Assembly: GCF_024199795.1 (NCBI RefSeq)
Contig: NZ_JANADK010000001.1
Span: forward strand, 5,022,001 to 5,086,000
DNA: 64,000 bases
Direction: 5' to 3'
From: Bradyrhizobium sp. CCGB01
GTDB taxonomy: Bacteria; Pseudomonadota; Alphaproteobacteria; Rhizobiales; Xanthobacteraceae
The translations under genes and the position numbers were made by a program. The notes beneath the pieces were generated by a model. That model was not told the DNA's origin. It was given only the letters and a program-made list of their open reading frames with translations, and did no database searches. Shown piece after piece: positions 1 through 64,000 of the stretch (the stretch's first letter is position 1; each line of letters starts with the position of its first letter).

Positions 1-2
1 CA

Positions 3-695
3 TTCGGCGTCGTGCACAGCACTTACGACTATCCAGGTGTCCCGGTCGCACCGGCCACGATCAAGCGCCGGCATGCCGTGCTCGACGGCGTCCGTATTCC
101 GCTGCGGCCGCATTTCGGCGTCATCGCGGTCGCGCCGCGCGAGGTCGATTTCGTCGACTCCGTGCCGCCATCCTATTTCGGCGGTAATCTCGACAATTGG
201 CGGCTGGGGAAGGGGTCCACCGTCTATCTTCCGGTCTCGGTGCCTGGCGCGCTGCTGTCGGTCGGCGACTCCCACGCAACGCAGGGCGACGGCGAACTCA
301 GCGGCACCGCGATCGAATGCTCGATGACCGGCACGTTCGAAGTCATCCTGCACAAGAAGGCCGATCTCGCCGGCCGGCCGTTTGCCGATCTATCCTATCC
401 CCTGATCGAGACCGAGACCGACTGGGTGCTGACCGGCTTCAGCCACCCCAACTACCTCGCCGAGTTCGGCGCGCAAGGCCAGAGCGAGGTCTACGCAAAA
501 TCATCGCTCGACCTCGCCATGAAGGATGCGTTCCGCAAGATGCGGCGCTTCCTGATGAACGTGAGGGGCCTCAGCGAGGACGAGGCCATCGCGCTGATGT
601 CGGCCGCGGTCGATTTCGGCGTCACTCAGGTCGTCGACGGCAATTGGGGGGTGCACGCCATCCTCAGCAAGCGCCTGTTTCAGGACGCGCCTTAA
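3..695 (+). CDS. acetamidase/formamidase family protein, 3' part (gene starts before the window)
   Basis: The frame is open from the first bases, so the N-terminus lies outside the window. The visible 230 residues match the FmdA/AmdA amidase family, which hydrolyses formamide or short amides to ammonia and the acid. Family landmarks seen are a PHFGVIAVAP segment, the PSYFGGNLDNW block, and the VGDSHATQGDGE metal-site region. The last ~60 residues (DAFRKMRRFLMNVRGLSEDEA and on) are the usual helical end. RidA follows 14 bp later on the same strand, which suggests co-transcription. The family is clear; the exact substrate is not. Confidence 0.9.
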   Translation, partial: FGVVHSTYDYPGVPVAPATIKRRHAVLDGVRIPLRPHFGVIAVAPREVDFVDSVPPSYFGGNLDNWRLGKGSTVYLPVSVPGALLSVGDSHATQGDGELSGTAIECSMTGTFEVILHKKADLAGRPFADLSYPLIETETDWVLTGFSHPNYLAEFGAQGQSEVYAKSSLDLAMKDAFRKMRRFLMNVRGLSEDEAIALMSAAVDFGVTQVVDGNWGVHAILSKRLFQDAP

Positions 696-709
696 CAAGG
701 ATAGCTCAG

Positions 710-1093
710 GTGAAATTCCACATGATCAGCGGCGGACCGAAGCCGGTCGCGCCCTTCAGCCACGCCGTCGAGACCGATGGCTTTGTCTTCGTCACCGGCC
801 AGATGCCGGATACGCCGCAAACGCCGGGCGTGCTGCCCGACGGCATCGTCGCGCAGACTTGTGCGGTGATGGCGAATTTGAAGGTGGTTCTGGCCGGTCT
901 CGATCTCGGCCTTGAGCACGTCGTGATGACAAGGATTTATCTCACGCGTTTCAAGGAAGACTACGCCGCGATGAACGAGACCTACCGCAGCTTCTTTCCA
1001 CCGGACAGCCTGCCGGCCCGCACCTGCGTCGGTGTCACCGGGCTCGCCTACGACGCGCTGATCGAGATCGATCTGGTGTGCCGGCGGCCATGA
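710..1093 (+). CDS. RidA/YjgF family reactive-intermediate deaminase
   Basis: A 127-residue RidA-family protein. These small trimeric enzymes hydrolyse reactive enamine/imine intermediates to ketoacids and ammonia. The ligand-binding arginine is visible at about residue 104 (PARTCVGVTGL), followed by the family's terminal IEIDLV strand. The GTG at 710 is chosen because AAGG sits about 9 bp upstream; an ATG at 722 is an alternative that would drop four residues. The upstream amidase gene ends only 14 bp before. RidA next to an ammonia-releasing amidase fits nitrogen catabolism, but that is inference. Confidence 0.88.
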   Translation: MKFHMISGGPKPVAPFSHAVETDGFVFVTGQMPDTPQTPGVLPDGIVAQTCAVMANLKVVLAGLDLGLEHVVMTRIYLTRFKEDYAAMNETYRSFFPPDSLPARTCVGVTGLAYDALIEIDLVCRRP

Positions 1094-1100
1094 GAGCAGC

Positions 1101-1187
1101 GTAGGGCGGATTAGCGAACGTAATCCGCCACGTCCTCGCCGCGGAGGTGAATGCGGCGGATTACGCCTTCGGTTAATCCGCCCTACG
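1101..1187. repeat. palindromic dispersed repeat (GTAGGGCGGATTA family)
   Basis: The outer arms GTAGGGCGGATTA (1101-1113) and TAATCCGCCCTAC (1174-1186) are perfect inverted repeats. Two smaller hairpins (GGATTA/TAATCC at each end) are nested inside, so the RNA could form a cruciform-like structure. Related repeats occur at 16444, 22449 and 35429. It lies just after the RidA gene and might also end transcription. Apart from this repeat and the palindrome at 1368, I see nothing in 1094-1389. Confidence 0.8.
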
Positions 1188-1367
1188 GCCCCTCATGTTC
1201 CCATGTCGGCGCGAACTTTCCGTAAAATTGCAACCCGCGCGTGCAAGAAGTCTTGATCGGCGGTGATCTAGAGGTGATGGCGCGCCTTGAACGCGGCCCC
1301 GGGCGACAGCGACTAATCCAACAGAGTGCCCAAGGATCAGTGGAACGTGATCGAGCTTCCTCTTCTT

Positions 1368-1388
1368 AAAGCACCAAAATGGTGCTTT
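1368..1388. promoter_or_regulatory. perfect 9-bp palindrome, NtrC-box-like operator
   Basis: AAAGCACCA-AAA-TGGTGCTTT is a perfect inverted repeat with 3 bp between the arms. Its core (GCACCAAAATGGTGC) equals the central 15 positions of the enteric NtrC-binding consensus TGCACCAAAATGGTGCA. It ends one base before the GTG at 1390 and 10 bp before the ATG at 1399. That position suits a repressor or autoregulatory site better than a distant enhancer. No convincing sigma-54 -24/-12 element was found upstream. Confidence 0.55.
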
Positions 1389-1389
1389 A

Positions 1390-2553
1390 GTGCTTTCCAT
1401 GAGCCCGTCGCCCCGAAACGCGCCATCTGCGCTGCGTTACAGGCTTGCCCCTGACCCGGCCGCCAAGGCCGCGCTGGAGGCGACGTTCCAGGCCTATGAC
1501 CGCATGATGGAGATCCTGGACGAGGTCGCACGGAGCCATAACGTCGGTTCCAACGTCGTCCTGCTCCATGCCCATGCCTATGACCCAATCCGCAAACAGA
1601 CCGCGCTGCCGTCGCGGCTGGTGACGCTGGGCCTGCGCGACCGCGCCGATTATCGCGCCGCGCAAGGCCGCCGCCTGCCGCTCGACGACAAGCTCGCCAA
1701 GATCAAGGGCCCCGCCACCATTTCGATTGCGACGGTGCAGGGGCGCTTCAGCGTGTCCTTCGACTACGCCGGCTATGCCGAGGGCTGGGGGCAGAGCGCG
1801 CCCGCGCACCTCATCCGCACCGACGACGGCTTCGAAGTTCACTACGGCGTCACGCCGAACAGTCTGCCAGAGGAGGAGAACGCTATGGATACCATCGCTG
1901 CCGCCCCCGACAATTTCCTGTCACGGGTCGGGCGCCTGATCGCCGGGATTGCCTATGACGCGATCGAGCAGGCGGAAGGCAAGAACAAGCTCAAAGTGGT
2001 CGGCCAAGCCATCCGCGAGATCGAACGCGCGGAAAGCGAAGCGCGCGACGCGCTCGCGGCCGCACGTGCCGAGGAATACCGTCTCAACGCGCGTCGCACC
2101 GAGATCGAACGCGAGATGACCGATCTTGCTCCCAAGATCGAGGGCGCGATCGCCGATAACCGCGACGATCTCGCGCGCGCCGGCATCGCGCGGCAGATGG
2201 ATCTGGAGGCGCAGTTCGAGGTGCTCTCCCGCGCCATCGACGAGAACAACGAGAAGATCGAGCAATGCGTGACATCGCTGCGTGCGGTGCTGTCGGCGCT
2301 CCAGGACGCCGAGCAGCGCCGCGCCGATCTCGAAAAGAGCGAAGCACAGGCGAGCCATCAGGCCGCGACGTCGCCCCGGAAATCGGGCGGCAGCTCGGCG
2401 GCGGCGAAGGCCCTGCGGGCGGGCAGGGCGGTGGCGCGCGCCACCGGCGTACCGCCGGGCATTCCGTATTCCAGCGACATCGACGAGCTCAGCACGCTCC
2501 ATCGCGACAGGGAGATTGCGGCGAGGCTGGCGCGGCTGAAGTCACGCTCCTGA
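1390..2553 (+). CDS. PspA/IM30 family protein with a TnpB-like N-terminal domain
   Basis: 387 residues in one uninterrupted frame. Residues 166 to ~330 are a long, charged, Ala/Glu/Arg-rich helix typical of PspA/IM30, a membrane-binding scaffold of the phage-shock response. Residues ~15-160 do not belong to PspA: an YRLAPDPAAKAALEATFQAY helix, an HAYDPIRKQTALPSRLVTLGL helix, then ISIATVQGRFSVSF and AHLIRTDDGFEVHYGV strands follow the order of the N-terminal lobe of IS605-type TnpB, ending where TnpB's RuvC domain would begin. No RuvC residues are present. ATG 1885 has AGGAGG 8 bp upstream and would give a 222-residue protein of normal PspA length. No good ribosome site precedes GTG 1390 or ATG 1399. 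The YqiJ-like gene follows after 10 bp. The PspA call is firm; the TnpB resemblance is by eye. Confidence 0.8.
   Translation: MLSMSPSPRNAPSALRYRLAPDPAAKAALEATFQAYDRMMEILDEVARSHNVGSNVVLLHAHAYDPIRKQTALPSRLVTLGLRDRADYRAAQGRRLPLDDKLAKIKGPATISIATVQGRFSVSFDYAGYAEGWGQSAPAHLIRTDDGFEVHYGVTPNSLPEEENAMDTIAAAPDNFLSRVGRLIAGIAYDAIEQAEGKNKLKVVGQAIREIERAESEARDALAAARAEEYRLNARRTEIEREMTDLAPKIEGAIADNRDDLARAGIARQMDLEAQFEVLSRAIDENNEKIEQCVTSLRAVLSALQDAEQRRADLEKSEAQASHQAATSPRKSGGSSAAAKALRAGRAVARATGVPPGIPYSSDIDELSTLHRDREIAARLARLKSRS
1871..1887 (+). promoter_or_regulatory. strong internal ribosome binding site and start for a short PspA form
   Basis: AGGAGG at 1871-1876 is followed 8 bp later by ATG 1885, in frame with the surrounding gene. 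This is the best Shine-Dalgarno sequence in the operon and sits exactly at the junction between the TnpB-like and PspA-like parts. It predicts a separate 222-residue PspA product in addition to, or instead of, the fusion. Confidence 0.6.
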
Positions 2554-2563
2554 GTGCCGTGTC

Positions 2564-3223
2564 ATGAGCGCTCTGCTCGAACACGTCATGATGCCGGAGG
2601 TCAGGCCGTTCGCGATCGCGGCGGCCATGATCCTCATCGTCGGCTCGATCGAGGTGGTCTCGATGCTGGTCGGCGCTTCGCTGAGCGAGATGCTCGGCAC
2701 CAACATCGATTTTGGTCACCCCAGCGACAATGGCGTGATCAATGCCATCTCCTGGATCAATGTCGGCGGCGTGCCGCTGTTGATCTTCCTGCTGCTGCTG
2801 CTCGGCGCCTTCTCCATCACCGGCTTCCTGATCCAGGACATCGCGCGGATGGTGGCTGGTCCCTTGCCGACGACGCTCGCCTCGGTCGGGGCGGTCGCCG
2901 CCTCGATTCCGCTGGTCCGCGGCGCGAGCCGGGCGATCGCGCGGGTCATCCCCAAGGATGAAAGCTACGCCGTCGGCCTCGGCGATCTCGTGGGCCGCGT
3001 CGGCGAGGTCGTCATCGGTCCACTCGATCAGGGGCCGCCCGGCCGCGTCAGCGTCGCCGACATTCACGGCAACCGCCATTTCGTCTGGGCGGTCGCCGCA
3101 CCATCGTCATCGCCCCTGCCGCAGGGAACCATGGTCCTGCTGGTCGATCGCGCCGACACCCGCTTCGTGGCGGTGAAGGCCGACGATGAACTCAAGCCGT
3201 CCAAACCACCTCTAAGCAGCTAG
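2564..3223 (+). CDS. YqiJ-like inner-membrane protein with OB-fold domain
   Basis: 219 residues. Three hydrophobic segments (about residues 15-38, 70-92 and 100-118) are followed by a soluble beta-rich part (about 140-205: LVGRVGEVVIGPLDQGPPGRV and on) that resembles the OB fold of YqiJ/NfeD proteins. Such proteins usually pair with flotillins. It lies 10 bp after the PspA-type gene and 24 bp before the flotillin start, so the three are probably one transcript. The likely role is a membrane partner that organises the flotillin assembly; no catalytic residues were recognised. Confidence 0.8.
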   Translation: MSALLEHVMMPEVRPFAIAAAMILIVGSIEVVSMLVGASLSEMLGTNIDFGHPSDNGVINAISWINVGGVPLLIFLLLLLGAFSITGFLIQDIARMVAGPLPTTLASVGAVAASIPLVRGASRAIARVIPKDESYAVGLGDLVGRVGEVVIGPLDQGPPGRVSVADIHGNRHFVWAVAAPSSSPLPQGTMVLLVDRADTRFVAVKADDELKPSKPPLSS

Positions 3224-3246
3224 CAAGCCATTTATTGGAGAAAGTC

Positions 3247-4941
3247 ATGTTCGACATCGCAGTCCCGGCCATGATCGGCGTCGCGCTGATCGTCGTCCTC
3301 GGGATCGTCTTTACCATCCTCTACAAGCGCGCGACCCGCGACGAGGCCTTCGTGCGCACCGGCCTCGGCGGCAAGAAAGTCGTGCTCGACGGCGGCGCTA
3401 TGATCCTGCCGATCTTCCACTCCTATGCCAGCGTCAATCTGAAGACGCTACGCCTCACCGTCGAACGCAAGGAGCGGGAATCCCTGATCACCAAGGACCG
3501 CCTGCGCGTCGATATCGTCGCCGAATTCTACGTGCGCGTCCGCCCCGACGATGAGAGCATCGCGCTGGCGAGCCAGACGCTGGGAGCGTTGACCAACGAT
3601 GCCGAGGCGCTGCGCAACCAGGTCGAAGCAAAGTTCGTCGACGGCTTGCGCTCGGTGGCGGCGACCATGAGCATCCTCGAGCTTCAGGAGAAGCGCTCGG
3701 ACTTCGTCAAGCACGTGCAGGCCACGGTCGAGTCCGATGTGAAGTCGAACGGGCTCGAGCTTGAATCGGTGTCGCTGACCAAGCTGGACCAGACCGACGT
3801 CAAGTTCTTCAACCCCGAAAACTTCTTCGACGCCGAAGGTCTCACTCAATTGAAGACCGTCACCGAGACCCGCCGGCGCGACCGCAACGCCATCGTGCGC
3901 GACAACGAGGTGGCCATCGCGCAGAAGGACCTCGAGGCGCGGCAGCAGACGCTCGGGATCGAGCGGACCAAGAAGGAGGCCGAGCTCTCCCAGGAGCGCG
4001 ACATCGCCAACAAGACCGCGAGCACCCGGGCCGAGGTCGCAACCGCAACCCAGACCGCGCGCCTGACCGAGGAGAACGCACGCATCGATACCGATCGTGC
4101 CGTTGCCGAGAAGGAGGCCGGTGCCAAGCAGGTCAAGGAAACGGCAGTCATCGAATCGGATCTGGCGATCAACAAGCGCAAGACCGATGCGCAGCGCGAG
4201 ATCCAGATCGCCACGCAGGAGAACGAGATCCAGATCGCGTCCAAGAGCAAGCAGACCTCGGAGGCCGTCGCCGAGGCCAAGACGGCCGAAGCGCTTGCCG
4301 TCTCCGCTGAGGAAAAGGTGGTGACGGCGCGCGCCGTCGAGGTCGCCGACCGCGCCCGTCTCACCCAGGTGCTCGCCGCGCGTACCGAGGCCGAGCGCAA
4401 ATCGACCGAACTGATCGTCGCGGCCGAGGCCGAGAAGAAGGCGTCGCTCGATCGCGCCGAGGCCGTCAAGACGCTGGCCACTGCGGAGGCCGAGTCCAAC
4501 AAGATCAAGGCGGTCGGCGTCAGGAATATCGGTGAAGCGGAAGCTGCCGTCATCACCATGAAGAACGAGGCGCAGAACAAGCTCGGCAGCAACGTCATCG
4601 ATTTCGAGATCGCCAAGAAGCGGATCGAGACGATGCCGTCGGCGCTGGCCGAGATGGTGAAGCCGATCGCCAACCTCAAGGACGTCCGCATCCTGCACAC
4701 CGGCGGCGCATTTGGCGGTAACGGTGCGGGCGGAGGCAATGTCGGCTTCGGTGAAGGGCTTGCCGGCGAGCTGCTGAAGGTGCACGCGCTGCGTCCGATG
4801 ATCGACGAGATCCTGCGCCAGAGCGGCTTTGCGCCCGGCGATGATCCCGTGAAGGCGCTGGTCGGCGCCGTGACGGGCAAGAGCAACGGTGCCGCGATGC
4901 CCGCGCCCGTGGCGGAGAAAACAAACGCCGCCGATCTATGA
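3247..4941 (+). CDS. flotillin family protein (YqiK type)
   Basis: 564 residues. An N-terminal membrane helix (about residues 5-27) is followed by an SPFH/band-7 domain (about 28-200), a long Ala/Glu/Lys coiled coil (about 200-430), and a Gly-rich C-terminal tail. The size is close to E. coli YqiK. ATG 3247 is chosen because TTGGAG lies 7-12 bp upstream; an in-frame TTG at 3235 would overlap that site. It is the last gene of the PspA-YqiJ-flotillin operon. Flotillins form membrane microdomain scaffolds, and PspA/flotillin linkage is known in other bacteria. Confidence 0.9.
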   Translation: MFDIAVPAMIGVALIVVLGIVFTILYKRATRDEAFVRTGLGGKKVVLDGGAMILPIFHSYASVNLKTLRLTVERKERESLITKDRLRVDIVAEFYVRVRPDDESIALASQTLGALTNDAEALRNQVEAKFVDGLRSVAATMSILELQEKRSDFVKHVQATVESDVKSNGLELESVSLTKLDQTDVKFFNPENFFDAEGLTQLKTVTETRRRDRNAIVRDNEVAIAQKDLEARQQTLGIERTKKEAELSQERDIANKTASTRAEVATATQTARLTEENARIDTDRAVAEKEAGAKQVKETAVIESDLAINKRKTDAQREIQIATQENEIQIASKSKQTSEAVAEAKTAEALAVSAEEKVVTARAVEVADRARLTQVLAARTEAERKSTELIVAAEAEKKASLDRAEAVKTLATAEAESNKIKAVGVRNIGEAEAAVITMKNEAQNKLGSNVIDFEIAKKRIETMPSALAEMVKPIANLKDVRILHTGGAFGGNGAGGGNVGFGEGLAGELLKVHALRPMIDEILRQSGFAPGDDPVKALVGAVTGKSNGAAMPAPVAEKTNAADL

Positions 4942-4983
4942 ACGCCGGTTCATTGCTGCGGAGAATTCGAATCGATAAGAACT

Positions 4984-5017
4984 GGCTCGTTGCGCGTCTC
5001 GCGTCGCGCAGCGAGCC
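4984..5017 (+). terminator. hairpin after the flotillin gene
   Basis: A 13-bp stem (GGCTCGTTGCGCG with CGCGCAGCGAGCC, one G-U pair) and an 8-nt loop lie about 42 bp after the flotillin stop. No T-run follows, so it may be a 3'-end hairpin rather than a full intrinsic terminator. Confidence 0.45.
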
Positions 5018-5154
5018 GGAGTGCGGATCGATGGCGTGTTGAACATCTCGATCTCGCTCCGGATGAATTCCTGGGGCAACGCCATTTGTTGCCGCGGCGC
5101 CTGCGCCGATCGACGTCAGGCGCTTGAAGCCAGTTTCGATCCGGAGATTTTTGC

Positions 5155-5523
5155 ATGAAGTATTTTCTGTCTGGACTGATCGCGATCGGACTTGCGATCG
5201 CCGCCGCGCCGTCGTTCGCGGCCGACGCCCGCAACGTCACCGTCGTCAACGAGACCGGCTATGCCATCAAGTTCCTGGGCTTCAATGCGCCGGACGATGG
5301 GCTGGACGAATGGGACAACGAGCTCGAGAAGGTGTTGCAGAACCAGGCGAGCACTTATGTCGAGTTCGAGGAGGACGACGAGGGATGCGTCTGGAACATC
5401 CGCGTCGACTGGCAGAACTACGACGAGGCCGTGCTCTGGAAGAACGTCAATCTCTGCAAGATGACCGCGCTTCGGCTGCGCTACGACCCCGGCACCAAGA
5501 CCACCTCGTTCGTCGCCGAGTAA
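5155..5523 (+). CDS. small secreted protein of unknown function
   Basis: 122 residues with a clear Sec signal peptide: Lys at position 3, a hydrophobic stretch to about residue 19, and an AxA-type cleavage site at SFAAD (about residue 23). The mature part is acidic (EFEEDDEGC) and has two cysteines that could form a disulfide. GGAG lies about 9 bp before the ATG, supporting the start. I recognise no family. The tRNA-Asn gene follows on the same strand but is separately expressed. Confidence 0.75.
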   Translation: MKYFLSGLIAIGLAIAAAPSFAADARNVTVVNETGYAIKFLGFNAPDDGLDEWDNELEKVLQNQASTYVEFEEDDEGCVWNIRVDWQNYDEAVLWKNVNLCKMTALRLRYDPGTKTTSFVAE

Positions 5524-5668
5524 CGCGACCTGACTTGACTGACTTGGCCCGGAGGAGGGGCCGCTGTAGGCCCTTCCTTCACGCTTTGTGCAAGATAGCG
5601 AATTCGTCCTTTGCAAGCGCAAGCGGCTTTGTTATACGCAGCCCGCGCGAACGACTGGTTCGCCCTTT

Positions 5669-5743
5669 TCCTCGGTAGCTCAGCGGTAGAGCATCCGACT
5701 GTTAATCGGATGGTCGCTGGTTCGAATCCAGCCCGGGGAGCCA
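5669..5743 (+). tRNA. tRNA-Asn (anticodon GTT)
   Basis: 75 nt including an encoded CCA. The 7-bp acceptor stem pairs TCCTCGG with CCGGGGA. The D-arm GTAGCTCAGCGGTAGAGC, anticodon GTT at 5701-5703 inside CTGTTAA, and T-arm GGTTCGAATCC are all intact. No integrated element was recognised at its 3' end. Confidence 0.97.
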
Positions 5744-5894
5744 AAATCCAAATAAATTCAATGGCCTAAATGCGTCGCGCGATGCAACAGCGATCAGGGC
5801 TGCCCCTCGGGGGCGTTCGCCCGGCTGTTCTGTCGCCTGGAGAATGGGAATCGGCCGGGCCGTAGCCAGCGCCCAGCGCCGCCGCACCAGACGC

Positions 5895-6887
5895 TTATAG
5901 TTCAGGCTCGGGGGCTTGGACCCTCAGGCGAGGACCGGCTCCTACTGCCAGGGTCTGCGACGGACGCTCCCCGAACATCGCAAGGTAATACTGCGAGAAT
6001 CGCCCGAGCTCGTAGAAGCCCTGCTGCATGGCGACAGCGGCCACGGTCGTCGAGCCCGGCGCGCTCTCATGCAGAATGGAATGAACGGCGCACAGGCGCT
6101 TGTGCCTGAGGAAGCTGACCGGGCCCAAACCGAACACCTCTTGAAATGCGCGATGCAGGGTGCGGCGCGACACCCCGAGGGCGGCGCAGATCTCCGACAC
6201 ATGCACCGGGCGCGTGCCGGTATCTTCGAGATACTCCTCGACCCGGCGGATCAGCCGCCTTGCCGAAGGCAGCCAGCCGGTGTCGTCAGGCGGCAGAGAC
6301 GACATGACATTGGCCGCCATGCACTCCACGATCGATCGCGTCCAGAAGTCGGCGGTCGACGGTGTCAGGCCGGCCTTGTAGGTACGCAGATGCGACATGA
6401 TCCGGACCAGGCGACGTGAGGCGATGGCGCCACTATCGAGGTCTGCCCGGAAATGTCCGCGGCTGCGCCAGGTTTCGGGGTCGCTCAACCTCGGTTCGCC
6501 GCCGAACAGCGAGGCCACGTCGTTGAGGTCGAAGCGCATGGCCGCGTAAGCGGACGCGCCGAAGAAGACGCCGTCATGCTCGAGCAGCGGCGGAATCACG
6601 AGCACGTCGTTGAGGCCCATGTCGAAAGACCAGTGGGTGACGCGCTCTTCGGCCGCGAGCAGCATCCCGATGATCAGCTTGTCGTCGCTCGAGACGCGCT
6701 GCGTGCGCATGCCGACGTTGAACGTGCCGATGCTGAGGGAGAAATCGCCGATGCCGACATGGGACAGCGTTCCGCGCAGCCGCCCGCGGCCGAGTTGCAT
6801 CACGTCGACATGCGAGCCGTGGACGGCCTGCTGAAGACCTTCGAAGCCGTCGAGCTTACGCGAATCAACCAGGAGGAATTGCCCCAT
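5895..6887 (-). CDS. AraC family transcriptional regulator
   Basis: 330 residues. The C-terminal ~100 residues hold the two helix-turn-helix motifs of AraC/XylS proteins (VSEICAALGVSRRTLHRAFQ, then a QQGFYELGRFSQYYLAMFGE segment with the classic second-helix pattern). The N-terminal ~220 residues are a ligand-sensing region without a recognised family. AAGG about 8 bp before the ATG supports the start. No divergent target lies beside it: the tRNA is downstream and a sparse region upstream. Its regulon cannot be inferred here. Confidence 0.85.
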   Translation of the reverse strand: MGQFLLVDSRKLDGFEGLQQAVHGSHVDVMQLGRGRLRGTLSHVGIGDFSLSIGTFNVGMRTQRVSSDDKLIIGMLLAAEERVTHWSFDMGLNDVLVIPPLLEHDGVFFGASAYAAMRFDLNDVASLFGGEPRLSDPETWRSRGHFRADLDSGAIASRRLVRIMSHLRTYKAGLTPSTADFWTRSIVECMAANVMSSLPPDDTGWLPSARRLIRRVEEYLEDTGTRPVHVSEICAALGVSRRTLHRAFQEVFGLGPVSFLRHKRLCAVHSILHESAPGSTTVAAVAMQQGFYELGRFSQYYLAMFGERPSQTLAVGAGPRLRVQAPEPEL

Positions 6888-7483
6888 GGCCGTACCTTGT
6901 TACTCAAGCGCGACAATTCTGCGGCAGGCGGCAGCAAATACTACCACAACGCGAGGTCGGAGTGACGATCTGAGCTCGCGTCCTTGGTCAAATCATCTTC
7001 GAATTTAACGCAAAGTATGCGCCAAACAGCGCTCCGGATCGAGGAATTCGTGACATGAGGCAATTAGTCTCGCCAGCTGCTCTCGTGCACTGGCGCAAGC
7101 TGCACACCACAGGAATCCAATCCTCAGATACCGTTTGCAACCTAAGCGTTATCAGCGGCAATCGCTCTACGGATCCGCAGGCGGTATGTTGTTGCCGCGT
7201 GCTCAAAGGATGTGTACCGCCCGCCCGGCTGCTCCGTTCCGATCCCCGCCCGAATAGGAAAGGGGATAATTTCAGCCAATTTCAAGATCTTACCCCCACG
7301 TTCTAACGTTGTTCTCGACACGGCTTCAGGCAACACCTCAACAGTGATCCGGCTGCTTCCGGTGCAGAATCGCGTTCAAGCAGTTGTGTGCGTGTGGGCG
7401 CAGTCGCGTCATGAGGGCGACGCTAATTCGACTCAATTCAAATCGAGCCTTGCGGGAGCCGGTTTTTTATGGAGCTGATTCCC
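6888..7483. other. gene-poor stretch between the AraC gene and a small gene
   Basis: About 600 bp, less GC-rich than its surroundings. No RNA, repeat or confident gene was recognised, except for one weak small frame on the minus strand (7142-7285) listed separately. It must contain the AraC promoter. Confidence 0.5.
7142..7285 (-). CDS. possible small protein (47 residues)
   Basis: A TTG start at 7285 preceded by a G-rich GGGGGT would give a 47-residue basic peptide beginning MKLAEIIPFPIRAG. An AEIIPFP start is a familiar look for small rhizobial proteins, which is the only support. No domain is recognised. The frame could equally be chance. Confidence 0.25.
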   Translation of the reverse strand: MKLAEIIPFPIRAGIGTEQPGGRYTSFEHAATTYRLRIRRAIAADNA

Positions 7484-7663
7484 ATGCCAGACATCCAGGT
7501 CGACCGCTTCCGAATGGCCCCCTCGATTCTGCCGGCAGACGTTCCCGAACTCAGCGATGATGAATGCCTGGCTTGCCTCGCGCGCGCCGTCGAGGAGCAC
7601 GATTCGGCGCGGCTCGACGAAGTCGCCGCGCTGATCGGCCGCCTCGCGGTGACGATCGAATAG
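7484..7663 (+). CDS. small acidic protein of unknown function
   Basis: 59 residues from ATG 7484, which has GGAG 9 bp upstream; an in-frame ATG at 7469 would overlap that site. The peptide is acidic and helical (PELSDDECLACLARAVEEHD), with a CLAC cysteine pair. No family was recognised. It lies 142 bp before the methyltransferase-like gene on the same strand. Confidence 0.5.
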   Translation: MPDIQVDRFRMAPSILPADVPELSDDECLACLARAVEEHDSARLDEVAALIGRLAVTIE

Positions 7664-7805
7664 CTCATCGACCACTTTGATGCCGTGAGTTGCGCAGCCC
7701 GGGTCTGGCGCCCGGGCCCACGGACGTGTTGCGTTTTCGCGGAGCCTGTTCCAAAGATGCCGCCAACTTTCGTCCGCGGCATCGTCCGCATTGCAGGGTC
7801 CGCAA

Positions 7806-8468
7806 ATGTCCGGTTTCTCGACCGCGCGCCTAAAAATGGTCGATGGCCAGGTGCGCACCAATGACGTCACCGATCGCCGTGTTCTCGACGCCATGCTCAC
7901 GGTTCCGCGCGAGGCGTTCGTGCCGGTTGCCAGGCAGGCACTGGCCTATCTCGACCTCGATCTCGACGTGAGCGAGGGCGGCGCCAAGCGTTTCCTGATC
8001 AAGCCGCAGCTGACCGGCAAGCTGCTTCAGGCCGCCGAAATCGGCGAGGGCGACAACGTGCTGGTGGTCGGCTGCGCCACGGGCTACCTCGCTGCGCTGG
8101 CGGCCAAGCTCGCCGGTCAGGTCACCGCGACGGATTGTGATTCGGCCCTGGTTGCGAAGGCCAAGGATGCTTGCGCCAGCCTCGGGCTCGGCAACGTCAC
8201 TTGCAAGGCAGCGGCCTGCACCGATGGGGATCCCTCCGCCGCTCCCTATGACGTCATTATCCTCAACGGCGCCGTCGAGGTGACGCCCGAGGCGCTGCTC
8301 GGGCAGCTCAAGGAGGGCGGGCGACTCGTGGGGGTGTCTGCCGAATCCAGGCCGCCCCGGGCCATGATCGTGACCCATACCCACGGTGAATTTGGCCGTC
8401 GGGCGCTGTTCGATGCCGCAGCTCCGGTGCTTCCCGGGCTGGAACGGGCCGCCGCTTTCGTCTTCTGA
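7806..8468 (+). CDS. protein-L-isoaspartate O-methyltransferase-like protein
   Basis: 220 residues. The N-terminal MVDGQVRTNDVTDRRVLDAM and PREAFVP segments are hallmarks of the PCMT family. The SAM-binding loop is present but altered: VLVVGCATGYLAAL replaces the usual IGTGSGY-type sequence, and the family's SQP motif region reads FLIKPQL. It may therefore not be a standard isoaspartyl repair enzyme. It lies 204 bp upstream of tolC on the same strand, an arrangement common in alphaproteobacteria. ATG 7806 was chosen over TTG 7791 by family length. Confidence 0.8.
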   Translation: MSGFSTARLKMVDGQVRTNDVTDRRVLDAMLTVPREAFVPVARQALAYLDLDLDVSEGGAKRFLIKPQLTGKLLQAAEIGEGDNVLVVGCATGYLAALAAKLAGQVTATDCDSALVAKAKDACASLGLGNVTCKAAACTDGDPSAAPYDVIILNGAVEVTPEALLGQLKEGGRLVGVSAESRPPRAMIVTHTHGEFGRRALFDAAAPVLPGLERAAAFVF

Positions 8469-8543
8469 CCGCCCAAAGCCCGTTAAAATCCCGTTCTGAA
8501 TCAGAAGTGTGGCCCGGATGCTGCAGCTGAAGAGTTTCCGCTG

Positions 8544-8565
8544 GGAACTGCCCAAGGGTAGTTCC
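8544..8565. promoter_or_regulatory. 22-bp near-perfect palindrome upstream of tolC
   Basis: GGAACTGCCC-AA-GGGTAGTTCC pairs fully apart from one G-T pair. It lies 107 bp before the tolC start in the intergenic region. It could be a regulator site or an RNA hairpin in the leader; the sequence alone does not decide. Confidence 0.35.
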
Positions 8566-8672
8566 GTCGCGCCCATTGGCGTCCTATGTTGCTGAGGGGC
8601 AACGACTCCACTCGGTAGACGGTAACCCAGCTCGCGGGCACGAGCCGGGCGTTAGATGAACGGAATTTTTGG

Positions 8673-10064
8673 ATGCATGGGGTGAAGCTGTTCACCGGAG
8701 CTGCAGTTTCGGTCCTGCTGCTGGCGCTTGCCGGGCCGACGCCTGCCTTGGCGGACACCATCGAGGCCGCGCTGGTGCGCGCCTATCAGAACAATCCGCA
8801 GCTCAACGCGCAGCGCGCCCAGGTGCGCTCGACCGACGAGAACGTGCCGCAGGCCTTGTCGGGCTATCGCCCCCGGGTCGCGCTGTCGGCGAACGGCGGC
8901 TATCAATATCAGGATACGCTGGCCGCGCCGGGGCCGGGCAACGTACCCATCAACGGGCCCACCGTTCCCCGCAGCGTCGGCGTGACCGTTTCTCAAACGC
9001 TCTACAACGGCAACATCACCGCCAACAGAACGCGCGCTGCGGAGAGCCAGGTCTCCGGATCCCGCGAAGCGCTGCGCAGCCTCGATCAAAGTGTGCTGCT
9101 CCAGGGCGCCACGACCTATATGGACTATCTGCGCGATTCCGCCACTCTCGAAGTCCAGCGCAGCAACGTGCGCGTGCTCGAGCAGACGTTGAAGCAGACG
9201 CGTGATCGCTTCAACGTCGGCGAAGTGACGCGCACCGACGTTGCGCAATCAGAAGCGCAGCTGGCTGCCGGCAAGACCCAGGCGCTCACGGCCGAAGCGA
9301 ACCTCACCACGACGCGCGCGAACTTCCGCCGCATCATCGGCAACGAGCCCACGAATCTTGCGCCGGGCTCGCCTGTCGATCGCTTCCTGCCTCCCTCACT
9401 CGCCGCGGCAGTCGAGCTCGGCCTGGTCGAGCATCCCAACGTCACGGCCGCGATGTTCGGCATCGACGTCAATTTCTTGCAGGTCAAGGTCGCCGAAGGG
9501 GCGCTGCTGCCGACGGTCTCATTGCAGGTTGCCGCCACGCAGGGGAACGAACAGTCCTTGATCCAATACAGGGCCTTCAACGCTTCCGCGATCGCGCAGG
9601 CCAACTGGCAGCTCTACGATGGTGGCAATTCATACTCGCTGATCCGCCAGTCCAAGGAAAACCTGGCGCAGCAGCGTCTCAACCTCGAAACGACCCGCGA
9701 CCAGACCCGCGCGACGGTCGTGCAGTGGTGGGGTTCGTTACAGGCCGGCAAGGCGCAGGTGCAGTCCGCGCAGGCACAGGTCACGGCGTCCGAGATCGCG
9801 CTGAACGGCGTGCGTGAGGAAGCCAAGGCCGGTCAGCGCACCACGCTCGACGTGCTCAACGCACAGCAGGCACTGGTCAATGCGCGCGTCGCACTGGTCA
9901 CCGCCCAGCACGATCGCGTGGTCGCGTCCTATCAGGTCCTGGCCGCCGTCGGCCGTCTGTCGCCACAGGTCCTCGGCCTCGCGACCACGGTTTACGATGC
10001 GAGCGTTCACTACCATCAGGTCCGCGACAGCTGGGCCGGCGTGCGCACGCCTGACGGACGCTAA
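8673..10064 (+). CDS. tolC: TolC family outer-membrane efflux protein
   Basis: 463 residues. A Sec signal peptide (hydrophobic residues ~8-25, PALADT cleavage near 28) precedes two repeats of coiled-coil and barrel segments (GYRPRVALSANGGYQYQD and a matching second half), as in TolC exit ducts of type I secretion and RND pumps. No inner-membrane pump gene is adjacent, so it may be the shared housekeeping copy. The neighbours, a PCMT-like gene before and popZ/valS after, form a conserved alphaproteobacterial block. A 9-bp-stem hairpin follows the stop. Confidence 0.92.
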   Translation: MHGVKLFTGAAVSVLLLALAGPTPALADTIEAALVRAYQNNPQLNAQRAQVRSTDENVPQALSGYRPRVALSANGGYQYQDTLAAPGPGNVPINGPTVPRSVGVTVSQTLYNGNITANRTRAAESQVSGSREALRSLDQSVLLQGATTYMDYLRDSATLEVQRSNVRVLEQTLKQTRDRFNVGEVTRTDVAQSEAQLAAGKTQALTAEANLTTTRANFRRIIGNEPTNLAPGSPVDRFLPPSLAAAVELGLVEHPNVTAAMFGIDVNFLQVKVAEGALLPTVSLQVAATQGNEQSLIQYRAFNASAIAQANWQLYDGGNSYSLIRQSKENLAQQRLNLETTRDQTRATVVQWWGSLQAGKAQVQSAQAQVTASEIALNGVREEAKAGQRTTLDVLNAQQALVNARVALVTAQHDRVVASYQVLAAVGRLSPQVLGLATTVYDASVHYHQVRDSWAGVRTPDGR

Positions 10065-10078
10065 AGTCCCGTAGTCAT

Positions 10079-10112
10079 CCGGTCGGCATCGCAAACAGCC
10101 GAGGCCGACCGG
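10079..10112 (+). terminator. hairpin after tolC
   Basis: The arms CCGGTCGGC and GCCGACCGG form a perfect 9-bp stem with a 16-nt loop, starting 14 bp after the tolC stop. GCTTTGCTTGC follows; there is no strong T-run. Confidence 0.5.
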
Positions 10113-10369
10113 TGCTTTGCTTGCAATCATCAAAATCCCTGACATAGCCTTGCCAAGAAGATGCGGGTCGATTCGCCCTGCACTTGATGTCGTATGCGTA
10201 AAGCTTGAGTGCCGAGGGCAGGGGCGCACCGCCGCACGTTGAGCCGTGAACTGGGGACAAGTCGGGCTGCCGCGACGAAAATGTCGGGGCGTTCGTCCGG
10301 AACCGGCCAATCCTGTCGTGCTTGGTGTAAAACAACGCATGCGAGGGCGTTGATGATGTGGAGTCGGAG
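10113..10369. other. tolC-popZ intergenic region
   Basis: After the tolC hairpin no further gene, repeat or RNA was recognised. The popZ promoter should lie here. Confidence 0.5.
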
Positions 10370-11140
10370 ATGACGCAGCCTGCAAAGGTCACAGAACCCT
10401 CGATGGAGGAGATTCTGGCCTCGATCCGGCGCATCATTGCTGACGACGAGGGCAAGCCGCCGCCGGCAGAAGCTGCCAAGCCCGCGCCCACCGCAGCTGC
10501 GCCGAAGCCGCAAGCGATGAACGACATTCCGCCTTCCAAGGTCGCACCCGCAAAACCTGCCGCCGAAAAGCCGGCGCCACCGCCGGCCGCAAAGCCCGCA
10601 GCGCCGCCGCCGCCCGCGCCTGCGGCGGATGCTGGACCGAATAGCCAGGACGATATCGACGCGCTGCTGGCAGGGCTCGACTCCGCCACGCCTGCGCCCG
10701 AGGTCCGGGCTCCAGAACCGGAGCCGGAGCCCGAGCCAGACGTGCTCGAATTGACCGACGAGATGGCGATGGATCCGGAGCCGACGCCGCCTCCACCGCC
10801 GCCGAGCTTCCGCAAGGTCGAGCCGCGCGACGATCTGGAATTCGCCGAATCGCCGCCGCCGCGCCCGACTCCCTCACCGTCCTATGCGCCGGTGGACTTC
10901 GATGCGCCGCCGCTACCGCCCCAACAGCCGATGCTGGCGCAATCGACGGTCTCGGCGGTCGAATCCGCCTTCAACTCCCTGGCCCACACGGTGCTCAGCA
11001 GCAATGCGCGAACGCTGGAGGATCTGGTCAAGGAGATGCTGCGTCCAATGCTGAAATCCTGGCTCGACGACAATTTGCCGGGCCTCGTTGAACGCATCGT
11101 GAAGGCCGAAATCGAGCGGGTCTCGCGCGGCGGCAGGTAG
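10370..11140 (+). CDS. popZ: PopZ-like polar organizing protein (DUF2497)
   Basis: 256 residues with the three-part PopZ layout. A short N-terminal helix (residues ~10-27, SMEEILASIRRIIADDE) binds client proteins. A long Pro/Ala/Glu-rich disordered middle (~28-180) is followed by C-terminal oligomerisation helices (~195-256, RTLEDLVKEMLRPMLKSWLD and on). PopZ condenses at the cell pole and anchors the chromosome origin region. ATG 10370 is used because GGAG sits 6 bp upstream; GTG 10358 is an alternative. valS follows 129 bp later, the same order as in Caulobacter. Confidence 0.93.
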   Translation: MTQPAKVTEPSMEEILASIRRIIADDEGKPPPAEAAKPAPTAAAPKPQAMNDIPPSKVAPAKPAAEKPAPPPAAKPAAPPPPAPAADAGPNSQDDIDALLAGLDSATPAPEVRAPEPEPEPEPDVLELTDEMAMDPEPTPPPPPPSFRKVEPRDDLEFAESPPPRPTPSPSYAPVDFDAPPLPPQQPMLAQSTVSAVESAFNSLAHTVLSSNARTLEDLVKEMLRPMLKSWLDDNLPGLVERIVKAEIERVSRGGR

Positions 11141-11203
11141 AACCCCAGCCAGAGCCCTCATTAAGCCCCGCTTGGGCGGGATGCTCGGCCCTCCGGCCGG
11201 GCC

Positions 11204-11232
11204 GGGAAGCCCGTTCGCCGCCGGGCTTTCCC
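11204..11232 (+). terminator. hairpin between popZ and valS
   Basis: GGGAAGCCCG pairs with CGGGCTTTCCC (one bulged T), giving a stable stem with an 8-nt loop. It sits 37 bp before the valS start, so it could end the popZ transcript or fold in a valS leader. No T-box features were seen. Confidence 0.45.
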
Positions 11233-11269
11233 GTTGACTTGCCCCCCGTGCGCGGCTTTCTAGCAGCCC

Positions 11270-14146
11270 ATGATCGAGAAAAATTACCAGCCCGCCGATA
11301 TCGAAGCCCGCATGTCCGTCGTGTGGGAGGACAGCCTTGCGTTCAAGGCCGGCCGCCCCGACCGCCGCGACGCTGTGCCCTTTACCATCGTGATCCCGCC
11401 GCCGAACGTGACGGGCTCGCTGCACATGGGCCACGCCCTCAACAACACGCTGCAGGACATCCTGTGCCGGTTCGAACGCATGCGCGGCCGCGATGTGCTG
11501 TGGCAGCCCGGCACCGACCATGCCGGCATCGCCACCCAGATGGTGGTCGAGCGGCAGCTGATGGAGCGCCAGCAGCCCGGCCGCCGCGAGATGGGCCGCG
11601 AGAAGTTTCTGGAGCGGGTCTGGCAGTGGAAGGCCGAGAGCGGCGACACCATCATCAACCAGCTCAAGCGCCTCGGCGCCTCCTGCGACTGGTCGCGTGA
11701 ACGCTTCACCATGGACGAGGGCCTGTCCAAGGCCGTCATCAAGGTGTTCGTCGAGCTGCATCGCGACGGCCTGATCTACAAGGACAAGCGGCTGGTGAAC
11801 TGGGACACCAAGCTGCTGACCGCGATCTCCGACCTCGAAGTGCAGCAGACCGAGGTCAAGGGTCACCTCTGGTATCTGCGCTATCCGATCGAGGGCAAGA
11901 TTTTCAGCCCCGAGGATTCCTCGAGCTTCATCGTCGTCGCCACCACGCGGCCCGAGACCATGCTCGGCGATACCGGCGTTGCCGTGCATCCCGATGACGA
12001 GCGCTATCGGAAGCTGGTCGGCAAGAACGTGATCCTGCCGCTGGTCGGCCGCAAGATTAAGATCGTCGCCGACGAATATTCCGATCCGGAGAAGGGCTCG
12101 GGCGCGGTGAAGGTGACGCCGGCGCACGACTTCAACGATTTCGAGGTCGGCAATCGCCATGGCCTGCGCCGCATCAGCGTGCTCGACAGGGAAGGCTGTC
12201 TCGATCTCCTCGACAACGAGGATTACCTGCGCGACCTGCCGGAAGGCGCCTCGCAGTTTGCCGAGGAGTTCAACAAGGTCGACCGCTTCGCCGCGCGCAA
12301 GCGCCTCGTCGAGCGGCTAGAATCCTTCGGCTTCGTCGAGCGGATCGAGCCGCACACCAACATGGTGCCGCATGGCGATCGCTCCGGCACCGTGATCGAG
12401 CCGTATCTGACCGACCAGTGGTACGTCGACGCCAAGACGATGGCCAAGCCCGCGATCGCGGCGGTGCGTTCGGGCGAAACGACGTTCGTGCCGAAGAACT
12501 GGGAAAAGACCTATTTCGAGTGGATGGAGAACATCCAGCCCTGGTGCATCTCGCGCCAGCTGTGGTGGGGTCATCAGATCCCGGCCTGGTACGGTCCTGA
12601 CGGCAAGGTGTTCGTCGCCGAGACCGAGGAGGAGGCCGTCAGCCACGCGCTCGGCTATTACGTCGAGCAGGAGGTCATCACGGCCGAGCAGGGCCGCGAG
12701 ATGGCGCTCGACCGCAACAAGCGCGAAGGCTTCATCACCCGCGACGAGGACGTGCTCGACACCTGGTTCTCCTCGGCGCTGTGGCCGTTCTCGACGCTCG
12801 GCTGGCCCGAAGACGCGCCCGAGGTGCAGCGCTATTACCCGACCAACGCACTGGTGACCGGCTTCGACATCATCTTCTTCTGGGTCGCCCGGATGATGAT
12901 GATGGGCATGCACTTCATGAAGGAGGTGCCGTTCTCGACGATCTACATCCACGCGCTCGTCCGCGACGAGAAGGGTGCCAAGATGTCGAAGTCGAAGGGC
13001 AACGTCATCGATCCCCTCAACCTGATCGACGAATACGGCGCGGACGCGCTGCGCTTCACGCTGGCCGCGATGGCGGCGCAGGGACGCGACATCAAGCTCG
13101 CCACCAGCCGCGTCGAGGGCTACCGCAACTTCGCGACAAAGCTCTGGAATGCCTCGCGCTTCGCGGAGATGAACCATTGCGCCGTGCCCGACGGTTTCGA
13201 ACCGGCGAAGGCCAAGGAGACGCTGAACCGCTGGATCGCGCATGAGAGCGCGCACACCACGCGCGAGGTGACCGAAGCAATCGAAGCCTATCGCTTCAAC
13301 GATGCGGCAGGCGCCATCTATCGCTTCGTCTGGAACGTCTATTGCGACTGGTATGTCGAGCTCGCAAAGCCCGTGCTGCTCGGTCCTGATAGCCCCGCCA
13401 AGGACGAAACCCGCGCTATGATCGCCTGGGCGCGCGACGAGATCCTGAAGCTGCTGCACCCTTTCATGCCCTTCATCACCGAAGAGCTGTGGGAGGTCAC
13501 GGCCAAGCGCGAGGGCCTGCTCGCGCTGGCGCAATGGCCGCTGAAGCCGGCCGCGCCGACGCCCGAGCAGCTCGCGATGCTCGCTGCGGCGGCCGGGCCG
13601 ACCGATCCGCTGATCTCGCCGGCATTGATCATGCCGATCTTCGACCATGCCGACTTCACTGATCCCAAGGCGGAAGCCGAGATCGGCTGGGTAATCGACC
13701 TCGTGACGCAGATCCGCTCGGTGCGCGCCGAGATGAACATCGCGCCGGCGACGCTGACGGCGCTGGTGCTCGCAGGCGCCTCGGCCGAGACCAGGGAACG
13801 CGCGCCGCGCTGGACCGAAATCATCAAGCGCATGGCACGGCTGTCCGACATCTCGTTCGCCGATCGCGCGCCTGACGGTGCGGTCCAGCTCCTGGTGCGC
13901 GGCGAGGTGGCCGCGCTACCGCTGAAGGGCGTGATCGACGTGGCAGCGGAGCGCACTCGCCTCGACAAGGAGATCGGCAAGGCCGATGCCGACATCAAGC
14001 GCGCCGAGTCCAAGCTCGCGAACGAGAAGTTCGTCGCCAATGCGGCCGAAGAGGTCGTCGAGGAGGAGCGCGAAAAGCGTGAGGCGGCACTGGCTCGCAA
14101 GGCCAAGCTGCTCGAGGCGCTGGAGCGGCTGAAGCAGGCGTCGTGA
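11270..14146 (+). CDS. valS: valine--tRNA ligase
   Basis: 958 residues, normal for bacterial ValRS. The class I signature HMGH is at residues 52-55 (PPPNVTGSLHMGH) and KMSKS at 571-575. The CP1 editing domain lies between them (TTRPETMLGDTGVAV). The C-terminal coiled-coil arm that holds tRNA is visible in the last ~70 residues (EIGKADADIKRAESKLANEK). It charges tRNA-Val in the cytoplasm. The start ATG is consistent with family length. Confidence 0.98.
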   Translation: MIEKNYQPADIEARMSVVWEDSLAFKAGRPDRRDAVPFTIVIPPPNVTGSLHMGHALNNTLQDILCRFERMRGRDVLWQPGTDHAGIATQMVVERQLMERQQPGRREMGREKFLERVWQWKAESGDTIINQLKRLGASCDWSRERFTMDEGLSKAVIKVFVELHRDGLIYKDKRLVNWDTKLLTAISDLEVQQTEVKGHLWYLRYPIEGKIFSPEDSSSFIVVATTRPETMLGDTGVAVHPDDERYRKLVGKNVILPLVGRKIKIVADEYSDPEKGSGAVKVTPAHDFNDFEVGNRHGLRRISVLDREGCLDLLDNEDYLRDLPEGASQFAEEFNKVDRFAARKRLVERLESFGFVERIEPHTNMVPHGDRSGTVIEPYLTDQWYVDAKTMAKPAIAAVRSGETTFVPKNWEKTYFEWMENIQPWCISRQLWWGHQIPAWYGPDGKVFVAETEEEAVSHALGYYVEQEVITAEQGREMALDRNKREGFITRDEDVLDTWFSSALWPFSTLGWPEDAPEVQRYYPTNALVTGFDIIFFWVARMMMMGMHFMKEVPFSTIYIHALVRDEKGAKMSKSKGNVIDPLNLIDEYGADALRFTLAAMAAQGRDIKLATSRVEGYRNFATKLWNASRFAEMNHCAVPDGFEPAKAKETLNRWIAHESAHTTREVTEAIEAYRFNDAAGAIYRFVWNVYCDWYVELAKPVLLGPDSPAKDETRAMIAWARDEILKLLHPFMPFITEELWEVTAKREGLLALAQWPLKPAAPTPEQLAMLAAAAGPTDPLISPALIMPIFDHADFTDPKAEAEIGWVIDLVTQIRSVRAEMNIAPATLTALVLAGASAETRERAPRWTEIIKRMARLSDISFADRAPDGAVQLLVRGEVAALPLKGVIDVAAERTRLDKEIGKADADIKRAESKLANEKFVANAAEEVVEEEREKREAALARKAKLLEALERLKQAS

Positions 14147-14153
14147 TCTCGCT

Positions 14154-14255
14154 GTCATTCCGGAGCGATGCGCAGCATCGAACTGACCTGCGCAATTGCG
14201 CACGTGAGAATCTCGAGATTCCGGGTCTGGTCCTTCGGACCATCCCGGAATAACG
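14154..14255. repeat. dispersed imperfect palindrome (GTCATTCCGG type)
   Basis: The element opens with GTCATTCCGGAGCGATGCGC and closes with CCCGGAATAACG, with inner hairpins around GAATCTCGAGATTC and GGTCCTTCGGACC. It fills the convergent gap between valS and the glycosylase gene and may act as a two-way terminator. It differs from the GTAG-type repeats elsewhere in the window. Confidence 0.7.
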
Positions 14256-14256
14256 A

Positions 14257-14859
14257 TCACTTCGGAAACGGCTTGCTCAGGAACTTCGAGCCCTTGACGC
14301 CATAGCGCCAGGGCAGCTCGACCGCCTTGGTGATGCCGATCCGGATTCCGGCCGCCACCTCCACATCTTCCGTCCGCGCATGCAGCGCGATCGGGGGCCG
14401 GTCGAGCGGCAGGGTGTTGTGCGCAATGGTGATGTCGAGCGCTTCGGTCAGCTTGCCCGGGCCCGAGCACAGTGCGTGAAGGTCCTGGAGATGGCGGCGA
14501 CGGCGCATCGCGGCCAGGCCATGTGTTGGCTCCAGCGCGCGGATCAGCACGGCGCTCGCCGAGCCTGCCTCCTCGCAGACGAAGTTCACGCACCAATGGA
14601 TGCCGTAGGAGCGGTAGACGTAGGCGTAGCCGGGCGGCCCGAACATGATCTGGTTCCGCGGCGTCGGGCCGTTGTAGGAGTGCGCCGCAGGCTCGGTATG
14701 ATGATAGGCCTCGACCTCGACGATGATCCCGCCGACGCCATCCACGAGCATGGTGGCGCCGATCAGGTCGGGCGCGACCTCGCGAACGTCGCGGTCGAAA
14801 AAGGACCGCTTCAGCGCCTTGCCGAGCCGCGGTGTGGAGGCTTTGGAGACTGGAGCCAT
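14257..14859 (-). CDS. DNA-3-methyladenine glycosylase (AAG/Mpg family)
   Basis: 200 residues. Typical AAG-family segments are visible: [14 protein letters not shown], the catalytic [19 protein letters not shown] block with the conserved Glu, and the [15 protein letters not shown] strand. The enzyme removes alkylated purines in base-excision repair. The length fits the family. It is convergent with valS and divergent from lipA, and appears to be a single-gene transcript. Confidence 0.93.
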
Positions 14860-14989
14860 TCGAGGTGAGAATCGCCTGAGAACTGAGCAGGATATTGCCC
14901 ATATCTGCCATGTTCCCTGAAGCGGCGCGAGCCGGGTTGCGGCAGGCAGCCAGACCGACTAGGTAGGACCTGAACAGACCGGACAGCCC

Positions 14990-15946
14990 ATGGTCGTTAT
15001 TGTCGACACTATCTCGAACCCGTTGCGCCCGCGTCACCCCGAAAAGGTGAATCGTCCCGATTCCGCTTCGCCGCCGAAGCCGGACTGGATTCGCGTGCGC
15101 GCGCCGAATACCCGCGGCTATGCCGACACCCGAAAGATCGTGCGCGCCAACGGCCTGCACACGGTGTGCGAGGAGGCGGGCTGCCCGAACATCGGCGAGT
15201 GCTGGGACAAAAAGCACGCGACCTTCATGATCATGGGTGACACCTGCACCCGTGCCTGCGCCTTCTGCAACGTCAAGACCGGCCTGCCCAATGCGCTGGA
15301 TGCGGCCGAGCCGCGGAACGTCGCCGAGGCCGTCGCCAAGCTGGGGCTGGCCCACGTCGTCATCACCTCCGTCGACCGCGACGACCTCGCTGATGGCGGC
15401 GCCGAGCATTTCGCCCAGACCATCCGGGCGATCCGCGTCGCATGCCCCTCGACCACGATCGAGATCCTGACGCCGGACTTCCTGCGCAAGGAGGGCGCGC
15501 TCGAGGTCGTGGTCGCGGCGAGACCCGACGTGTTCAACCACAATCTCGAGACCGTGCCGTCGCGCTATCTCACGGTGCGGCCAGGCGCGCGCTATTTCCA
15601 CTCGATCCGGCTGTTGCAGCGGGTCAAGGAGCTCGATCCCACCATCTTCACCAAGTCCGGCATCATGGTCGGCCTCGGCGAGGAGCGCCACGAGGTGCAG
15701 CAGGTGATGGACGATCTGCGCTCGGCCGAGGTCGACTTCCTGACCATCGGGCAATATCTCCAGCCGACCCGCAAGCACCACGCCGTGATGCGCTACGTGC
15801 CGCCGGACGAGTTTTCGTCCTACGAGAAGGTCGCCTACACCAAGGGCTTCCTGATGGTATCGGCGAGCCCGCTCACCCGCTCGTCGCATCACGCCGGCGA
15901 GGATTTCGCGAGACTGAAGGCCGCGCGGGCAGCTAGCGCCCGCTGA
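14990..15946 (+). CDS. lipA: lipoyl synthase
   Basis: 318 residues. Both iron-sulfur clusters can be assigned: the auxiliary cluster from C60, C65 and C71 ([12 protein letters not shown]), and the radical-SAM cluster from C86, C90 and C93 (CTRACAFC). The C-terminal [10 protein letters not shown] motif is also present. The enzyme inserts two sulfurs into octanoyl groups on the lipoyl domains of 2-oxoacid dehydrogenases. A RatA/COQ10-like gene follows after 6 bp, a pairing often seen in alphaproteobacteria. Confidence 0.98.
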
Positions 15947-15952
15947 ACCGCC

Positions 15953-16435
15953 ATGCCCAAATTTTCCAGCAAGCGCCGTGTCAATCACAGCGCATCCGAG
16001 ATGTTTGATCTGGTCGCGGACGTCGAGCGCTACCCGGAGTTCGTGCCGCTGTGCAGCGCGCTCAAAGTCCGTCAGCGCATGGCGAAACCCGACGGCACCG
16101 AGGTGCTGGTCGCGGACATGACGGTCTCGTTCAAGCTGGTCAAGGAGTCCTTCACCAGCCGCGTGACGCTCGACCGCGCCAATCTGAAAATCCTGGTCGA
16201 ATATCTGCAAGGTCCCTTCAGTAATCTCGAAAATCGCTGGACGTTCGAGCCCAAGGGCCAACAGGAGGGCGAGCGCGTCTGTGACGTCGGTTTCTTCCTC
16301 GCCTACGAGTTCAGGAGCCGCATGCTGGCGATACTGATGGGCTCGATGTTCGACGCCGCGTTCGCGCGGTTCTCCATTGCGTTCGAGAAGCGGGCGGATG
16401 CGATCTACGGCCGGCCGAAGCTGGCGTCGTCGTAA
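15953..16435 (+). CDS. RatA/COQ10-type START-domain protein
   Basis: 160 residues. The sequence follows the polyketide-cyclase/START fold of COQ10 and RatA proteins (SASEMFDLVADVERYPEFVP at the start, then MTVSFKLVKESFTSRV). COQ10 proteins assist ubiquinone function in respiration; RatA was described as a toxin in E. coli. In rhizobia, with lipA 6 bp upstream, the ubiquinone-chaperone role is more likely. No antitoxin (RnfH) gene is beside it. Confidence 0.85.
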   Translation: MPKFSSKRRVNHSASEMFDLVADVERYPEFVPLCSALKVRQRMAKPDGTEVLVADMTVSFKLVKESFTSRVTLDRANLKILVEYLQGPFSNLENRWTFEPKGQQEGERVCDVGFFLAYEFRSRMLAILMGSMFDAAFARFSIAFEKRADAIYGRPKLASS

Positions 16436-16443
16436 GGGTACCT

Positions 16444-16530
16444 GTAGCCCGGATGGAGCGAAGCGAAATCCGGGGCAACTCTTACGCGGGCAAAGCGGTC
16501 CCGGATTGCGCTTCGCTCCATCCGGGCTAC
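16444..16530. repeat. palindromic dispersed repeat with 22-bp perfect arms
   Basis: Arms at 16444-16465 (GTAGCCCGGATGGAGCGAAG and two more bases) and 16509-16530 are perfect inverted copies, with a 43-bp spacer. It lies between convergent genes (the RatA-like gene and the cytochrome gene), where it could serve as a two-way terminator. The same family occurs at 35429-35490. Confidence 0.85.
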
Positions 16531-16537
16531 GAAGACT

Positions 16538-17353
16538 TCAATCCACCGCCTTCACCACATCCGGCGGCTGCGAGGCATAATACGCCGCAGCCTGCTCGAT
16601 CTCCTGCGGCGTCATCGCGCGCGCGATGTTGCGCATCTGCTGGCTGATGTCGTTGCGCCGCTCGCCGGACGCGAAGGCCTGGAGCTGGGCCTTCATGTAG
16701 GCCTCGGATTGGCCTTCGAGCCACGGACTGCCGGTCTTGTTGTCGAGGCTGCCATGGCAGGAGCCGCAGGGCGCGATCCCGCGCATCGGCGCGCCGTAGA
16801 TGACGATGTTGGGCTTCGGCAGCTGCGGCGTCGGGTGATAGGCCGGAAGCCGCGGCAGATAGGCGTAATAGTTCGAGAGATCGGTGATCTCCTGATCCGT
16901 CAGATTGACGGCGAACGGCGACATCACGGCGTTGCTGCGCGCGCCGGTGCGGAAATCGTGCAGCTCCTTGTAGATCACGGCGGCATACTGGCCGGCGAGA
17001 TTGGGCGAGTCCGCGCGGCTGACGCCGGTCGGCCCGTGGCAGATCGCGCAACGCTGCGCCAGCGTCGCGCCACGGCCGATCGCCTCCTGGCTCGGACGTG
17101 ACAGCGTGTTCGACGTGAGCACGACCCCGGACAGGCGCTTGCTTTGCTCGGGTGCCGTGACGCTTGCCGCGCGTTGCGGCACGCCGGCGGCGCTGCAGAT
17201 CGCATCCCAGACATTGGCAAACTGCACCCAGGGCTGCGCGAAGGGCAGCACGATGAAGCCGACAATCGTGGTCACGATCAGGATCGCAGCGGTGATGCCG
17301 ACGCCATTCGTGAAATGGCGGTTACGAAAGGTAAAGAGGTCGCGCGTGCTCAT
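16538..17353 (-). CDS. dihaem cytochrome c, membrane-anchored (oxidase operon)
   Basis: 271 residues. One N-terminal membrane helix (about residues 18-40) anchors two c-type haem domains with CAICH (102-106) and CGSCH (196-200). The layout resembles cytochrome c4-type electron donors. The ATG overlaps the stop of the oxidase subunit I gene (ATGA), indicating translational coupling. The likely role is delivering electrons to the CuA site of the adjacent oxidase. Confidence 0.9.
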   Translation of the reverse strand: MSTRDLFTFRNRHFTNGVGITAAILIVTTIVGFIVLPFAQPWVQFANVWDAICSAAGVPQRAASVTAPEQSKRLSGVVLTSNTLSRPSQEAIGRGATLAQRCAICHGPTGVSRADSPNLAGQYAAVIYKELHDFRTGARSNAVMSPFAVNLTDQEITDLSNYYAYLPRLPAYHPTPQLPKPNIVIYGAPMRGIAPCGSCHGSLDNKTGSPWLEGQSEAYMKAQLQAFASGERRNDISQQMRNIARAMTPQEIEQAAAYYASQPPDVVKAVD

Positions 17354-18975
17354 CACTGCGCCCCCACATAGACGGCCGGCACCGATGTTCCTTCGGTCGT
17401 CGCCAAGGTGAAGATCGGGTAGCCGTAGTTGGTGATGGTCAGCGCGATCATCAGCACGACCCACAGCGCGTGTGTGTTGAGCGCGACCGGCACGGTCGCC
17501 GGCTGGTGCACGGCCAGCGCAAAGCGGTACGGGCCGGCGTCAACCTGGGGCGCGCGCATGCCGCGCGCCAGGATGACGATGAACATGATGCCCGACGCCA
17601 GCAGGATGAAGCCGCCGATCGCAGAGAAAGTGACCGAGAGCGCCTGCGGCGCGATCGCGGGATCGCCGAAGTCGAAATAGGCCATGCGGCGCGGCATGCC
17701 GAGAATGCCGACCCAGTGCCACGGGAAGGTCGTGACGATCATGCCGACGAACCACAGCCAGAGCTGGGTGCGGATCAGGCGGACATCGATCAGCTCGCGC
17801 CCGGTCAGATGCGGCCACAGGTCGTAGGCGATCGCAAAATACATGATCACGATGGCGCCGCCGAAGATCAGGTGGAAATGGCCGGTGATCCACTGCGTGT
17901 TGTGGATCGACGCATCGAGCTGGTAGCTCATGTTGATGAGCCCGCCGGCGCCGCCGAAGCCGAGCATGACGAACGAAAACGCCAGCGCCAGCATCATCGG
18001 ATTGTCCCAGGGCAGGGCCCTGACCCAGCCAAACACCCCGCGGCCGCCGCGCAGGCGCGCCGCGATCTCGACGGACGCGCAGATCGTGAACACGGTGAGC
18101 AGCGTCGGCAGCGCGACCAGCGCCGTGAAGGCCGAGTGGATGAACTTGAAGCCGGCGCCGACCTGCGGGTCGGCAAAGGTGTGGTGCATGCCGATCGGCA
18201 TCGCCACCACCAGGAACAGGATGAAGGAAATCCGCGCCATGCTGTCGGAATAGACGCGGCCGCCGATCGCGCGCGGCACGATGGTGTAATAGGCGATGTA
18301 GGTCGGCATCAGCCAGAAATAGACGATGGCGTGCAGCGTCCAGGAGAAGAACACGCGGGCGAGGCCGGCATCGATCGTGGCCTTCAGGCCTGCCGCAACC
18401 GGAATGATCTGCAGCAGCAGCTCGAGCGCGGCGCCAACCGCGGTCCAGGCCCACAGATACGAGCCCGCGACATTGGCGAACATCGCCAGCGGCACCGGCG
18501 CGCCGGGATGGGCCTTGCGCCAGACGCGCAGATTGATCGACATCAGCGCGACCCAGATCCAGGAGCCGACCACGACCAGCACGACGCCGAGGTAGTAGAA
18601 GACGTTGCCGATCAGCGGCGGGTAGAAGGTGTAGAGCACCGAGGCGCGGCCGAGCGCGACCGGGACCATCGCCATGATTGCGCCGGCCACGATCAGCCAG
18701 AAGCCGGCCCAGGCCCAGCGCACGCCGACCAGGCGCTGCTCCAGCGCGGACTCGCTGATGGCATAGCCGAAGCCCATCGCGACCAGCGTCGGGAAGACGT
18801 AGCCCATCACCGTGCCGTGCGCGGTCAGCGAACGGTAATAGAGCTCGGGATTGGACAGCCAGGTTCCGATCGGGCTGCGGATGAACATCTGCCAGGCGCC
18901 GAGCGTGAGCGCGACGCCGAATACGGCGAAGGCCAGCCAGAAATGCGCGAGGATGAGCTTCCTATTCGCCAACAC
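17353..18975 (-). CDS. ba3-type cytochrome c oxidase subunit I
   Basis: 540 residues with about 13 hydrophobic segments. The haem-copper core is visible: an early LTAHGTVMGYVFPT helix, a WTLHAIVYFWLMPTYIAYY segment with the CuB/Tyr region, MPIGMHHTFADP (the HH pair of CuB) and ITGHFHLIFGG (haem ligands). The sequence looks more like the B-type (ba3) family than the A-type oxidases. The GTG start overlaps subunit II by 14 bp. It reduces oxygen to water in the cytoplasmic membrane. Confidence 0.93.
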   Translation of the reverse strand: MLANRKLILAHFWLAFAVFGVALTLGAWQMFIRSPIGTWLSNPELYYRSLTAHGTVMGYVFPTLVAMGFGYAISESALEQRLVGVRWAWAGFWLIVAGAIMAMVPVALGRASVLYTFYPPLIGNVFYYLGVVLVVVGSWIWVALMSINLRVWRKAHPGAPVPLAMFANVAGSYLWAWTAVGAALELLLQIIPVAAGLKATIDAGLARVFFSWTLHAIVYFWLMPTYIAYYTIVPRAIGGRVYSDSMARISFILFLVVAMPIGMHHTFADPQVGAGFKFIHSAFTALVALPTLLTVFTICASVEIAARLRGGRGVFGWVRALPWDNPMMLALAFSFVMLGFGGAGGLINMSYQLDASIHNTQWITGHFHLIFGGAIVIMYFAIAYDLWPHLTGRELIDVRLIRTQLWLWFVGMIVTTFPWHWVGILGMPRRMAYFDFGDPAIAPQALSVTFSAIGGFILLASGIMFIVILARGMRAPQVDAGPYRFALAVHQPATVPVALNTHALWVVLMIALTITNYGYPIFTLATTEGTSVPAVYVGAQ

Positions 18976-19525
18976 AGCTCAGCCTCCCGCCACCCTTCGC
19001 ACGGTTTGCGAATTCGGTCTTGTCGATCACCTTCACCTTGCCCCACATGCCCTCGTGGCCGAAGGAGCAAAACTCCTGGCAGGGCATCAGATAGTCGCCG
19101 GTCTTCGTGAAGCGCATGAGCTGCTCGGAGATGTAGCCCGGCACCAGCATGGTGTTGATATTGGTGCCCTGGACCAGGATGCCGTGCACGACGTCGGCGC
19201 TGGTAGCGCGCAGCGTGATCGGCGTGTCCGCGGGCACCACGATGCAGGCCGGCGTGAAGGAATATTGCTGGCCGATCGCGCGCACCGTCACATTGCCGTT
19301 GGCCTCCAGCACGCTGCCGAGATTGCTTTCGACGAACTCGCCTGAGAGATGCAGCCGCGACGGGTCTGTGGTCTCGACGCGCGGCTGCGGCATGGTCGCG
19401 CGATGAATCCCGGCGAAGGCCGCGAGCAGCGCCATCATCACGATGATGATCACGGCGATGGTGGCCCAGCGCCGCTCGACGCGGGCGGCGACCTCGGCGC
19501 TACCGTGGGTGTCCTCGACGCTCAT
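18962..19525 (-). CDS. ba3-type cytochrome c oxidase subunit II (CuA protein)
   Basis: 187 residues. One membrane helix (about 21-41) is followed by a periplasmic cupredoxin domain carrying the CuA ligands H114, C149, C153, H157 and M160 (PCQEFCSFGHEGMWG). The short length and single helix are typical of ba3-type subunit II. The ATG at 19525 overlaps the stop of the 58-residue gene upstream; a longer open frame to 19573 has no support. It receives electrons from the cytochromes c in the operon. Confidence 0.93.
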   Translation of the reverse strand: MSVEDTHGSAEVAARVERRWATIAVIIIVMMALLAAFAGIHRATMPQPRVETTDPSRLHLSGEFVESNLGSVLEANGNVTVRAIGQQYSFTPACIVVPADTPITLRATSADVVHGILVQGTNINTMLVPGYISEQLMRFTKTGDYLMPCQEFCSFGHEGMWGKVKVIDKTEFANRAKGGGRLSCVGE

Positions 19526-19698
19526 TGCAGCGACCCGCGCGGCAGGAAGACGAACAGATAGAACGCAAGCCACATCGCGACGACGCAGGCCGTGGCGATG
19601 CCGGCGACCACGATCGCACCTGATGGTCCGGCGGCAACGACTTCCTCGACGGCCTGGTCGGCGGCGGCTGGGCTGGTCGGCGGATCGGAATTGAACAT
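19522..19698 (-). CDS. 58-residue membrane protein, likely oxidase subunit IIa
   Basis: Read directly from the minus strand: ATG 19698 to TGA 19522. The peptide begins MFNSDPPTSPAAADQ, has one strong transmembrane helix (about residues 28-52, IVVAGIATACVVAMWLAFYL) and ends FLPRGSLQ. The stop overlaps the subunit II start (ATGA at 19522-19525). Its position directly before subunit II and the single helix match the small subunit IIa of ba3 oxidases. The function is assigned by position and topology only. Confidence 0.75.
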   Translation of the reverse strand: MFNSDPPTSPAAADQAVEEVVAAGPSGAIVVAGIATACVVAMWLAFYLFVFLPRGSLQ

Positions 19699-19717
19699 GA
19701 TGGACCTTTGGCGGATC

Positions 19718-20956
19718 TCAGTTCAGCGGAGCGGAGCGCAGCTCGTTGGCCTCGCGGGCCGAGACCGGCGTGCCGCGATTGCCCCAGGCGGTGCGGATGT
19801 AGGAGACGACGGCGGCGACCTCGTTGTCGGAGAGGAGGCCGGCGAAGGGCGGCATGCCGTAGGGCATCGGGTTACCCTTGGTGCCCGGCGGATAGCCGCC
19901 GTTGAGCACCATGCGGATCGGATTGACCGCCGACTGCATCTCGATCGACTGGTTGTTGGCGAGCGGCGGCCAGTGCGGCGGCTTGCCTTCACCCTGGAGG
20001 CCGTGACAGCTCGCGCAGTTCTTGTCGTAGACGGTCTTGCCGAGGCTGATCAGCAGGCTGCTCTCGGTCGTCGGCAGCGCAGAGCTCGGCGGCGGCGAAG
20101 GCGAGGGCTCCGCTATGCCCTTGAGGTACACCGCCATCGCCCGGGTGTCCTCGTCGTTGAGATATTGCAGGCTGTTGTGCACGACCTCGGCCATTGGACC
20201 GTAAACGACGCCGCGCATTGAGACGCCGGTCTGGAGCAGGTCGGTGATGTCCTTGATGCTCCAGTCGCCGAGGCCAGCCTCGCGATTGGAGGTGAGCGAG
20301 GGCGCGTACCAGTTCTGCATCGGGATCAGGCCGCCCTTGAAGGCGTCCGATTGCGAGGTGCCGCCGAGCGCGTTGATCGGCGAATGGCACATGCTGCAAT
20401 GGCCGAGGCCCTCGACCAGATAAGCGCCGCGATTCCATTCCGCCGACTTGCCCGGATCCGGCTTGAATTCGCCCTCGCGGAAGTACAGCGTGCGCCAACC
20501 CAGGATGAGCTGACGGTTGTCATAGGGGAAGCGCAGCTCGTGCGGCTTGTTCTTCTGGCTCACCGGTGCGATCGAGCGCAGATAGGCGAAGATCGCGTCG
20601 CTGTCGGCGCGCGTGACCTTGGTGTAGGACGCAAACGGCATCGCCGGATAGATCAGCCCGCCGTCGGGAAAGCGGCCGCTATGCATGGTCTTGTAGAAGT
20701 CGTCGGCGCTCCATTTCCCGATCCCGGTATCGGGGTCCGGCGTGATGTTGGAGGTGTAGAGCGTACCGAACGGGGTCGGCATGGCGCGGCCGCCGGCGAA
20801 CAGGCGGCCTTCCGGCGCGGTGTGGCAAGCGGTGCAATCGCCGGCACGCGCAAGATATTCGCCGCGCGCGATGATGTCGCTCTTGTCCTGCGCCTGCGCT
20901 GCCGTGGTGAGCGCGGCGAGAGCGAGAAGCGTGATCGACAGTTTCGAGCCCATCAT
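19718..20956 (-). CDS. trihaem cytochrome c
   Basis: 412 residues with a Sec signal peptide (to about residue 22, AQAQ) and three haem motifs: CTACH (41-45), CSMCH (about 185) and CASCH (about 325). The arrangement resembles the cytochrome subunit of membrane alcohol/gluconate dehydrogenases. No such dehydrogenase is nearby; instead it lies in the ba3 oxidase operon, suggesting a periplasmic electron carrier to that oxidase. The start at MMGSK is preferred because it gives a proper signal peptide. The dihaem gene ends 8 bp upstream. Confidence 0.9.
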   Translation of the reverse strand: MMGSKLSITLLALAALTTAAQAQDKSDIIARGEYLARAGDCTACHTAPEGRLFAGGRAMPTPFGTLYTSNITPDPDTGIGKWSADDFYKTMHSGRFPDGGLIYPAMPFASYTKVTRADSDAIFAYLRSIAPVSQKNKPHELRFPYDNRQLILGWRTLYFREGEFKPDPGKSAEWNRGAYLVEGLGHCSMCHSPINALGGTSQSDAFKGGLIPMQNWYAPSLTSNREAGLGDWSIKDITDLLQTGVSMRGVVYGPMAEVVHNSLQYLNDEDTRAMAVYLKGIAEPSPSPPPSSALPTTESSLLISLGKTVYDKNCASCHGLQGEGKPPHWPPLANNQSIEMQSAVNPIRMVLNGGYPPGTKGNPMPYGMPPFAGLLSDNEVAAVVSYIRTAWGNRGTPVSAREANELRSAPLN

Positions 20957-20964
20957 CCGCCTCG

Positions 20965-21672
20965 TCAGTTGGGCTGGCTGCCGCAGCCGAAAGGCAGCGC
21001 ATAGGTGCCTTTCGGCACGGGGGCCGGGTTGGCGGGCGCGGGCCGCGTCGCGAGCCAGGCCGCAACGGCGGTCACATCGGCTTCCGTCAGATGGCCTGCA
21101 ACCAGCTGCATGCAGTCGGGCGATTTGGCGGTGCGCGTGCCGTAGCGCCAGCCGCCAAGCTGCGCGCTGACGTAAGCGGCGCGCAAGCCCAGCAGGCCGG
21201 GGATGCCGGGCTGCATGCCCGTGAGTCCCGGGCCATGACAGCTCACGCACGCCGGTATGTTGCGGCCGGCATCACCGCTGGTCGCGAGCAGCTCGCCCTG
21301 CGCCAGGACCTCCTTGCTGACCTCGCTCGGCGCGGGCGGCGGCAGCGGCGGATGCTCGCTGGCGAAATATTCGGCCATCGCCTCCAGATACGGATCAGGC
21401 AGGAACTCCAGCAGATAATTCATCGGCGGGTATTTGCGCCGGCCGCTGCGGAAGGCGAGGAGCTGGTTGTAGAGATAGCCGGCCGGCTTGCCGGCAAGGC
21501 GCGGGAAATAGACGTCGCTGGTGCCTTCGCCCTTGTTGCCGTGACAGGGCGTGCACGCCTCCACCCGCGCCGCCATCGTATCCGGCGGCTGGTTGGCCGT
21601 TTGGGCGGCCGCACCATCAATGGCGGCCAAGGTAGCAATGGCGATTGCCAGTGCAGCGTCGCGAGCGAACAC
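20965..21672 (-). CDS. dihaem cytochrome c (c4-like), first gene of the oxidase operon
   Basis: 235 residues with a Sec signal peptide (AAAQ near residue 24) and two haem sites, CTPCH (40-44) and CVSCH (about 141-145). The two-domain pattern is that of cytochrome c4. It is the promoter-proximal gene of a minus-strand run of six genes separated by overlaps or gaps under 25 bp. The leader upstream (21673-21780) is less GC-rich and should hold the promoter. Confidence 0.9.
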   Translation of the reverse strand: MFARDAALAIAIATLAAIDGAAAQTANQPPDTMAARVEACTPCHGNKGEGTSDVYFPRLAGKPAGYLYNQLLAFRSGRRKYPPMNYLLEFLPDPYLEAMAEYFASEHPPLPPPAPSEVSKEVLAQGELLATSGDAGRNIPACVSCHGPGLTGMQPGIPGLLGLRAAYVSAQLGGWRYGTRTAKSPDCMQLVAGHLTEADVTAVAAWLATRPAPANPAPVPKGTYALPFGCGSQPN

Positions 21673-21904
21673 GCCGTCGCCCTCCAGAAAGCGGACCGGG
21701 TTGATTCCCGGTCACAACGTAGAGCCGCATTATTGCGCCAGTATAGTCGCACGCAAGATGAGAAGGGAATGACGACGTTTGGTCGCGCTCTCGCACTGCG
21801 CATAATGGTCAATTTCGACAAATTTTGCGTGCTTTTTGAAAAGCAAACATGGGCGTGCAGTCTCGCGACGAATCTCGCCCGAGCTTTGCTTCATGGCACC
21901 GCCC

Positions 21905-22335
21905 TCAGGTGTCAGAGGGCGCAGGGAAGACCGGGTGCCGGCTGGCACCCGCGGTCCACTGTGCGTTAAGATGCGCTGGAAGAAGTTGCACAGCGGCATA
22001 CAGGTGAAGCCACAACAACCGGCCTTCCCTGCGCAGTGGTTTTACGGCTTATGCCGAGCTCTCCCCGGGGAGCGATGCACTATTGCCCCCGTCGCCTTGC
22101 GGATGATCGATGTGCGCACCCGGTCGGGCCGCCGCATCACCGCAAAGGCTTGACGCACAGACCCCGGGCGTCAGGACGACACGGTTTTGCCGTACGCGAA
22201 AGCTGCACCGGTCGTGTGCGCGCGGTGTTCGCTCACGGTTTCCCGCCCTGCGATAGCCTTCGCGCCGGTGCTGCCTGCGTCCACCACCACTCATCCCGCG
22301 CTTCGTGACGATCGCGATGCGCCCCTCTGACCGGG
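21905..22335. repeat. ~430-bp dispersed non-coding element
   Basis: Starts near AGGTGTCAGAGGGCGCAGGG and ends near GCGATGCGCCCCTCTGA. It contains several short inverted repeats, such as GGGTGCC-GGCT-GGCACCC at 21941-21960 and GACCCCGGGCGTC near 22160. From memory, close copies occur many times in Bradyrhizobium genomes, usually between genes; that cannot be shown from this window, which has one copy. No protein-coding signature is seen. Confidence 0.55.
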
Positions 22336-22404
22336 ATGAGGTGGCGCGACAATGCGACAAATCGGAAATTCGGTAAAGTGGAATATTTTTGCCGGCGGTG
22401 ATTG

Positions 22405-22435
22405 ACCCGGCAGATGGGTGTTTTGCCCATCGGGT
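22405..22435. repeat. short hairpin element
   Basis: GATGGG (22413-22418) pairs with CCCATC (22426-22431) around a TGTTTTG loop. Outer ACCC (22405) and GGGT (22432) extend the stem past a small bulge. It sits between the 430-bp element and the GTAG-type palindrome. This looks like another dispersed repeat, though a terminator role is possible. Confidence 0.5.
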
Positions 22436-22448
22436 AACACAAGAGTTC

Positions 22449-22536
22449 GTAGGGTGGATTAGCCGAAGGCGTGATCCACCCTGTCTGCAGCCGCGGAAGC
22501 AGAAGAGATGGATTACGCTTCGCTCATCCACCCTGC
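22449..22536. repeat. palindromic dispersed repeat (GTAGGGTGGAT family)
   Basis: The arms GTAGGGTGGAT and ATCCACCCTGC are inverted with one mismatch. Internal GGATTAGCCGAAGGCGTGATCC and GGATTACGCTTCGCTCATCC form hairpins as in the copy at 1101. It lies about 100 bp before the MscS gene. Confidence 0.75.
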
Positions 22537-22638
22537 GGCACCGTTCGCGTCGAATGCATGCAGGTTCCCGATCGTTCTGCGCCGGGATCATTTCGCGCCG
22601 CCGCGAGTTTGCAACGGATTGTCCGCGTGGGAGGCCTC

Positions 22639-23412
22639 ATGACCGTCAATTTCGACACGCTGAAAGCGTCGCTGGTCCTGTATGGGCTGAACGCGATCTA
22701 CGCGATCCTGCTGCTGGCGATCGGCTGGTATCTGTCCGGCGCAATGCAGCGTTTCGTCACGCGCGTGTTGAACGTCGGGCACCGGATCGATCCGCTCGTG
22801 ACCTTGTTCGTGTCCAGCGTCACACGCTATGGCGTGCTGGCGGTGGTCGGCATCGCCGTGCTTCAGCTGTTCGGCATCCAGACCGCAAGCCTCGTCGCCG
22901 TGCTGGGCGCGACGTCACTCGCCATTGGTCTGGCATTGCAGGGCACGCTGTCCAATCTCGCCGCCGGCGTCATGCTGCTGCTGTTCCGCCCCTTCCACAT
23001 CGGCGACGACGTCGAGGTCGGCGGCAAGGCGGGGAAGGTCAAGTCGTTGTCGTTGTTCATGACCGAGCTGGTCGCGCCCGACAACACCCAGATCCTGTTG
23101 CCGAACGGACAGGTGTGGGGCGCGGCCATCATCAATCATAGCGCCTATCCCGGCACCGGCGAGGTCAAGGTGACGTTTCCGGTCAGGGCCGGATCGGTCA
23201 ATGCGCTGGCTGCCCAGATCCTGCGGGAGCTGCGCGAAGATCCTCGCGTCGACGATCGCGCCGCGCCGTCGGTCAATGTGTCGAAGGTGATTGCAGCCGA
23301 TCCCGCAGCCCCCGTCGTGGAATTGACCGTGAGCGCGAAGGTGAAGCCGTCCGACGCCGACGCGGTCAAGCAGCGCGTGCTCGATCACGCCAGCGCGCTG
23401 CTGGCGGCGTGA
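22639..23412 (+). CDS. small-conductance mechanosensitive channel (MscS family)
   Basis: 257 residues. Three membrane helices (about 10-35, 55-77, 82-110) precede the beta domain. The third helix carries the MscS pore signature with alternating Gly/Ala (GATSLAIGLALQGTLSNLAAG), then FRPFHIGDDVEVGGKAGKV. It opens under hypo-osmotic stress to release solutes. The ATG at 22639 has GGGAGG 5 bp upstream; the open frame extends further but into repeats. It is short but complete for the minimal MscS fold. Confidence 0.92.
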   Translation: MTVNFDTLKASLVLYGLNAIYAILLLAIGWYLSGAMQRFVTRVLNVGHRIDPLVTLFVSSVTRYGVLAVVGIAVLQLFGIQTASLVAVLGATSLAIGLALQGTLSNLAAGVMLLLFRPFHIGDDVEVGGKAGKVKSLSLFMTELVAPDNTQILLPNGQVWGAAIINHSAYPGTGEVKVTFPVRAGSVNALAAQILRELREDPRVDDRAAPSVNVSKVIAADPAAPVVELTVSAKVKPSDADAVKQRVLDHASALLAA

Positions 23413-23454
23413 GACGTCCCATCGGCAAGCGCAGCTTCGCAGCCCGGAGGGACT

Positions 23455-24066
23455 TCACCCTCGCGGCGAGCGCGGCGATCTGCGCTTCACCGCGTGCCGG
23501 CGCGGCGAGCGGGTCACGCGGGGACGCAGGCGTGTTGCTGCGGTGGCGCGGCGCGGCTTGGTCTGGGCCTGCGGGCCGCGAGCAAGATCCATCAGCATGC
23601 GCAGCGCCTCGACCACCGAGCGCTGGCGCACGGCGGTGCGGCCGATCGCGCCGAAGCGATGCTCACGGTGGATGATGCGGCCGTCGCGCGCGGCAGCGGC
23701 GAAGTGCACGAGGCCGACGGGCTTGCCGGGCGTGGCGCCGCCGGGGCCGGCGATGCCGGTGATGGCAACCGCGAGATCGACGCCGGCGCGCTCCAGCGCA
23801 CCGACTGCCATCGCGGTCGCGGTCTCCTTGCTGACGGCACCGAAATTGGTCAGCGTTCCAGCCTCGACCCCCAGCATCGCGCGCTTGGCGTCGTTGGAAT
23901 AGGTGACGAAGCCGCGGTCGATGACATCAGAGGAGCCGGGGATGTCGGTCAGCGCGCCGGCCACGAGCCCGCCGGTGCAGGACTCCGCGGTCGCGATCGT
24001 CAGCTTGCGCCCCCGGCACAGATCGAGCAGCGAGCGGGAGAGGGCGCGTGCGTCGCTGCCGCCCAT
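23455..24066 (-). CDS. CinA-family nicotinamide-nucleotide amidase (PncC type)
   Basis: 203 residues. The first ~160 residues are the CinA C-terminal domain, with the TAESCTGGLVAG motif near residue 25 and the AITGIAGPGGATPGKPVGLV block. These enzymes hydrolyse NMN to nicotinic acid mononucleotide in NAD salvage. The last ~35 residues are a very basic, Arg-rich tail (RRHAVKRRSPRSPRG) that is not part of the domain. It starts 4 bp after ispDF ends, so the two are probably co-transcribed. Confidence 0.88.
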   Translation of the reverse strand: MGGSDARALSRSLLDLCRGRKLTIATAESCTGGLVAGALTDIPGSSDVIDRGFVTYSNDAKRAMLGVEAGTLTNFGAVSKETATAMAVGALERAGVDLAVAITGIAGPGGATPGKPVGLVHFAAAARDGRIIHREHRFGAIGRTAVRQRSVVEALRMLMDLARGPQAQTKPRRATAATRLRPRVTRSPRRHAVKRRSPRSPRG

Positions 24067-24070
24067 GATC

Positions 24071-25252
24071 CTACACGCTCCAGGGCAGGCGGATGGTGGC
24101 GCTCGCGGTGGCCGCGATGCCTTCCTCGCGGCCGGTGAAGCCGAGCCGCTCGCTGGTCGTCGCCTTCACTGCGATGCGGGAGATGTCGACCCCGGAGATC
24201 TCGGCGATGCGGGCGCGCATGGTGTCGCGCAGCGGGCCGATCTTCGGCCGCTCGCAGATCATCGTCACCTCGAGATTGGCGATACGGCCGCCGCGCTGGG
24301 TGACGCGCTCGATGGCGTATTTCAGGAACTGGTCGGAGGAGGCGCCCTTCCATTTCGCGTCGCTCGGCGGGAAGTGCGAACCGATGTCGCCATCGGCGAG
24401 CGCGCCGAGGATCGCGTCGACCAGCGCATGCAGGCCGACATCGCCGTCGGAATGCGCGAGGAAACCCTTCGTGTGCGGCACGCGCACGCCGCAGATCATG
24501 AGGTGGTCGCCTTCGCCGAAGGCGTGCACGTCATAGCCCGTGCCGGTCCTGATGTCGCCGAGCAGGCTGGCGAGGCGCGCTTCCTCGCGCACGAAGTCTT
24601 CGGGAGTGGTGAGCTTCATATTGGCAACATCGCCTTCAAAGGTTGCAACCGTCAATCCCGCCCATTCGGCAATCGCGGCATCGTCGGTGAAATCGCTGCG
24701 CCCGTCCTTTGCCGCGCGACGATGCGCCTCGAGGATGACGTCGAAACGAAAGGATTGCGGCGTCTGCGCGATTCGCAAGGAGGCCCGGTCCGGCGTGTCC
24801 TCGACATTGCCGCCCTCGCCGGTGACCTTGATCGTGTCGGTGACGGGGACGACGGGGAGCGCCGCACCGGTGCGGCTCGCCGCGTCGATCGCGCGGGAGA
24901 TCACGCCTTCCGAGACGAAGGGGCGCGCGGCGTCGTGGATCAGCACGATGTCCGGCTGGTGCCTGGCGAGAGCTTCCAATCCGGCGAGCACCGAGGCCTG
25001 CCGGGTCGCGCCGCCGTTGGTCGGCGCCTCGTGCTTCAGGCCTGCGACCGCTTCCGTGAACATGGCGCTGTCGTCGGGGTTCACCACGGGCTGTACGGCA
25101 AACACGTCTGGGTGGCGGCTGAAGGCTTCCATTGCGCGATAGATCACGGGCACGCCGCCGATCTCGCGATATTGCTTGGGACCACCGGCGCCTGCCCGCA
25201 GGCCGCGTCCGGCCGCGACAAGGACGACTGCCGTGCGCTGTGATTTCGCCAT
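24071..25252 (-). CDS. ispDF: bifunctional IspD/IspF isoprenoid synthesis enzyme
   Basis: 393 residues. The N-terminal IspD part (to ~230) has the CTP loop [16 protein letters not shown] and makes CDP-methylerythritol. The C-terminal IspF part (~235-393) has the zinc site GYDVHAF and HSDGD and makes the cyclic diphosphate. The fusion is common in alphaproteobacteria. ATG 25252 is chosen because IspD begins right after it; a longer open frame to 25438 is rejected. It diverges from dusB, with about 200 bp between the starts. Confidence 0.96.
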
Positions 25253-25431
25253 AGGACTCAAATACTCAGTTGGTGATGAAGAGAGTCGGGGAGAGGGGTG
25301 ATTGCCGCATGCCTCTAGCACGGCAGGCCCGCAAAAAAAGGGGGTTTCCCCGGATTGTGGGAAACAGCATTTTGCTGCACTGCACTTGAAAGATTTGCAG
25401 AACTGTCTAAACTGTAGGCATGACGCTTGAC

Positions 25432-25448
25432 TGCACAAGAATTGTGCG
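25432..25448. promoter_or_regulatory. NtrC-box-like palindrome before dusB-ntrBC
   Basis: TGCACAAGAATTGTGCG contains a perfect 6-bp inverted repeat (GCACAA-GAA-TTGTGC) and matches 13 of 17 positions of the enteric NtrC consensus TGCACCAAAATGGTGCA. It lies 11 bp before the dusB ATG. Negative autoregulation of the dusB-ntrBC operon by NtrC is known in rhizobia, so the position makes sense. It resembles the palindrome at 1368. Confidence 0.55.
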
Positions 25449-25459
25449 CAAGATAGGTC

Positions 25460-26536
25460 ATGGCAGGCGCGATGAGGCCCTGCCTACGCAACGAGACCCC
25501 TGTGACCGGCTCGGCAGTATCAGGCTCTAAGCCGTTGAAAATAGGCGATATCGAAGTCGCCGCCCCGGTCTTCCTGGCGCCGATGTCGGGGGTAACCGAC
25601 TCGCCCGTCCGCCGGCTTGCCGCCGAGCTCGGCGCCGGTCTGGTCGTGTCCGAAATGACCGCCAGCGATGAGCTCGCGAATGGCCACAGGATGTCGCGGT
25701 TGCGCTGCGAAGCGACCGGGATCGGTCCGCACGTGGTCCAGCTCGCCGGCTGCGAGACACACTGGATGGCGGAGGGCGCCCGGATCGCCGAGGCGGAGGG
25801 CGCCGACATCATCGACATCAACATGGGCTGTCCGGCTCGCCACGTCACCGGCGGCCAGTCCGGCTCGGCCCTGATGCGCGACCTCGACCATGCCGTCAGC
25901 CTGATCGACGCGACCATCGCGGCGGTGAAGGTTCCGGTGACGCTGAAGATGCGGCTCGGCTGGGACGACCGTAGCCGCAACGCGCCGGAGCTGGCGCGCC
26001 GCGCGGAAGCTGCCGGCATCAAGCTCGTCACGGTCCATGGCCGCACCCGCTGCCAGTTCTACAAGGGCGAGGCCGACTGGGATGCGATCCGCGCCGTGCG
26101 CGAAGCGATCTCCATTCCCCTCGTCGTCAACGGCGACATCACCACTTACGAGAAGGCGCTCGCCGCGCTGGAGGCCTCCGGCGCCGACGCCGTGATGATC
26201 GGCCGCGGCGCGCAGGGCCAGCCCTGGCTGCCCGGCGAGATCGGCCGGCGCCTCAAGGGCGGAGCGGCTGAAGCCACGCCATCGCTCGCGACGCAGCTGC
26301 ACTATGTCCGCACGCTCTATGAGGGCGTCTGCGCGCTGTACGGCCTGCGTATCGGCCTCAGGCATGCGCGCAAACATCTGGGCTGGGCGCTCGACGTCGC
26401 GGCCGATGCGAGCGGCGCGCCATTCGAGAAGCTGAAGGGGTGGCGCCAGAAGATCCTCACCTCCGAGGATCCGGGCCTGGTCCACCAGTCGCTGCAAGAC
26501 GCATTCGACGACTTCGCATGGAGCGCTGCTGCATGA
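25460..26536 (+). CDS. dusB: tRNA-dihydrouridine synthase (DusB/NifR3)
   Basis: 358 residues. The FMN TIM barrel is complete: [14 protein letters not shown] at the start, the catalytic cysteine C124 in [14 protein letters not shown], the [15 protein letters not shown] motif and the GRGAQGQPW phosphate site. It reduces uridine in tRNA D-loops. GTG 25502 is an alternative start nearer the usual family N-terminus. Its stop overlaps the ntrB start (ATGA), the standard nifR3-ntrB-ntrC arrangement of alphaproteobacteria. Confidence 0.95.
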
Positions 26537-27702
26537 GCTCAGCCGCTGAACACCGCCGGCCGGCCGACAGCGATGCGATCCTGGATGCGCTGCCCAATCC
26601 CGTGCTCATGATCGGACCGGACGGCAAGATCGTCGCCGCCAACATCGCAACCGAAGCCTTCTTCGATATCTCGACCCAGTTCCTGAAGCGACAGTCGCTG
26701 AAAGAGCTGGTGCCGTTCGGCAGCCCCTTGCTGGCGCTGATCGACCAGGTGCGTTCGTCGAACTCGCCGGTCAACGAATACAAGGTCGATCTCGGCACGC
26801 CGCGCATGGGCGGCGACCGTCAGGTCGATCTGCATGTCGCCCCGCTGACGGAGCGGCCCGGCCATATCGTCGTGATGCTGCAGGAGCGCTCCATCGCCGA
26901 CAAGATGGACCGCCAGCTCACCCATCGCAGCGCCGCGCGCTCGGTGATCGCGCTGGCCGCGATGCTGGCCCATGAGATCAAGAATCCGCTGTCCGGCATC
27001 CGCGGCGCGGCGCAGCTGCTCGAGCAACAGGCCTCGTCCGAGGACCGCATGCTGACGCGGCTGATCTGCGACGAGGCCGATCGCATCGTGACGCTGGTCG
27101 ACCGCATGGAGGTGTTCGGCGACGAACGCCCCGTGGTGCGCGGCCCGGTCAACATCCATTCCGTGCTCGATCACGTGAAGCGGCTGGCGCAGTCGGGCTT
27201 TGCCCGCAACATCCGCTTCATCGAGGATTACGATCCCTCGCTCCCCCCGGTACTCGCGAACCAGGATCAGCTCGTCCAGGTGTTCCTCAACCTCGTGAAG
27301 AACGCCGCCGAAGCGCTGATCGACGTTCCCGACGCCGAGATCCAGCTCACCACCGCGTTCCGTCCCGGCGTGCGCCTGTCAGTCCCCGGTCAAAAATCCC
27401 GTGTATCCCTGCCGCTCGAATTCTGCGTGAAGGACAACGGACCAGGCGTGCCGGACGATCTTCTGCCCAACCTGTTCGATCCCTTCGTGACCACCAAGCA
27501 GACCGGCTCGGGTCTGGGCCTCGCGCTGGTCGCAAAGATCATCGGGGATCACGGGGGCATCATCGAATGCGAGTCTCAGCCGCGCAAGACCACCTTCCGC
27601 GTGCTGATGCCGATGTATTCCACATCGGTCAAACATGCCGATCAAAGCAGCCGCGACGGCTCTGCCGGGAAGTCGTCGTCTGCGTCACAGGGGGCGAAAT
27701 GA
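26533..27702 (+). CDS. ntrB: nitrogen regulation sensor kinase NtrB
   Basis: 389 residues, cytoplasmic. An N-terminal PAS domain (~12-125) is followed by the phospho-accepting H147 ([12 protein letters not shown]). The ATP-binding domain has the N box [11 protein letters not shown]1 DNGPGVPDD and G2 TGSGLGLAL. It phosphorylates or dephosphorylates NtrC according to PII signalling of nitrogen status. The start overlaps dusB by 4 bp; ntrC follows 9 bp later. Confidence 0.96.
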
Positions 27703-27711
27703 GGATTAACG

Positions 27712-29154
<1,443 letters not shown>

Positions 29155-29321
29155 TCTTCCCGAACGGACGGTGGCTCAGCTCCCCCTACCAAAGCGGAGC
29201 TGAGCCTGTCCGGATCGCGTTGGCCGTTGTGGCTGACGCGGTGAGGAAAAGTCCGAATCGGGCCGAAACGTTCCGTTGGAACGTATGAATTGTCATTTAA
29301 CCGCGGCGCGCTGCGTCGCGC
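29155..29321. other. downstream of ntrC: hairpin and spacer
   Basis: Contains a strong hairpin (29173-29206, listed separately). No other feature was recognised between it and the small minus-strand frame ending at 29322. Confidence 0.5.
29173..29206 (+). terminator. 11-bp-stem hairpin after ntrC
   Basis: GGCTCAGCTCC and GGAGCTGAGCC are perfect inverted arms around a 12-nt loop, 18 bp after the ntrC stop. No T-run follows. It separates ntrBC from ntrYX and may be a terminator or a stabilising 3' hairpin. Confidence 0.55.
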
Positions 29322-29468
29322 TCATCTGACCAGCCGGCCAGAGACGGGCACGGCGCTGGCGACGCTCGCCGGCGGCTCTTGCACCCCGATGCCGTTGACG
29401 AGGAGATCGGCGGCCACGATCAGCAGCAGCACGGCCGACACCATTATCGCGAGAAAGAACCTGTCCAT
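29322..29468 (-). CDS. possible 48-residue membrane peptide
   Basis: ATG 29468 on the minus strand gives a peptide starting MDRFFLAIMVSAVLLLIVAA: charged start, one strong transmembrane helix (residues 4-24), and a Pro/Val-rich tail. It occupies the ntrC-ntrY gap, opposite in direction. No clear Shine-Dalgarno sequence was found. The membrane-protein look is not expected from chance, but expression is unproven. Confidence 0.4.
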   Translation of the reverse strand: MDRFFLAIMVSAVLLLIVAADLLVNGIGVQEPPASVASAVPVSGRLVR

Positions 29469-29651
29469 GCCGGTCAAGCCGCATGGGGCGGAATCCGTTC
29501 CCGCAAGCGAGGGCTGCCAAAACAGCGGCCTGTGGATGCGCCGGTCCGCCGCGGCGGGGGCGCCGCGGAATTGTCGCAATTCGGCAACAATGTGGTACGA
29601 ATACATCAGTATCCGCCCGCCGCGGACCCCGTTTTCAGCACCATTGCCGGA

Positions 29652-32042
29652 ATGACCAGCGCAGATACCTCGGCCGCACACTTTGACACGGCCCCAGCGG
29701 AAGAGCCCCGGCGTTGGTCGGTACGGCGCTGGCTGGCGCCGCTTGCCGTCGCAATGGCGTTGCTGTCGGCGCTCCTGACCTTTCTGGTCCTGACTGGCCT
29801 GACGAAGATCGAGCCGACGCCGGAGGTGGTGCGCTCGTTCTACCTGATCAATGCGGCCACGATCCTGCTGCTGGTCGGCATCATCGTCCGCGAGCTCTGG
29901 CAGCTGATCCTGGCGCGTCGGCGGGGCCGGGCGGCGGCCCGCCTCCATGTCCAGATCGTCAGCCTGTTCTCGATCGTGGCGGTGCTGCCGGCGGTGCTGG
30001 TCGCCGTGGTTGCCAACGTCACCATCGAGCGCGGCCTCGACCGGCTGTTCTCCGGCCCGACCAAGGAGGTGATCCAGAATTCGCTGACGATCGCGCGTGC
30101 CTACATGCAGGACCACGCGCAGCTGATCCGCGGCGACATTCTCGGCATGGCCAATGACATTGCCCACGCCCGGCCGCTCTACGACCAGGACCGCCGCTCG
30201 TTCCGCGAGCTGCTGACCGCCAGCGCCGGCTCGCGCAATCTGCCGGGCGCGATGATCATCGACAAGAACACCAACATCCTGGAATCCGCCGACACCGGCA
30301 TGCGGCTGGCCTATTCGCCGCCGGCGCCGGACTTCCTCAGCAACGTCAACGAATCCGAGCCCGAGATCGCGGTGCTGCCCGATGCGAGCTTCGTTGCCGC
30401 GGTGATCCGCCTGCGCGCCTTCAGCGACACCTTCCTCTATGTCGCGCGGCCGCTGGATCCGAATGTGGTTCAACAGCTCAAGCAGACCGAGGTCAGCGTC
30501 GCCGAATACGCCCAGATCGAGTCGCGCCGGCTCGGCATCCAGGTCGCCTTCGCCTTGATGTTCGCGGTGATCGCGCTGACCATCCTGATGGCCTCGGTCC
30601 TGATCGGCCTCAACTTCGCCAACTCGCTGGTCTCGCCGATCCGGCGGCTGATGAACGCGGCCCACACGGTCTCGACCGGCGACCTCCACGTGCAGGTGCC
30701 CGTGCACCAGTCCGAAGGCGATCTCGCCCAGCTGGGCGAGACCTTCAACAAGATGACGCAGGAATTGCGCAGCCAGCGCGACGAGCTCGTCAACGCCAGC
30801 GATCTCATCGACAGCCGTCGCCGCTTCATCGAGGCCGTGCTGTCCTCGGCGAGCGCCGGCATCATCGGCGTCGACACGTCAGGCAGCGTCGGCATCCTCA
30901 ACCGCTCCGCCGAGAAGCTGATCGGGCACTCCGAAGCGGAGACGCTCGGCCATCCGCTGTCCGACGTGCTGCCCGAGCTCGACGAGATGATGAAGACGGC
31001 GCGGGAAGGGACCCAGCGCCTGGTGCAGGGCCAGATCACGATCACGCGCGACGGCACCGAGCGCAACCTGTCGGTCCGCGTCAGCGCCGAGAAGAACCAG
31101 CCGCACGACAGCTACATCATCACGCTCGACGACATCACCGAGCTGGTCTCGGCGCAGCGCACCTCGGCCTGGGGCGACGTCGCGCGCCGCATCGCCCACG
31201 AGATCAAGAACCCGCTGACGCCGATCCAGCTCTCGGCCGAACGCATCCGCCGCAAGTTCGGCAAGGACATCACCGAGACCAAGGACAAGCAGATCTTCGA
31301 GCAGTGCACCGACACCATTGTGCGCCAGGTCGACGATATCCGCCGCATGGTCGACGAGTTCTCGCGCTTCGCGCGGATGCCGAAGCCGGTGATGGAGGGC
31401 GAGGACGTCGCCGACACCGTGCGGCAGGCGGTGTTCCTGATGAAGGTCGCCCATCCCGAGATCGATATCGAGGCCGAGTTCAGGGACGATCCGCTGCGGG
31501 CCCAGTTCGACCGGCGGCTGATCTCGCAGGCGGTCACGAACATCGTCAAGAACGCGACCGAGGCGATCGAGCAGGTCCCGCCGGAGGAGCTCGGCAAGGG
31601 CCGCATCGACGTCGTGGTCTCGCGCGAGGGCGAGGACGTGCTGATCGACGTCATCGACAACGGCATCGGCCTGCCCAAGGTCGCGCGTTCGCGGCTCCTC
31701 GAGCCTTATGTGACGACACGCGCCAAGGGCACCGGCCTCGGCCTCGCGATCGTCGGCCGCGTGCTTGAAGACCATGGCGGTCGTATCGAGCTGAAGGATG
31801 CCTCCGACTTCCGGGAGGGCCAGCGCGGCGCGTGGATGCGGATGCGCTTTGCGATCTCCGGGGCTCCCCCGAAGAGCGAGGAGACCGGGCAGGCACCGAC
31901 GGCCGCAAACGCGGTCACGGAAACCGCCAGGCCCCCTGAAACAGACAAGACCCCTGAAACAAAACAGCCGGCCGCCGAAACCAATGAGCCGGCTGAAAAG
32001 ACCAATGATTCACCGAAAATCGAAGCCTCAACAGGCAGCTGA
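29652..32042 (+). CDS. ntrY: nitrogen regulation membrane sensor kinase NtrY
   Basis: 796 residues. Membrane helices lie near residues 26-48, 60-80, 95-120 and 295-320, enclosing a periplasmic sensor region. HAMP, PAS and kinase domains follow, with phospho-accepting H516 ([11 protein letters not shown]), NIVKNATEAI, DNGIGLP and GTGLGLAI. The tail after ~740 is a Pro/Thr/Glu-rich disordered stretch. ATG 29652 is chosen; an upstream GTG near 29590 is possible. ntrX follows after 17 bp. NtrYX links nitrogen and redox sensing. Confidence 0.95.
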   Translation: MTSADTSAAHFDTAPAEEPRRWSVRRWLAPLAVAMALLSALLTFLVLTGLTKIEPTPEVVRSFYLINAATILLLVGIIVRELWQLILARRRGRAAARLHVQIVSLFSIVAVLPAVLVAVVANVTIERGLDRLFSGPTKEVIQNSLTIARAYMQDHAQLIRGDILGMANDIAHARPLYDQDRRSFRELLTASAGSRNLPGAMIIDKNTNILESADTGMRLAYSPPAPDFLSNVNESEPEIAVLPDASFVAAVIRLRAFSDTFLYVARPLDPNVVQQLKQTEVSVAEYAQIESRRLGIQVAFALMFAVIALTILMASVLIGLNFANSLVSPIRRLMNAAHTVSTGDLHVQVPVHQSEGDLAQLGETFNKMTQELRSQRDELVNASDLIDSRRRFIEAVLSSASAGIIGVDTSGSVGILNRSAEKLIGHSEAETLGHPLSDVLPELDEMMKTAREGTQRLVQGQITITRDGTERNLSVRVSAEKNQPHDSYIITLDDITELVSAQRTSAWGDVARRIAHEIKNPLTPIQLSAERIRRKFGKDITETKDKQIFEQCTDTIVRQVDDIRRMVDEFSRFARMPKPVMEGEDVADTVRQAVFLMKVAHPEIDIEAEFRDDPLRAQFDRRLISQAVTNIVKNATEAIEQVPPEELGKGRIDVVVSREGEDVLIDVIDNGIGLPKVARSRLLEPYVTTRAKGTGLGLAIVGRVLEDHGGRIELKDASDFREGQRGAWMRMRFAISGAPPKSEETGQAPTAANAVTETARPPETDKTPETKQPAAETNEPAEKTNDSPKIEASTGS

Positions 32043-32059
32043 CAAGACAGGCGCGACCC

Positions 32060-33430
32060 ATGGCAAGTGAAATTCTGATTGTCGATGATGAGGCCGATAT
32101 TCGGGATCTCGTCGCGGGCATTCTCGAAGACGAGGGTTTTGTCACGCGGACCGCGCGCGATAGCGACTCCGCGCTCGCCGAGATCGCCAACCGCAGGCCG
32201 CATCTGGTGTTTCTCGACATCTGGCTGCAGGGCTCCAAGCTCGACGGCTTGCAGCTACTGGAGCAGGTCAAGAAGGACAATGCCGACCTGCCGGTCGTGA
32301 TGATCTCCGGCCACGGCAACATCGAGACCGCGGTCGCCGCGATCAAGCGCGGCGCCTACGACTTCATCGAGAAGCCGTTCAAGGCCGACCGGCTGATCCT
32401 GGTCGCGACCAGGGCGCTGGAGAATTCGCGGCTCAAGCGCGAGGTCAAGGAGCTGAAGCAGCTCGCGCCGAGCGCAAGCTCGCTCGTCGGCCGCTCGCCG
32501 AGCATGAACCAGCTGCGCCAGACCATCGAGCGCGCGGCCAAGGCCAACAGCCGCATCCTGATCGTCGGCCCTGCCGGCGCCGGCAAGGAGCTGACCGCGC
32601 GCACCCTGCATACGGCCTCGGGTCGCGCCGACGGTCCCTTCGTCGTCATCAACGCAGCCGCGATCACGCCCGAGCGCATGGAGCACGAGCTGTTCGGCGT
32701 CGAGCAGTCCAACGGCGAGCAGCCGCGCAAGCCCGGCGCGCTCGAGGAAGCCCATGGCGGCACGCTGTTCATCGACGAGATCGCGGACATGCCGCGCGAG
32801 ACCCAGAACAAGATTTTGCGCGTGCTGGTCGAGCAGTCGTTCCAGCGCGTCGGCGGCACCTCCAAGGTGCAGGTCGACGTCCGCATCATCTCCTCGACCG
32901 CGCGCAATCTCGAAGAGGAGATCGCGGCCGGTCATTTCCGCGAGGACCTCTATCACCGGCTCTCGGTGGTGCCGATCCGCGTGCCCGCGCTGTCGGAGCG
33001 GCGCGAGGACATTCCGGAATTGATCGACTATTTCATGGAGCAGATCTCGGCCGGCAGCGGCCTGCCCAAGCGGCAGATCGGGCAGGACGCGATGGCGGTG
33101 CTGCAATCGCATGTCTGGCCAGGCAATGTACGCCAGCTCCGCAACAACGTTGAGAGAGTCATGATTCTGGCCGCGGGTGGACCGGAGGTGATCATCACCG
33201 CCGACATGCTGCCGCAGGACGTCGGCTCCATGGTGCCGGCCATGCCGACCAGCAACAACGGCGAGCACATCATGGGCCTGCCGCTGCGCGAAGCGCGCGA
33301 AGTGTTCGAGCGCGACTATTTGATTGCACAGATCAGCCGTTTTTCAGGAAATATTTCTCGCACGGCTGAGTTTGTTGGCATGGAACGCTCGGCGCTGCAT
33401 CGGAAGTTGAAAGCGCTCGGCGTCGGCTAG
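32060..33430 (+). CDS. ntrX: response regulator NtrX
   Basis: 456 residues. The receiver domain has D53 (VFLDIWLQGSKLDG). The AAA+ domain has a Walker A variant GPAGAGKE, and the Fis-type HTH (NISRTAEFVGMERSALHRKL) is at the C-terminus. The loop that should read GAFTGA after ELFG is replaced by VEQSNGEQPRKPGALEEA, so it probably cannot activate sigma-54 polymerase directly. That feature is typical of alphaproteobacterial NtrX. It is the partner of NtrY immediately upstream. Confidence 0.95.
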   Translation: MASEILIVDDEADIRDLVAGILEDEGFVTRTARDSDSALAEIANRRPHLVFLDIWLQGSKLDGLQLLEQVKKDNADLPVVMISGHGNIETAVAAIKRGAYDFIEKPFKADRLILVATRALENSRLKREVKELKQLAPSASSLVGRSPSMNQLRQTIERAAKANSRILIVGPAGAGKELTARTLHTASGRADGPFVVINAAAITPERMEHELFGVEQSNGEQPRKPGALEEAHGGTLFIDEIADMPRETQNKILRVLVEQSFQRVGGTSKVQVDVRIISSTARNLEEEIAAGHFREDLYHRLSVVPIRVPALSERREDIPELIDYFMEQISAGSGLPKRQIGQDAMAVLQSHVWPGNVRQLRNNVERVMILAAGGPEVIITADMLPQDVGSMVPAMPTSNNGEHIMGLPLREAREVFERDYLIAQISRFSGNISRTAEFVGMERSALHRKLKALGVG

Positions 33431-33776
33431 AGCGTTTTCGCGTGAATGGCATACCGGCTCGCATACAGAAGGCCCATTAGCACAAGAATCTCGGGCGCCG
33501 CTTCAATGGGAACGGAAATGACTTGAGCGCCGCGACGTTGCGGCCGGGACGTCAGGGATAAGCGAGGAAAATCATCGATTTCCGTAGTTTTTCGGGGCAA
33601 TTGGGCTTGGCCTGCCGCGTGAAGCGGCTTGCCTAATAACCCGTCCTGCCCTCTAATCGACCCGCTGTTCCTCCGAGGGGGATCTCATGAGGAACGGCAA
33701 CCGGGTGAGACCCCATATTCTCAAAAGCGGGGCACAACCGGCGCAATAAAAAGAAACTCAAAGCGAGAAAAAAACA
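33431..33776. other. hfq leader/promoter region
   Basis: 346 bp without a gene. A hairpin with arms GTTCCTC (33667-33673) and GAGGAAC (33689-33695) lies about 80 bp before hfq. The last ~50 bp are A-rich (CAATAAAAAGAAACTC and AGAAAAAAAC), which resembles an Hfq-binding A-tract and could allow autoregulation. That role is inference. Confidence 0.5.
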
Positions 33777-34025
33777 ATGGCGGCAGACCGCGCACAAAAC
33801 CTACAGGACACCTTCCTTAATCACGTTCGCAAAACCAAAACGCCACTGACGATCTTTCTGGTCAACGGAGTGAAGCTCCAGGGCATCGTGACCTGGTTCG
33901 ACAATTTCTGTCTGCTACTTCGGCGCGACGGTCACTCGCAGCTCGTGTACAAGCATGCGATCTCGACCATCATGCCGGGCGCTCCGATCCAGCTGTTCGA
34001 AGGCGGCGAGGATCAGCCGGCTTGA
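33777..34025 (+). CDS. hfq: RNA chaperone Hfq
   Basis: 82 residues, the short alphaproteobacterial form. The Sm1 motif ([11 protein letters not shown], then [22 protein letters not shown]) and Sm2 motif (YKHAISTI) are intact. The hexamer helps small RNAs pair with mRNAs and is required for nifA expression in several rhizobia. The start lies in an A-rich leader without a strong ribosome site. hflX begins 11 bp later. Confidence 0.98.
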
Positions 34026-34036
34026 GAGTGATCTGA

Positions 34037-35419
34037 TTGGAACCCCGGAATTTCGACGGGGAGGCCGACCGTCCGCGGGCGGCCGGGGCTAAGCAGACCG
34101 GGCGGGTGCTTGTCATCGGCCCCTACTTGCGGGTGCGTGCGGGAAGCGCCGACGCGCAATCGGAAAGCCATGTCCAGCGAGACGCCGAGGCCCGGCTCGA
34201 CGAAGCCGCAGGCCTCGCGCGTGCGATCGATCTCGTCATAGCCGAGGCCATCATCGCGCCCATCAGCCAGATCAGGCCCGCGACCTATATTGGCAAAGGC
34301 AAGGTCGAGGAGATCGCGGGGCTGATCAAGACCCTCGACGTCGAGCTCGTGGTGATGGATTGCGCGCTGGCGCCGATCCAGCAGCGCAATCTCGAGAAGG
34401 AGTTGCACGCCAAGGTGCTCGACCGCACCGGGCTCATCCTGGAAATCTTCGGCCGCCGCGCCAAGACCAGGGAAGGCTCGCTTCAGGTCGAGCTTGCGCA
34501 TCTCAACTACCAGCGCTCGCGCCTGGTGCGGTCGTGGACCCATCTGGAGCGCCAGCGCGGCGGTTTCGGATTCATGGGCGGTCCCGGCGAGACGCAGATC
34601 GAGGCCGACCGCCGCCTGATCCAGGAGCGTATCTCCAAGCTCGAGGGCGAACTGAAGAAGGTGCAGGCGACGCGGCGCCTGCATCGCGCGGGACGCCAGC
34701 GCGTGCCGTATCGCGTCGTCGCTCTGGTCGGCTACACCAACGCCGGCAAGTCGACACTGTTCAACCGCCTGACCCGCGCCGACGTCCAAGCTGCCGACAT
34801 GCTGTTCGCGACGCTCGATCCGACCCTGCGCGCGCTCACCCTGCCGCATGGCGGCAAGGCGATGCTGTCCGACACCGTCGGCTTCATCTCCAACCTGCCG
34901 ACGCAGCTCGTCGCTGCCTTCCGCGCCACGCTGGAAGAGGTGCTGGAAGCGGACGTCATCCTGCATGTGCGCGACATCTCGCACGAGGATGCCGAGGCCC
35001 AGCAGAGCGACGTCGACGCCGTGCTGCGCCAGCTCGGTATCAATCCTGACGACAGCGGCCGCATCATCGAGGTCTGGAACAAGATCGACCGCTACGATGC
35101 CGAACAGCGCGAAGAGCTCTTGAACATCGCCGCGCGCAGGCCGGAAGATCATCCGGCGATGCTGGTCTCGGCCGTATCGGGCGAGGGCATCGATACGCTG
35201 CTGGCCGCGATCGAGGAGCGGTTGGCGGCAAAACGCACCACGCTCGATCTCTCCATCGACGCCGCCGACGGCGCCGGCATCAGCTGGCTGCACCGCAATT
35301 CCGAGGTGCTGGCCAAGGAGCTGCACGACGGCCGCTTCGACATGACGGTGCGGGTGGACGAGACCAAACGCGATATCGTGGTGAACCGGTTCGACGCGGT
35401 GCCGCGTCTGTCGGCGTAA
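34037..35419 (+). CDS. hflX: GTPase HflX
   Basis: 460 residues. An N-terminal HflX domain (IGKGKVEEIAGL, RRAKTREGSLQVELAHLNYQ, and FMGGPGETQIEADRR) precedes a GTPase domain with G1 GYTNAGKST, G3 DTVGFI and G4 NKID. HflX splits stalled ribosomes during stress. The TTG at 34037 is the first usable start, because TGA at 34034 closes anything earlier. The hfq-hflX order is conserved across proteobacteria. Confidence 0.96.
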   Translation: MEPRNFDGEADRPRAAGAKQTGRVLVIGPYLRVRAGSADAQSESHVQRDAEARLDEAAGLARAIDLVIAEAIIAPISQIRPATYIGKGKVEEIAGLIKTLDVELVVMDCALAPIQQRNLEKELHAKVLDRTGLILEIFGRRAKTREGSLQVELAHLNYQRSRLVRSWTHLERQRGGFGFMGGPGETQIEADRRLIQERISKLEGELKKVQATRRLHRAGRQRVPYRVVALVGYTNAGKSTLFNRLTRADVQAADMLFATLDPTLRALTLPHGGKAMLSDTVGFISNLPTQLVAAFRATLEEVLEADVILHVRDISHEDAEAQQSDVDAVLRQLGINPDDSGRIIEVWNKIDRYDAEQREELLNIAARRPEDHPAMLVSAVSGEGIDTLLAAIEERLAAKRTTLDLSIDAADGAGISWLHRNSEVLAKELHDGRFDMTVRVDETKRDIVVNRFDAVPRLSA

Positions 35420-35428
35420 GACGCCCTC

Positions 35429-35490
35429 GTAGCCCGGATGAAGCGAAGCGTAATCCGGGATGTCATTGCGCTGCGCTCCATCCGGGCTAC
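35429..35490. repeat. palindromic dispersed repeat (short GTAGCCCGGATG copy)
   Basis: GTAGCCCGGATG and CATCCGGGCTAC are perfect 12-bp arms, and the match extends with a few mismatches through the AGCGAAGCG part. It is a shorter relative of the element at 16444, located 9 bp after hflX. It may end the hfq-hflX transcript. No feature was recognised in 35491-35647. Confidence 0.85.
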
Positions 35491-35647
35491 GCACTTTCCG
35501 TGCAAGCCGGCGACAGCGAGTTGGCGGCGGGCTTCCTTGCGTGCCTCCGACGCGGAGTGACGCAGGACACTAGGACGCGGACCCATCAACGCGCAGCCAC
35601 AGCCTAATCGACGCAAGTTGAACGAAGGCAAAGCGCTGCGCGCTCAA

Positions 35648-36907
35648 CTACGGAAGTCCTCTTGTCATCGTAAAGGGATTGAACCCACGTTCCGCGAGGG
35701 AAGCCCAAGAAGCTGCGCCAAGATGTGACAATCGGAAATAGAGTCGCGGCTTGGTCGGGTCGGTGTCCAACACGAACCCGGTCGGTAACTCGCGGACAGT
35801 CGTGGCATAGAACCCACCATCGGGCGACCTCTTGGATTCGATTACAGCGATCAACGACTCTGCCCTCTCAGTCCTGCCGAGCAATTTCATCAAGAGAGCC
35901 ATTTGGCCCGTCCCTTCGGTCCACACACCGTCCCGGTCTTCACCGTAAGAAAAGCCCCCGCCGACACTCATTCGCTGTTCGGCGGTCGTCATTGCTGATG
36001 CAAATTTCCCGGCCGCTCCGTGAAGCGCTGTTAAAGGCCAGATCTGAGCATCCAGAGCCAAAATCGGATTGTGCGTGACGCCGTCTTCAGCGGTACCTGC
36101 GGCGAAACAGGCGCATGCCGGATCCCACATCGTATTTACGAAGTACTCAGCAACCGTTGCCTTATCGCGCCAGCGCGAATCGCCTGTACGGATCGCAAGA
36201 AGGCCAAACGCGGCGGCGAGGTCAGTATTATGTTCAGTCGATTTCCACGTCCGCACTTCCGGCGACGGTTCGTGCCCAAACGTACCACCCGTGAAACCGC
36301 CAGTACCGCGCTTATCGGCCCATTGCGCGACCCAGGCGCCAAGCCGTGCTGCACCATCGCGGAACCGAGAGCCGGTGTTCACATCATCAATCGACAGCAA
36401 CGCCAACATGGCCCATGCCATGTTACCAACATCGCTGCCCACCTGATATCGATCCTCTAACCATTTGTTCTGAGTCTTGTCCCACCACCCTGGAAGTTTG
36501 ACGGGGCCATTCGCCACCACACCCGCGGCGTAGGCGTTCCTGAGCCGTCCATCATGCCAGGTGCGGTCGTTGTCGATGGCCCAGAGAATCGCCGAGCCAA
36601 TCCGATACGCTTTATCTTGCTCACCGCAACCGACCAATGCGATGGCGGCTACCGCATTGTCATAGAGGTAGGCGGCGCCATGCAGAGGCCCCGATTCGAC
36701 GGTCGGATAGCTGGGCAGGAACAACGGCCCTGATGGCGGTGCCTTATCAATTAGACCAGCGAGGTATCCGCACGCCGACGTTTTTGGTGCTGTTGAAGCC
36801 TGCAGAGGAGCGGAGGCCATCATGATTGCGAAAGTCGCGACGACCCAAGTGTGAGGGCAGAGCCCGCGACAACGGTAGAAGCAATAAGTGATTGGTGCCG
36901 GTAGCAT
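35648..36907 (-). CDS. secreted protein, probable alpha/alpha-barrel (six-hairpin-like)
   Basis: 419 residues. A hydrophobic segment at about 20-36 ending APLQASTAP suggests a signal peptide. The mature part repeats helix pairs rich in Gly, Trp and Asp (GAAYLYDNAVAAIALVGCG, NMAWAMLALLSID, TDLAAAFGLLAIRTGDSRW, GTGQMALLMKLLG). That pattern recalls six-hairpin glycosidases and related polysaccharide enzymes; no specific family or catalytic pair was identified. AGAGG 7 bp before the ATG supports the start. Codon use looks less GC-rich than its neighbours, hinting at transfer. Confidence 0.7.
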   Translation of the reverse strand: MLPAPITYCFYRCRGLCPHTWVVATFAIMMASAPLQASTAPKTSACGYLAGLIDKAPPSGPLFLPSYPTVESGPLHGAAYLYDNAVAAIALVGCGEQDKAYRIGSAILWAIDNDRTWHDGRLRNAYAAGVVANGPVKLPGWWDKTQNKWLEDRYQVGSDVGNMAWAMLALLSIDDVNTGSRFRDGAARLGAWVAQWADKRGTGGFTGGTFGHEPSPEVRTWKSTEHNTDLAAAFGLLAIRTGDSRWRDKATVAEYFVNTMWDPACACFAAGTAEDGVTHNPILALDAQIWPLTALHGAAGKFASAMTTAEQRMSVGGGFSYGEDRDGVWTEGTGQMALLMKLLGRTERAESLIAVIESKRSPDGGFYATTVRELPTGFVLDTDPTKPRLYFRLSHLGAASWASLAERGFNPFTMTRGLP

Positions 36908-37116
36908 TTCGCTGCCTCTCGTGTCTTTTCAGCCAAGATAGACTTTGGGACATCGGGAAGAAAGCAGGTCAGGATCGAGTAAAAAATCGTGCCTTCATCT
37001 TCAATGGCAGTTTATGGCCCATTGCGACATCTTGCGCTGCCACACAACTCCGGCCGTTATAGGAGCAAAGCAGGCATTGCCTTCGCATCACGCCGCCGGG
37101 TTTATGGGTACACGGC

Positions 37117-38130
37117 CTAGAATGGAATGGTCAGGCCCGGATTTTTCGCTTGCGCCTTGGTATAGGCGACGCCGTGGATCTTGATCCCGCGCTCGTCCAG
37201 CAGCGAAATGATGCCGCCTTGGTTCGATAATTCCATCGGCTTCTGCACGACGACAGCGAGCGTGCCGCCCGTCGCGATCTTCCCTGACAGGACCATTTTG
37301 TTCTTCTGCTTGTCGGCCAGCATCCAGCCGGTGAGATCGATGTCGCGATCGGCCGTATTGAGCAGCGTGACGACTTCCCGTTCGGGCGTCTTCACGGCGT
37401 TGACGAGTGCCGCAATGATGCGCACGAGACCATCAGGCATTTCTCCCGTCGGAGGAGTCGTCGGATCTGTCGGCGTGCCTCCGCCGATGGGGTCACCGGT
37501 CTTGTCGTCGGTGTGCCAGGCCTGCGTCTGGAATTTGAGGAAGACCGCCGTCCATAGCTTCTGATCCGGGAATTCGAACACGAGCCCGCCGTCCTGCCAC
37601 GGCCCGTTGTCGCCCGAGAATTTTCCCCTTGGATTTCCCTGATTCATGTGGATGTCGTGAATGCCGCGCCCCGGCCGGAAGCCGAAATAATTGTCCGCTT
37701 TCGTCTCCGGCCCCCATGTCTCACCGAATGCGTAGACCATCGCGCTTTCGTTTGAGAGTGCGCGCTGGACGAACTGGTCGAGCTTCTCGTTGAGGTCATT
37801 GTCCGGTCCGGGCACTGACAGCGGCAGCGGGATCATCTCCTGCGGCTGCATCAGATTGCCGCGAATGAAATCCAGCGCGATGCTGGCCGGCTTCGGCGGC
37901 TGTGGGTGCAAGCCCACCGGCAGCGCCGCGAGATGATCGGTGATCGGATGGACAAAGTGCGATCGCACCAGGAACGCGACTTCGCTTCCGTCGGCTGACT
38001 GCACATTGACGGCGATGCGGAAATCCGCGTTGTCGGCTACGACATGGACTTGATAGTGCGGCGACTGGCCGGTGCCGAAACGCATCGCGATCGGGCGTCC
38101 CTTGAGGACCGAATAGTGTTTCAGTGGCAT
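37117..38130 (-). CDS. YukJ/DUF2278 family protein with C-terminal lamin-tail domain
   Basis: 337 residues. Residues 1 to ~215 match DUF2278 (YukJ): LKHYSVLKGRPIAMRFGTG, HPITDHLAALPVGLHP, and GIHDIHMNQGNPRGKFSGDN. A Pro/Thr/Gly linker (~225-240) joins it to a lamin-tail-like beta domain (~250-337, VTLLNTADRDIDLTGWMLAD and on). No signal peptide is seen. The function is unknown; lamin-tail domains often accompany nucleases or surface proteins. It lies beside the other less GC-rich gene on the same strand, with 209 bp between them. Confidence 0.8.
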   Translation of the reverse strand: MPLKHYSVLKGRPIAMRFGTGQSPHYQVHVVADNADFRIAVNVQSADGSEVAFLVRSHFVHPITDHLAALPVGLHPQPPKPASIALDFIRGNLMQPQEMIPLPLSVPGPDNDLNEKLDQFVQRALSNESAMVYAFGETWGPETKADNYFGFRPGRGIHDIHMNQGNPRGKFSGDNGPWQDGGLVFEFPDQKLWTAVFLKFQTQAWHTDDKTGDPIGGGTPTDPTTPPTGEMPDGLVRIIAALVNAVKTPEREVVTLLNTADRDIDLTGWMLADKQKNKMVLSGKIATGGTLAVVVQKPMELSNQGGIISLLDERGIKIHGVAYTKAQAKNPGLTIPF

Positions 38131-38357
38131 CGCACTTACCTGCGTTGGGTTTCGGCTGCGCGGGCTCCGTTGCTCAACTTTAGACTGCCGGTCATGACGA
38201 TTTCATGGCTGAGGTGCACCTCACGCTTTGGCAAGACCGCCTCGCTGCATTTCCGGAAAAGGTGCTGACCTAAATCCGGATCACATACGTAGAGTGAAAT
38301 CAATCCGCCCGGCCGGTGGCCGCATTGGTGGTGGTCGCATTGGTCTTGGGTCGAACA

Positions 38358-38816
38358 TCACCTGGATAGATCAAGGTGCATGAACTGGTTGTGCGGGCTC
38401 GCCTGATAGTCGGCAAACGGCGCGCAGGAGACGAAGCCCGCGCTGCGGTAGAGCGCGACGGCCGGAACGTGCAGCGGCGCTGTGCCGGTCTCCAGGCTGA
38501 GACGCGCATAGCCACGTTTGCAGGCTTCGGCAATGATGTGGTGCAGGATGGCGCGGCCAACGCCGGTCCCGCGCGCAGCAGGCGCGACACGCATCGACTT
38601 CACCTCCGCATGCGCGTCATCCAGTTGCTTGAGGGCGCCAAATCCCACCAGCGCATTGCCCTGCCAGATAGTCCAAAACGTCACGGCCGGGTCCGAAAGA
38701 CCGCTCGCGTCGAGCGCCTGCGCGTGTTCACCCATGACGTTGCGCAGCTCTTCCAGATGATAGGCCAGCAAATCGGCGACATAGGGCGCCGTCGGATCGT
38801 CCTGCCTGATGTCCAC
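38358..38816 (-). CDS. GNAT family N-acetyltransferase
   Basis: 152 residues. The acetyl-CoA-binding loop is clear (MRVAPAARGTGVGRAILHHI), followed by LSLETGTAPLHVPAVALYRSAGF, which is typical of small GNAT enzymes. It transfers an acetyl group from acetyl-CoA to an unidentified amine. mazG ends 15 bp upstream on the same strand, so the two are probably co-transcribed. Confidence 0.88.
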   Translation of the reverse strand: MDIRQDDPTAPYVADLLAYHLEELRNVMGEHAQALDASGLSDPAVTFWTIWQGNALVGFGALKQLDDAHAEVKSMRVAPAARGTGVGRAILHHIIAEACKRGYARLSLETGTAPLHVPAVALYRSAGFVSCAPFADYQASPHNQFMHLDLSR

Positions 38817-38831
38817 TCTTGTGTCCTCGTA

Positions 38832-39650
38832 TCAGGTGGCCGTCTTCGCCGCGTTCCACAGCGCATCCATCTCCGCCAGCGACGCCTGCTCCAGCGTGCG
38901 GCCCTGCGCCTCCAGCGCCCGTTCGATATAGGCAAATCGCCGCTCGAATTTCGCGTTGGTCGCCCGCAACGCGGCTTCCGGATCGGCGTCGACATGGCGG
39001 GCGAGGTTGACGAGGGCGAACATCAGGTCGCCGGTCTCCTCCGCGATCTCCTGCTTGTCGTTGCGATCGAGCGCGGCCTCGATCTCGTCGGCTTCCTCGC
39101 GGATCTTTTGCAGGACCGCACGCGGGTCGTTCCAGTCGAAGCCGACCGTGGAGGCCTTGCGCTGCAGCTCCATGGCACGCGTCAGCGCCGGCTGGCCGGC
39201 CTTGACGCCCGACAGCAACGATTTGTGCGACGGCGCGGCCTCCGGCGGCCGGCGCGCCGCGCGCTCGGCCTTCTCCTCGGTCTTGATGCGGTCCCAGACT
39301 TCCTTGACGTGGTGCGAGGCGAGATTGCCGTCCTTGTCGGCGAAGACATGGGGATGGCGGCGGATCATTTTTCGCGTGATGGCCTCGACGACGTCTCCGA
39401 ACGCGAAGGCGTTCTGCTCGGACGCCATCTGGGCGTGGAACACGACCTGGAGCAGGAGGTCGCCAAGCTCCTCTCTGAGATCGTCGAGGTCGCCGCGGCT
39501 GATAGCCTCGACCACCTCATAGGCTTCCTCGATCGTGTAGGGCGCGATCGTCGAAAAATCCTGCTCGAGGTCCCAGGGGCAGCCGGTCACGGGCGTGCGC
39601 AGCGCCGCCATGATCTCGATCAGGCGGGAAATGTCGCGGGAAGGGGTCAT
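38832..39650 (-). CDS. mazG: nucleoside triphosphate pyrophosphohydrolase MazG
   Basis: 272 residues with two MazG domains. The first has CPWDLEQDF, the EEAYEVVEAI metal-binding helix and EELGDLLLQVVFH. The second repeats the pattern (EEADEIEAALDRND, EETGDLMFALVNLARH). The enzyme hydrolyses non-canonical or excess NTPs to NMP and pyrophosphate. ATG 39650 matches the family start; the longer frame to 39737 is not supported. It is divergent from queC. Confidence 0.95.
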   Translation of the reverse strand: MTPSRDISRLIEIMAALRTPVTGCPWDLEQDFSTIAPYTIEEAYEVVEAISRGDLDDLREELGDLLLQVVFHAQMASEQNAFAFGDVVEAITRKMIRRHPHVFADKDGNLASHHVKEVWDRIKTEEKAERAARRPPEAAPSHKSLLSGVKAGQPALTRAMELQRKASTVGFDWNDPRAVLQKIREEADEIEAALDRNDKQEIAEETGDLMFALVNLARHVDADPEAALRATNAKFERRFAYIERALEAQGRTLEQASLAEMDALWNAAKTAT

Positions 39651-39787
39651 TGCAGGGCAGTCTCCTGGGTCCAAAGCCTTATGCCAAAAGCGGGCCGCCG
39701 TTCCCAGCGGGGCGCGGAGGAACGGGGTGATTTCCACCGGTTGGCGGAAGATTGGCGAACCGCGCCCGCAATGCTAAAGCGCGGGCC

Positions 39788-40501
39788 ATGAGTGACGCAT
39801 TTTCATCACAAACCGCCCTGGTGCTGTTTTCCGGCGGCCAGGATTCCACCACCTGCCTCGCATGGGCGCTGGATCGCTTCGCGCGTGTGGAGATGCTGGG
39901 GTTCGACTACGGCCAGCGCCATGCCGTCGAGCTTGACTGCCGCGACCGCCTGTTCGACGGCATCAAGGGCCTTCGCCCCGACTGGGCCGCAAAACTCGGC
40001 GAGAGCCACACGCTGTCGATCCCGACGCTGGCGGCGGTGTCCGAGACAGCGCTGACCCGCGATGTCGCGATTGCGATGGGCGCCGACGGCCTGCCGAACA
40101 CGTTCGTGCCCGGCCGCAATCTGGTGTTCCTGACGTTTGCCGCGGCGCTGGCCTACCGGCGCGGCATCACCCACATCGTCGGCGGCATGTGCGAGACCGA
40201 CTATTCCGGCTACCCCGATTGCCGCGACGACACCATCCGCGCCATGCAGGCCGCGCTCTCGCTCGGCATGGCGCGGTCCTTCGAGCTGCACACGCCGCTG
40301 ATGTGGATCGACAAGGCGGCGACGTGGAAGCTCGCGCACGACCTCGGCGGCGATGGGCTGGTCGACCTCATCCGCGAGCACTCGCACACCTGCTATCTCG
40401 GCGAACGCGGCGCGCAGCACGATTGGGGTTATGGCTGCGGCGAGTGTCCGGCGTGCAGCCTGCGGGCGAAGGGATGGCGGGAGTTTGCGGCAGGACGCTG
40501 A
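39788..40501 (+). CDS. queC: 7-cyano-7-deazaguanine synthase QueC
   Basis: 237 residues. The PP-loop SGGQDSTTC (about residues 14-22) binds ATP. The zinc site is the C-terminal [12 protein letters not shown] cluster together with an upstream Cys. The enzyme converts carboxy-deazaguanine to preQ0 for queuosine synthesis. ATG 39788 is chosen on family length. The other que genes are not in this window. Confidence 0.97.
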
Positions 40502-40519
40502 GGGCGCCGCATGTTCGGT

Positions 40520-40620
40520 GTCATCACCCGCGAAAGCGGGTGATCCAGTATTCCAGAGACCGCGCTTGAGCCGAGAAAGCCGCGGCGTACTGGATTCCCC
40601 GCCTTCGCGGGGAATGACAG
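40520..40620. repeat. dispersed double-hairpin repeat (GTCATCACCCGCGAAAGCG type)
   Basis: Two hairpins, ATCACCCGC-GAAA-GCGGGTGAT and ATTCCCCGC-CTTC-GCGGGGAAT, are joined by about 50 bp; the outer CAGTATTCC/TACTGGATTCC parts also partly pair. It lies between convergent genes (queC and the nitrile hydratase activator). It is a different family from the GTAG-type repeats. Confidence 0.8.
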
Positions 40621-40667
40621 TGTTCGTTGAAGTAACAGCGTCCACTACACAACGCGGCGCTCAGCGA

Positions 40668-41051
40668 CTATCCCGCAAAATCCTCCGGCCTAAGCTCGAT
40701 CGGCTTGCCGTGCGGCGTGCGGTCGGCGGCATGGTCCCAAGCGTCGCGGTAGCGGTGCAGCGTCTCCGCCGAGGCCACGCCTTTGCGTGCGACCAGCCCT
40801 TCCAGCGTGGCGAGCCAATGCAGATAGTACGTCTCGCCCGTATCCGGATCACCGGCGGCCTGCGCGCGCTTGATCTCCGAGGCCAAGGCTGCGGCCCATT
40901 CCGGCCAGGTGAACACGCCGCGATCATGCAGGCTCAAGGCCATCGCGAACGCATGCGCTTCCCAGGGCGCGCGGAACACCGGGCCATCGTCATCACGCGG
41001 GATGCTTGGAATCGCCGCCGTCGCGGCGGCCGCAGCCGTGCTGCTCATCAC
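40668..41051 (-). CDS. nitrile hydratase activator/accessory protein
   Basis: 127 residues. The WEAHAFAMALSLHDRGVFTWPEW segment is the signature of the small activator (P14K-like) that loads metal and helps oxidise the active-site cysteines of nitrile hydratase. It resembles the beta-subunit N-terminus, as is usual for this family. The start overlaps the beta-subunit stop by 4 bp. The order alpha-beta-activator is the standard cobalt-type operon. Confidence 0.9.
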   Translation of the reverse strand: MMSSTAAAAATAAIPSIPRDDDGPVFRAPWEAHAFAMALSLHDRGVFTWPEWAAALASEIKRAQAAGDPDTGETYYLHWLATLEGLVARKGVASAETLHRYRDAWDHAADRTPHGKPIELRPEDFAG

Positions 41052-41707
41052 GCCGGGTCCAGATACGGCTCGAACGCATCGATCGACACCTTCAGGGTCG
41101 GATCACCATCCGCGCCCCAGAGATCGTTGCCTTCGAACACCACGGTGTAGAGCCATTGCGGGTTCTCGCCGAGCTCCATCGCCGCCGAATCCGGAAAAAC
41201 ATGGCAGCCGTGGTTCAATTCGACGACACCGACATGGCCGCGCACATAGCGCGGCAGCCGCGTATGCGTGGTCGGATGAATGTTTTTCGCGCGGACGCGG
41301 TCGCCGATGTTGAATTTCGCCGGCGCCGGGGCAGGGCGGGCGAACTTGCCGCGCACCATCACGCGCTCGACATTGGCGAGGTCGAACTTGCCGTGCTTGA
41401 GCGTCTTTGCAGGCTGCATCGCGTGGCCGGCGGCAACTTCCTCCCGGGTAAGGTACCCCTTCTCGATCAGCATCTCCTCGAGCCCGAGGAACCATTTCTT
41501 GTAATAGGAGCTCGAGAGATAAACATGCGGCGGCAGCGTCTCGCGATAGAAGCGCGAGGTGTCGATGTTGAAGGCCCCGGCAGCCCCCATCGCGCGCACC
41601 ATCGCCAGCACGCGGGATTCCCAGTCTGCGTGAAACATCGGCTCGTTCGGCTCGGGTTCGACCTTGCCGAACCCGTCCATGCCGCCCATGTCGTGCACGC
41701 CGTTCAT
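41048..41707 (-). CDS. nthB: nitrile hydratase beta subunit
   Basis: 219 residues. N-terminal [14 protein letters not shown] is diagnostic. The helical core ([14 protein letters not shown]) is followed by an SH3-like C-terminal barrel ([27 protein letters not shown]). It pairs with the alpha subunit to hydrate nitriles to amides. Its ATG overlaps the alpha stop (ATGA), giving coupled synthesis. Confidence 0.96.
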
Positions 41708-42339
41708 GAGGGCGCTCCCGGCGTCTTGGGAAAGCCGGTGCCGATCATGGAATCGCGCGTGACGAGCGCGGCGAGTTGCTCCTCGCTCCAGCCCTCAGTG
41801 CCCGCGGGCCGCATCGGCAGCACCAGGAAGCGTGTCTCGGCCGTGGAATCCCAGACACGGATCTCCATGTCCTTTGGCAGACTGACGTCGAAGTCGGCGA
41901 GCACACCGCGCGGGTCCTTCACCGCGCGGGAACGGTAGGGCGAGGCCTTGTACCAGACCGGCGGCAGCCCGAGCATTTCCCAAGGGTAGCAGGAACACAG
42001 CGTGCACACGACCATGTTGTGGCGCTCAGGCGTGTTCTCGACGACGACGAGATGGTCGCCGACGCGGCTGACATGGCCGAGCGTGCCGATGGCCTTGGAG
42101 CCGTCTTCCAGCAGCGCCTTCTTGAACGCCGGATCGATCCAGGCCTTGGCGACGACGCGTGCGCCGTTATGCGGGCCGATCTTGGTCTCATAGGCCTGGA
42201 TGATGGCATCGAGCGCGGCCGGCTCGACATAGCCTTTTTCGGTCAGGATCGTCTCGAGCGCGCGCACGCGCAGCTCGGTCTCGGACAATTCCGAATGATC
42301 GTGATCGTGGTGATGGTGGTGGTCGTGATCATGGCTCAT
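41704..42339 (-). CDS. nthA: nitrile hydratase alpha subunit, cobalt type
   Basis: 211 residues. The metal site is VCTLCSC (C112, C115, C117); a threonine in this motif marks the cobalt form, whereas iron enzymes have serine. An unusual N-terminal tail, His and Asp in alternation over residues 2-15 ([14 protein letters not shown]), precedes the normal start of the fold and may bind or hold metal. It converts nitriles to amides. No amidase is adjacent, although an amidase gene fragment lies at the window start. It diverges from the crotonase gene. Confidence 0.95.
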
Positions 42340-42460
42340 GGCATCAAAGATAGGCGCAATGATCCCCGCCTGTCGAGTATGCGTTGCGGCGCAACCGGGT
42401 CCCATATTCGTGAGGCCGGGTGTAGGCTGGCGTTGCGGCAAAGCAGATTGGGAGACGTTG

Positions 42461-43267
42461 GTGACAGACTACGTGAAGATCGAGAAGGGCCTCGGGCCCG
42501 AGGGACGGATTGCGGTCGTACGCTTCGACCGTGGCGACGGACTCAATGCGCTGTCGCCGGAGGCGTTGCGCCAGCTCACGGCGGCAGCCCGCAGCTTCGA
42601 GGATGACGCCGCAACCTCCGTCGTTGTCCTGACCGGCAGCGCCGCTGCATTCAGCGCCGGCTTCGACCTCAAGGACGCCGAAGGACGCTCGCGCAAGGAC
42701 ATGGATCTCGGCACGCTGCGGCGGCATCTCAAGCTCGGGCCGCGCCTGACCCACGCCTGGCAGGAGATGGAGCAGATCACGATCGCGGCGATCGAGGGCT
42801 TCTGTGTCGGAGGCGGCGTCGCGCTCGCCGTGGCGCTCGACTTCCGCGTCATGGGCCGCGATGCGCATCTGCGCGTGCCCGAGATCGGGCTCGGCATGAA
42901 CATGAGCTGGCAGAGCATCCCGCGCATGCTGCATCTGATGGGGCCGGCCCGCACCAAGCAGGCGGTGATCTTGGCCGATGAACGTATCTCGGCCGATGAG
43001 GCCTATGAATGGCGCCTGGTGGAGCAGGTGGTCGATCCCGGCCATGCGTTCGATGCCGCGATGGATCTCGCGCGCAAGGTCGCCGCGCAGCCGCCGCTCT
43101 CGGTCGCGATGACGAAGCTGACGGTCAACCGGCTCGCGCATGCGCTGGACGATCTCGCCAGCCACATGGACGTCGACCAGTTCGCGCTCGCCGGCCTCAG
43201 CGAGGACCACAAGGAGGGGGTCGAGGCGTTCCTGACGCGCCGCAAGCCACGGTTCAGGGGGCGCTGA
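42461..43267 (+). CDS. enoyl-CoA hydratase/isomerase (crotonase) family protein
   Basis: 268 residues with a full crotonase fold: oxyanion segment [12 protein letters not shown] and glycine loop [14 protein letters not shown]. The position of the hydratase Glu144 (GGGCEL in classic enzymes) reads GGGVAL, while the second Glu is kept in VPEIGLG. Plain enoyl-CoA hydratase activity is therefore doubtful. GTG 42461 is used, with GGAG 6-9 bp upstream. It diverges from nthA, with about 120 bp between the starts. Confidence 0.85.
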
Positions 43268-43397
43268 AACTCAAGCCAGGATAGAACTCGAGACAGGCCA
43301 TTGATAGCGCCGCGGACAATCCGTATACGCCGCGCTGGGACAAGAGCAGGCTCGACCAACGAGCCGCACGATGCGACGACAATCGAGGGGAGGATCC

Positions 43398-44870
43398 ATG
43401 ACCGCCAGTTCTCAGGCGCCTGAAGCGACGGGGTTTCGCTGGAAGCTGATCGCGCCGCTGGTGGTGTGGCTGGCGATCTATCTGTGGCCGGTGCCGCCAG
43501 GGCTCAACGTCAACCAGTGGCACTATTTTGCCGTGTTCGCGGCCGTGATCACCGGGCTCATCCTGGAATCGATGCCGGTCGGCGCTGTCGGCTTTATCGG
43601 CCTGACGGTCGCGGGCGTCGCCGGCTATATCGATCCTGATCCCGGCAAATCGCTGCGCTGGATGCTGGCGGGATTTGCCGAGAGCACGGTGTGGCTGATC
43701 GTCGGTGCCTTCGTGTTCTCGATCGGCTATCGCAAGAGCCAGCTCGGCCGGCGCATCGCGCTGGTGCTGGTGCAGCGACTCGGCAGCAATACACTCGGTC
43801 TCGGCTATGCGGTCGCGATGTCAGACCTCCTGCTCGCGCCGGCGACGCCGTCCAACACCGCGCGCAGCGGCGGCATCGTCTATCCCATCATCAGCAACAT
43901 CCCCCGCATCTACGGCTCCGAGCCGGGGCCGACTGCCGGCAAGATCGGAACCTATGTGATGTGGACGGCGTTTGCGGCGACCGCGGTCACCAGTTCGCTA
44001 TTCTTCACCGCGCTTGCGCCCAATGCTGCGGCGCTTGCGATCGCCAAGAAGACTGCCGGGGTCGAGGTGAGCTGGGCGCAGTGGTTCATGGGCTTTGCGC
44101 CGCTTGGCATCCTCCTGATGGTCCTCGTGCCGCTGCTCAGCTACGCGGTCTGCCGTCCCGAGGTGAAGCGCAGCCCGGAGATCTCCGATTGGGCGGCGAA
44201 GGAGCTCGGCACGATGGGCCCGATGTCGCGCAACGAGTGGATTATGCTCGGCCTGATCCTGCTCGCGATGTTCCTCTGGATCGCGGGCTCGAGCCCGGAC
44301 ATCCACGTGCCCGGGATCGGCTCCAACTTCGTCAACGCCACCACCGTCGTATTCATCGTGATCTCATTGATGCTGGTGACGGGCGTGATCGAGTTTGCCG
44401 ACATCGTCAGCGAGAAGAGCGCCTGGGAGGTGTTCTTCTATTTCACCTCGCTGCTGACGCTGGCCTCGGGCCTCAACGAGATCGGTTTCATCAAATGGTT
44501 CGCAACCGAATACGCAAAGCCGCTTGCGGGGCTGTCGCCGTCGACCGCCATGCTTCTCCTGGTCGCGCTGTTCTTCTGGATCCACTATTTCTTCTCGAGC
44601 ATCACCTCGCATGCCGCCGCCGTGCTGCCGGTGGTGCTCGCGGTCGGATCGGGCATTCCCGGCCTGCCGGTCGTCACGCTCGCCATGCTCTGCATGTATT
44701 CGCTCGGCCTGATGGGCGTCATCTCGCCTTACGCGACGGGGCCCGCGCCGATGTATTTCGGCAGCGGCTATATCGGGAAGGGCCAGTTCTGGGGCTTTGG
44801 GCTGCTGTTCGGCGTGGTCTATTTCGCCGGCCTGCTGCTGATAGTGCTGCCCTGGTTGTGGGTGTACTGA
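43398..44870 (+). CDS. DASS family anion:sodium symporter
   Basis: 490 residues with about 12 hydrophobic segments. The SDLLLAPATPSNTARSGGIVYP and FFFSSITSHAAAVLPV-like repeats (SNT and SIT motifs) are the substrate/sodium sites of the divalent-anion symporter family (dicarboxylates, citrate, sulfate). The substrate is not determined. GGGGAGG 6-8 bp before the ATG supports the start. It stands alone between the crotonase and met genes. Confidence 0.9.
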   Translation: MTASSQAPEATGFRWKLIAPLVVWLAIYLWPVPPGLNVNQWHYFAVFAAVITGLILESMPVGAVGFIGLTVAGVAGYIDPDPGKSLRWMLAGFAESTVWLIVGAFVFSIGYRKSQLGRRIALVLVQRLGSNTLGLGYAVAMSDLLLAPATPSNTARSGGIVYPIISNIPRIYGSEPGPTAGKIGTYVMWTAFAATAVTSSLFFTALAPNAAALAIAKKTAGVEVSWAQWFMGFAPLGILLMVLVPLLSYAVCRPEVKRSPEISDWAAKELGTMGPMSRNEWIMLGLILLAMFLWIAGSSPDIHVPGIGSNFVNATTVVFIVISLMLVTGVIEFADIVSEKSAWEVFFYFTSLLTLASGLNEIGFIKWFATEYAKPLAGLSPSTAMLLLVALFFWIHYFFSSITSHAAAVLPVVLAVGSGIPGLPVVTLAMLCMYSLGLMGVISPYATGPAPMYFGSGYIGKGQFWGFGLLFGVVYFAGLLLIVLPWLWVY

Positions 44871-45117
44871 GCCGGAGGCTGATACCCGCGGCAGATGATT
44901 TTTCTTCCCGGGGGAGGGATTTGGAAAACTTCGTCCAACTCCCCGCAAATATCTGACATTGCAAGAAAGTCCGGAAAGGGCGATGGTGCGTGCTGCGGTG
45001 CAGCGCGCTCGACCCGAGCCGTCATCGTTTTTCACCCCTGTCGCTCGATGCGACCTGGTTCCCGTATGCCCAGGGGGCGTGCGGGCAAGCGAACTATTGT
45101 GCATGAAGGCCGCCTCC

Positions 45118-46254
45118 ATGAACGCCCACCAATCGCTCGCGATCGGACAACCGCTCGAAACGCTTGACGCGATTTCACCCGCCGCAGCCGAAGCGGACGC
45201 AATGGTCCGTTTCGCTGGCATCTCGAAAATCTACCCGGCCTATCGTGGCAAGCCCGGCGTCAACGCACTGCAGGATATCGACTTCGCGATTCCGCGTGGC
45301 TCGATCACCGGAATCATCGGCCGCTCCGGCGCCGGCAAATCGAGCCTGGTCCGGCTGATCAACGGTCTGGAGAAGCCGACTACGGGCCGCGTGATCGTCG
45401 ATAACAGCGATATCTCGGCGCTGGCCGGCCGCGAATTGCGGCTGGCGCAGCGCTCGATCGGCATGATCTTCCAGCATTTCAACTTGCTGTCGTCGCGCAC
45501 GGCCGCCGAGAATATCGCGCTGCCGCTCGAAATTGCCGGCTGGGCCAAGGCCGACATCAAGGCCCGCGTCGCCGAGCTGCTGGCGCTGGTCGGCATCGCC
45601 GACAAGCACGACCGCTATCCCTCGGAACTCTCGGGCGGCCAGAAGCAGCGCGTCGGCATCGCCCGTGCGCTGGCGACGCGGCCAAGCGTGCTGCTGTCGG
45701 ACGAGGCGACCTCCGCGCTCGACCCGCAAACCACACGCGCGATCCTCGATCTGCTCGCCAACATCAACCGCGAGCTCGGCGTGACCATCGTGCTGATCAC
45801 CCATGAGATGTCCGTGGTGCGCCAGCTCGCCAAGGAAGTCGTGGTGCTCGATGCCGGCCATGTCGTCGAGAGCGGCCATGTCGCCGATATCTTCACCCAT
45901 CCGAAGCATCCGATCACGCAGTCTTTCCTCGCCGAAGTGATCGGCGACAGCCTGCCGGTGTCGCTGGCGAGCCGGATCGTGCCGGAGCCGTCTGGCGGCG
46001 GGCAGGCCGTGATCCGCGTTCAGGTGCGCGGGGCAGGGGCCGGAGACACGTTGGTGGCGCGGCTCGCCCGCGAGCTCGGTCTCGACGTCTCGCTCTTGTC
46101 GGCCCGCATCGACGAGATCGGCGGCCAGCATGTGGGCTCGCTGACCCTCGGTATACCTCTCGGCATTTCCGGCGGCGAAGACGCGGTGACGCGGTCGCTG
46201 GCCTGGCTCTCTCAGTATCAATTCTCGGCGGAGCGTCTCGGCTATGTCGCCTGA
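45118..46254 (+). CDS. metN: methionine ABC transporter ATP-binding protein
   Basis: 378 residues. Walker A GRSGAGKS, signature LSGGQKQRVGIARAL and Walker B VLLSDEATS are intact. The C-terminal ~90 residues form the NIL/ACT-like domain through which methionine inhibits transport. ATG 45118 is chosen because GAAGG lies 8 bp upstream; ATG 45103 and ATG 45202 are alternatives. The stop overlaps metI by 11 bp. The 247-bp leader upstream was checked for a SAM riboswitch, but none could be drawn with confidence. Confidence 0.95.
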   Translation: MNAHQSLAIGQPLETLDAISPAAAEADAMVRFAGISKIYPAYRGKPGVNALQDIDFAIPRGSITGIIGRSGAGKSSLVRLINGLEKPTTGRVIVDNSDISALAGRELRLAQRSIGMIFQHFNLLSSRTAAENIALPLEIAGWAKADIKARVAELLALVGIADKHDRYPSELSGGQKQRVGIARALATRPSVLLSDEATSALDPQTTRAILDLLANINRELGVTIVLITHEMSVVRQLAKEVVVLDAGHVVESGHVADIFTHPKHPITQSFLAEVIGDSLPVSLASRIVPEPSGGGQAVIRVQVRGAGAGDTLVARLARELGLDVSLLSARIDEIGGQHVGSLTLGIPLGISGGEDAVTRSLAWLSQYQFSAERLGYVA

Positions 46255-46909
46255 ACTCATCAACCTCATCGTCCAGGCCACCGGCGAAAGCCTGTACATG
46301 GTCGGCATCGCCGCGCTGCTCGGCACCGCCTTTGGCCTGCCGCTCGGCGTCTTCCTCGCGACCAGCCGCAAGGGCGAGCTGTTCTCGGCTCCCTTCATCA
46401 ATCGCGTGCTTGGCATCGTCGTCAATGCGACGCGCTCGACGCCCTTCATCATCCTGGTCGTCGCCATCATCCCGTTCACCCGGCTCATCGCCGGCACCTC
46501 GATCGGCTCGACCGCGGCGATCGTGCCACTGGTCATCGCGTCGACGCCGTTCATCGCGCGTCTGGTCGAAGCCGCGATCCGCGAGGTCGATGGCGGCCTG
46601 ATCGAGACCGCGTCCTCGTTCGGGGCATCCCCAATCCAGATCGTGCTCAAGGTGCTGATCCCCGAGGCGCTGCCGGGCCTTCTGCTGGCGTTGACGCTCG
46701 CCGTGGTCAGCCTGCTCGGCTATTCCGCCATGGTCGGCGCGGTCGGAGGCGGCGGGCTCGGCGATCTCGGCATCCGCTACGGCTATCAGCGCTTCATGCC
46801 GGAGATGATGCTGGCCGTCGTCGTCGTGCTGATCGCGCTGGTGCAGCTCGTCCAGAGCGCGGGCGACTATCTGGCGCGCCGGGTCAACCGCCGGCTGCGG
46901 CAGCGCTGA
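46244..46909 (+). CDS. metI: methionine ABC transporter permease
   Basis: 221 residues with five hydrophobic helices and the permease coupling motif (EAASSFGAS-like: DGGLIETASSFGASPIQIV). The sequence SMVGAVGGGGLGDLG-type end is characteristic of MetI. It forms the membrane channel with MetN. The start lies inside the metN end, so translation is coupled. metQ follows 28 bp later. Confidence 0.95.
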   Translation: MSPELINLIVQATGESLYMVGIAALLGTAFGLPLGVFLATSRKGELFSAPFINRVLGIVVNATRSTPFIILVVAIIPFTRLIAGTSIGSTAAIVPLVIASTPFIARLVEAAIREVDGGLIETASSFGASPIQIVLKVLIPEALPGLLLALTLAVVSLLGYSAMVGAVGGGGLGDLGIRYGYQRFMPEMMLAVVVVLIALVQLVQSAGDYLARRVNRRLRQR

Positions 46910-46937
46910 GGCAATCTTTCTGAAACTGGAGACATCA

Positions 46938-47711
46938 ATGCGTTTTCTCGCAACCCTTGCGGCTGCAGCCTTGCTCGCGACCACGGCTAACGGCGAAACC
47001 ATCCGGGTCGGCGTGACCGCCGGTCCCCATGCCGAGATCCTGGACGTCGTGAAGAAGGTCGGTGCCGAGCGCGGCCTCGACATCAAGGTGGTCGAGTTCA
47101 CCGACTACGTGATCCCGAACCAGGCGCTGGCGCTGAAGGACCTGGAGGCCAACTCGTTCCAGCACGAGCCGTACCTGAAGAACCAGATCTCCAAGACCGG
47201 CTGGAAGATCGTCAAGGTCGCGAACACGATCGGCTCGCCCCAGGGCGTCTATTCGCAGAAGTACAAGAAACTCGCCGATCTGCCGGAAGGCGCCCGCGTC
47301 GCGATCGCCAACGATCCCTCCAACGGGGCCCGCGGCCTGATGATCCTGGCGCTGCACGGCGTGATCAAGCTGAAGGATCCGAACAACGTCTCTTCGACCA
47401 TCGCTGATATCACCGAGAACCCGAAGAAGCTCCGCTTCGTCGAGCTCGATGCTGCCCAGCTTCCGCGCGCGCTGCAGGACGTCGACGTCGTCTCGATCAA
47501 CAACAATTACGCCGTGCAGGCCGGCCTCAACCCGGCGACCGATGCGATCGCCCGCGAAAACCCTGACGGACCCTGGGTCAACATCCTCGCCGTCCGCGAG
47601 GAGGACAAGGACAAGCCGTGGGTGAAGCAGCTGATCGAGGTCTATCACTCCGACCCCGTGAAGGCGTTTCTGGAGACGCGCTTCAAGGGCACCTATCTGC
47701 CGACCTGGTAA
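46938..47711 (+). CDS. metQ: methionine-binding protein MetQ
   Basis: 257 residues. A signal peptide (residues 1-20, LLATTANGE) has no lipobox cysteine, so this is a soluble periplasmic form rather than the lipoprotein seen in enterics. The NLPA fold follows: IRVGVTAGPHAEIL, NQALALKDLEANSFQHEPYL, and NDPSNGARGL. It delivers methionine to MetNI. GGAG before the ATG supports the start. Confidence 0.95.
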   Translation: MRFLATLAAAALLATTANGETIRVGVTAGPHAEILDVVKKVGAERGLDIKVVEFTDYVIPNQALALKDLEANSFQHEPYLKNQISKTGWKIVKVANTIGSPQGVYSQKYKKLADLPEGARVAIANDPSNGARGLMILALHGVIKLKDPNNVSSTIADITENPKKLRFVELDAAQLPRALQDVDVVSINNNYAVQAGLNPATDAIARENPDGPWVNILAVREEDKDKPWVKQLIEVYHSDPVKAFLETRFKGTYLPTW

Positions 47712-47726
47712 GCGGCGAACCGCGCG

Positions 47727-48710
47727 TCAGGCAGCCAGCCTGGCGCGCCGCAACGTCTGCGAGGGCAGCTCGGAGAAGTGGCGCTTGTAGTCGAGCGAGA
47801 ACTGACTGAAGTGCCAGAAGCCGTGCTGCGCCGCGACATCGTAGACGGACGTCTCGGCGCCGCGCTTGAGGTCGCGCCGCACCCGGTTCAGCCGCATCGC
47901 GCGCCAATAATGCATCGGGCTCGTGCCCACGACTTCCTGGAAGCAATAGCCGAGCTTGCGCGGGCTCGCGCCGACCGCCTTGCAGACTTCCAGCAGCGAG
48001 AGCGTGCGCTCGCCGCTGCCATGCATCAGTTCGCGGGCGCGGTCCACGGTCCGCTTGCGCGCCGCAGAGCTGCGGCCGGGATCGCTGGTTCGTGCGGTCG
48101 GCAGCATGTCCATGATCTCGACGAGAAGGGCGTCCTCCAGCGCCTGCCGCGCGGCCGGATCGTCGAACTGTTCGGGTACGGCCGTGATGGTCTCGTAAAT
48201 GGTGGCGAGATGGGCGCGCAGTCGCGCAACCGGCGCCGCCGCCATCTCGATCACCCGCAACTGGTGCCAGACGCTGCGTGGCAGCTCGATATCAAGCCGG
48301 GCGGCCAGCTCCTCGATCAGCGCCGCGCTGGCGACGACACCGCGCAGCTCGAACGCCTTCGGCGTGCACATGTCGACCTCGGCGTCGATGCAGGCGATGA
48401 CCTGGGCGCCCGCAACGGCGGCGCCGTTGCAATTGACCTCGCCCTCGCCACACCAGGGCAGGCCAATGCCGAAACTGCCGGCGCCGAGTTGGCCATATTG
48501 CCGGACCTGCTGGCTGGTGATCTCGCGGAACACTTCCAACCGGGGCAAAGAGAGCTGGGTGAAACTGCCCCTGAAGGCACCGGCGCTGATCTGGTCGTAG
48601 CTGAGCCGCCAGCGGCCGAGCGTGGCGCAGTGCTCGTCGACATCTGTACTGCTGGCCTGAAGCAGGTTAGCAGCCGAGTCTTGAATCGGAGGAGTTGCGC
48701 TTAAGACCAT
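47727..48710 (-). CDS. AraC family transcriptional regulator (EutR-like)
   Basis: 327 residues. The C-terminal HTH pair is clear: LSLLEVCKAVGASPRKLGYC, then VYDVAAQHGFWHFSQFSLDY. The layout (RARELM linker before the HTH, long N-terminal sensor) resembles EutR-type regulators. The start at MVLSATPP (48710) is chosen from family length; the open frame continues upstream without support. It is divergent from the hydrolase and amine-oxidase genes (181 bp between starts), so it is their likely regulator. Confidence 0.88.
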   Translation of the reverse strand: MVLSATPPIQDSAANLLQASSTDVDEHCATLGRWRLSYDQISAGAFRGSFTQLSLPRLEVFREITSQQVRQYGQLGAGSFGIGLPWCGEGEVNCNGAAVAGAQVIACIDAEVDMCTPKAFELRGVVASAALIEELAARLDIELPRSVWHQLRVIEMAAAPVARLRAHLATIYETITAVPEQFDDPAARQALEDALLVEIMDMLPTARTSDPGRSSAARKRTVDRARELMHGSGERTLSLLEVCKAVGASPRKLGYCFQEVVGTSPMHYWRAMRLNRVRRDLKRGAETSVYDVAAQHGFWHFSQFSLDYKRHFSELPSQTLRRARLAA

Positions 48711-48891
48711 GACAGCACGTCGAAATTCACCACCCGACCGCCAGCAAGAACCACACCAGACTGGCACGCCCCACGCCCGTGTCCAGCAAAATATTGCCGG
48801 ATCTCGATAACGCCCGAGACAGCCTTCCGCGCAGTCTGCCTCCTTGCCGTTCCCGACACCGGGGTTGGAATGGCCTTGCGGAGGGATCGAG

Positions 48892-50088
48892 ATGCGACCG
48901 ACGGACATCATGCGCGGCAGCCCGCCTGCACCCGAGGCCCAGGTGACGCGCGCCAACTGGCGCAGCTTCCCCGCCATCCGCTGGGGCTTTACCCACACCC
49001 GCGAAGTGCTGCCGACCGCGGAGATCCGGCGTTCGGCGCAGCCGACATCGATGCCGAGCGCACCGCGCGAGCTATCAAAGCTCGCCTTTACAGCGCCCGA
49101 CGGCCAGCCCACCACGATCGAGGCGACGCTGCGCGAGACCTTTGCCGATACTCTCCTCGTCATGCATCGGGGCACGCTGATTCACGAATGGTATGGCGAC
49201 GGCATGAGCGTGACCACGCCGCATCTGATCTGCTCGATCAGCAAGGCGGTCGCCGGCACGCTCGGCGGCGTGCTGGCGGCACGTGGCCTGGTCGATCCGG
49301 AGGCGAGGGTGGTGCGCTACGTGCCGGAGCTCGAGAGTTCGGTTTACGGCACCTGCACCGTGCGCAACCTCCTGGACATGGCCGTCGCGATCCAATTTGA
49401 GGAAGACTACGAAGACCCCGCCGGCGACGTCGCCCGGTACCGCTTCTCATCGGGCTGGGATGTGCCGCCACCCGGCGTCGAGCCCGGCCATCAGCGCGCC
49501 TATCTCGCCACGCTGCGCGGCACCGGCAAACCGCATGGCAAGGTGTTTCACTACGTGTCGACCAACACCGAGGTGCTCGGCTGGGTCTATGAGCGCGCCT
49601 GCGGCATGCCCTACCACCGCATCCTCTCCGAATATCTCTGGCAGCCGTTGGGCGCCGAGGAGGACGGCTCGTTGACGCTCGACAGCCACGGCATGGGCCG
49701 CATTGCGGGCGGCATCTCCGTGACCGCGCGCGATCTGCTGCGGTTTGGTGAGATGATGCGTAACCGCGGCGTTGTGGAGGGGCGGCAAGTGGTGCCGGGC
49801 TGGTGGATCGACGACATCCGCGAGAACGGCGATGCCAAGGCCTGGGCGGACGGCGACCTCGCCGAGTTCTTTCCGGGCGCGCGCTATCGCAGCAAATGGT
49901 TCACAATCGATCCATCCCGCAATGCGCTGACCGGAATCGGCATTCACGGCCAGCATCTCTATGTCGATCTCGACTCGGACACCGTCATCGTCAAGCTCGC
50001 GACGCAGCCCAAGGCGATGGACGTCCCGATCGACCAACTCTGGTTCGCGGCCTTCCGCGCCATCACGACCCATCTCGCTCCGCGCTGA
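48892..50088 (+). CDS. serine hydrolase (beta-lactamase/6-aminohexanoate-dimer hydrolase type)
   Basis: 398 residues. The SxxK catalytic motif is S115-I-S-K118 (LICSISKAV), and a Tyr-x-Ser motif follows at HYVSTNTEVLGW. The fold is that of class C beta-lactamases and the nylon-oligomer hydrolase family, which split amides or esters. No signal peptide is seen, so it is probably cytoplasmic. GGAGGGA before the ATG supports the start. The amine oxidase follows 15 bp later, suggesting the hydrolase frees an amine that the oxidase uses. Confidence 0.9.
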   Translation: MRPTDIMRGSPPAPEAQVTRANWRSFPAIRWGFTHTREVLPTAEIRRSAQPTSMPSAPRELSKLAFTAPDGQPTTIEATLRETFADTLLVMHRGTLIHEWYGDGMSVTTPHLICSISKAVAGTLGGVLAARGLVDPEARVVRYVPELESSVYGTCTVRNLLDMAVAIQFEEDYEDPAGDVARYRFSSGWDVPPPGVEPGHQRAYLATLRGTGKPHGKVFHYVSTNTEVLGWVYERACGMPYHRILSEYLWQPLGAEEDGSLTLDSHGMGRIAGGISVTARDLLRFGEMMRNRGVVEGRQVVPGWWIDDIRENGDAKAWADGDLAEFFPGARYRSKWFTIDPSRNALTGIGIHGQHLYVDLDSDTVIVKLATQPKAMDVPIDQLWFAAFRAITTHLAPR

Positions 50089-50103
50089 TCTCCGGACATT
50101 CCC

Positions 50104-52104
50104 ATGCTCGAGACCGTCAAAGCCAAATCATCGCCGCAGATCGCAACGCTACATCCGCTCGATCCGCTGACCGCTGAAGAGATCACCGCGGCCTGCACGC
50201 TGGTGCGCGCCGCCGCGACATCACCCGAGAACTGCCGCTTTCCGACGGTGCGGCTGGAAGAGCCGACCAAGCAGGAGCTCGCCGCGGGCGGAGCGGGGCG
50301 CCGCGCCTTCGCGCTGACGCTGGATATAATGACTGGCGAAGCCATCGAGCACATCGTCGATCTCGCCCGCAACGAGATCGTCGGGCGAAAAGTCGTTCCG
50401 ACCCGGGAGGCACCGTACGGACAGCCGCCGGTGATGCTGGAGGAGTTTTTCAAGTGCGAGGCCGTGGTGAAGGCCGACCCCAGGTGGCGCGCGGCGATGT
50501 ACCGGCGCGGGCTCACCGACAAGGACATCGAGCTGGTCCAGGTGGACCCGTTCTCCTCGGGCTTCTTCGATTTCGAGTATGAGCGCGGCGCGCGCATCGT
50601 TCGCGCAGTCAGCTTCTTCCGCGAGCATCTCCAGGACAACGGCTATGCCCATCCGATCGAGGGCGTGGTCGCGGTCGTCGACCTCATCGACGGCAAGATC
50701 ATTGACCTCACCGACGCGGACCCGATCGTGCCGATCCCGCGCAAGAAGCGGAACTACGGCGCGCATGAGGTCCAAAACCCGCGCACCGACATCAAGCCGC
50801 TGCACATCGAGCAGCCGGACGGTCCGAGCTTCAAGGTCGATGGCTGGAAAGTCGACTGGCAGAAATGGAGCTTTCGGGTCGGCTTCACGCCGCGCGAGGG
50901 CCTGGTGCTGCATCAGCTCGGCTATCGGGACGGCGATCGCAGGCGTTCGCTGATCCATCGCGCCAGCGTCACCGAGATGGTCGTGCCCTATGCCGATCCG
51001 ACCGCCAACCATTTCTGGAAGTCGGCGTTCGATGCCGGCGAATACGGGCTCGGCATGCTCGCCAACGCGCTCGAGCTCGGCTGCGACTGCCTCGGCAACA
51101 TCCACTATTTCGACGTGCCGGCGGCCGACAACAAGGGCGAGCCCTTCGTCATGCAGAACGCGATCTGCATGCATGAAGAAGACTATGGAATTGCCTGGAA
51201 ACACTACGAATTCCGCAACGGCCTGTTCGAGGTCCGCCGTTCGCGGCGCCTCGTCATCTCGTTCTTTGCGACCGTCGGCAATTACGATTACGGCTTCTAC
51301 TGGTATCTCTACCAGGACGGCACGATCCAGCTGGAGACGAAGCTCACCGGCATTATCCAGACCGCCGCCGTGCCATCAGGCGAGGCGTACAAATGGGGCG
51401 GGATGGTCGACGACAATCTGGGCGGACCGACGCACCAGCACTTCTTCAACGTGCGCCTGCACATGGATCTCGACGGCGGCGGCAACACCGTCACCGAGCA
51501 CGAGTTCGTACCGCGGCCCTGGGGCCGCGACAATCCGCATGGCAACGTGTTCGACACCACCACGCGCGTGCTGTCGCGCGAGCGCGACGCGGCGGCGATT
51601 GCAAACGGAGAGACCGGCCGGTTCTGGAAGATCAGCAATCCCAACGAGACCAATTCGGTCGGCGGATCGCCGGCCTACAAGCTCGTCGTCAATCCGAGCC
51701 CGTTGATGCTGGCGCAGGACGGCAGCTATGTGCGCAAGCGGGGCGGCTTTGCCACAAAACACGTCTGGGTGACCGCCTTCGACGCGAGCGAAAAATACGC
51801 CAGCGGCGACTATCCAAACGTCCATGCCGGCGGCGACGGCCTGCCGCGCTATGCCGCGCAGAACCGCAACATCGAAAATACCGACATCGTGCTGTGGCAC
51901 TCCTTCGGCCACACCCATATCTGCAAGCCCGAAGATTTCCCGATCATGCCGGTCGAATATGCCGGCTTCGTCCTGAAGCCGACCGGCTTCTTCGCCGCCA
52001 ATGCCGCCGGTGACATCCCGCCGGAGCGCAACAGCCGCAGTGTGCTGGCGGGCGAGCCGAGCGGCGCGGGCGGAGGGGAGTGCTGTCACGCCAGAGACGC
52101 ATAG
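50104..52104 (+). CDS. copper-containing primary-amine oxidase
   Basis: 666 residues. The topaquinone precursor is Y394 in VGNYDYG. The catalytic-base block YADPTANHFWKSAFDAGEYG is present, and the copper ligands are the THQHFF pair (H-x-H) plus a His in FGHTHICKPEDFPIMP. It oxidises primary amines to aldehydes, ammonia and hydrogen peroxide. No signal peptide is seen. It forms an operon with the serine hydrolase 15 bp upstream, probably controlled by the divergent AraC protein. Confidence 0.95.
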   Translation: MLETVKAKSSPQIATLHPLDPLTAEEITAACTLVRAAATSPENCRFPTVRLEEPTKQELAAGGAGRRAFALTLDIMTGEAIEHIVDLARNEIVGRKVVPTREAPYGQPPVMLEEFFKCEAVVKADPRWRAAMYRRGLTDKDIELVQVDPFSSGFFDFEYERGARIVRAVSFFREHLQDNGYAHPIEGVVAVVDLIDGKIIDLTDADPIVPIPRKKRNYGAHEVQNPRTDIKPLHIEQPDGPSFKVDGWKVDWQKWSFRVGFTPREGLVLHQLGYRDGDRRRSLIHRASVTEMVVPYADPTANHFWKSAFDAGEYGLGMLANALELGCDCLGNIHYFDVPAADNKGEPFVMQNAICMHEEDYGIAWKHYEFRNGLFEVRRSRRLVISFFATVGNYDYGFYWYLYQDGTIQLETKLTGIIQTAAVPSGEAYKWGGMVDDNLGGPTHQHFFNVRLHMDLDGGGNTVTEHEFVPRPWGRDNPHGNVFDTTTRVLSRERDAAAIANGETGRFWKISNPNETNSVGGSPAYKLVVNPSPLMLAQDGSYVRKRGGFATKHVWVTAFDASEKYASGDYPNVHAGGDGLPRYAAQNRNIENTDIVLWHSFGHTHICKPEDFPIMPVEYAGFVLKPTGFFAANAAGDIPPERNSRSVLAGEPSGAGGGECCHARDA

Positions 52105-52507
52105 GTCGCACTGCGTCACGTTCGCAACAGGCTGACCAACCTGGCTTCGTCAGCCGACTGCGCTTGTCATCGAACTGTCCGGACGAGGGAGTATCATTGT
52201 CGTTTCGGGGCCGACGACGTGCGCGTCCCAAACGAGTGCATCTCCTCCGTGAGCGCTCTCGACAGCGACGTGTTCTCGGCTTACGCTTCAATTTTAGGTT
52301 CAATGAGTATGTAAGCCCTGCTGATCGTCCGGGGCATTCAAATGCAGGCGGTCGGCCCCTTTCCATCCTGCTTCGATAGCGAAACGTCATTTCTGCGTTC
52401 TGACGAAGCTGTGCGGCCGCGATCAAGGGGACGCGTCGAAAAGTCTGCTTTCAATCGCTTGCCGAAATGATACCATCTTAAAGTTGTATTTTGTAAGGAG
52501 ATTTCCC
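52105..52507. other. 403-bp region upstream of the peroxidase pair
   Basis: No gene, RNA or repeat was recognised. The final ~40 bp (ACCATCTTAAAGTTGTATTTTGTAAGGAG region) are AT-rich and end in a strong AAGGAG ribosome site, so the promoter of the following operon is probably here. Confidence 0.5.
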
Positions 52508-52966
52508 ATGACCCATGCGCTCAATCTCACGCTGCCGATCAAGCAGGATGCCGAGACCCTGGCCAAGCTGCAGCACCTCAAGGCCGTCTTCGCCGACGAG
52601 GTCCAGTCCAAAATCGCGGCTGCGTTGAAGCAGTCCCGGATCGTTCATTTCGCGCGCGTCGTCGTCATCGACGACAAATACATTCAGGTCATCACCGAAT
52701 ATGAGGGATCGCACCAGGAATACACGGAGTTCTTCCGGCGTGCGCTTACGCCGGTATTTGCCGCGATATTTTCCCTGGCAGATACCAAAGGCCTCGACAT
52801 CAACGATCCTGCCTCGTTCTTCGAATTCTCGAAGAACGCCAACGCGCTCTCGCTGGGCAAGGCCACCGACGGTTCAACAGACATCAATGGTAACCCGTCC
52901 GGCTGGCTGTTCTCGGCTTACGACCACATGACGGTCGAAGAAATCCTGAAAAAGCTCGGGAAATAG
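52508..52966 (+). CDS. 152-residue protein of unknown function, partner of a DyP peroxidase
   Basis: Starts at ATG 52508, 6 bp after a consensus AAGGAG. The sequence is compact and soluble: a charged helix (DAETLAKLQHLKAVFADEV), strands FARVVVIDDKYIQVITEYEG, and a helix EYTEFFRRALTPVFAAIFS. This alternation suggests a ferredoxin-like alpha/beta domain, possibly related to the dimeric alpha-beta barrel fold of DyP proteins. No catalytic motif was recognised. It lies about 80 bp before the peroxidase gene on the same strand and is probably co-expressed with it. Confidence 0.75.
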   Translation: MTHALNLTLPIKQDAETLAKLQHLKAVFADEVQSKIAAALKQSRIVHFARVVVIDDKYIQVITEYEGSHQEYTEFFRRALTPVFAAIFSLADTKGLDINDPASFFEFSKNANALSLGKATDGSTDINGNPSGWLFSAYDHMTVEEILKKLGK

Positions 52967-53049
52967 CATTCAGGGCCGATTTGCTCTTTCGAGATAGGTC
53001 AGCCTTGAAGCTGCACCTATCGGCTGACCGTTCTTGCAGGACAGGCGCC

Positions 53050-54456
53050 ATGGTGGATCTCGGCAATTTGCAGGCGATCGTTGCGCGAAGCTCCGCCAAG
53101 CCGCTGCTGGCGGTTCTGCTGTTCAAGTTTGGCGACGCCAGCGGCGCCAAATCGTTCTTGCGGCAATGGATACCGCGGACGGCCGTGGGGGCGGGGCCGG
53201 ATGCCGATGGTCCCGCGTTCCACTTCCTGTTCAGTTGGAACGGCATCGCGACATTGTTGTCGGGCCACACCGACCTCGACGTCGCGCAGGGCCGTCGGCA
53301 GTTCGAGGCGGCTTTCGTGGATCCGGCGCAGGCGCCGGATGGCGGCATTGCAACACAGCTCGGGTTCTTCGACGCCAGCGCTCCCGCCGGATGGTGGGAC
53401 GGCAAGTTCAAATCGGGCGATATCGATCTCGCCATCCACATCGGGTTCGATACGCCCGAGCAGAAAGCCGATTGCCTCGCGCAAATCCGGCAGTCGGCGA
53501 TAGGCTTCGCTGTTCAGGAATTGGTGCTCGACAGCTGGGACGACGGTGCTCTGTCCGGCTGTCGGCCGGCCGACGGCCGTCTGCATTTCGGTTACCGTGA
53601 CGGTATCACTGCGCCAAACATCGACTGGCAGGACGTGCCGGCTGCGAGGGCTTCCGACGCCGTCGATTGTCGCGAGATCGTCGTCGGCTATCCGAACAGC
53701 GATTTTCCCACGGCACCGTTCAAGCCCGGTCCATGGCAGGAGTTCGCGCGCGACGGATCATTCGTCGGGCTATCGTGGCTTTATCAGGACGTCGCGGGCT
53801 TCAACACATTCCTGAAGGACAACGCACCGCAGGTGGCGCCGCATGTCGGCCCGGGATTGGCCGAGGAATGGATCGCGGCCAAGATCATGGGACGCTGGCG
53901 GCATGGTTCGCCGCTGTCACGTTTTCCGGATGCACCACCGTCCACCCCGCAACTGAACGACGCGTTCGGCTATGGCGACGATCCAAACGGCGTCAAATGC
54001 CCGCTCGGGGCTCACATTCGAGTGGTCAATTGCCGCGACCAGCCGCTGAAATTTGCCAATCAGATTCGTTTCCCCAAGGGGCCGCCGCGCGTCATACGCC
54101 GCGGATTTTCCTACGGTCCTCATCTGGACGGCACGGTGGACGACGGGAAGGACCGCGGCATCGTAGGGCTCTTCTACTTCGCCAGGATCAACGAGCAATT
54201 CTATACCATCCTGCGGTGGATGCATCTGACGGACTTTGCCGACGCCTACAAGCAACTTCCGAACGGAACCAGCGCGCAGGATGCCTTGACCGGAAACCGT
54301 GCCGATCCGAAGGCCGAGACCCGGTTCCAGGTTGCGCTCGCAGGGAACTCTTCCCTGACGTTCCAAATGAAGCAGTTCATTCGCTACAAGGGCGTCGCGG
54401 TGCTGTTTGCGCCAAGCGTCAAAGCGCTCAACACGATGATTGCTTCGCAAGGTTGA
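53050..54456 (+). CDS. DyP-type peroxidase
   Basis: 468 residues. The family signature GXXDG is present as FGYRDG with catalytic D184, and the proximal haem ligand is H322 in CPLGAHIR. Both ferredoxin-like halves can be traced. DyP enzymes use hydrogen peroxide to oxidise dyes and aromatics, and some are cargo of encapsulin shells; no encapsulin gene is adjacent. No signal peptide is seen. ATG 53050 is chosen over TTG 52981 and TTG 53007. Confidence 0.9.
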   Translation: MVDLGNLQAIVARSSAKPLLAVLLFKFGDASGAKSFLRQWIPRTAVGAGPDADGPAFHFLFSWNGIATLLSGHTDLDVAQGRRQFEAAFVDPAQAPDGGIATQLGFFDASAPAGWWDGKFKSGDIDLAIHIGFDTPEQKADCLAQIRQSAIGFAVQELVLDSWDDGALSGCRPADGRLHFGYRDGITAPNIDWQDVPAARASDAVDCREIVVGYPNSDFPTAPFKPGPWQEFARDGSFVGLSWLYQDVAGFNTFLKDNAPQVAPHVGPGLAEEWIAAKIMGRWRHGSPLSRFPDAPPSTPQLNDAFGYGDDPNGVKCPLGAHIRVVNCRDQPLKFANQIRFPKGPPRVIRRGFSYGPHLDGTVDDGKDRGIVGLFYFARINEQFYTILRWMHLTDFADAYKQLPNGTSAQDALTGNRADPKAETRFQVALAGNSSLTFQMKQFIRYKGVAVLFAPSVKALNTMIASQG

Positions 54457-54768
54457 GTTGCCGGGATTGTTCTGGGTGGCTCGCCCGCGGTCAGCAGTCG
54501 GAGTGATCGTCGTCGCGGCGATTCGTTCGCGAGGGAGCAAGGCCGCCGCTTTCCAGGCGGTTGCGGACAAGCGGCGAATGCTCCCACTCTAGAAGCATTC
54601 CATATCAGAGCGCTCGCAGAAGCGAGCGATGCACCTAAATCCGGCCATAGGCGCATTCGCCGCACGGTTTATTCCCCAGTCTCGATAAATTCTAACGCCC
54701 GATCTCTCGCACTGAAAATGCCCCTGCGTTAGGGCGAGACTCCAAAAATCATTCCGGCAAAGCCGGCC
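54457..54768. other. promoter region of the siderophore receptor
   Basis: 312 bp without a gene. It contains an ICE-like box (54588-54604) and AT-rich tracts near 54665-54695 that may hold promoter hexamers. A short hairpin GCGCTCGCAGAAGCGAGCG lies at 54611-54629. Confidence 0.5.
54588..54604. promoter_or_regulatory. possible ICE (Irr-type iron control) motif
   Basis: TCTAGAAGCATTCCATA matches 11 of 14 defined positions of the rhizobial iron control element TTTAGAANNNTTCTAAA as I recall it. It lies 165 bp before a siderophore-receptor gene, a typical Irr target. The match is imperfect, so this is tentative. Confidence 0.3.
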
Positions 54769-57090
54769 GTGCGTGGGGCTTCAATAGACGTGCCAAACTT
54801 CCAACTTCGTTCTTGTTCCAATACGCGTGTTCGACAGCTTCAAGTGCTTTTCTTCGCCGCCGTCAGCACATCCGCTCTCAGCATTCCCTTCACATCCGTC
54901 ATGGCCCAGACCCAGATTCCTGCGGTCTCGGTGGAAGCGCCGGCCCAGCGCGCGCGTTCTGCGACGGTGACCTCAACGCGGCGATCCGTGACGACACGTG
55001 CCGCACGCGCCGACCGGCGTTCTCCCGCGCAGCAAGCCACGCCAACGCAGTCGGCCTCATCGAATTCCAACACGGGCGAACGCGCCAATGGTCCGGTGCG
55101 CGGCTTCGTAGCGGCTCGGAGCGGTACGGCCACCAAAACCGACACGCCCCTGATCGAGACGCCGCAGTCGGTCTCCGTCGTCACCACCGACCAGATCAGG
55201 AATCAGGGCGCGGTCTCGATCGGCGAGGCCTTGCGCTATACCGCCGGCGTCAGCGGCGACGTCAATGGCGGCTCGGACACCCGCTTCGGCGCCCTCCAGA
55301 TCCGGGGCTTTGACACGACCATGTCAGGCCTCTACATCGACGGCTTGCGGGTTCCCTCCAGCAACTACGTGCATTTCAACGGCCTCGATCCCTACGGTGC
55401 CGAACGCCTGGAGGTCCTCAAGGGCCCGTCCTCGGCGATGTATGGCGGCAGCGGCACCGGCGGAATCCTCAACTACGTCACCAAGCTGCCGACCGCGCAG
55501 CAGTTCGGCGAGGTCTCGATCTCCGGCGGCAGCTTCAACCGCTATCAGGGCCAGTTCGACATGGGCGGCCCCGCCAACAAGGAAGGTACCGTGCTGTGGC
55601 GCCTCACCGGCGTCGTCCGCGACGGCGAAACCCAAGTCGACTTCACCAAGGACAACCGCGTCTTCATCGCGCCCGCCGTCACGTTCAAGCCGAACGAGGA
55701 CACCACCATCACGATCCTCGCCGACTATCAGAGGGATCGGGCAGGGTGGGGCCTCCAGTTCCTGCCGGCCTCCGGCACGGTATGGCCCAACAACGGCCGC
55801 TCCATCCCGGTCTCGTTCTTCGCGGGCGTGCCGAGCTTCAACGCGTTCAACACCGAGATCGCGACCGCCGGCTACCAGCTCTCGCACAATTTCACCGACA
55901 ACATCACGTTCCGGCAGAACCTGCGCTACGCCTATCAGCACAACGAGGAGAAGGTGTTTTACGGCGGAGGCTACACCAACGAGGCCGCGGGGCAGCTCGC
56001 GCGTTTCGGCAGCTATAGCAACACGTACATCAACTCCTTCGCGGTGGACAATCAGCTCCAGGGCAAATTCACCACCGGCTTCCTCAGCCACACCACGCTG
56101 GTCGGGATCGACTATCGCAACACCACGTTCCGCGACACCGCCTTCGGCGTCACGACCTCGGCACCCGAGATCAATGTCTTCAACCCGGTCTACAGCTACG
56201 ACTGGACGATCGGCGCCATGAACGACAATACCGGCGTCAAGCAGTCGCAGGTCGGCCTCTACGCGCAGGACCAGATCAAGTTCGGCCGGCTGTCGTTCCA
56301 GCTCGGCGGCCGCCAGGATTTCGTGACGACGCAGGTCGACAGCAATCTCCCCGCTGCCAACACGTCGGTCTCGAAGGATGCTTCGGCCTTCACCGGCCGT
56401 GCTGCCGTGATGTACAATTTCGACAACGGCATCGCGCCCTATTTCAGCTATTCCGAGTCGTTCCTGCCGGTGCTCGCGACCGGGCCGTCCGGACAGATGC
56501 TCAATCCCGAGACCGGCGTCCAGTACGAGGTCGGCGTCAAGTACCAGCCGCTCGGCTGGAACGCGCTGTTCACGTTTGCCGCCTTCGACCTGACGCGCGA
56601 CAACGTCGTCGTCTTTGCGCCGCCGAGCTATCTCGCCGAGCAGATCGGGCAGGTAAAATCGCGCGGCATCGAGCTCGAAGGCACGATGTCGCTCGCCGAC
56701 GGCTGGAACCTGCGCGCCGCCTACGCCTATGTCGACGCCGAGCTCTCGCGGGATCCCGTCAATCTCGGCAAGGCGCCGCCCACGGTGCCGCTCAACCGCG
56801 CTTCGCTGTGGAGCGACTACACGCTCCAGAACGGCCCGCTCGCCGGCCTTCAATTCGGCGGGGGCATCCGCTACGTCGGCGCGACCTGGGGTGACGACGC
56901 CAACACCTTCAAGGTGGGATCGTCCACCGTGCTGGACGCGCTGCTCGCCTACACCCGCGACAATTGGCGTCTGTCGCTGAACGTTACCAATCTCGCCGAC
57001 ACGCGCTATGTCGCCGCCTGCTACAGCCTGTCCGGCTGCTTCTACGCGGAGGGGCGCAAGGCGATCGGCAAGCTGACCTATCGCTGGTGA
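54769..57090 (+). CDS. TonB-dependent siderophore receptor
   Basis: 773 residues. A signal peptide (LFFAAVSTSALSIPFTSVMAQ, about residues 27-47) is followed by a Ser/Thr/Ala linker. The TonB-box/plug domain comes next (TPQSVSVVTTDQIRNQGA, about 125-235, with LKGPSSAMYGG), then a 22-strand barrel ending GRKAIGKLTYRW. It matches FhuA/FoxA-type hydroxamate ferrisiderophore receptors. The GTG at 54769 keeps the signal peptide; a later ATG (54901) would remove it. A PepSY reductase-like gene follows 53 bp later. Confidence 0.93.
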   Translation: MRGASIDVPNFQLRSCSNTRVRQLQVLFFAAVSTSALSIPFTSVMAQTQIPAVSVEAPAQRARSATVTSTRRSVTTRAARADRRSPAQQATPTQSASSNSNTGERANGPVRGFVAARSGTATKTDTPLIETPQSVSVVTTDQIRNQGAVSIGEALRYTAGVSGDVNGGSDTRFGALQIRGFDTTMSGLYIDGLRVPSSNYVHFNGLDPYGAERLEVLKGPSSAMYGGSGTGGILNYVTKLPTAQQFGEVSISGGSFNRYQGQFDMGGPANKEGTVLWRLTGVVRDGETQVDFTKDNRVFIAPAVTFKPNEDTTITILADYQRDRAGWGLQFLPASGTVWPNNGRSIPVSFFAGVPSFNAFNTEIATAGYQLSHNFTDNITFRQNLRYAYQHNEEKVFYGGGYTNEAAGQLARFGSYSNTYINSFAVDNQLQGKFTTGFLSHTTLVGIDYRNTTFRDTAFGVTTSAPEINVFNPVYSYDWTIGAMNDNTGVKQSQVGLYAQDQIKFGRLSFQLGGRQDFVTTQVDSNLPAANTSVSKDASAFTGRAAVMYNFDNGIAPYFSYSESFLPVLATGPSGQMLNPETGVQYEVGVKYQPLGWNALFTFAAFDLTRDNVVVFAPPSYLAEQIGQVKSRGIELEGTMSLADGWNLRAAYAYVDAELSRDPVNLGKAPPTVPLNRASLWSDYTLQNGPLAGLQFGGGIRYVGATWGDDANTFKVGSSTVLDALLAYTRDNWRLSLNVTNLADTRYVAACYSLSGCFYAEGRKAIGKLTYRW

Positions 57091-57143
57091 GTTGTGAGGA
57101 CGGTCCGGCCATGGCAGCCGGTCCCGCTTGATGAGAGAAGACG

Positions 57144-58436
57144 ATGAGAGCGATATTCGGCAAACTGCATCGCTGGGCGGGACTGCTGACGGCCGGCTTC
57201 CTGTTCTTCTCCGGCATCACCGGGGCGATCATCTCCTGGGACCACGAGATCGACGACGTCCTGAACAGCCATTTGTTCGACGTCACCAGCAAGGGCCCGG
57301 CCATTCCCTCGATCGAACTTGCGAAGATGATCGAGCAGCGCGATCCGCGCGCACGCGTCGTCTACCTCTTCATGACGCCGGAGGAGGGGCACTCGCTGTG
57401 GTTCTTTACCATGCCGCGGATCGATCCTTCGACCGGTAAGCGGTTTGCGATGGACTACAATCAGATCTTCCTCGATCCCAACACCGGCGCGGAGCTGGGC
57501 CGGCGCTATTGGGGCGCGGTGTGGCCGGTGACGCGGGAGAATTTCGTCTCGTTCCTCTACAAGCTCCATTACACGATGCACATTCCGGAGTTCTGGGGCA
57601 GCGACCGCTGGGGCATGCGCGTGCTCGGCGTGATCGCCATCATCTGGACCATCGATTGCTTCGTCGGCTTCTATCTGACGCTGCCCTCGCGGCGGCGCGC
57701 CAAGGCCGCGCGCGCGCCGCAGGTGACGCGGCAGCTCGAACGCGGCTTCTGGGCGCGCTGGGCTCCGGCCTGGACCATCAAGACCTCAGGCAGTGCCTAC
57801 CGGATCAATTTCGACATCCATCGCGCCTTCAGCCTCTGGACCTGGGGCGTGCTGTTCATCATCGCCTTCACCGCGTTCTCGCTGAACCTCTATTTCGAGG
57901 TGTTCTCGCCGATGATGAAGATGGTGTCGAACTACACGCCGACGCCCTATGAGCAGCGGCCCTATCGCGATCTCGACGATCCCATCGAGCCCAGGGTGAC
58001 CTTCGCCGACATCGCCGCGCGCGCGGCGGCCGACGGCAAGGCGCGAGGGTGGAGCATCCCGGTCGGCTCGATCAGTTACGGCCCGGCCCATGGCGTCTAT
58101 GCCGCGGCGTTCTTCCATCCCGGCGACGATCACGGCGCCGGCGGCGTCGGACCGGCGCAGCTCTATTACGACAGCGAGGACGGCCGTCCGATCGGCGAAC
58201 GGCTGCCCTGGGTCGGGACCGCCGCCGACATCTTCGTGCAGGCGCAGTTCCCGCTGCATTCGGGCCGCATCGTCGGGCTGTTCGGCCGCATCCTGATCTC
58301 GATCATGGGCCTCGTCGTGGCCGCGCTCTCGGTGACCGGCGTCGTGATCTGGTGGCGCAAGCGCCGCGCCCGCGTCCGCGTACGCGAGACCGCCGCGGTG
58401 CGGCTGAGCCGGCAGCAACTCACGCCGGCGGAATAG
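57144..58436 (+). CDS. PepSY-domain membrane protein (ferrisiderophore-reductase-like)
   Basis: 430 residues with four membrane helices: about 8-30 (LHRWAGLLTAGFLFFSGITG), 153-175, 225-250 and 375-400. PepSY regions lie between them. LHRW and LHYTMHI histidines could bind haem, as in FoxB/PiuB-type reductases that release iron from siderophores. It directly follows the receptor gene, so the two form an iron-uptake unit. The last 17 bp overlap the convergent aconitase gene. Confidence 0.9.
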   Translation: MRAIFGKLHRWAGLLTAGFLFFSGITGAIISWDHEIDDVLNSHLFDVTSKGPAIPSIELAKMIEQRDPRARVVYLFMTPEEGHSLWFFTMPRIDPSTGKRFAMDYNQIFLDPNTGAELGRRYWGAVWPVTRENFVSFLYKLHYTMHIPEFWGSDRWGMRVLGVIAIIWTIDCFVGFYLTLPSRRRAKAARAPQVTRQLERGFWARWAPAWTIKTSGSAYRINFDIHRAFSLWTWGVLFIIAFTAFSLNLYFEVFSPMMKMVSNYTPTPYEQRPYRDLDDPIEPRVTFADIAARAAADGKARGWSIPVGSISYGPAHGVYAAAFFHPGDDHGAGGVGPAQLYYDSEDGRPIGERLPWVGTAADIFVQAQFPLHSGRIVGLFGRILISIMGLVVAALSVTGVVIWWRKRRARVRVRETAAVRLSRQQLTPAE

Positions 58437-61023
58437 GGCTCAGCGCACCGCGCAGGATCAGGGGCAGCAGGCCGCCGGCCCGCAAGATCTCGCATTCGAG
58501 ATTGGTCTCGATCGCGGCGATCGCCTCGAACGTATCGACATCTTTGCCATCGCGACGAATGCGAATGGGCACGCGACCGCGTGGGCGGATCGCCTCGATC
58601 GGCGCATCGATCTCGATCTCGTCGGTCGGGCGAAGGCCAAAATCCTGCGGCCGGCGATCGGCGGGCAGGCGAAGCGGCAGGACACCCATGCCGATCAGAT
58701 TGGAGCGGTGGATGCGCTCGAAGCTGAGCGCCAGCACCGCGCGCACGCCGAGCAGGGCCACGCCCTTGGCGGCCCAGTCGCGTGAGGAGCCCATGCCGTA
58801 GCGTTCGCCGGCGAGCACCACAACGGAACGTCCTTCTTCGGCGTAGCGGTCGGCCGCACGCCACAGCGCCAGTTGCTCGCCCGAGCCGGCATGAACCGTG
58901 CTGCCCGGACGCAGATCGCCGGCCAGCCAATTGCGCACGCTCTTGTTGGTGAAGAGGCCGCGCAGCATCACCTCCCAATTGCCGCGGCGCGAGGCAAAGA
59001 CGTTGAGATCGTCGGAAGCCTCGCCGCGGTTCACCAGATAGTCGCCGGCATTGCCGGTCGCCGGAATCGCGCCCGCGGGCGAGATGTGGTCGGTCGTGAT
59101 GTCGTCGCCGAGCACGAGCAGCGGCGTCGCGGCATAGCGGCCGAGCCGCGTGCCCTTGCCAAGGCTCGCGAAGGGCGGGCGACGGATATAGGTCGACGCC
59201 TCATCCCAAGGAAACAGCGCCGCGCGGGACGCATCGAGCGCGGCCCAATCGGCGCTGGCCCCGGCGGCCTCATAGGCGGTCGCATAGTCGCTTGCATCGC
59301 GCGCCTGTGCCAAGGCAGCGTCGATCTCGGCGCCCGTCGGCCAGAGATCGGCGAGGTGGACGTCGCGCCCATCGGCGCTGGGCGCGATCGGATCTTGCAG
59401 GATGTCGCGCCGCGCGTCGCCGGCAAGCGCAAAGGCGACCACCAGGGGCGGCGAGGCGAGGAAGCCGTTCTCGACCTGGGCGTGGACGCGGCCGGGGAAA
59501 TTGCGGTTGCCGGAGAGCACGGCGACCGGCGCGATCTTCTGCGATGTCACGGCCTCGGCCATGACAGGCGCGAGCGGGCCGGAATTGCCGATGCAGGTGG
59601 TGCAGCCATAGCCGACGATGCCAAAGCCGAGCGCTTCGAGATCGTCCATCAGACCGGCGCGGCGCAGATAGGCTTCGGCAGTAGGCGACCCCGGCGCAAG
59701 CGAGGTCTTCACCCAGGCGGGCGGCGTGAGGCCGAACTGCCGGGCCTTGCGGGCGAGGAGGCCCGCGGCGATCAGCAGGCGCGGATCGGAAGTATTGGTG
59801 CAGCTCGTGATCGCGGCGATCGCGACCGAGCCGTTGGCCGGCGCATTGGCGGGAGAGGCGGTGGCGTTGAGCCCGAGCGCCTCGGCGCTGCGGCTCGCCG
59901 CGATGCGATCCTGAGGGCGGCGCGGGCCGGCAAGACTGACCTCGACCTCGCCGAGATCGATGGTGAGGGTGTCGGTGTAGCGCGGGCTGCATTCCGGATC
60001 GAACCACAGACGCTGCCGGCGGGCGTAGGCTTCCACCAAGGCGACCTGCTCGGGCGAACGGCCGGTCTGCGCGAGATAGTCGAGTGTGTGCCGGTCGATC
60101 GGGAAGTAGCCGGAATTGGCGCCGAACTCCGGCGTCATGTTGGCGACGACGGCGCGGTCGCCGGCGGACAGTGTGGAGACGCCGGGGCCGTAGAATTCGA
60201 CGAAGCGGTCGGCGAGATCGATGCGGCGCAGGCGTTCGGTGACTGTGAGTGCGAGATCCGTGGCGAGCACGCCCTCGCGCAAGGCGCCTGTAAGACGCAC
60301 GCCGACCACGTCGGGCACGCGCAGCATCACAGGCATGCCGAACATCACGCTTTCGGCTTCCAGGCCGCCGACACCCCAGGCCAGTACGCCGATGCCGTTG
60401 ATCATCGGCGTGTGGCTGTCGGTGCCGATCAGCGTGTCGGGTGCGGCCCATAGCGTGCCGTCACGATCGAAAGCGGAGACGACGCTCGCCAGGCGTTCGA
60501 GGTTCAACGTATGCATGATGCCGGTGCCGGGCGGGTGCACGCGGACCCCTGACAGGGCCGAGGTCGCCCACTTCATGAAGCGATAGCGCTCGGCATTTCG
60601 CTTCAGCTCCAGTTGCATGTTGTGCCTGAGCGCCCCCTTGCGCGCGAACGCGTCGACGCCGATCGAGTGATCGGTCGAGACGTCCACCGGCAGCACCGGG
60701 TTGAGCCTGTTGGGATCGCCGCCGGCTTCCGCCAGCGAGGCGCGCAGGCCTGCGATATCGACCAGCGCAGGGCCGCACGTCGTGTCGTGCATCAGGATGC
60801 GCGCAGGCTGGAAGGCGATCTCGCGCTCGCTGGTGCCATGCGCAAGCCAGCCTCGGATCGCGGCGACAGCCTCCTCGCGCTCCTCGCCGGCGTTGCGGAG
60901 CACGTTTTCGAGGAGGACGCGCAGGATCACCGGCAGGCGCGTCAGATCGTCGCCCAGTACGCCTGCGATATCCGCGATGCGGTAGGTCTTGTCCGCGACG
61001 GAAAGGGTCGTGGGCTCGGTCAT
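58420..61023 (-). CDS. aconitate hydratase family protein (AcnA type paralogue)
   Basis: 867 residues. The iron-sulfur ligands are C408 (SCTNTSDP), C474 and C477 (GYGCTTCIGNSG). The swivel domain carries YGMGSSRDWAAKG and LALSFERIHRSNLIGMGVLPL. It is somewhat shorter than the usual ~900-residue TCA-cycle enzyme and sits with a transporter and GntR regulator, so it is more likely a dedicated catabolic aconitase than the housekeeping one. GAGGAG 5 bp before the ATG supports the start. It is co-transcribed with the MFS gene 9 bp upstream. Confidence 0.92.
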   Translation of the reverse strand: MTEPTTLSVADKTYRIADIAGVLGDDLTRLPVILRVLLENVLRNAGEEREEAVAAIRGWLAHGTSEREIAFQPARILMHDTTCGPALVDIAGLRASLAEAGGDPNRLNPVLPVDVSTDHSIGVDAFARKGALRHNMQLELKRNAERYRFMKWATSALSGVRVHPPGTGIMHTLNLERLASVVSAFDRDGTLWAAPDTLIGTDSHTPMINGIGVLAWGVGGLEAESVMFGMPVMLRVPDVVGVRLTGALREGVLATDLALTVTERLRRIDLADRFVEFYGPGVSTLSAGDRAVVANMTPEFGANSGYFPIDRHTLDYLAQTGRSPEQVALVEAYARRQRLWFDPECSPRYTDTLTIDLGEVEVSLAGPRRPQDRIAASRSAEALGLNATASPANAPANGSVAIAAITSCTNTSDPRLLIAAGLLARKARQFGLTPPAWVKTSLAPGSPTAEAYLRRAGLMDDLEALGFGIVGYGCTTCIGNSGPLAPVMAEAVTSQKIAPVAVLSGNRNFPGRVHAQVENGFLASPPLVVAFALAGDARRDILQDPIAPSADGRDVHLADLWPTGAEIDAALAQARDASDYATAYEAAGASADWAALDASRAALFPWDEASTYIRRPPFASLGKGTRLGRYAATPLLVLGDDITTDHISPAGAIPATGNAGDYLVNRGEASDDLNVFASRRGNWEVMLRGLFTNKSVRNWLAGDLRPGSTVHAGSGEQLALWRAADRYAEEGRSVVVLAGERYGMGSSRDWAAKGVALLGVRAVLALSFERIHRSNLIGMGVLPLRLPADRRPQDFGLRPTDEIEIDAPIEAIRPRGRVPIRIRRDGKDVDTFEAIAAIETNLECEILRAGGLLPLILRGALSPIPPA

Positions 61024-61032
61024 ATCAACTCC

Positions 61033-62346
61033 TCAGGCGTGCTGCTCGGCCGGTCTGGCGCGCGCAACACCGGTGCTTTCCATCCGGGCAAACCAAGTCA
61101 TCAGGAAGGAGACGAACAGCAGGCCGCTCAGGAACAGCAACCCGCCATAGGTGCTGCCGGTCCAGTCCTTGATGGCGCCGATCGCGTAGGGGCCTGCAAA
61201 ACCACCTAGATTGCCGATCGAGTTAATCGCGGCGATCGAGACCGCCGCGGTCGATCGGCTGAGGAACAGCCCCGGCAGCGACCAGAATGGCGACTTGAAG
61301 GCGTAGATGCCGGCCAGCGCCAGCGAGATCAGCGCCATCGCGATCGCCGGCTGCACGACGAGGCCGGTGCAACCTAGCGCGACCGCGCCGAGCAGGAGCG
61401 GCAGCGCCGAATGCTTCTGCCGCTCGCCAGTGCGGTCGGAATTGCGCGACCACAGCACCATCATGACCGTCGCAAACGCATAAGGCAGCATGGCGACGAG
61501 GCCGATCTCGAAATTGGTCAGGGATGACGAGAGGCCTTTGATGATCTGCGGCATCCACAGGCCGATGCCAAGATTGCCGACCTGGTAGATGAAATAGATC
61601 ACCGACAGGAACAGCACCTTCGGATTGGTGATCGCGGCGATGACGCCGAGATGCTCGACATCGGGACGCGCGGCGTGATCCTTGCGCAGCTCCCCGGAGA
61701 GCCAGTCACGCTCTTCCGCCGTGAGCCAGCGCGCCTGCTCGGGACTGTCGGTCATGATGAAGTAATTGACGATGCCGGCGATCACGGCAGGGCCGCCCTC
61801 GAGCAGCAGCATCCAGCGCCAGCCGCTGAGGCCGAAGCCGGAGACGTGATCCATGATCCAGGTGCTGAGCGGCGCGCCGAGGAGATACGACACCGGGATC
61901 GCCGCGGTGAACAGTGCGACCGTGGTGGCCTGCTCCTTGGCGCGGAACCAATAGGTCAGGTAGATGATGATGCCGGGAAAGAAACCGGCCTCGGCGACGC
62001 CGAGCAGGAAGCGCAGCACGTAAAGCTGGGTCGCGCTCTGCACGAAGGCGGTGGCGGTCGCGACGATTCCCCAAGTGATCAGGATGCGCGAAATCCAGAT
62101 GCGCGCGCCGTATTTGTTGAGCGCAACGTTGCTCGGGACCTCGAACAGGAAATAGCCGATGAAGAAGATGCCGGCGGCAAAGCCGAAGGCCTCGCTGGTC
62201 AGCGCCAGCTCCTTGTTCATTTGCAGCGCCGCGTAGCCGATATTCGCGCGGTCGAGATAGGAGATCACGTAGAGCACGAAGCAGTAGGGCACGATGCGCC
62301 AAAACACCTTGCGCGTTGCGGACTGCTCGACTGACGTCGTGGACAT
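61033..62346 (-). CDS. MFS transporter, anion:cation symporter (ACS) family
   Basis: 437 residues with 12 predicted helices. VLYVISYLDRANIGYAALQM at the start is the ACS-family signature used by organic-acid transporters (tartrate, phthalate, galactarate). The substrate is not determined, but the adjacent aconitase suggests a tricarboxylate such as aconitate or a relative. GAGGAAG before the ATG supports the start. It is the first gene of the operon with the aconitase gene; an AT-rich operator-like box lies at 62424-62440. Confidence 0.9.
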   Translation of the reverse strand: MSTTSVEQSATRKVFWRIVPYCFVLYVISYLDRANIGYAALQMNKELALTSEAFGFAAGIFFIGYFLFEVPSNVALNKYGARIWISRILITWGIVATATAFVQSATQLYVLRFLLGVAEAGFFPGIIIYLTYWFRAKEQATTVALFTAAIPVSYLLGAPLSTWIMDHVSGFGLSGWRWMLLLEGGPAVIAGIVNYFIMTDSPEQARWLTAEERDWLSGELRKDHAARPDVEHLGVIAAITNPKVLFLSVIYFIYQVGNLGIGLWMPQIIKGLSSSLTNFEIGLVAMLPYAFATVMMVLWSRNSDRTGERQKHSALPLLLGAVALGCTGLVVQPAIAMALISLALAGIYAFKSPFWSLPGLFLSRSTAAVSIAAINSIGNLGGFAGPYAIGAIKDWTGSTYGGLLFLSGLLFVSFLMTWFARMESTGVARARPAEQHA

Positions 62347-62423
62347 GGCGGCGCTTCCTCGGGGCTTGTGGTTTTGGCGCGCTTGTCCGTCCCTCCGGCA
62401 GCCGCCCTGGGAAGCCTTATTGC

Positions 62424-62440
62424 ATTTTAAATTATAAAAT
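62424..62440. promoter_or_regulatory. AT-rich operator-like box before the MFS-aconitase operon
   Basis: ATTTTA-AATTA-TAAAAT is an inverted repeat in otherwise GC-rich DNA, 78 bp before the MFS start. Its TTTTAAATNATAAAA core recurs at 63434-63448, before the lactonase. The adjacent GntR protein is the obvious candidate binder. Confidence 0.55.
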
Positions 62441-62459
62441 ACAAATACTCAGTGGTGAC

Positions 62460-63335
62460 CTAGACGCGGGGGATCTTGATCAACCCTGCGCCGGAGATAT
62501 GGACCCGGAGGAAGTCGGCAGCCTCCTGGCGCAGGCCATTCTCCAGCAAATCCAGGATGTTGAGGTGCTCCCGGCATTGCTGGGGCAGGCGGCTGCGATC
62601 GACCGTGATGCGATATTCGACGAGGCGGCGCAGCCGGTTGACGCGCTTGACCGCGTCGAGGAAGAACGGATTGCCGCTGCAGATCATCAGCATCTCGTGG
62701 AACTCGTTGTTGGCGGCGAAAACCTCCGCGCGTGAGGCCCGCTTGTAACCACCGTCGAGCAGCCATTGCTGTTTTTCGCGCGCCGCCGCAAAGGCCGTGC
62801 GGTCGACCTGAAAGCTCGGCAACAGGAGCGCCTGCGGCTCCAGCGCAATGCGCAACTGATAGCCCTGCTGATAGCTCTCGCGCGAGGTCAGCAGTGGCCC
62901 GAAGGCCCAGCCATTGCCGGGCAGGCGCTCGATCCAGCCTTCATCGGCGATCTTGGTGAGGACCTTCAACAGGCGGGTGCGCGACAGGCCATAGCGGCGC
63001 ATCAGCTCGCTTTCGCTGACGCGTTCGGGCAGCTTGCCGGACAGGCGGTCTTCGGCGATCGCAAAATACCATTCGTCCTCCTGTTCCGCGCCGGTATCGG
63101 CGGTTTCAGGCAGCTCGCGTGCACTCTTGACCAGGAAGAAGCCGCGGTTCGGCTCCGAACGCACGACGTTCATGTCCTCCAGCATTTGCAGCGCGGCGTT
63201 GATCGGCGCGCGCGAGACGCGGAGCGCGTCCGCAAGCGCCTGGCTCGGCAGATGCTGATCGGCCTCGAGATCGTTGAGGCGGATGTAGTCGAGGATCCGC
63301 GCGGTCATCTGGGCGGCGAGGTTGGGGCGGGGCAT
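62460..63335 (-). CDS. GntR family regulator with two winged-helix domains and an FCD-like domain
   Basis: 291 residues. The first GntR winged helix spans about 5-68 (LPSQALADALRVSRAPINAAL). A second helix-turn-helix of the same type follows at about 83-150 (ERVSESELMRRYGLSRTRLL), then the helical FCD-like ligand-binding domain (about 155-285, with NEFHEMLMICSGN). Two DNA-binding domains in one chain is unusual. It lies between the MFS-aconitase operon downstream and the divergent lactonase. AT-rich boxes at 62424 and 63434 are its probable operators. Confidence 0.88.
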   Translation of the reverse strand: MPRPNLAAQMTARILDYIRLNDLEADQHLPSQALADALRVSRAPINAALQMLEDMNVVRSEPNRGFFLVKSARELPETADTGAEQEDEWYFAIAEDRLSGKLPERVSESELMRRYGLSRTRLLKVLTKIADEGWIERLPGNGWAFGPLLTSRESYQQGYQLRIALEPQALLLPSFQVDRTAFAAAREKQQWLLDGGYKRASRAEVFAANNEFHEMLMICSGNPFFLDAVKRVNRLRRLVEYRITVDRSRLPQQCREHLNILDLLENGLRQEAADFLRVHISGAGLIKIPRV

Positions 63336-63433
63336 GCGAACGACTCAAAGAGGGTCCAGAGCAGGGATCATTGGCCGAGCGGCCGGATCGGCACAAGCGG
63401 CGGCATCGCCATTGTACCTACCCCATAATTGTG

Positions 63434-63448
63434 TTTTAAATGATAAAA
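63434..63448. promoter_or_regulatory. AT-rich operator-like box between the GntR and lactonase genes
   Basis: TTTTA-AATGA-TAAAA matches the box at 62424 in 14 of 15 positions. It lies in the divergent GntR/lactonase region, 20 bp before the lactonase start, where a bound regulator could repress both genes. Confidence 0.55.
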
Positions 63449-63468
63449 AGCAATATAGGGAGCGGGCG

Positions 63469-64000
63469 ATGTCGCTAACGAAATTGCCGGCCGGGCCGGC
63501 CCGGCGGGGCGAACTGTCCCGGCGGGGCGAGATTTCCCGGCGGGCCGAAATTTCCCGGCGGGGCCTGGCGCATCTGACGATCGGCGGCGTGCTGGCTGCC
63601 GCCGCGCCATCTCAATCGCGCGCGCAGCCGCGCCAGGCAATGGGAGAGCAGACCATGTCCGAAGGATCAGCCTCGTACGTCTATGTCGGTGCGCGCACCA
63701 CGAAGGAGCGCAACGCCCGCGGCGACGGTCTCAACGTCTATCGCATGGACCATGCGAGCGGCGCCTGGACCCACCTCCAGCTGCTCGGCGATCTCGTCAA
63801 TCCCTCGTTCCTGGCCTTCGACCGCACCCGGCGATTCCTCTACACCGTGCATGGCGATCTCAGCGACATCACCGCGATGGCGATTGACCCAGCGACCGGC
63901 CGGCTCCGGGTGATCAACCGGCAGAGCACGGAAGGCAAGAATCCTGTCCATCTCGCGATCGACCCGAGCAACCGCTTCGTCGTGGTCGCCAACCACATCA
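63469..64000 (+). CDS. lactonase family beta-propeller protein with Tat-type signal (3' end outside the window)
   Basis: Open from ATG 63469 (AGGGAG 7 bp upstream) to the window end. Residues 1-50 form a twin-arginine-type signal: four RR pairs in an 18-bp tandem repeat, ending SRRGLAHLTIGGVLAAAAP, then a SRAQ cleavage region. From ~residue 65 the sequence matches 6-phosphogluconolactonase-like propellers (YVYVGARTTKERNARGDGL, NPSFLAFDRTRRFLYTVHGD). A second start, ATG 63655 with GGGAG 8 bp upstream, would make a cytoplasmic form. It diverges from the GntR gene and probably belongs to the aconitase regulon. Confidence 0.88.
   Translation, partial: MSLTKLPAGPARRGELSRRGEISRRAEISRRGLAHLTIGGVLAAAAPSQSRAQPRQAMGEQTMSEGSASYVYVGARTTKERNARGDGLNVYRMDHASGAWTHLQLLGDLVNPSFLAFDRTRRFLYTVHGDLSDITAMAIDPATGRLRVINRQSTEGKNPVHLAIDPSNRFVVVANHI
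63502..63573 (+). repeat. 18-bp tandem repeat in the Tat signal region
   Basis: Four units begin at 63502, 63520, 63538 and 63556, each starting CGGCGGG(G/C)C, at exactly 18-bp spacing. They encode RRGELS, RRGEIS, RRAEIS and RRGLAH. The repeat keeps frame, so copy-number changes would add or remove twin-arginine pairs without a frameshift. Confidence 0.85.

Follow-up and report, generated by a model that had tools for sequence, protein, structure and literature searches.

Why should part of a transposon-encoded TnpB stand in one reading frame with PspA, a membrane-stress protein? The question is raised by a gene near the start of the window, i.e., the whole 64,000-nucleotide stretch of Bradyrhizobium sp. 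CCGB01 DNA analyzed here, in which positions 1390–2553 (+) form a single open frame with no internal stop. Translation likely begins at ATG 1399 rather than at GTG 1390, because the starts of homologues coincide there and a conserved promoter block finishes just 5′ of it. From this ATG, the fusion gene (1399–2553, +) would encode 384 residues: a 162-residue lobe of the TnpB WED+REC type without RuvC (1399–1884, +), followed by a 222-residue PspA/IM30 part (1885–2553, +).

The C-terminal 222 residues match PF04012 (PspA_IM30) with an E value of 6.3e-12 and 46 bits, against a curated cut-off of 33.9, in line with the sequence-only reading, which had placed PspA/IM30 from residue 166 onward. When a full-length AlphaFold model (pLDDT 76.6, pTM 0.42) was compared to known structures with Foldseek, Vipp1 entries and E. 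coli PspA (4whe) were among the top rows, with a probability of 1.00 and E values of 1.3e-3 to 2.7e-3, none of these Vipp1/PspA rows falling below 0.001.

A TnpB-type lobe without RuvC

For the N-terminal part, the same reading had recognized the order of the TnpB REC/WED lobe in residues ~15–160, ending at the point where RuvC would begin. Plain sequence searches of Pfam, NCBIfam and the PDB did not detect this relationship: no Pfam match rose above cut-off (HTH_OrfB_IS605 reached E 0.17), and searches against the PDB by sequence gave weak unrelated rows (E 0.94 and worse; 0.06 and worse), none of them TnpB. The match that these searches missed became visible with profiles or divergent relatives. 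Aligned by hhalign to one Parageobacillus TnpB, a set of 14 fusion N-domains reached a probability of 93.9% and an E value of 1.5e-7, which is the value for that single pair; the similarity covered TnpB residues 4–166 and stopped ahead of RuvC. An HMM built from the same 14 N-domains gave each of 122 TnpB-type proteins a score of at least 20.2 bits (20–58 bits), 120 of them at E ≤ 1e-3 when scaled to a million sequences. The top intact TnpB (P0213) reached 46.4 bits, and the best of 610 shuffled or reversed control sequences 4.7 bits. Y61, R65 and R116 were invariant across a combined alignment of 22 sequences.

The predicted fold of the lobe resembles the WED-REC lobe of TnpB/Cas12f, and the best 50 structural matches listed for its AlphaFold model were all TnpB, Cas12-type or Fanzor proteins. 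Profile and structure comparison, both named beforehand as checks, hence agree with the assignment made from the letters, including its end at the RuvC border. At that border PspA takes over: the fusion protein showed no PF01385 (RuvC) match at E ≤ 10, and no match to the TNB zinc finger PF07282, which is present in the comparison protein P0209. The fusion and TnpB of IS200/IS605 elements (e.g., ISDra2, or Parageobacillus WP_013878188) thus have the WED+REC lobe in common, by profile and by predicted fold, whereas TnpB has RuvC and the TNB zinc finger and the fusion has neither, being joined to PspA instead.

Which nucleic acid such a lobe would handle can be judged from ISDra2 TnpB, in which the TAM duplex lies in the WED-REC cleft and is read by Y52, S56, K76, F77, Q80, T123 and N124 of WED/REC, while the omega-RNA scaffold is gripped by WED plus RuvC (PMC10097598). 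With RuvC gone, the lobe is better termed a dsDNA reader. The original proposal that the RNA-binding half of a transposon nuclease had been reused is therefore kept as to the reuse of the lobe and given up as to the RNA-binding label. Fusion lobes are near neutral in charge and TnpB lobes mostly positive, a difference that could mean weaker nucleic-acid binding.

Recurrence of the fusion, its operon and a second start

Within the order, 11 of 199 genomes contain the N-domain (a twelfth match, L012, was rejected as a chance match), as do 30 of 397 genomes of one family and 6 of 385 genomes of the class, two of these six being the window's own genome and one of its own genus. It was also found on 11 plasmid records from Rhizobium, Agrobacterium, Shinella and Bosea, a twelfth plasmid record being that of Thermobacillus (see below). 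Overall, the fusion is recurrent in Alphaproteobacteria, and the survey of homologues that had been named in advance found it conserved across genera and orders. All 89 loci retrieved have the junction in one continuous frame, with no stop or frameshift. Two loci truncated by the end of a contig, L197 and L226, were excluded from the analysis. Calculated from up to 55 loci, the N-part had a median dN/dS of 0.106 and the PspA part one of 0.089, and by this measure the lobe is under purifying selection. Given its presence in 11 of 199 genomes, its intact frame and the dN/dS of its N-part, a chance or assembly origin is excluded, and it is as good as certain that the fusion of a TnpB lobe and PspA is real.

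Records of the nearest relatives are titled Bradyrhizobium, except L045 (Bradyrhizobiaceae) and L050 (Frankia). The latter, titled Frankia sp. RB7, has an N-domain 93% identical to that of Bradyrhizobium and is probably misnamed or contaminated. One genome of the window's genus (G194) gave no match to the N-domain, to the PspA part (E 1e-8) or to the palindrome described below (≤1 mismatch); there, the unit was lost or never acquired.

Directly 3′ of the fusion gene, and accompanying it in relatives wherever checked, are genes for a YqiJ-like membrane protein with an OB fold (2564–3223, +; PF21001 E 8.8e-20, PF07290 E 1.3e-9) and for a flotillin with Band_7 and Flot domains (3235–4941, +; PF15975 E 1.2e-30, PF01145 E 7.1e-16), whose true start may be ATG 3247. 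In a comparison of neighborhoods covering families in at least 4 of 16 loci and ORFs of at least 90 aa, the common genes listed were the fusion, YqiJ and flotillin alone. An AraC-type gene downstream of flotillin (5895–6887, −; HTH_18 E 8.5e-18) is absent from these common genes and was rejected as a candidate regulator.

An association of PspA, YqiJ and flotillin is already known, with CesT/Tir partners, and >98% of PspA homologues show little architectural variation, most lineages having PspA_IM30 alone (PMC11237479). Compared with those operons, the one described here has the same PspA, YqiJ-type membrane protein and band-7/flotillin, and its fusion adds a TnpB lobe; no Pfam match to CesT/Tir was found in the N-part. 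TnpB does not occur in the main text of that PspA survey (PMC11237479), and no description of TnpB with PspA, flotillin or a phage shock protein was found in the literature searched, a scope that left subscription journals mostly outside.

The same operon also occurs without the fusion in four relatives (L179–L182). Three of them (L179, L180 and L181) have a separate gene of 160–171 aa in the slot before pspA, with a ribbon-helix-helix-like start. This ribbon-helix-helix match is weak: of three pieces, one gave a hit (E 0.081), another search gave none, and a PDB profile search of the small gene gave mostly coiled-coil-like rows, located outside the ribbon-helix-helix region. Short inverted repeats stand upstream of the small gene, of a kind that AT-rich sequence can give by chance. 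The arrangement fits, but does not prove, a slot upstream of pspA that is filled by a DNA-binding regulator.

Within the fusion gene, a Shine-Dalgarno (SD) sequence conserved in relatives (AGGAGGAG, 1871–1878, +) precedes the internal ATG 1885. The in-frame ATG was found in 89 of 89 loci, with a core SD in 86 and an SD-like sequence in all 89, compared to a core SD before 1 of 391 other in-frame ATGs (84 loci). In a wider set of 125 loci (8 repeat records removed; L001–L004 may duplicate earlier loci, the contigs of L003 and L078 being equal in length), 121 passed the script, and the remaining four, checked singly, showed an SD with ATG (L005, L229 and L230) or GTG (L190). Since the residues encoded by the internal SD and start differ between groups (PEEENAM, SQKEIPM, SPRKDNVM), nucleotides seem to be the conserved level. 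From this start, a lobe-free PspA of 222 aa is predicted to be produced as an additional product. No SD was found ahead of the first ATG of the fusion in any of 84 loci.

This SD-less first ATG, together with an internal SD and start codon in every locus (89/89, and 125/125 in the wider set after single checks), would also suit a different account, namely that the shared frame is incidental, the two parts being genes that are translated separately with no stop codon dividing them, and most PspA coming from the internal start. However, breakage of the frame would then be expected in some lineage, and all 89 loci are free of stops and frameshifts despite a variable linker length; the purifying selection on the lobe likewise speaks against this account, which we regard as very improbable.

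A palindrome at the promoter of the fusion gene

The proposed operator is a palindrome just upstream of the fusion gene (AAAGCACCAAAATGGTGCTTT, 1368–1388, unstranded), with the pattern AAAGCAC-N7-GTGCTTT, found at the same place in relatives. In the 9.3-Mb genome of the window it is the only site with ≤1 mismatch, and there are 3 further sites with 2 mismatches, compared to 15 for a reversed control pattern. Nine of the 11 fusion genomes have a single ≤1-mismatch site, which lies at the fusion gene; G087 and G196 have two-sided variants at the fusion gene, AAAGGAC/GTCCTTT and AAAACAC/GTGTTTT, respectively. With a script, 84 of 89 loci were found to have the palindrome at 10–12 nt from the ATG, and the five loci that it missed also have one, with one mismatch in L021 and L025 and regular in L008 and L082. 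It precedes a GTG, not an ATG, in L025 and L071, and is imperfect and farther from the ATG in L232. The pattern alone carries some background, since 50 of 188 fusion-less genomes also contain a ≤1-mismatch match. A perfect palindrome in one fusion-less genome (L130) lies, by eye, between phage-like ORFs and is apparently unrelated; a further perfect match occurs in G007.

The palindrome follows the TTG of a −35-like box in 26 of 30 representatives (the other 4 are without TTG), and in 23 of these 26 the −10 position, after a spacing of 17 bp, is occupied by TA, as in the TTGAAA-17-TATATT of L099. A scan of the window's own promoter did not find consensus −35 and −10 boxes. Since E. coli psp is transcribed from a sigma54 promoter, this type was considered too, and was rejected by eye on spacing. 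Farther upstream, between the preceding gene and the promoter, an intergenic element (1101–1190) carries repeated GGCGGATTA / TAATCCGCC inverted arms and has, by eye, a REP-like look.

We then compared operator bases with 137 variable, well-filled columns of the domain in sets of 61, 30 and 18 representatives. For L081 and L232 the site was positioned manually, the arms are weak in L212 and L232, and L025 is not part of the 61. Across the 61 representatives, base 5 was best predicted by residue 73: arginine went with C in at least one arm (50/50) and glutamine with the absence of C (11/11). Base 4 was best predicted by residue 57, histidine going with G (48/48) and other residues with the absence of G (13/13). 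Further columns without exception in this set were 17, 92 and 132 for base 5, and 50 and 79 for base 4. The runners-up in the sets of 61 and 30 were residue 76 for base 5 and residue 79 for base 4; in the set of 18, residues 73 and 57 again came first, with residue 68 equal to 76 for base 5. In the structural model, residue 57 lies in a predicted helix spanning 53–67, and residues 73, 76 and 79 in one spanning 72–87, i.e., in the same helix order as the ISDra2 TAM contacts Y52 and S56 on the one hand and K76, F77 and Q80 on the other (PMC10097598). No residue-by-residue alignment of the lobe to the ISDra2 contacts was obtained by sequence, so that exact equivalence between them is something we infer.

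On a tree of the 30 representatives built with the tested residues masked, residues 73 and 57 changed two and three times, respectively, and bases 5 and 4 twice each. Supported branches yielded one independent pair for residue 73 and base 5 and two for residue 57 and base 4, all concordant and too few for the independent-pairs test to have significance. With few independent events behind it, this covariation is suggestive of a lobe that reads the operator.

Covariation of this kind would also fit RNA. The palindrome could form a hairpin, and WED also touches omega-RNA in TnpB (PMC10097598), so the lobe might be an RNA-binding domain, perhaps for a hairpin or its own mRNA leader, that delivers RNA to the membrane scaffold or regulates translation. 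Yet in most representatives the palindrome sits between TTGAAA-like and TATATT-like boxes, and it stands 10–12 nt from an ATG without SD (0/84); the mRNA is therefore predicted to begin at or near the ATG, with the palindrome probably untranscribed. The fusion also lacks RuvC, the domain that grips much of the RNA scaffold in TnpB, and its lobe is near neutral in charge. On these grounds, RNA binding appears distinctly unlikely.

The same near-neutral charge would accord with a mere protein-protein or assembly domain for PspA, the palindrome being bound by an unlinked regulator; CesT/Tir assembly proteins indeed accompany PspA in other PspA-YqiJ-flotillin operons (PMC11237479). Such a regulator, however, would have to keep one close site per fusion genome and to follow base changes that track lobe residues 57 and 73, which makes this alternative doubtful in our view.

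Proposed self-control and known systems

We consider it probable that the lobe is a guide-free DNA-binding domain that keeps its own operon repressed until a stressed membrane recruits PspA. The DNA binding, repression and release that we infer would proceed as follows. A TnpB WED+REC lobe would have been captured without RuvC and reused to bind DNA without a guide. Two lobes would occupy the two palindrome arms, between −35 and −10 in the promoter of the fusion gene; they would read the bases via the REC helices by which TnpB recognizes the TAM, and the operon would be switched off. Upon envelope damage, the PspA part would assemble on the membrane with YqiJ and flotillin, the lobe would be drawn off the DNA and the operon would open, while the internal start would provide additional lobe-free PspA for membrane work. 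The link to envelope stress put forward in the sequence-only reading would thus persist by another route, i.e., through probable transcriptional self-control, as suggested by the dedicated palindrome in the operon's own promoter, and not through RNA binding.

TldR, like the fusion, is a TnpB-derived protein, and both would control transcription. A TldR-type repressor keeps a dead, i.e., inactive, RuvC, whereas the fusion is without any RuvC and has, as its putative site, the palindrome at its own promoter. To our knowledge, the known domesticated forms of TnpB retain the RNA-guided scaffold. In Gammaproteobacteria, PspA restrains PspF, and PspA is there likewise coupled to the control of its own operon; that system has a separate regulator, whereas the fusion would unite regulator and effector in one chain, behind a promoter that is sigma70-like in many relatives. 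In the published record, TldR proteins are RNA-guided, TnpB-derived transcription factors (PMC13418256), PspF is a separate enhancer-binding protein (PMC11237479), and Cas12 is considered to descend from TnpB (PMC10097598).

A broader reading, to which we give roughly equal weight for and against, is that the fusion represents a transcription factor of a new class, in which a TnpB lobe without nuclease and guide RNA would read a fixed palindrome with the TAM helices and is fused to a membrane-remodelling polymer. One chain would then sense stress, act as effector and repress its own operon, the balance being set by the lobe-free product. The TAM-reading half would then persist alone, under purifying selection, in another role, and PAM/TAM reading would become testable as an ordinary transcription-factor contact made without RNA. 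If true, PspA systems would gain a built-in DNA switch in place of a separate regulator such as PspF.

Outside the fusion, phage records gave two weak unrelated rows. A stand-alone TnpB lobe of 176 aa, without RuvC and annotated as hypothetical (P0210), is encoded on the Thermobacillus composti plasmid pTHECO01 (L096:2450–2980, +); the viral contigs searched with it contained no relative. Upstream of its gene stands a short palindrome, ATAGATT-N5-AATCTAT. This stand-alone lobe may be a relic or a second reuse and, if the class proposed above is real, it would show the same invention put to use a second time, independently.
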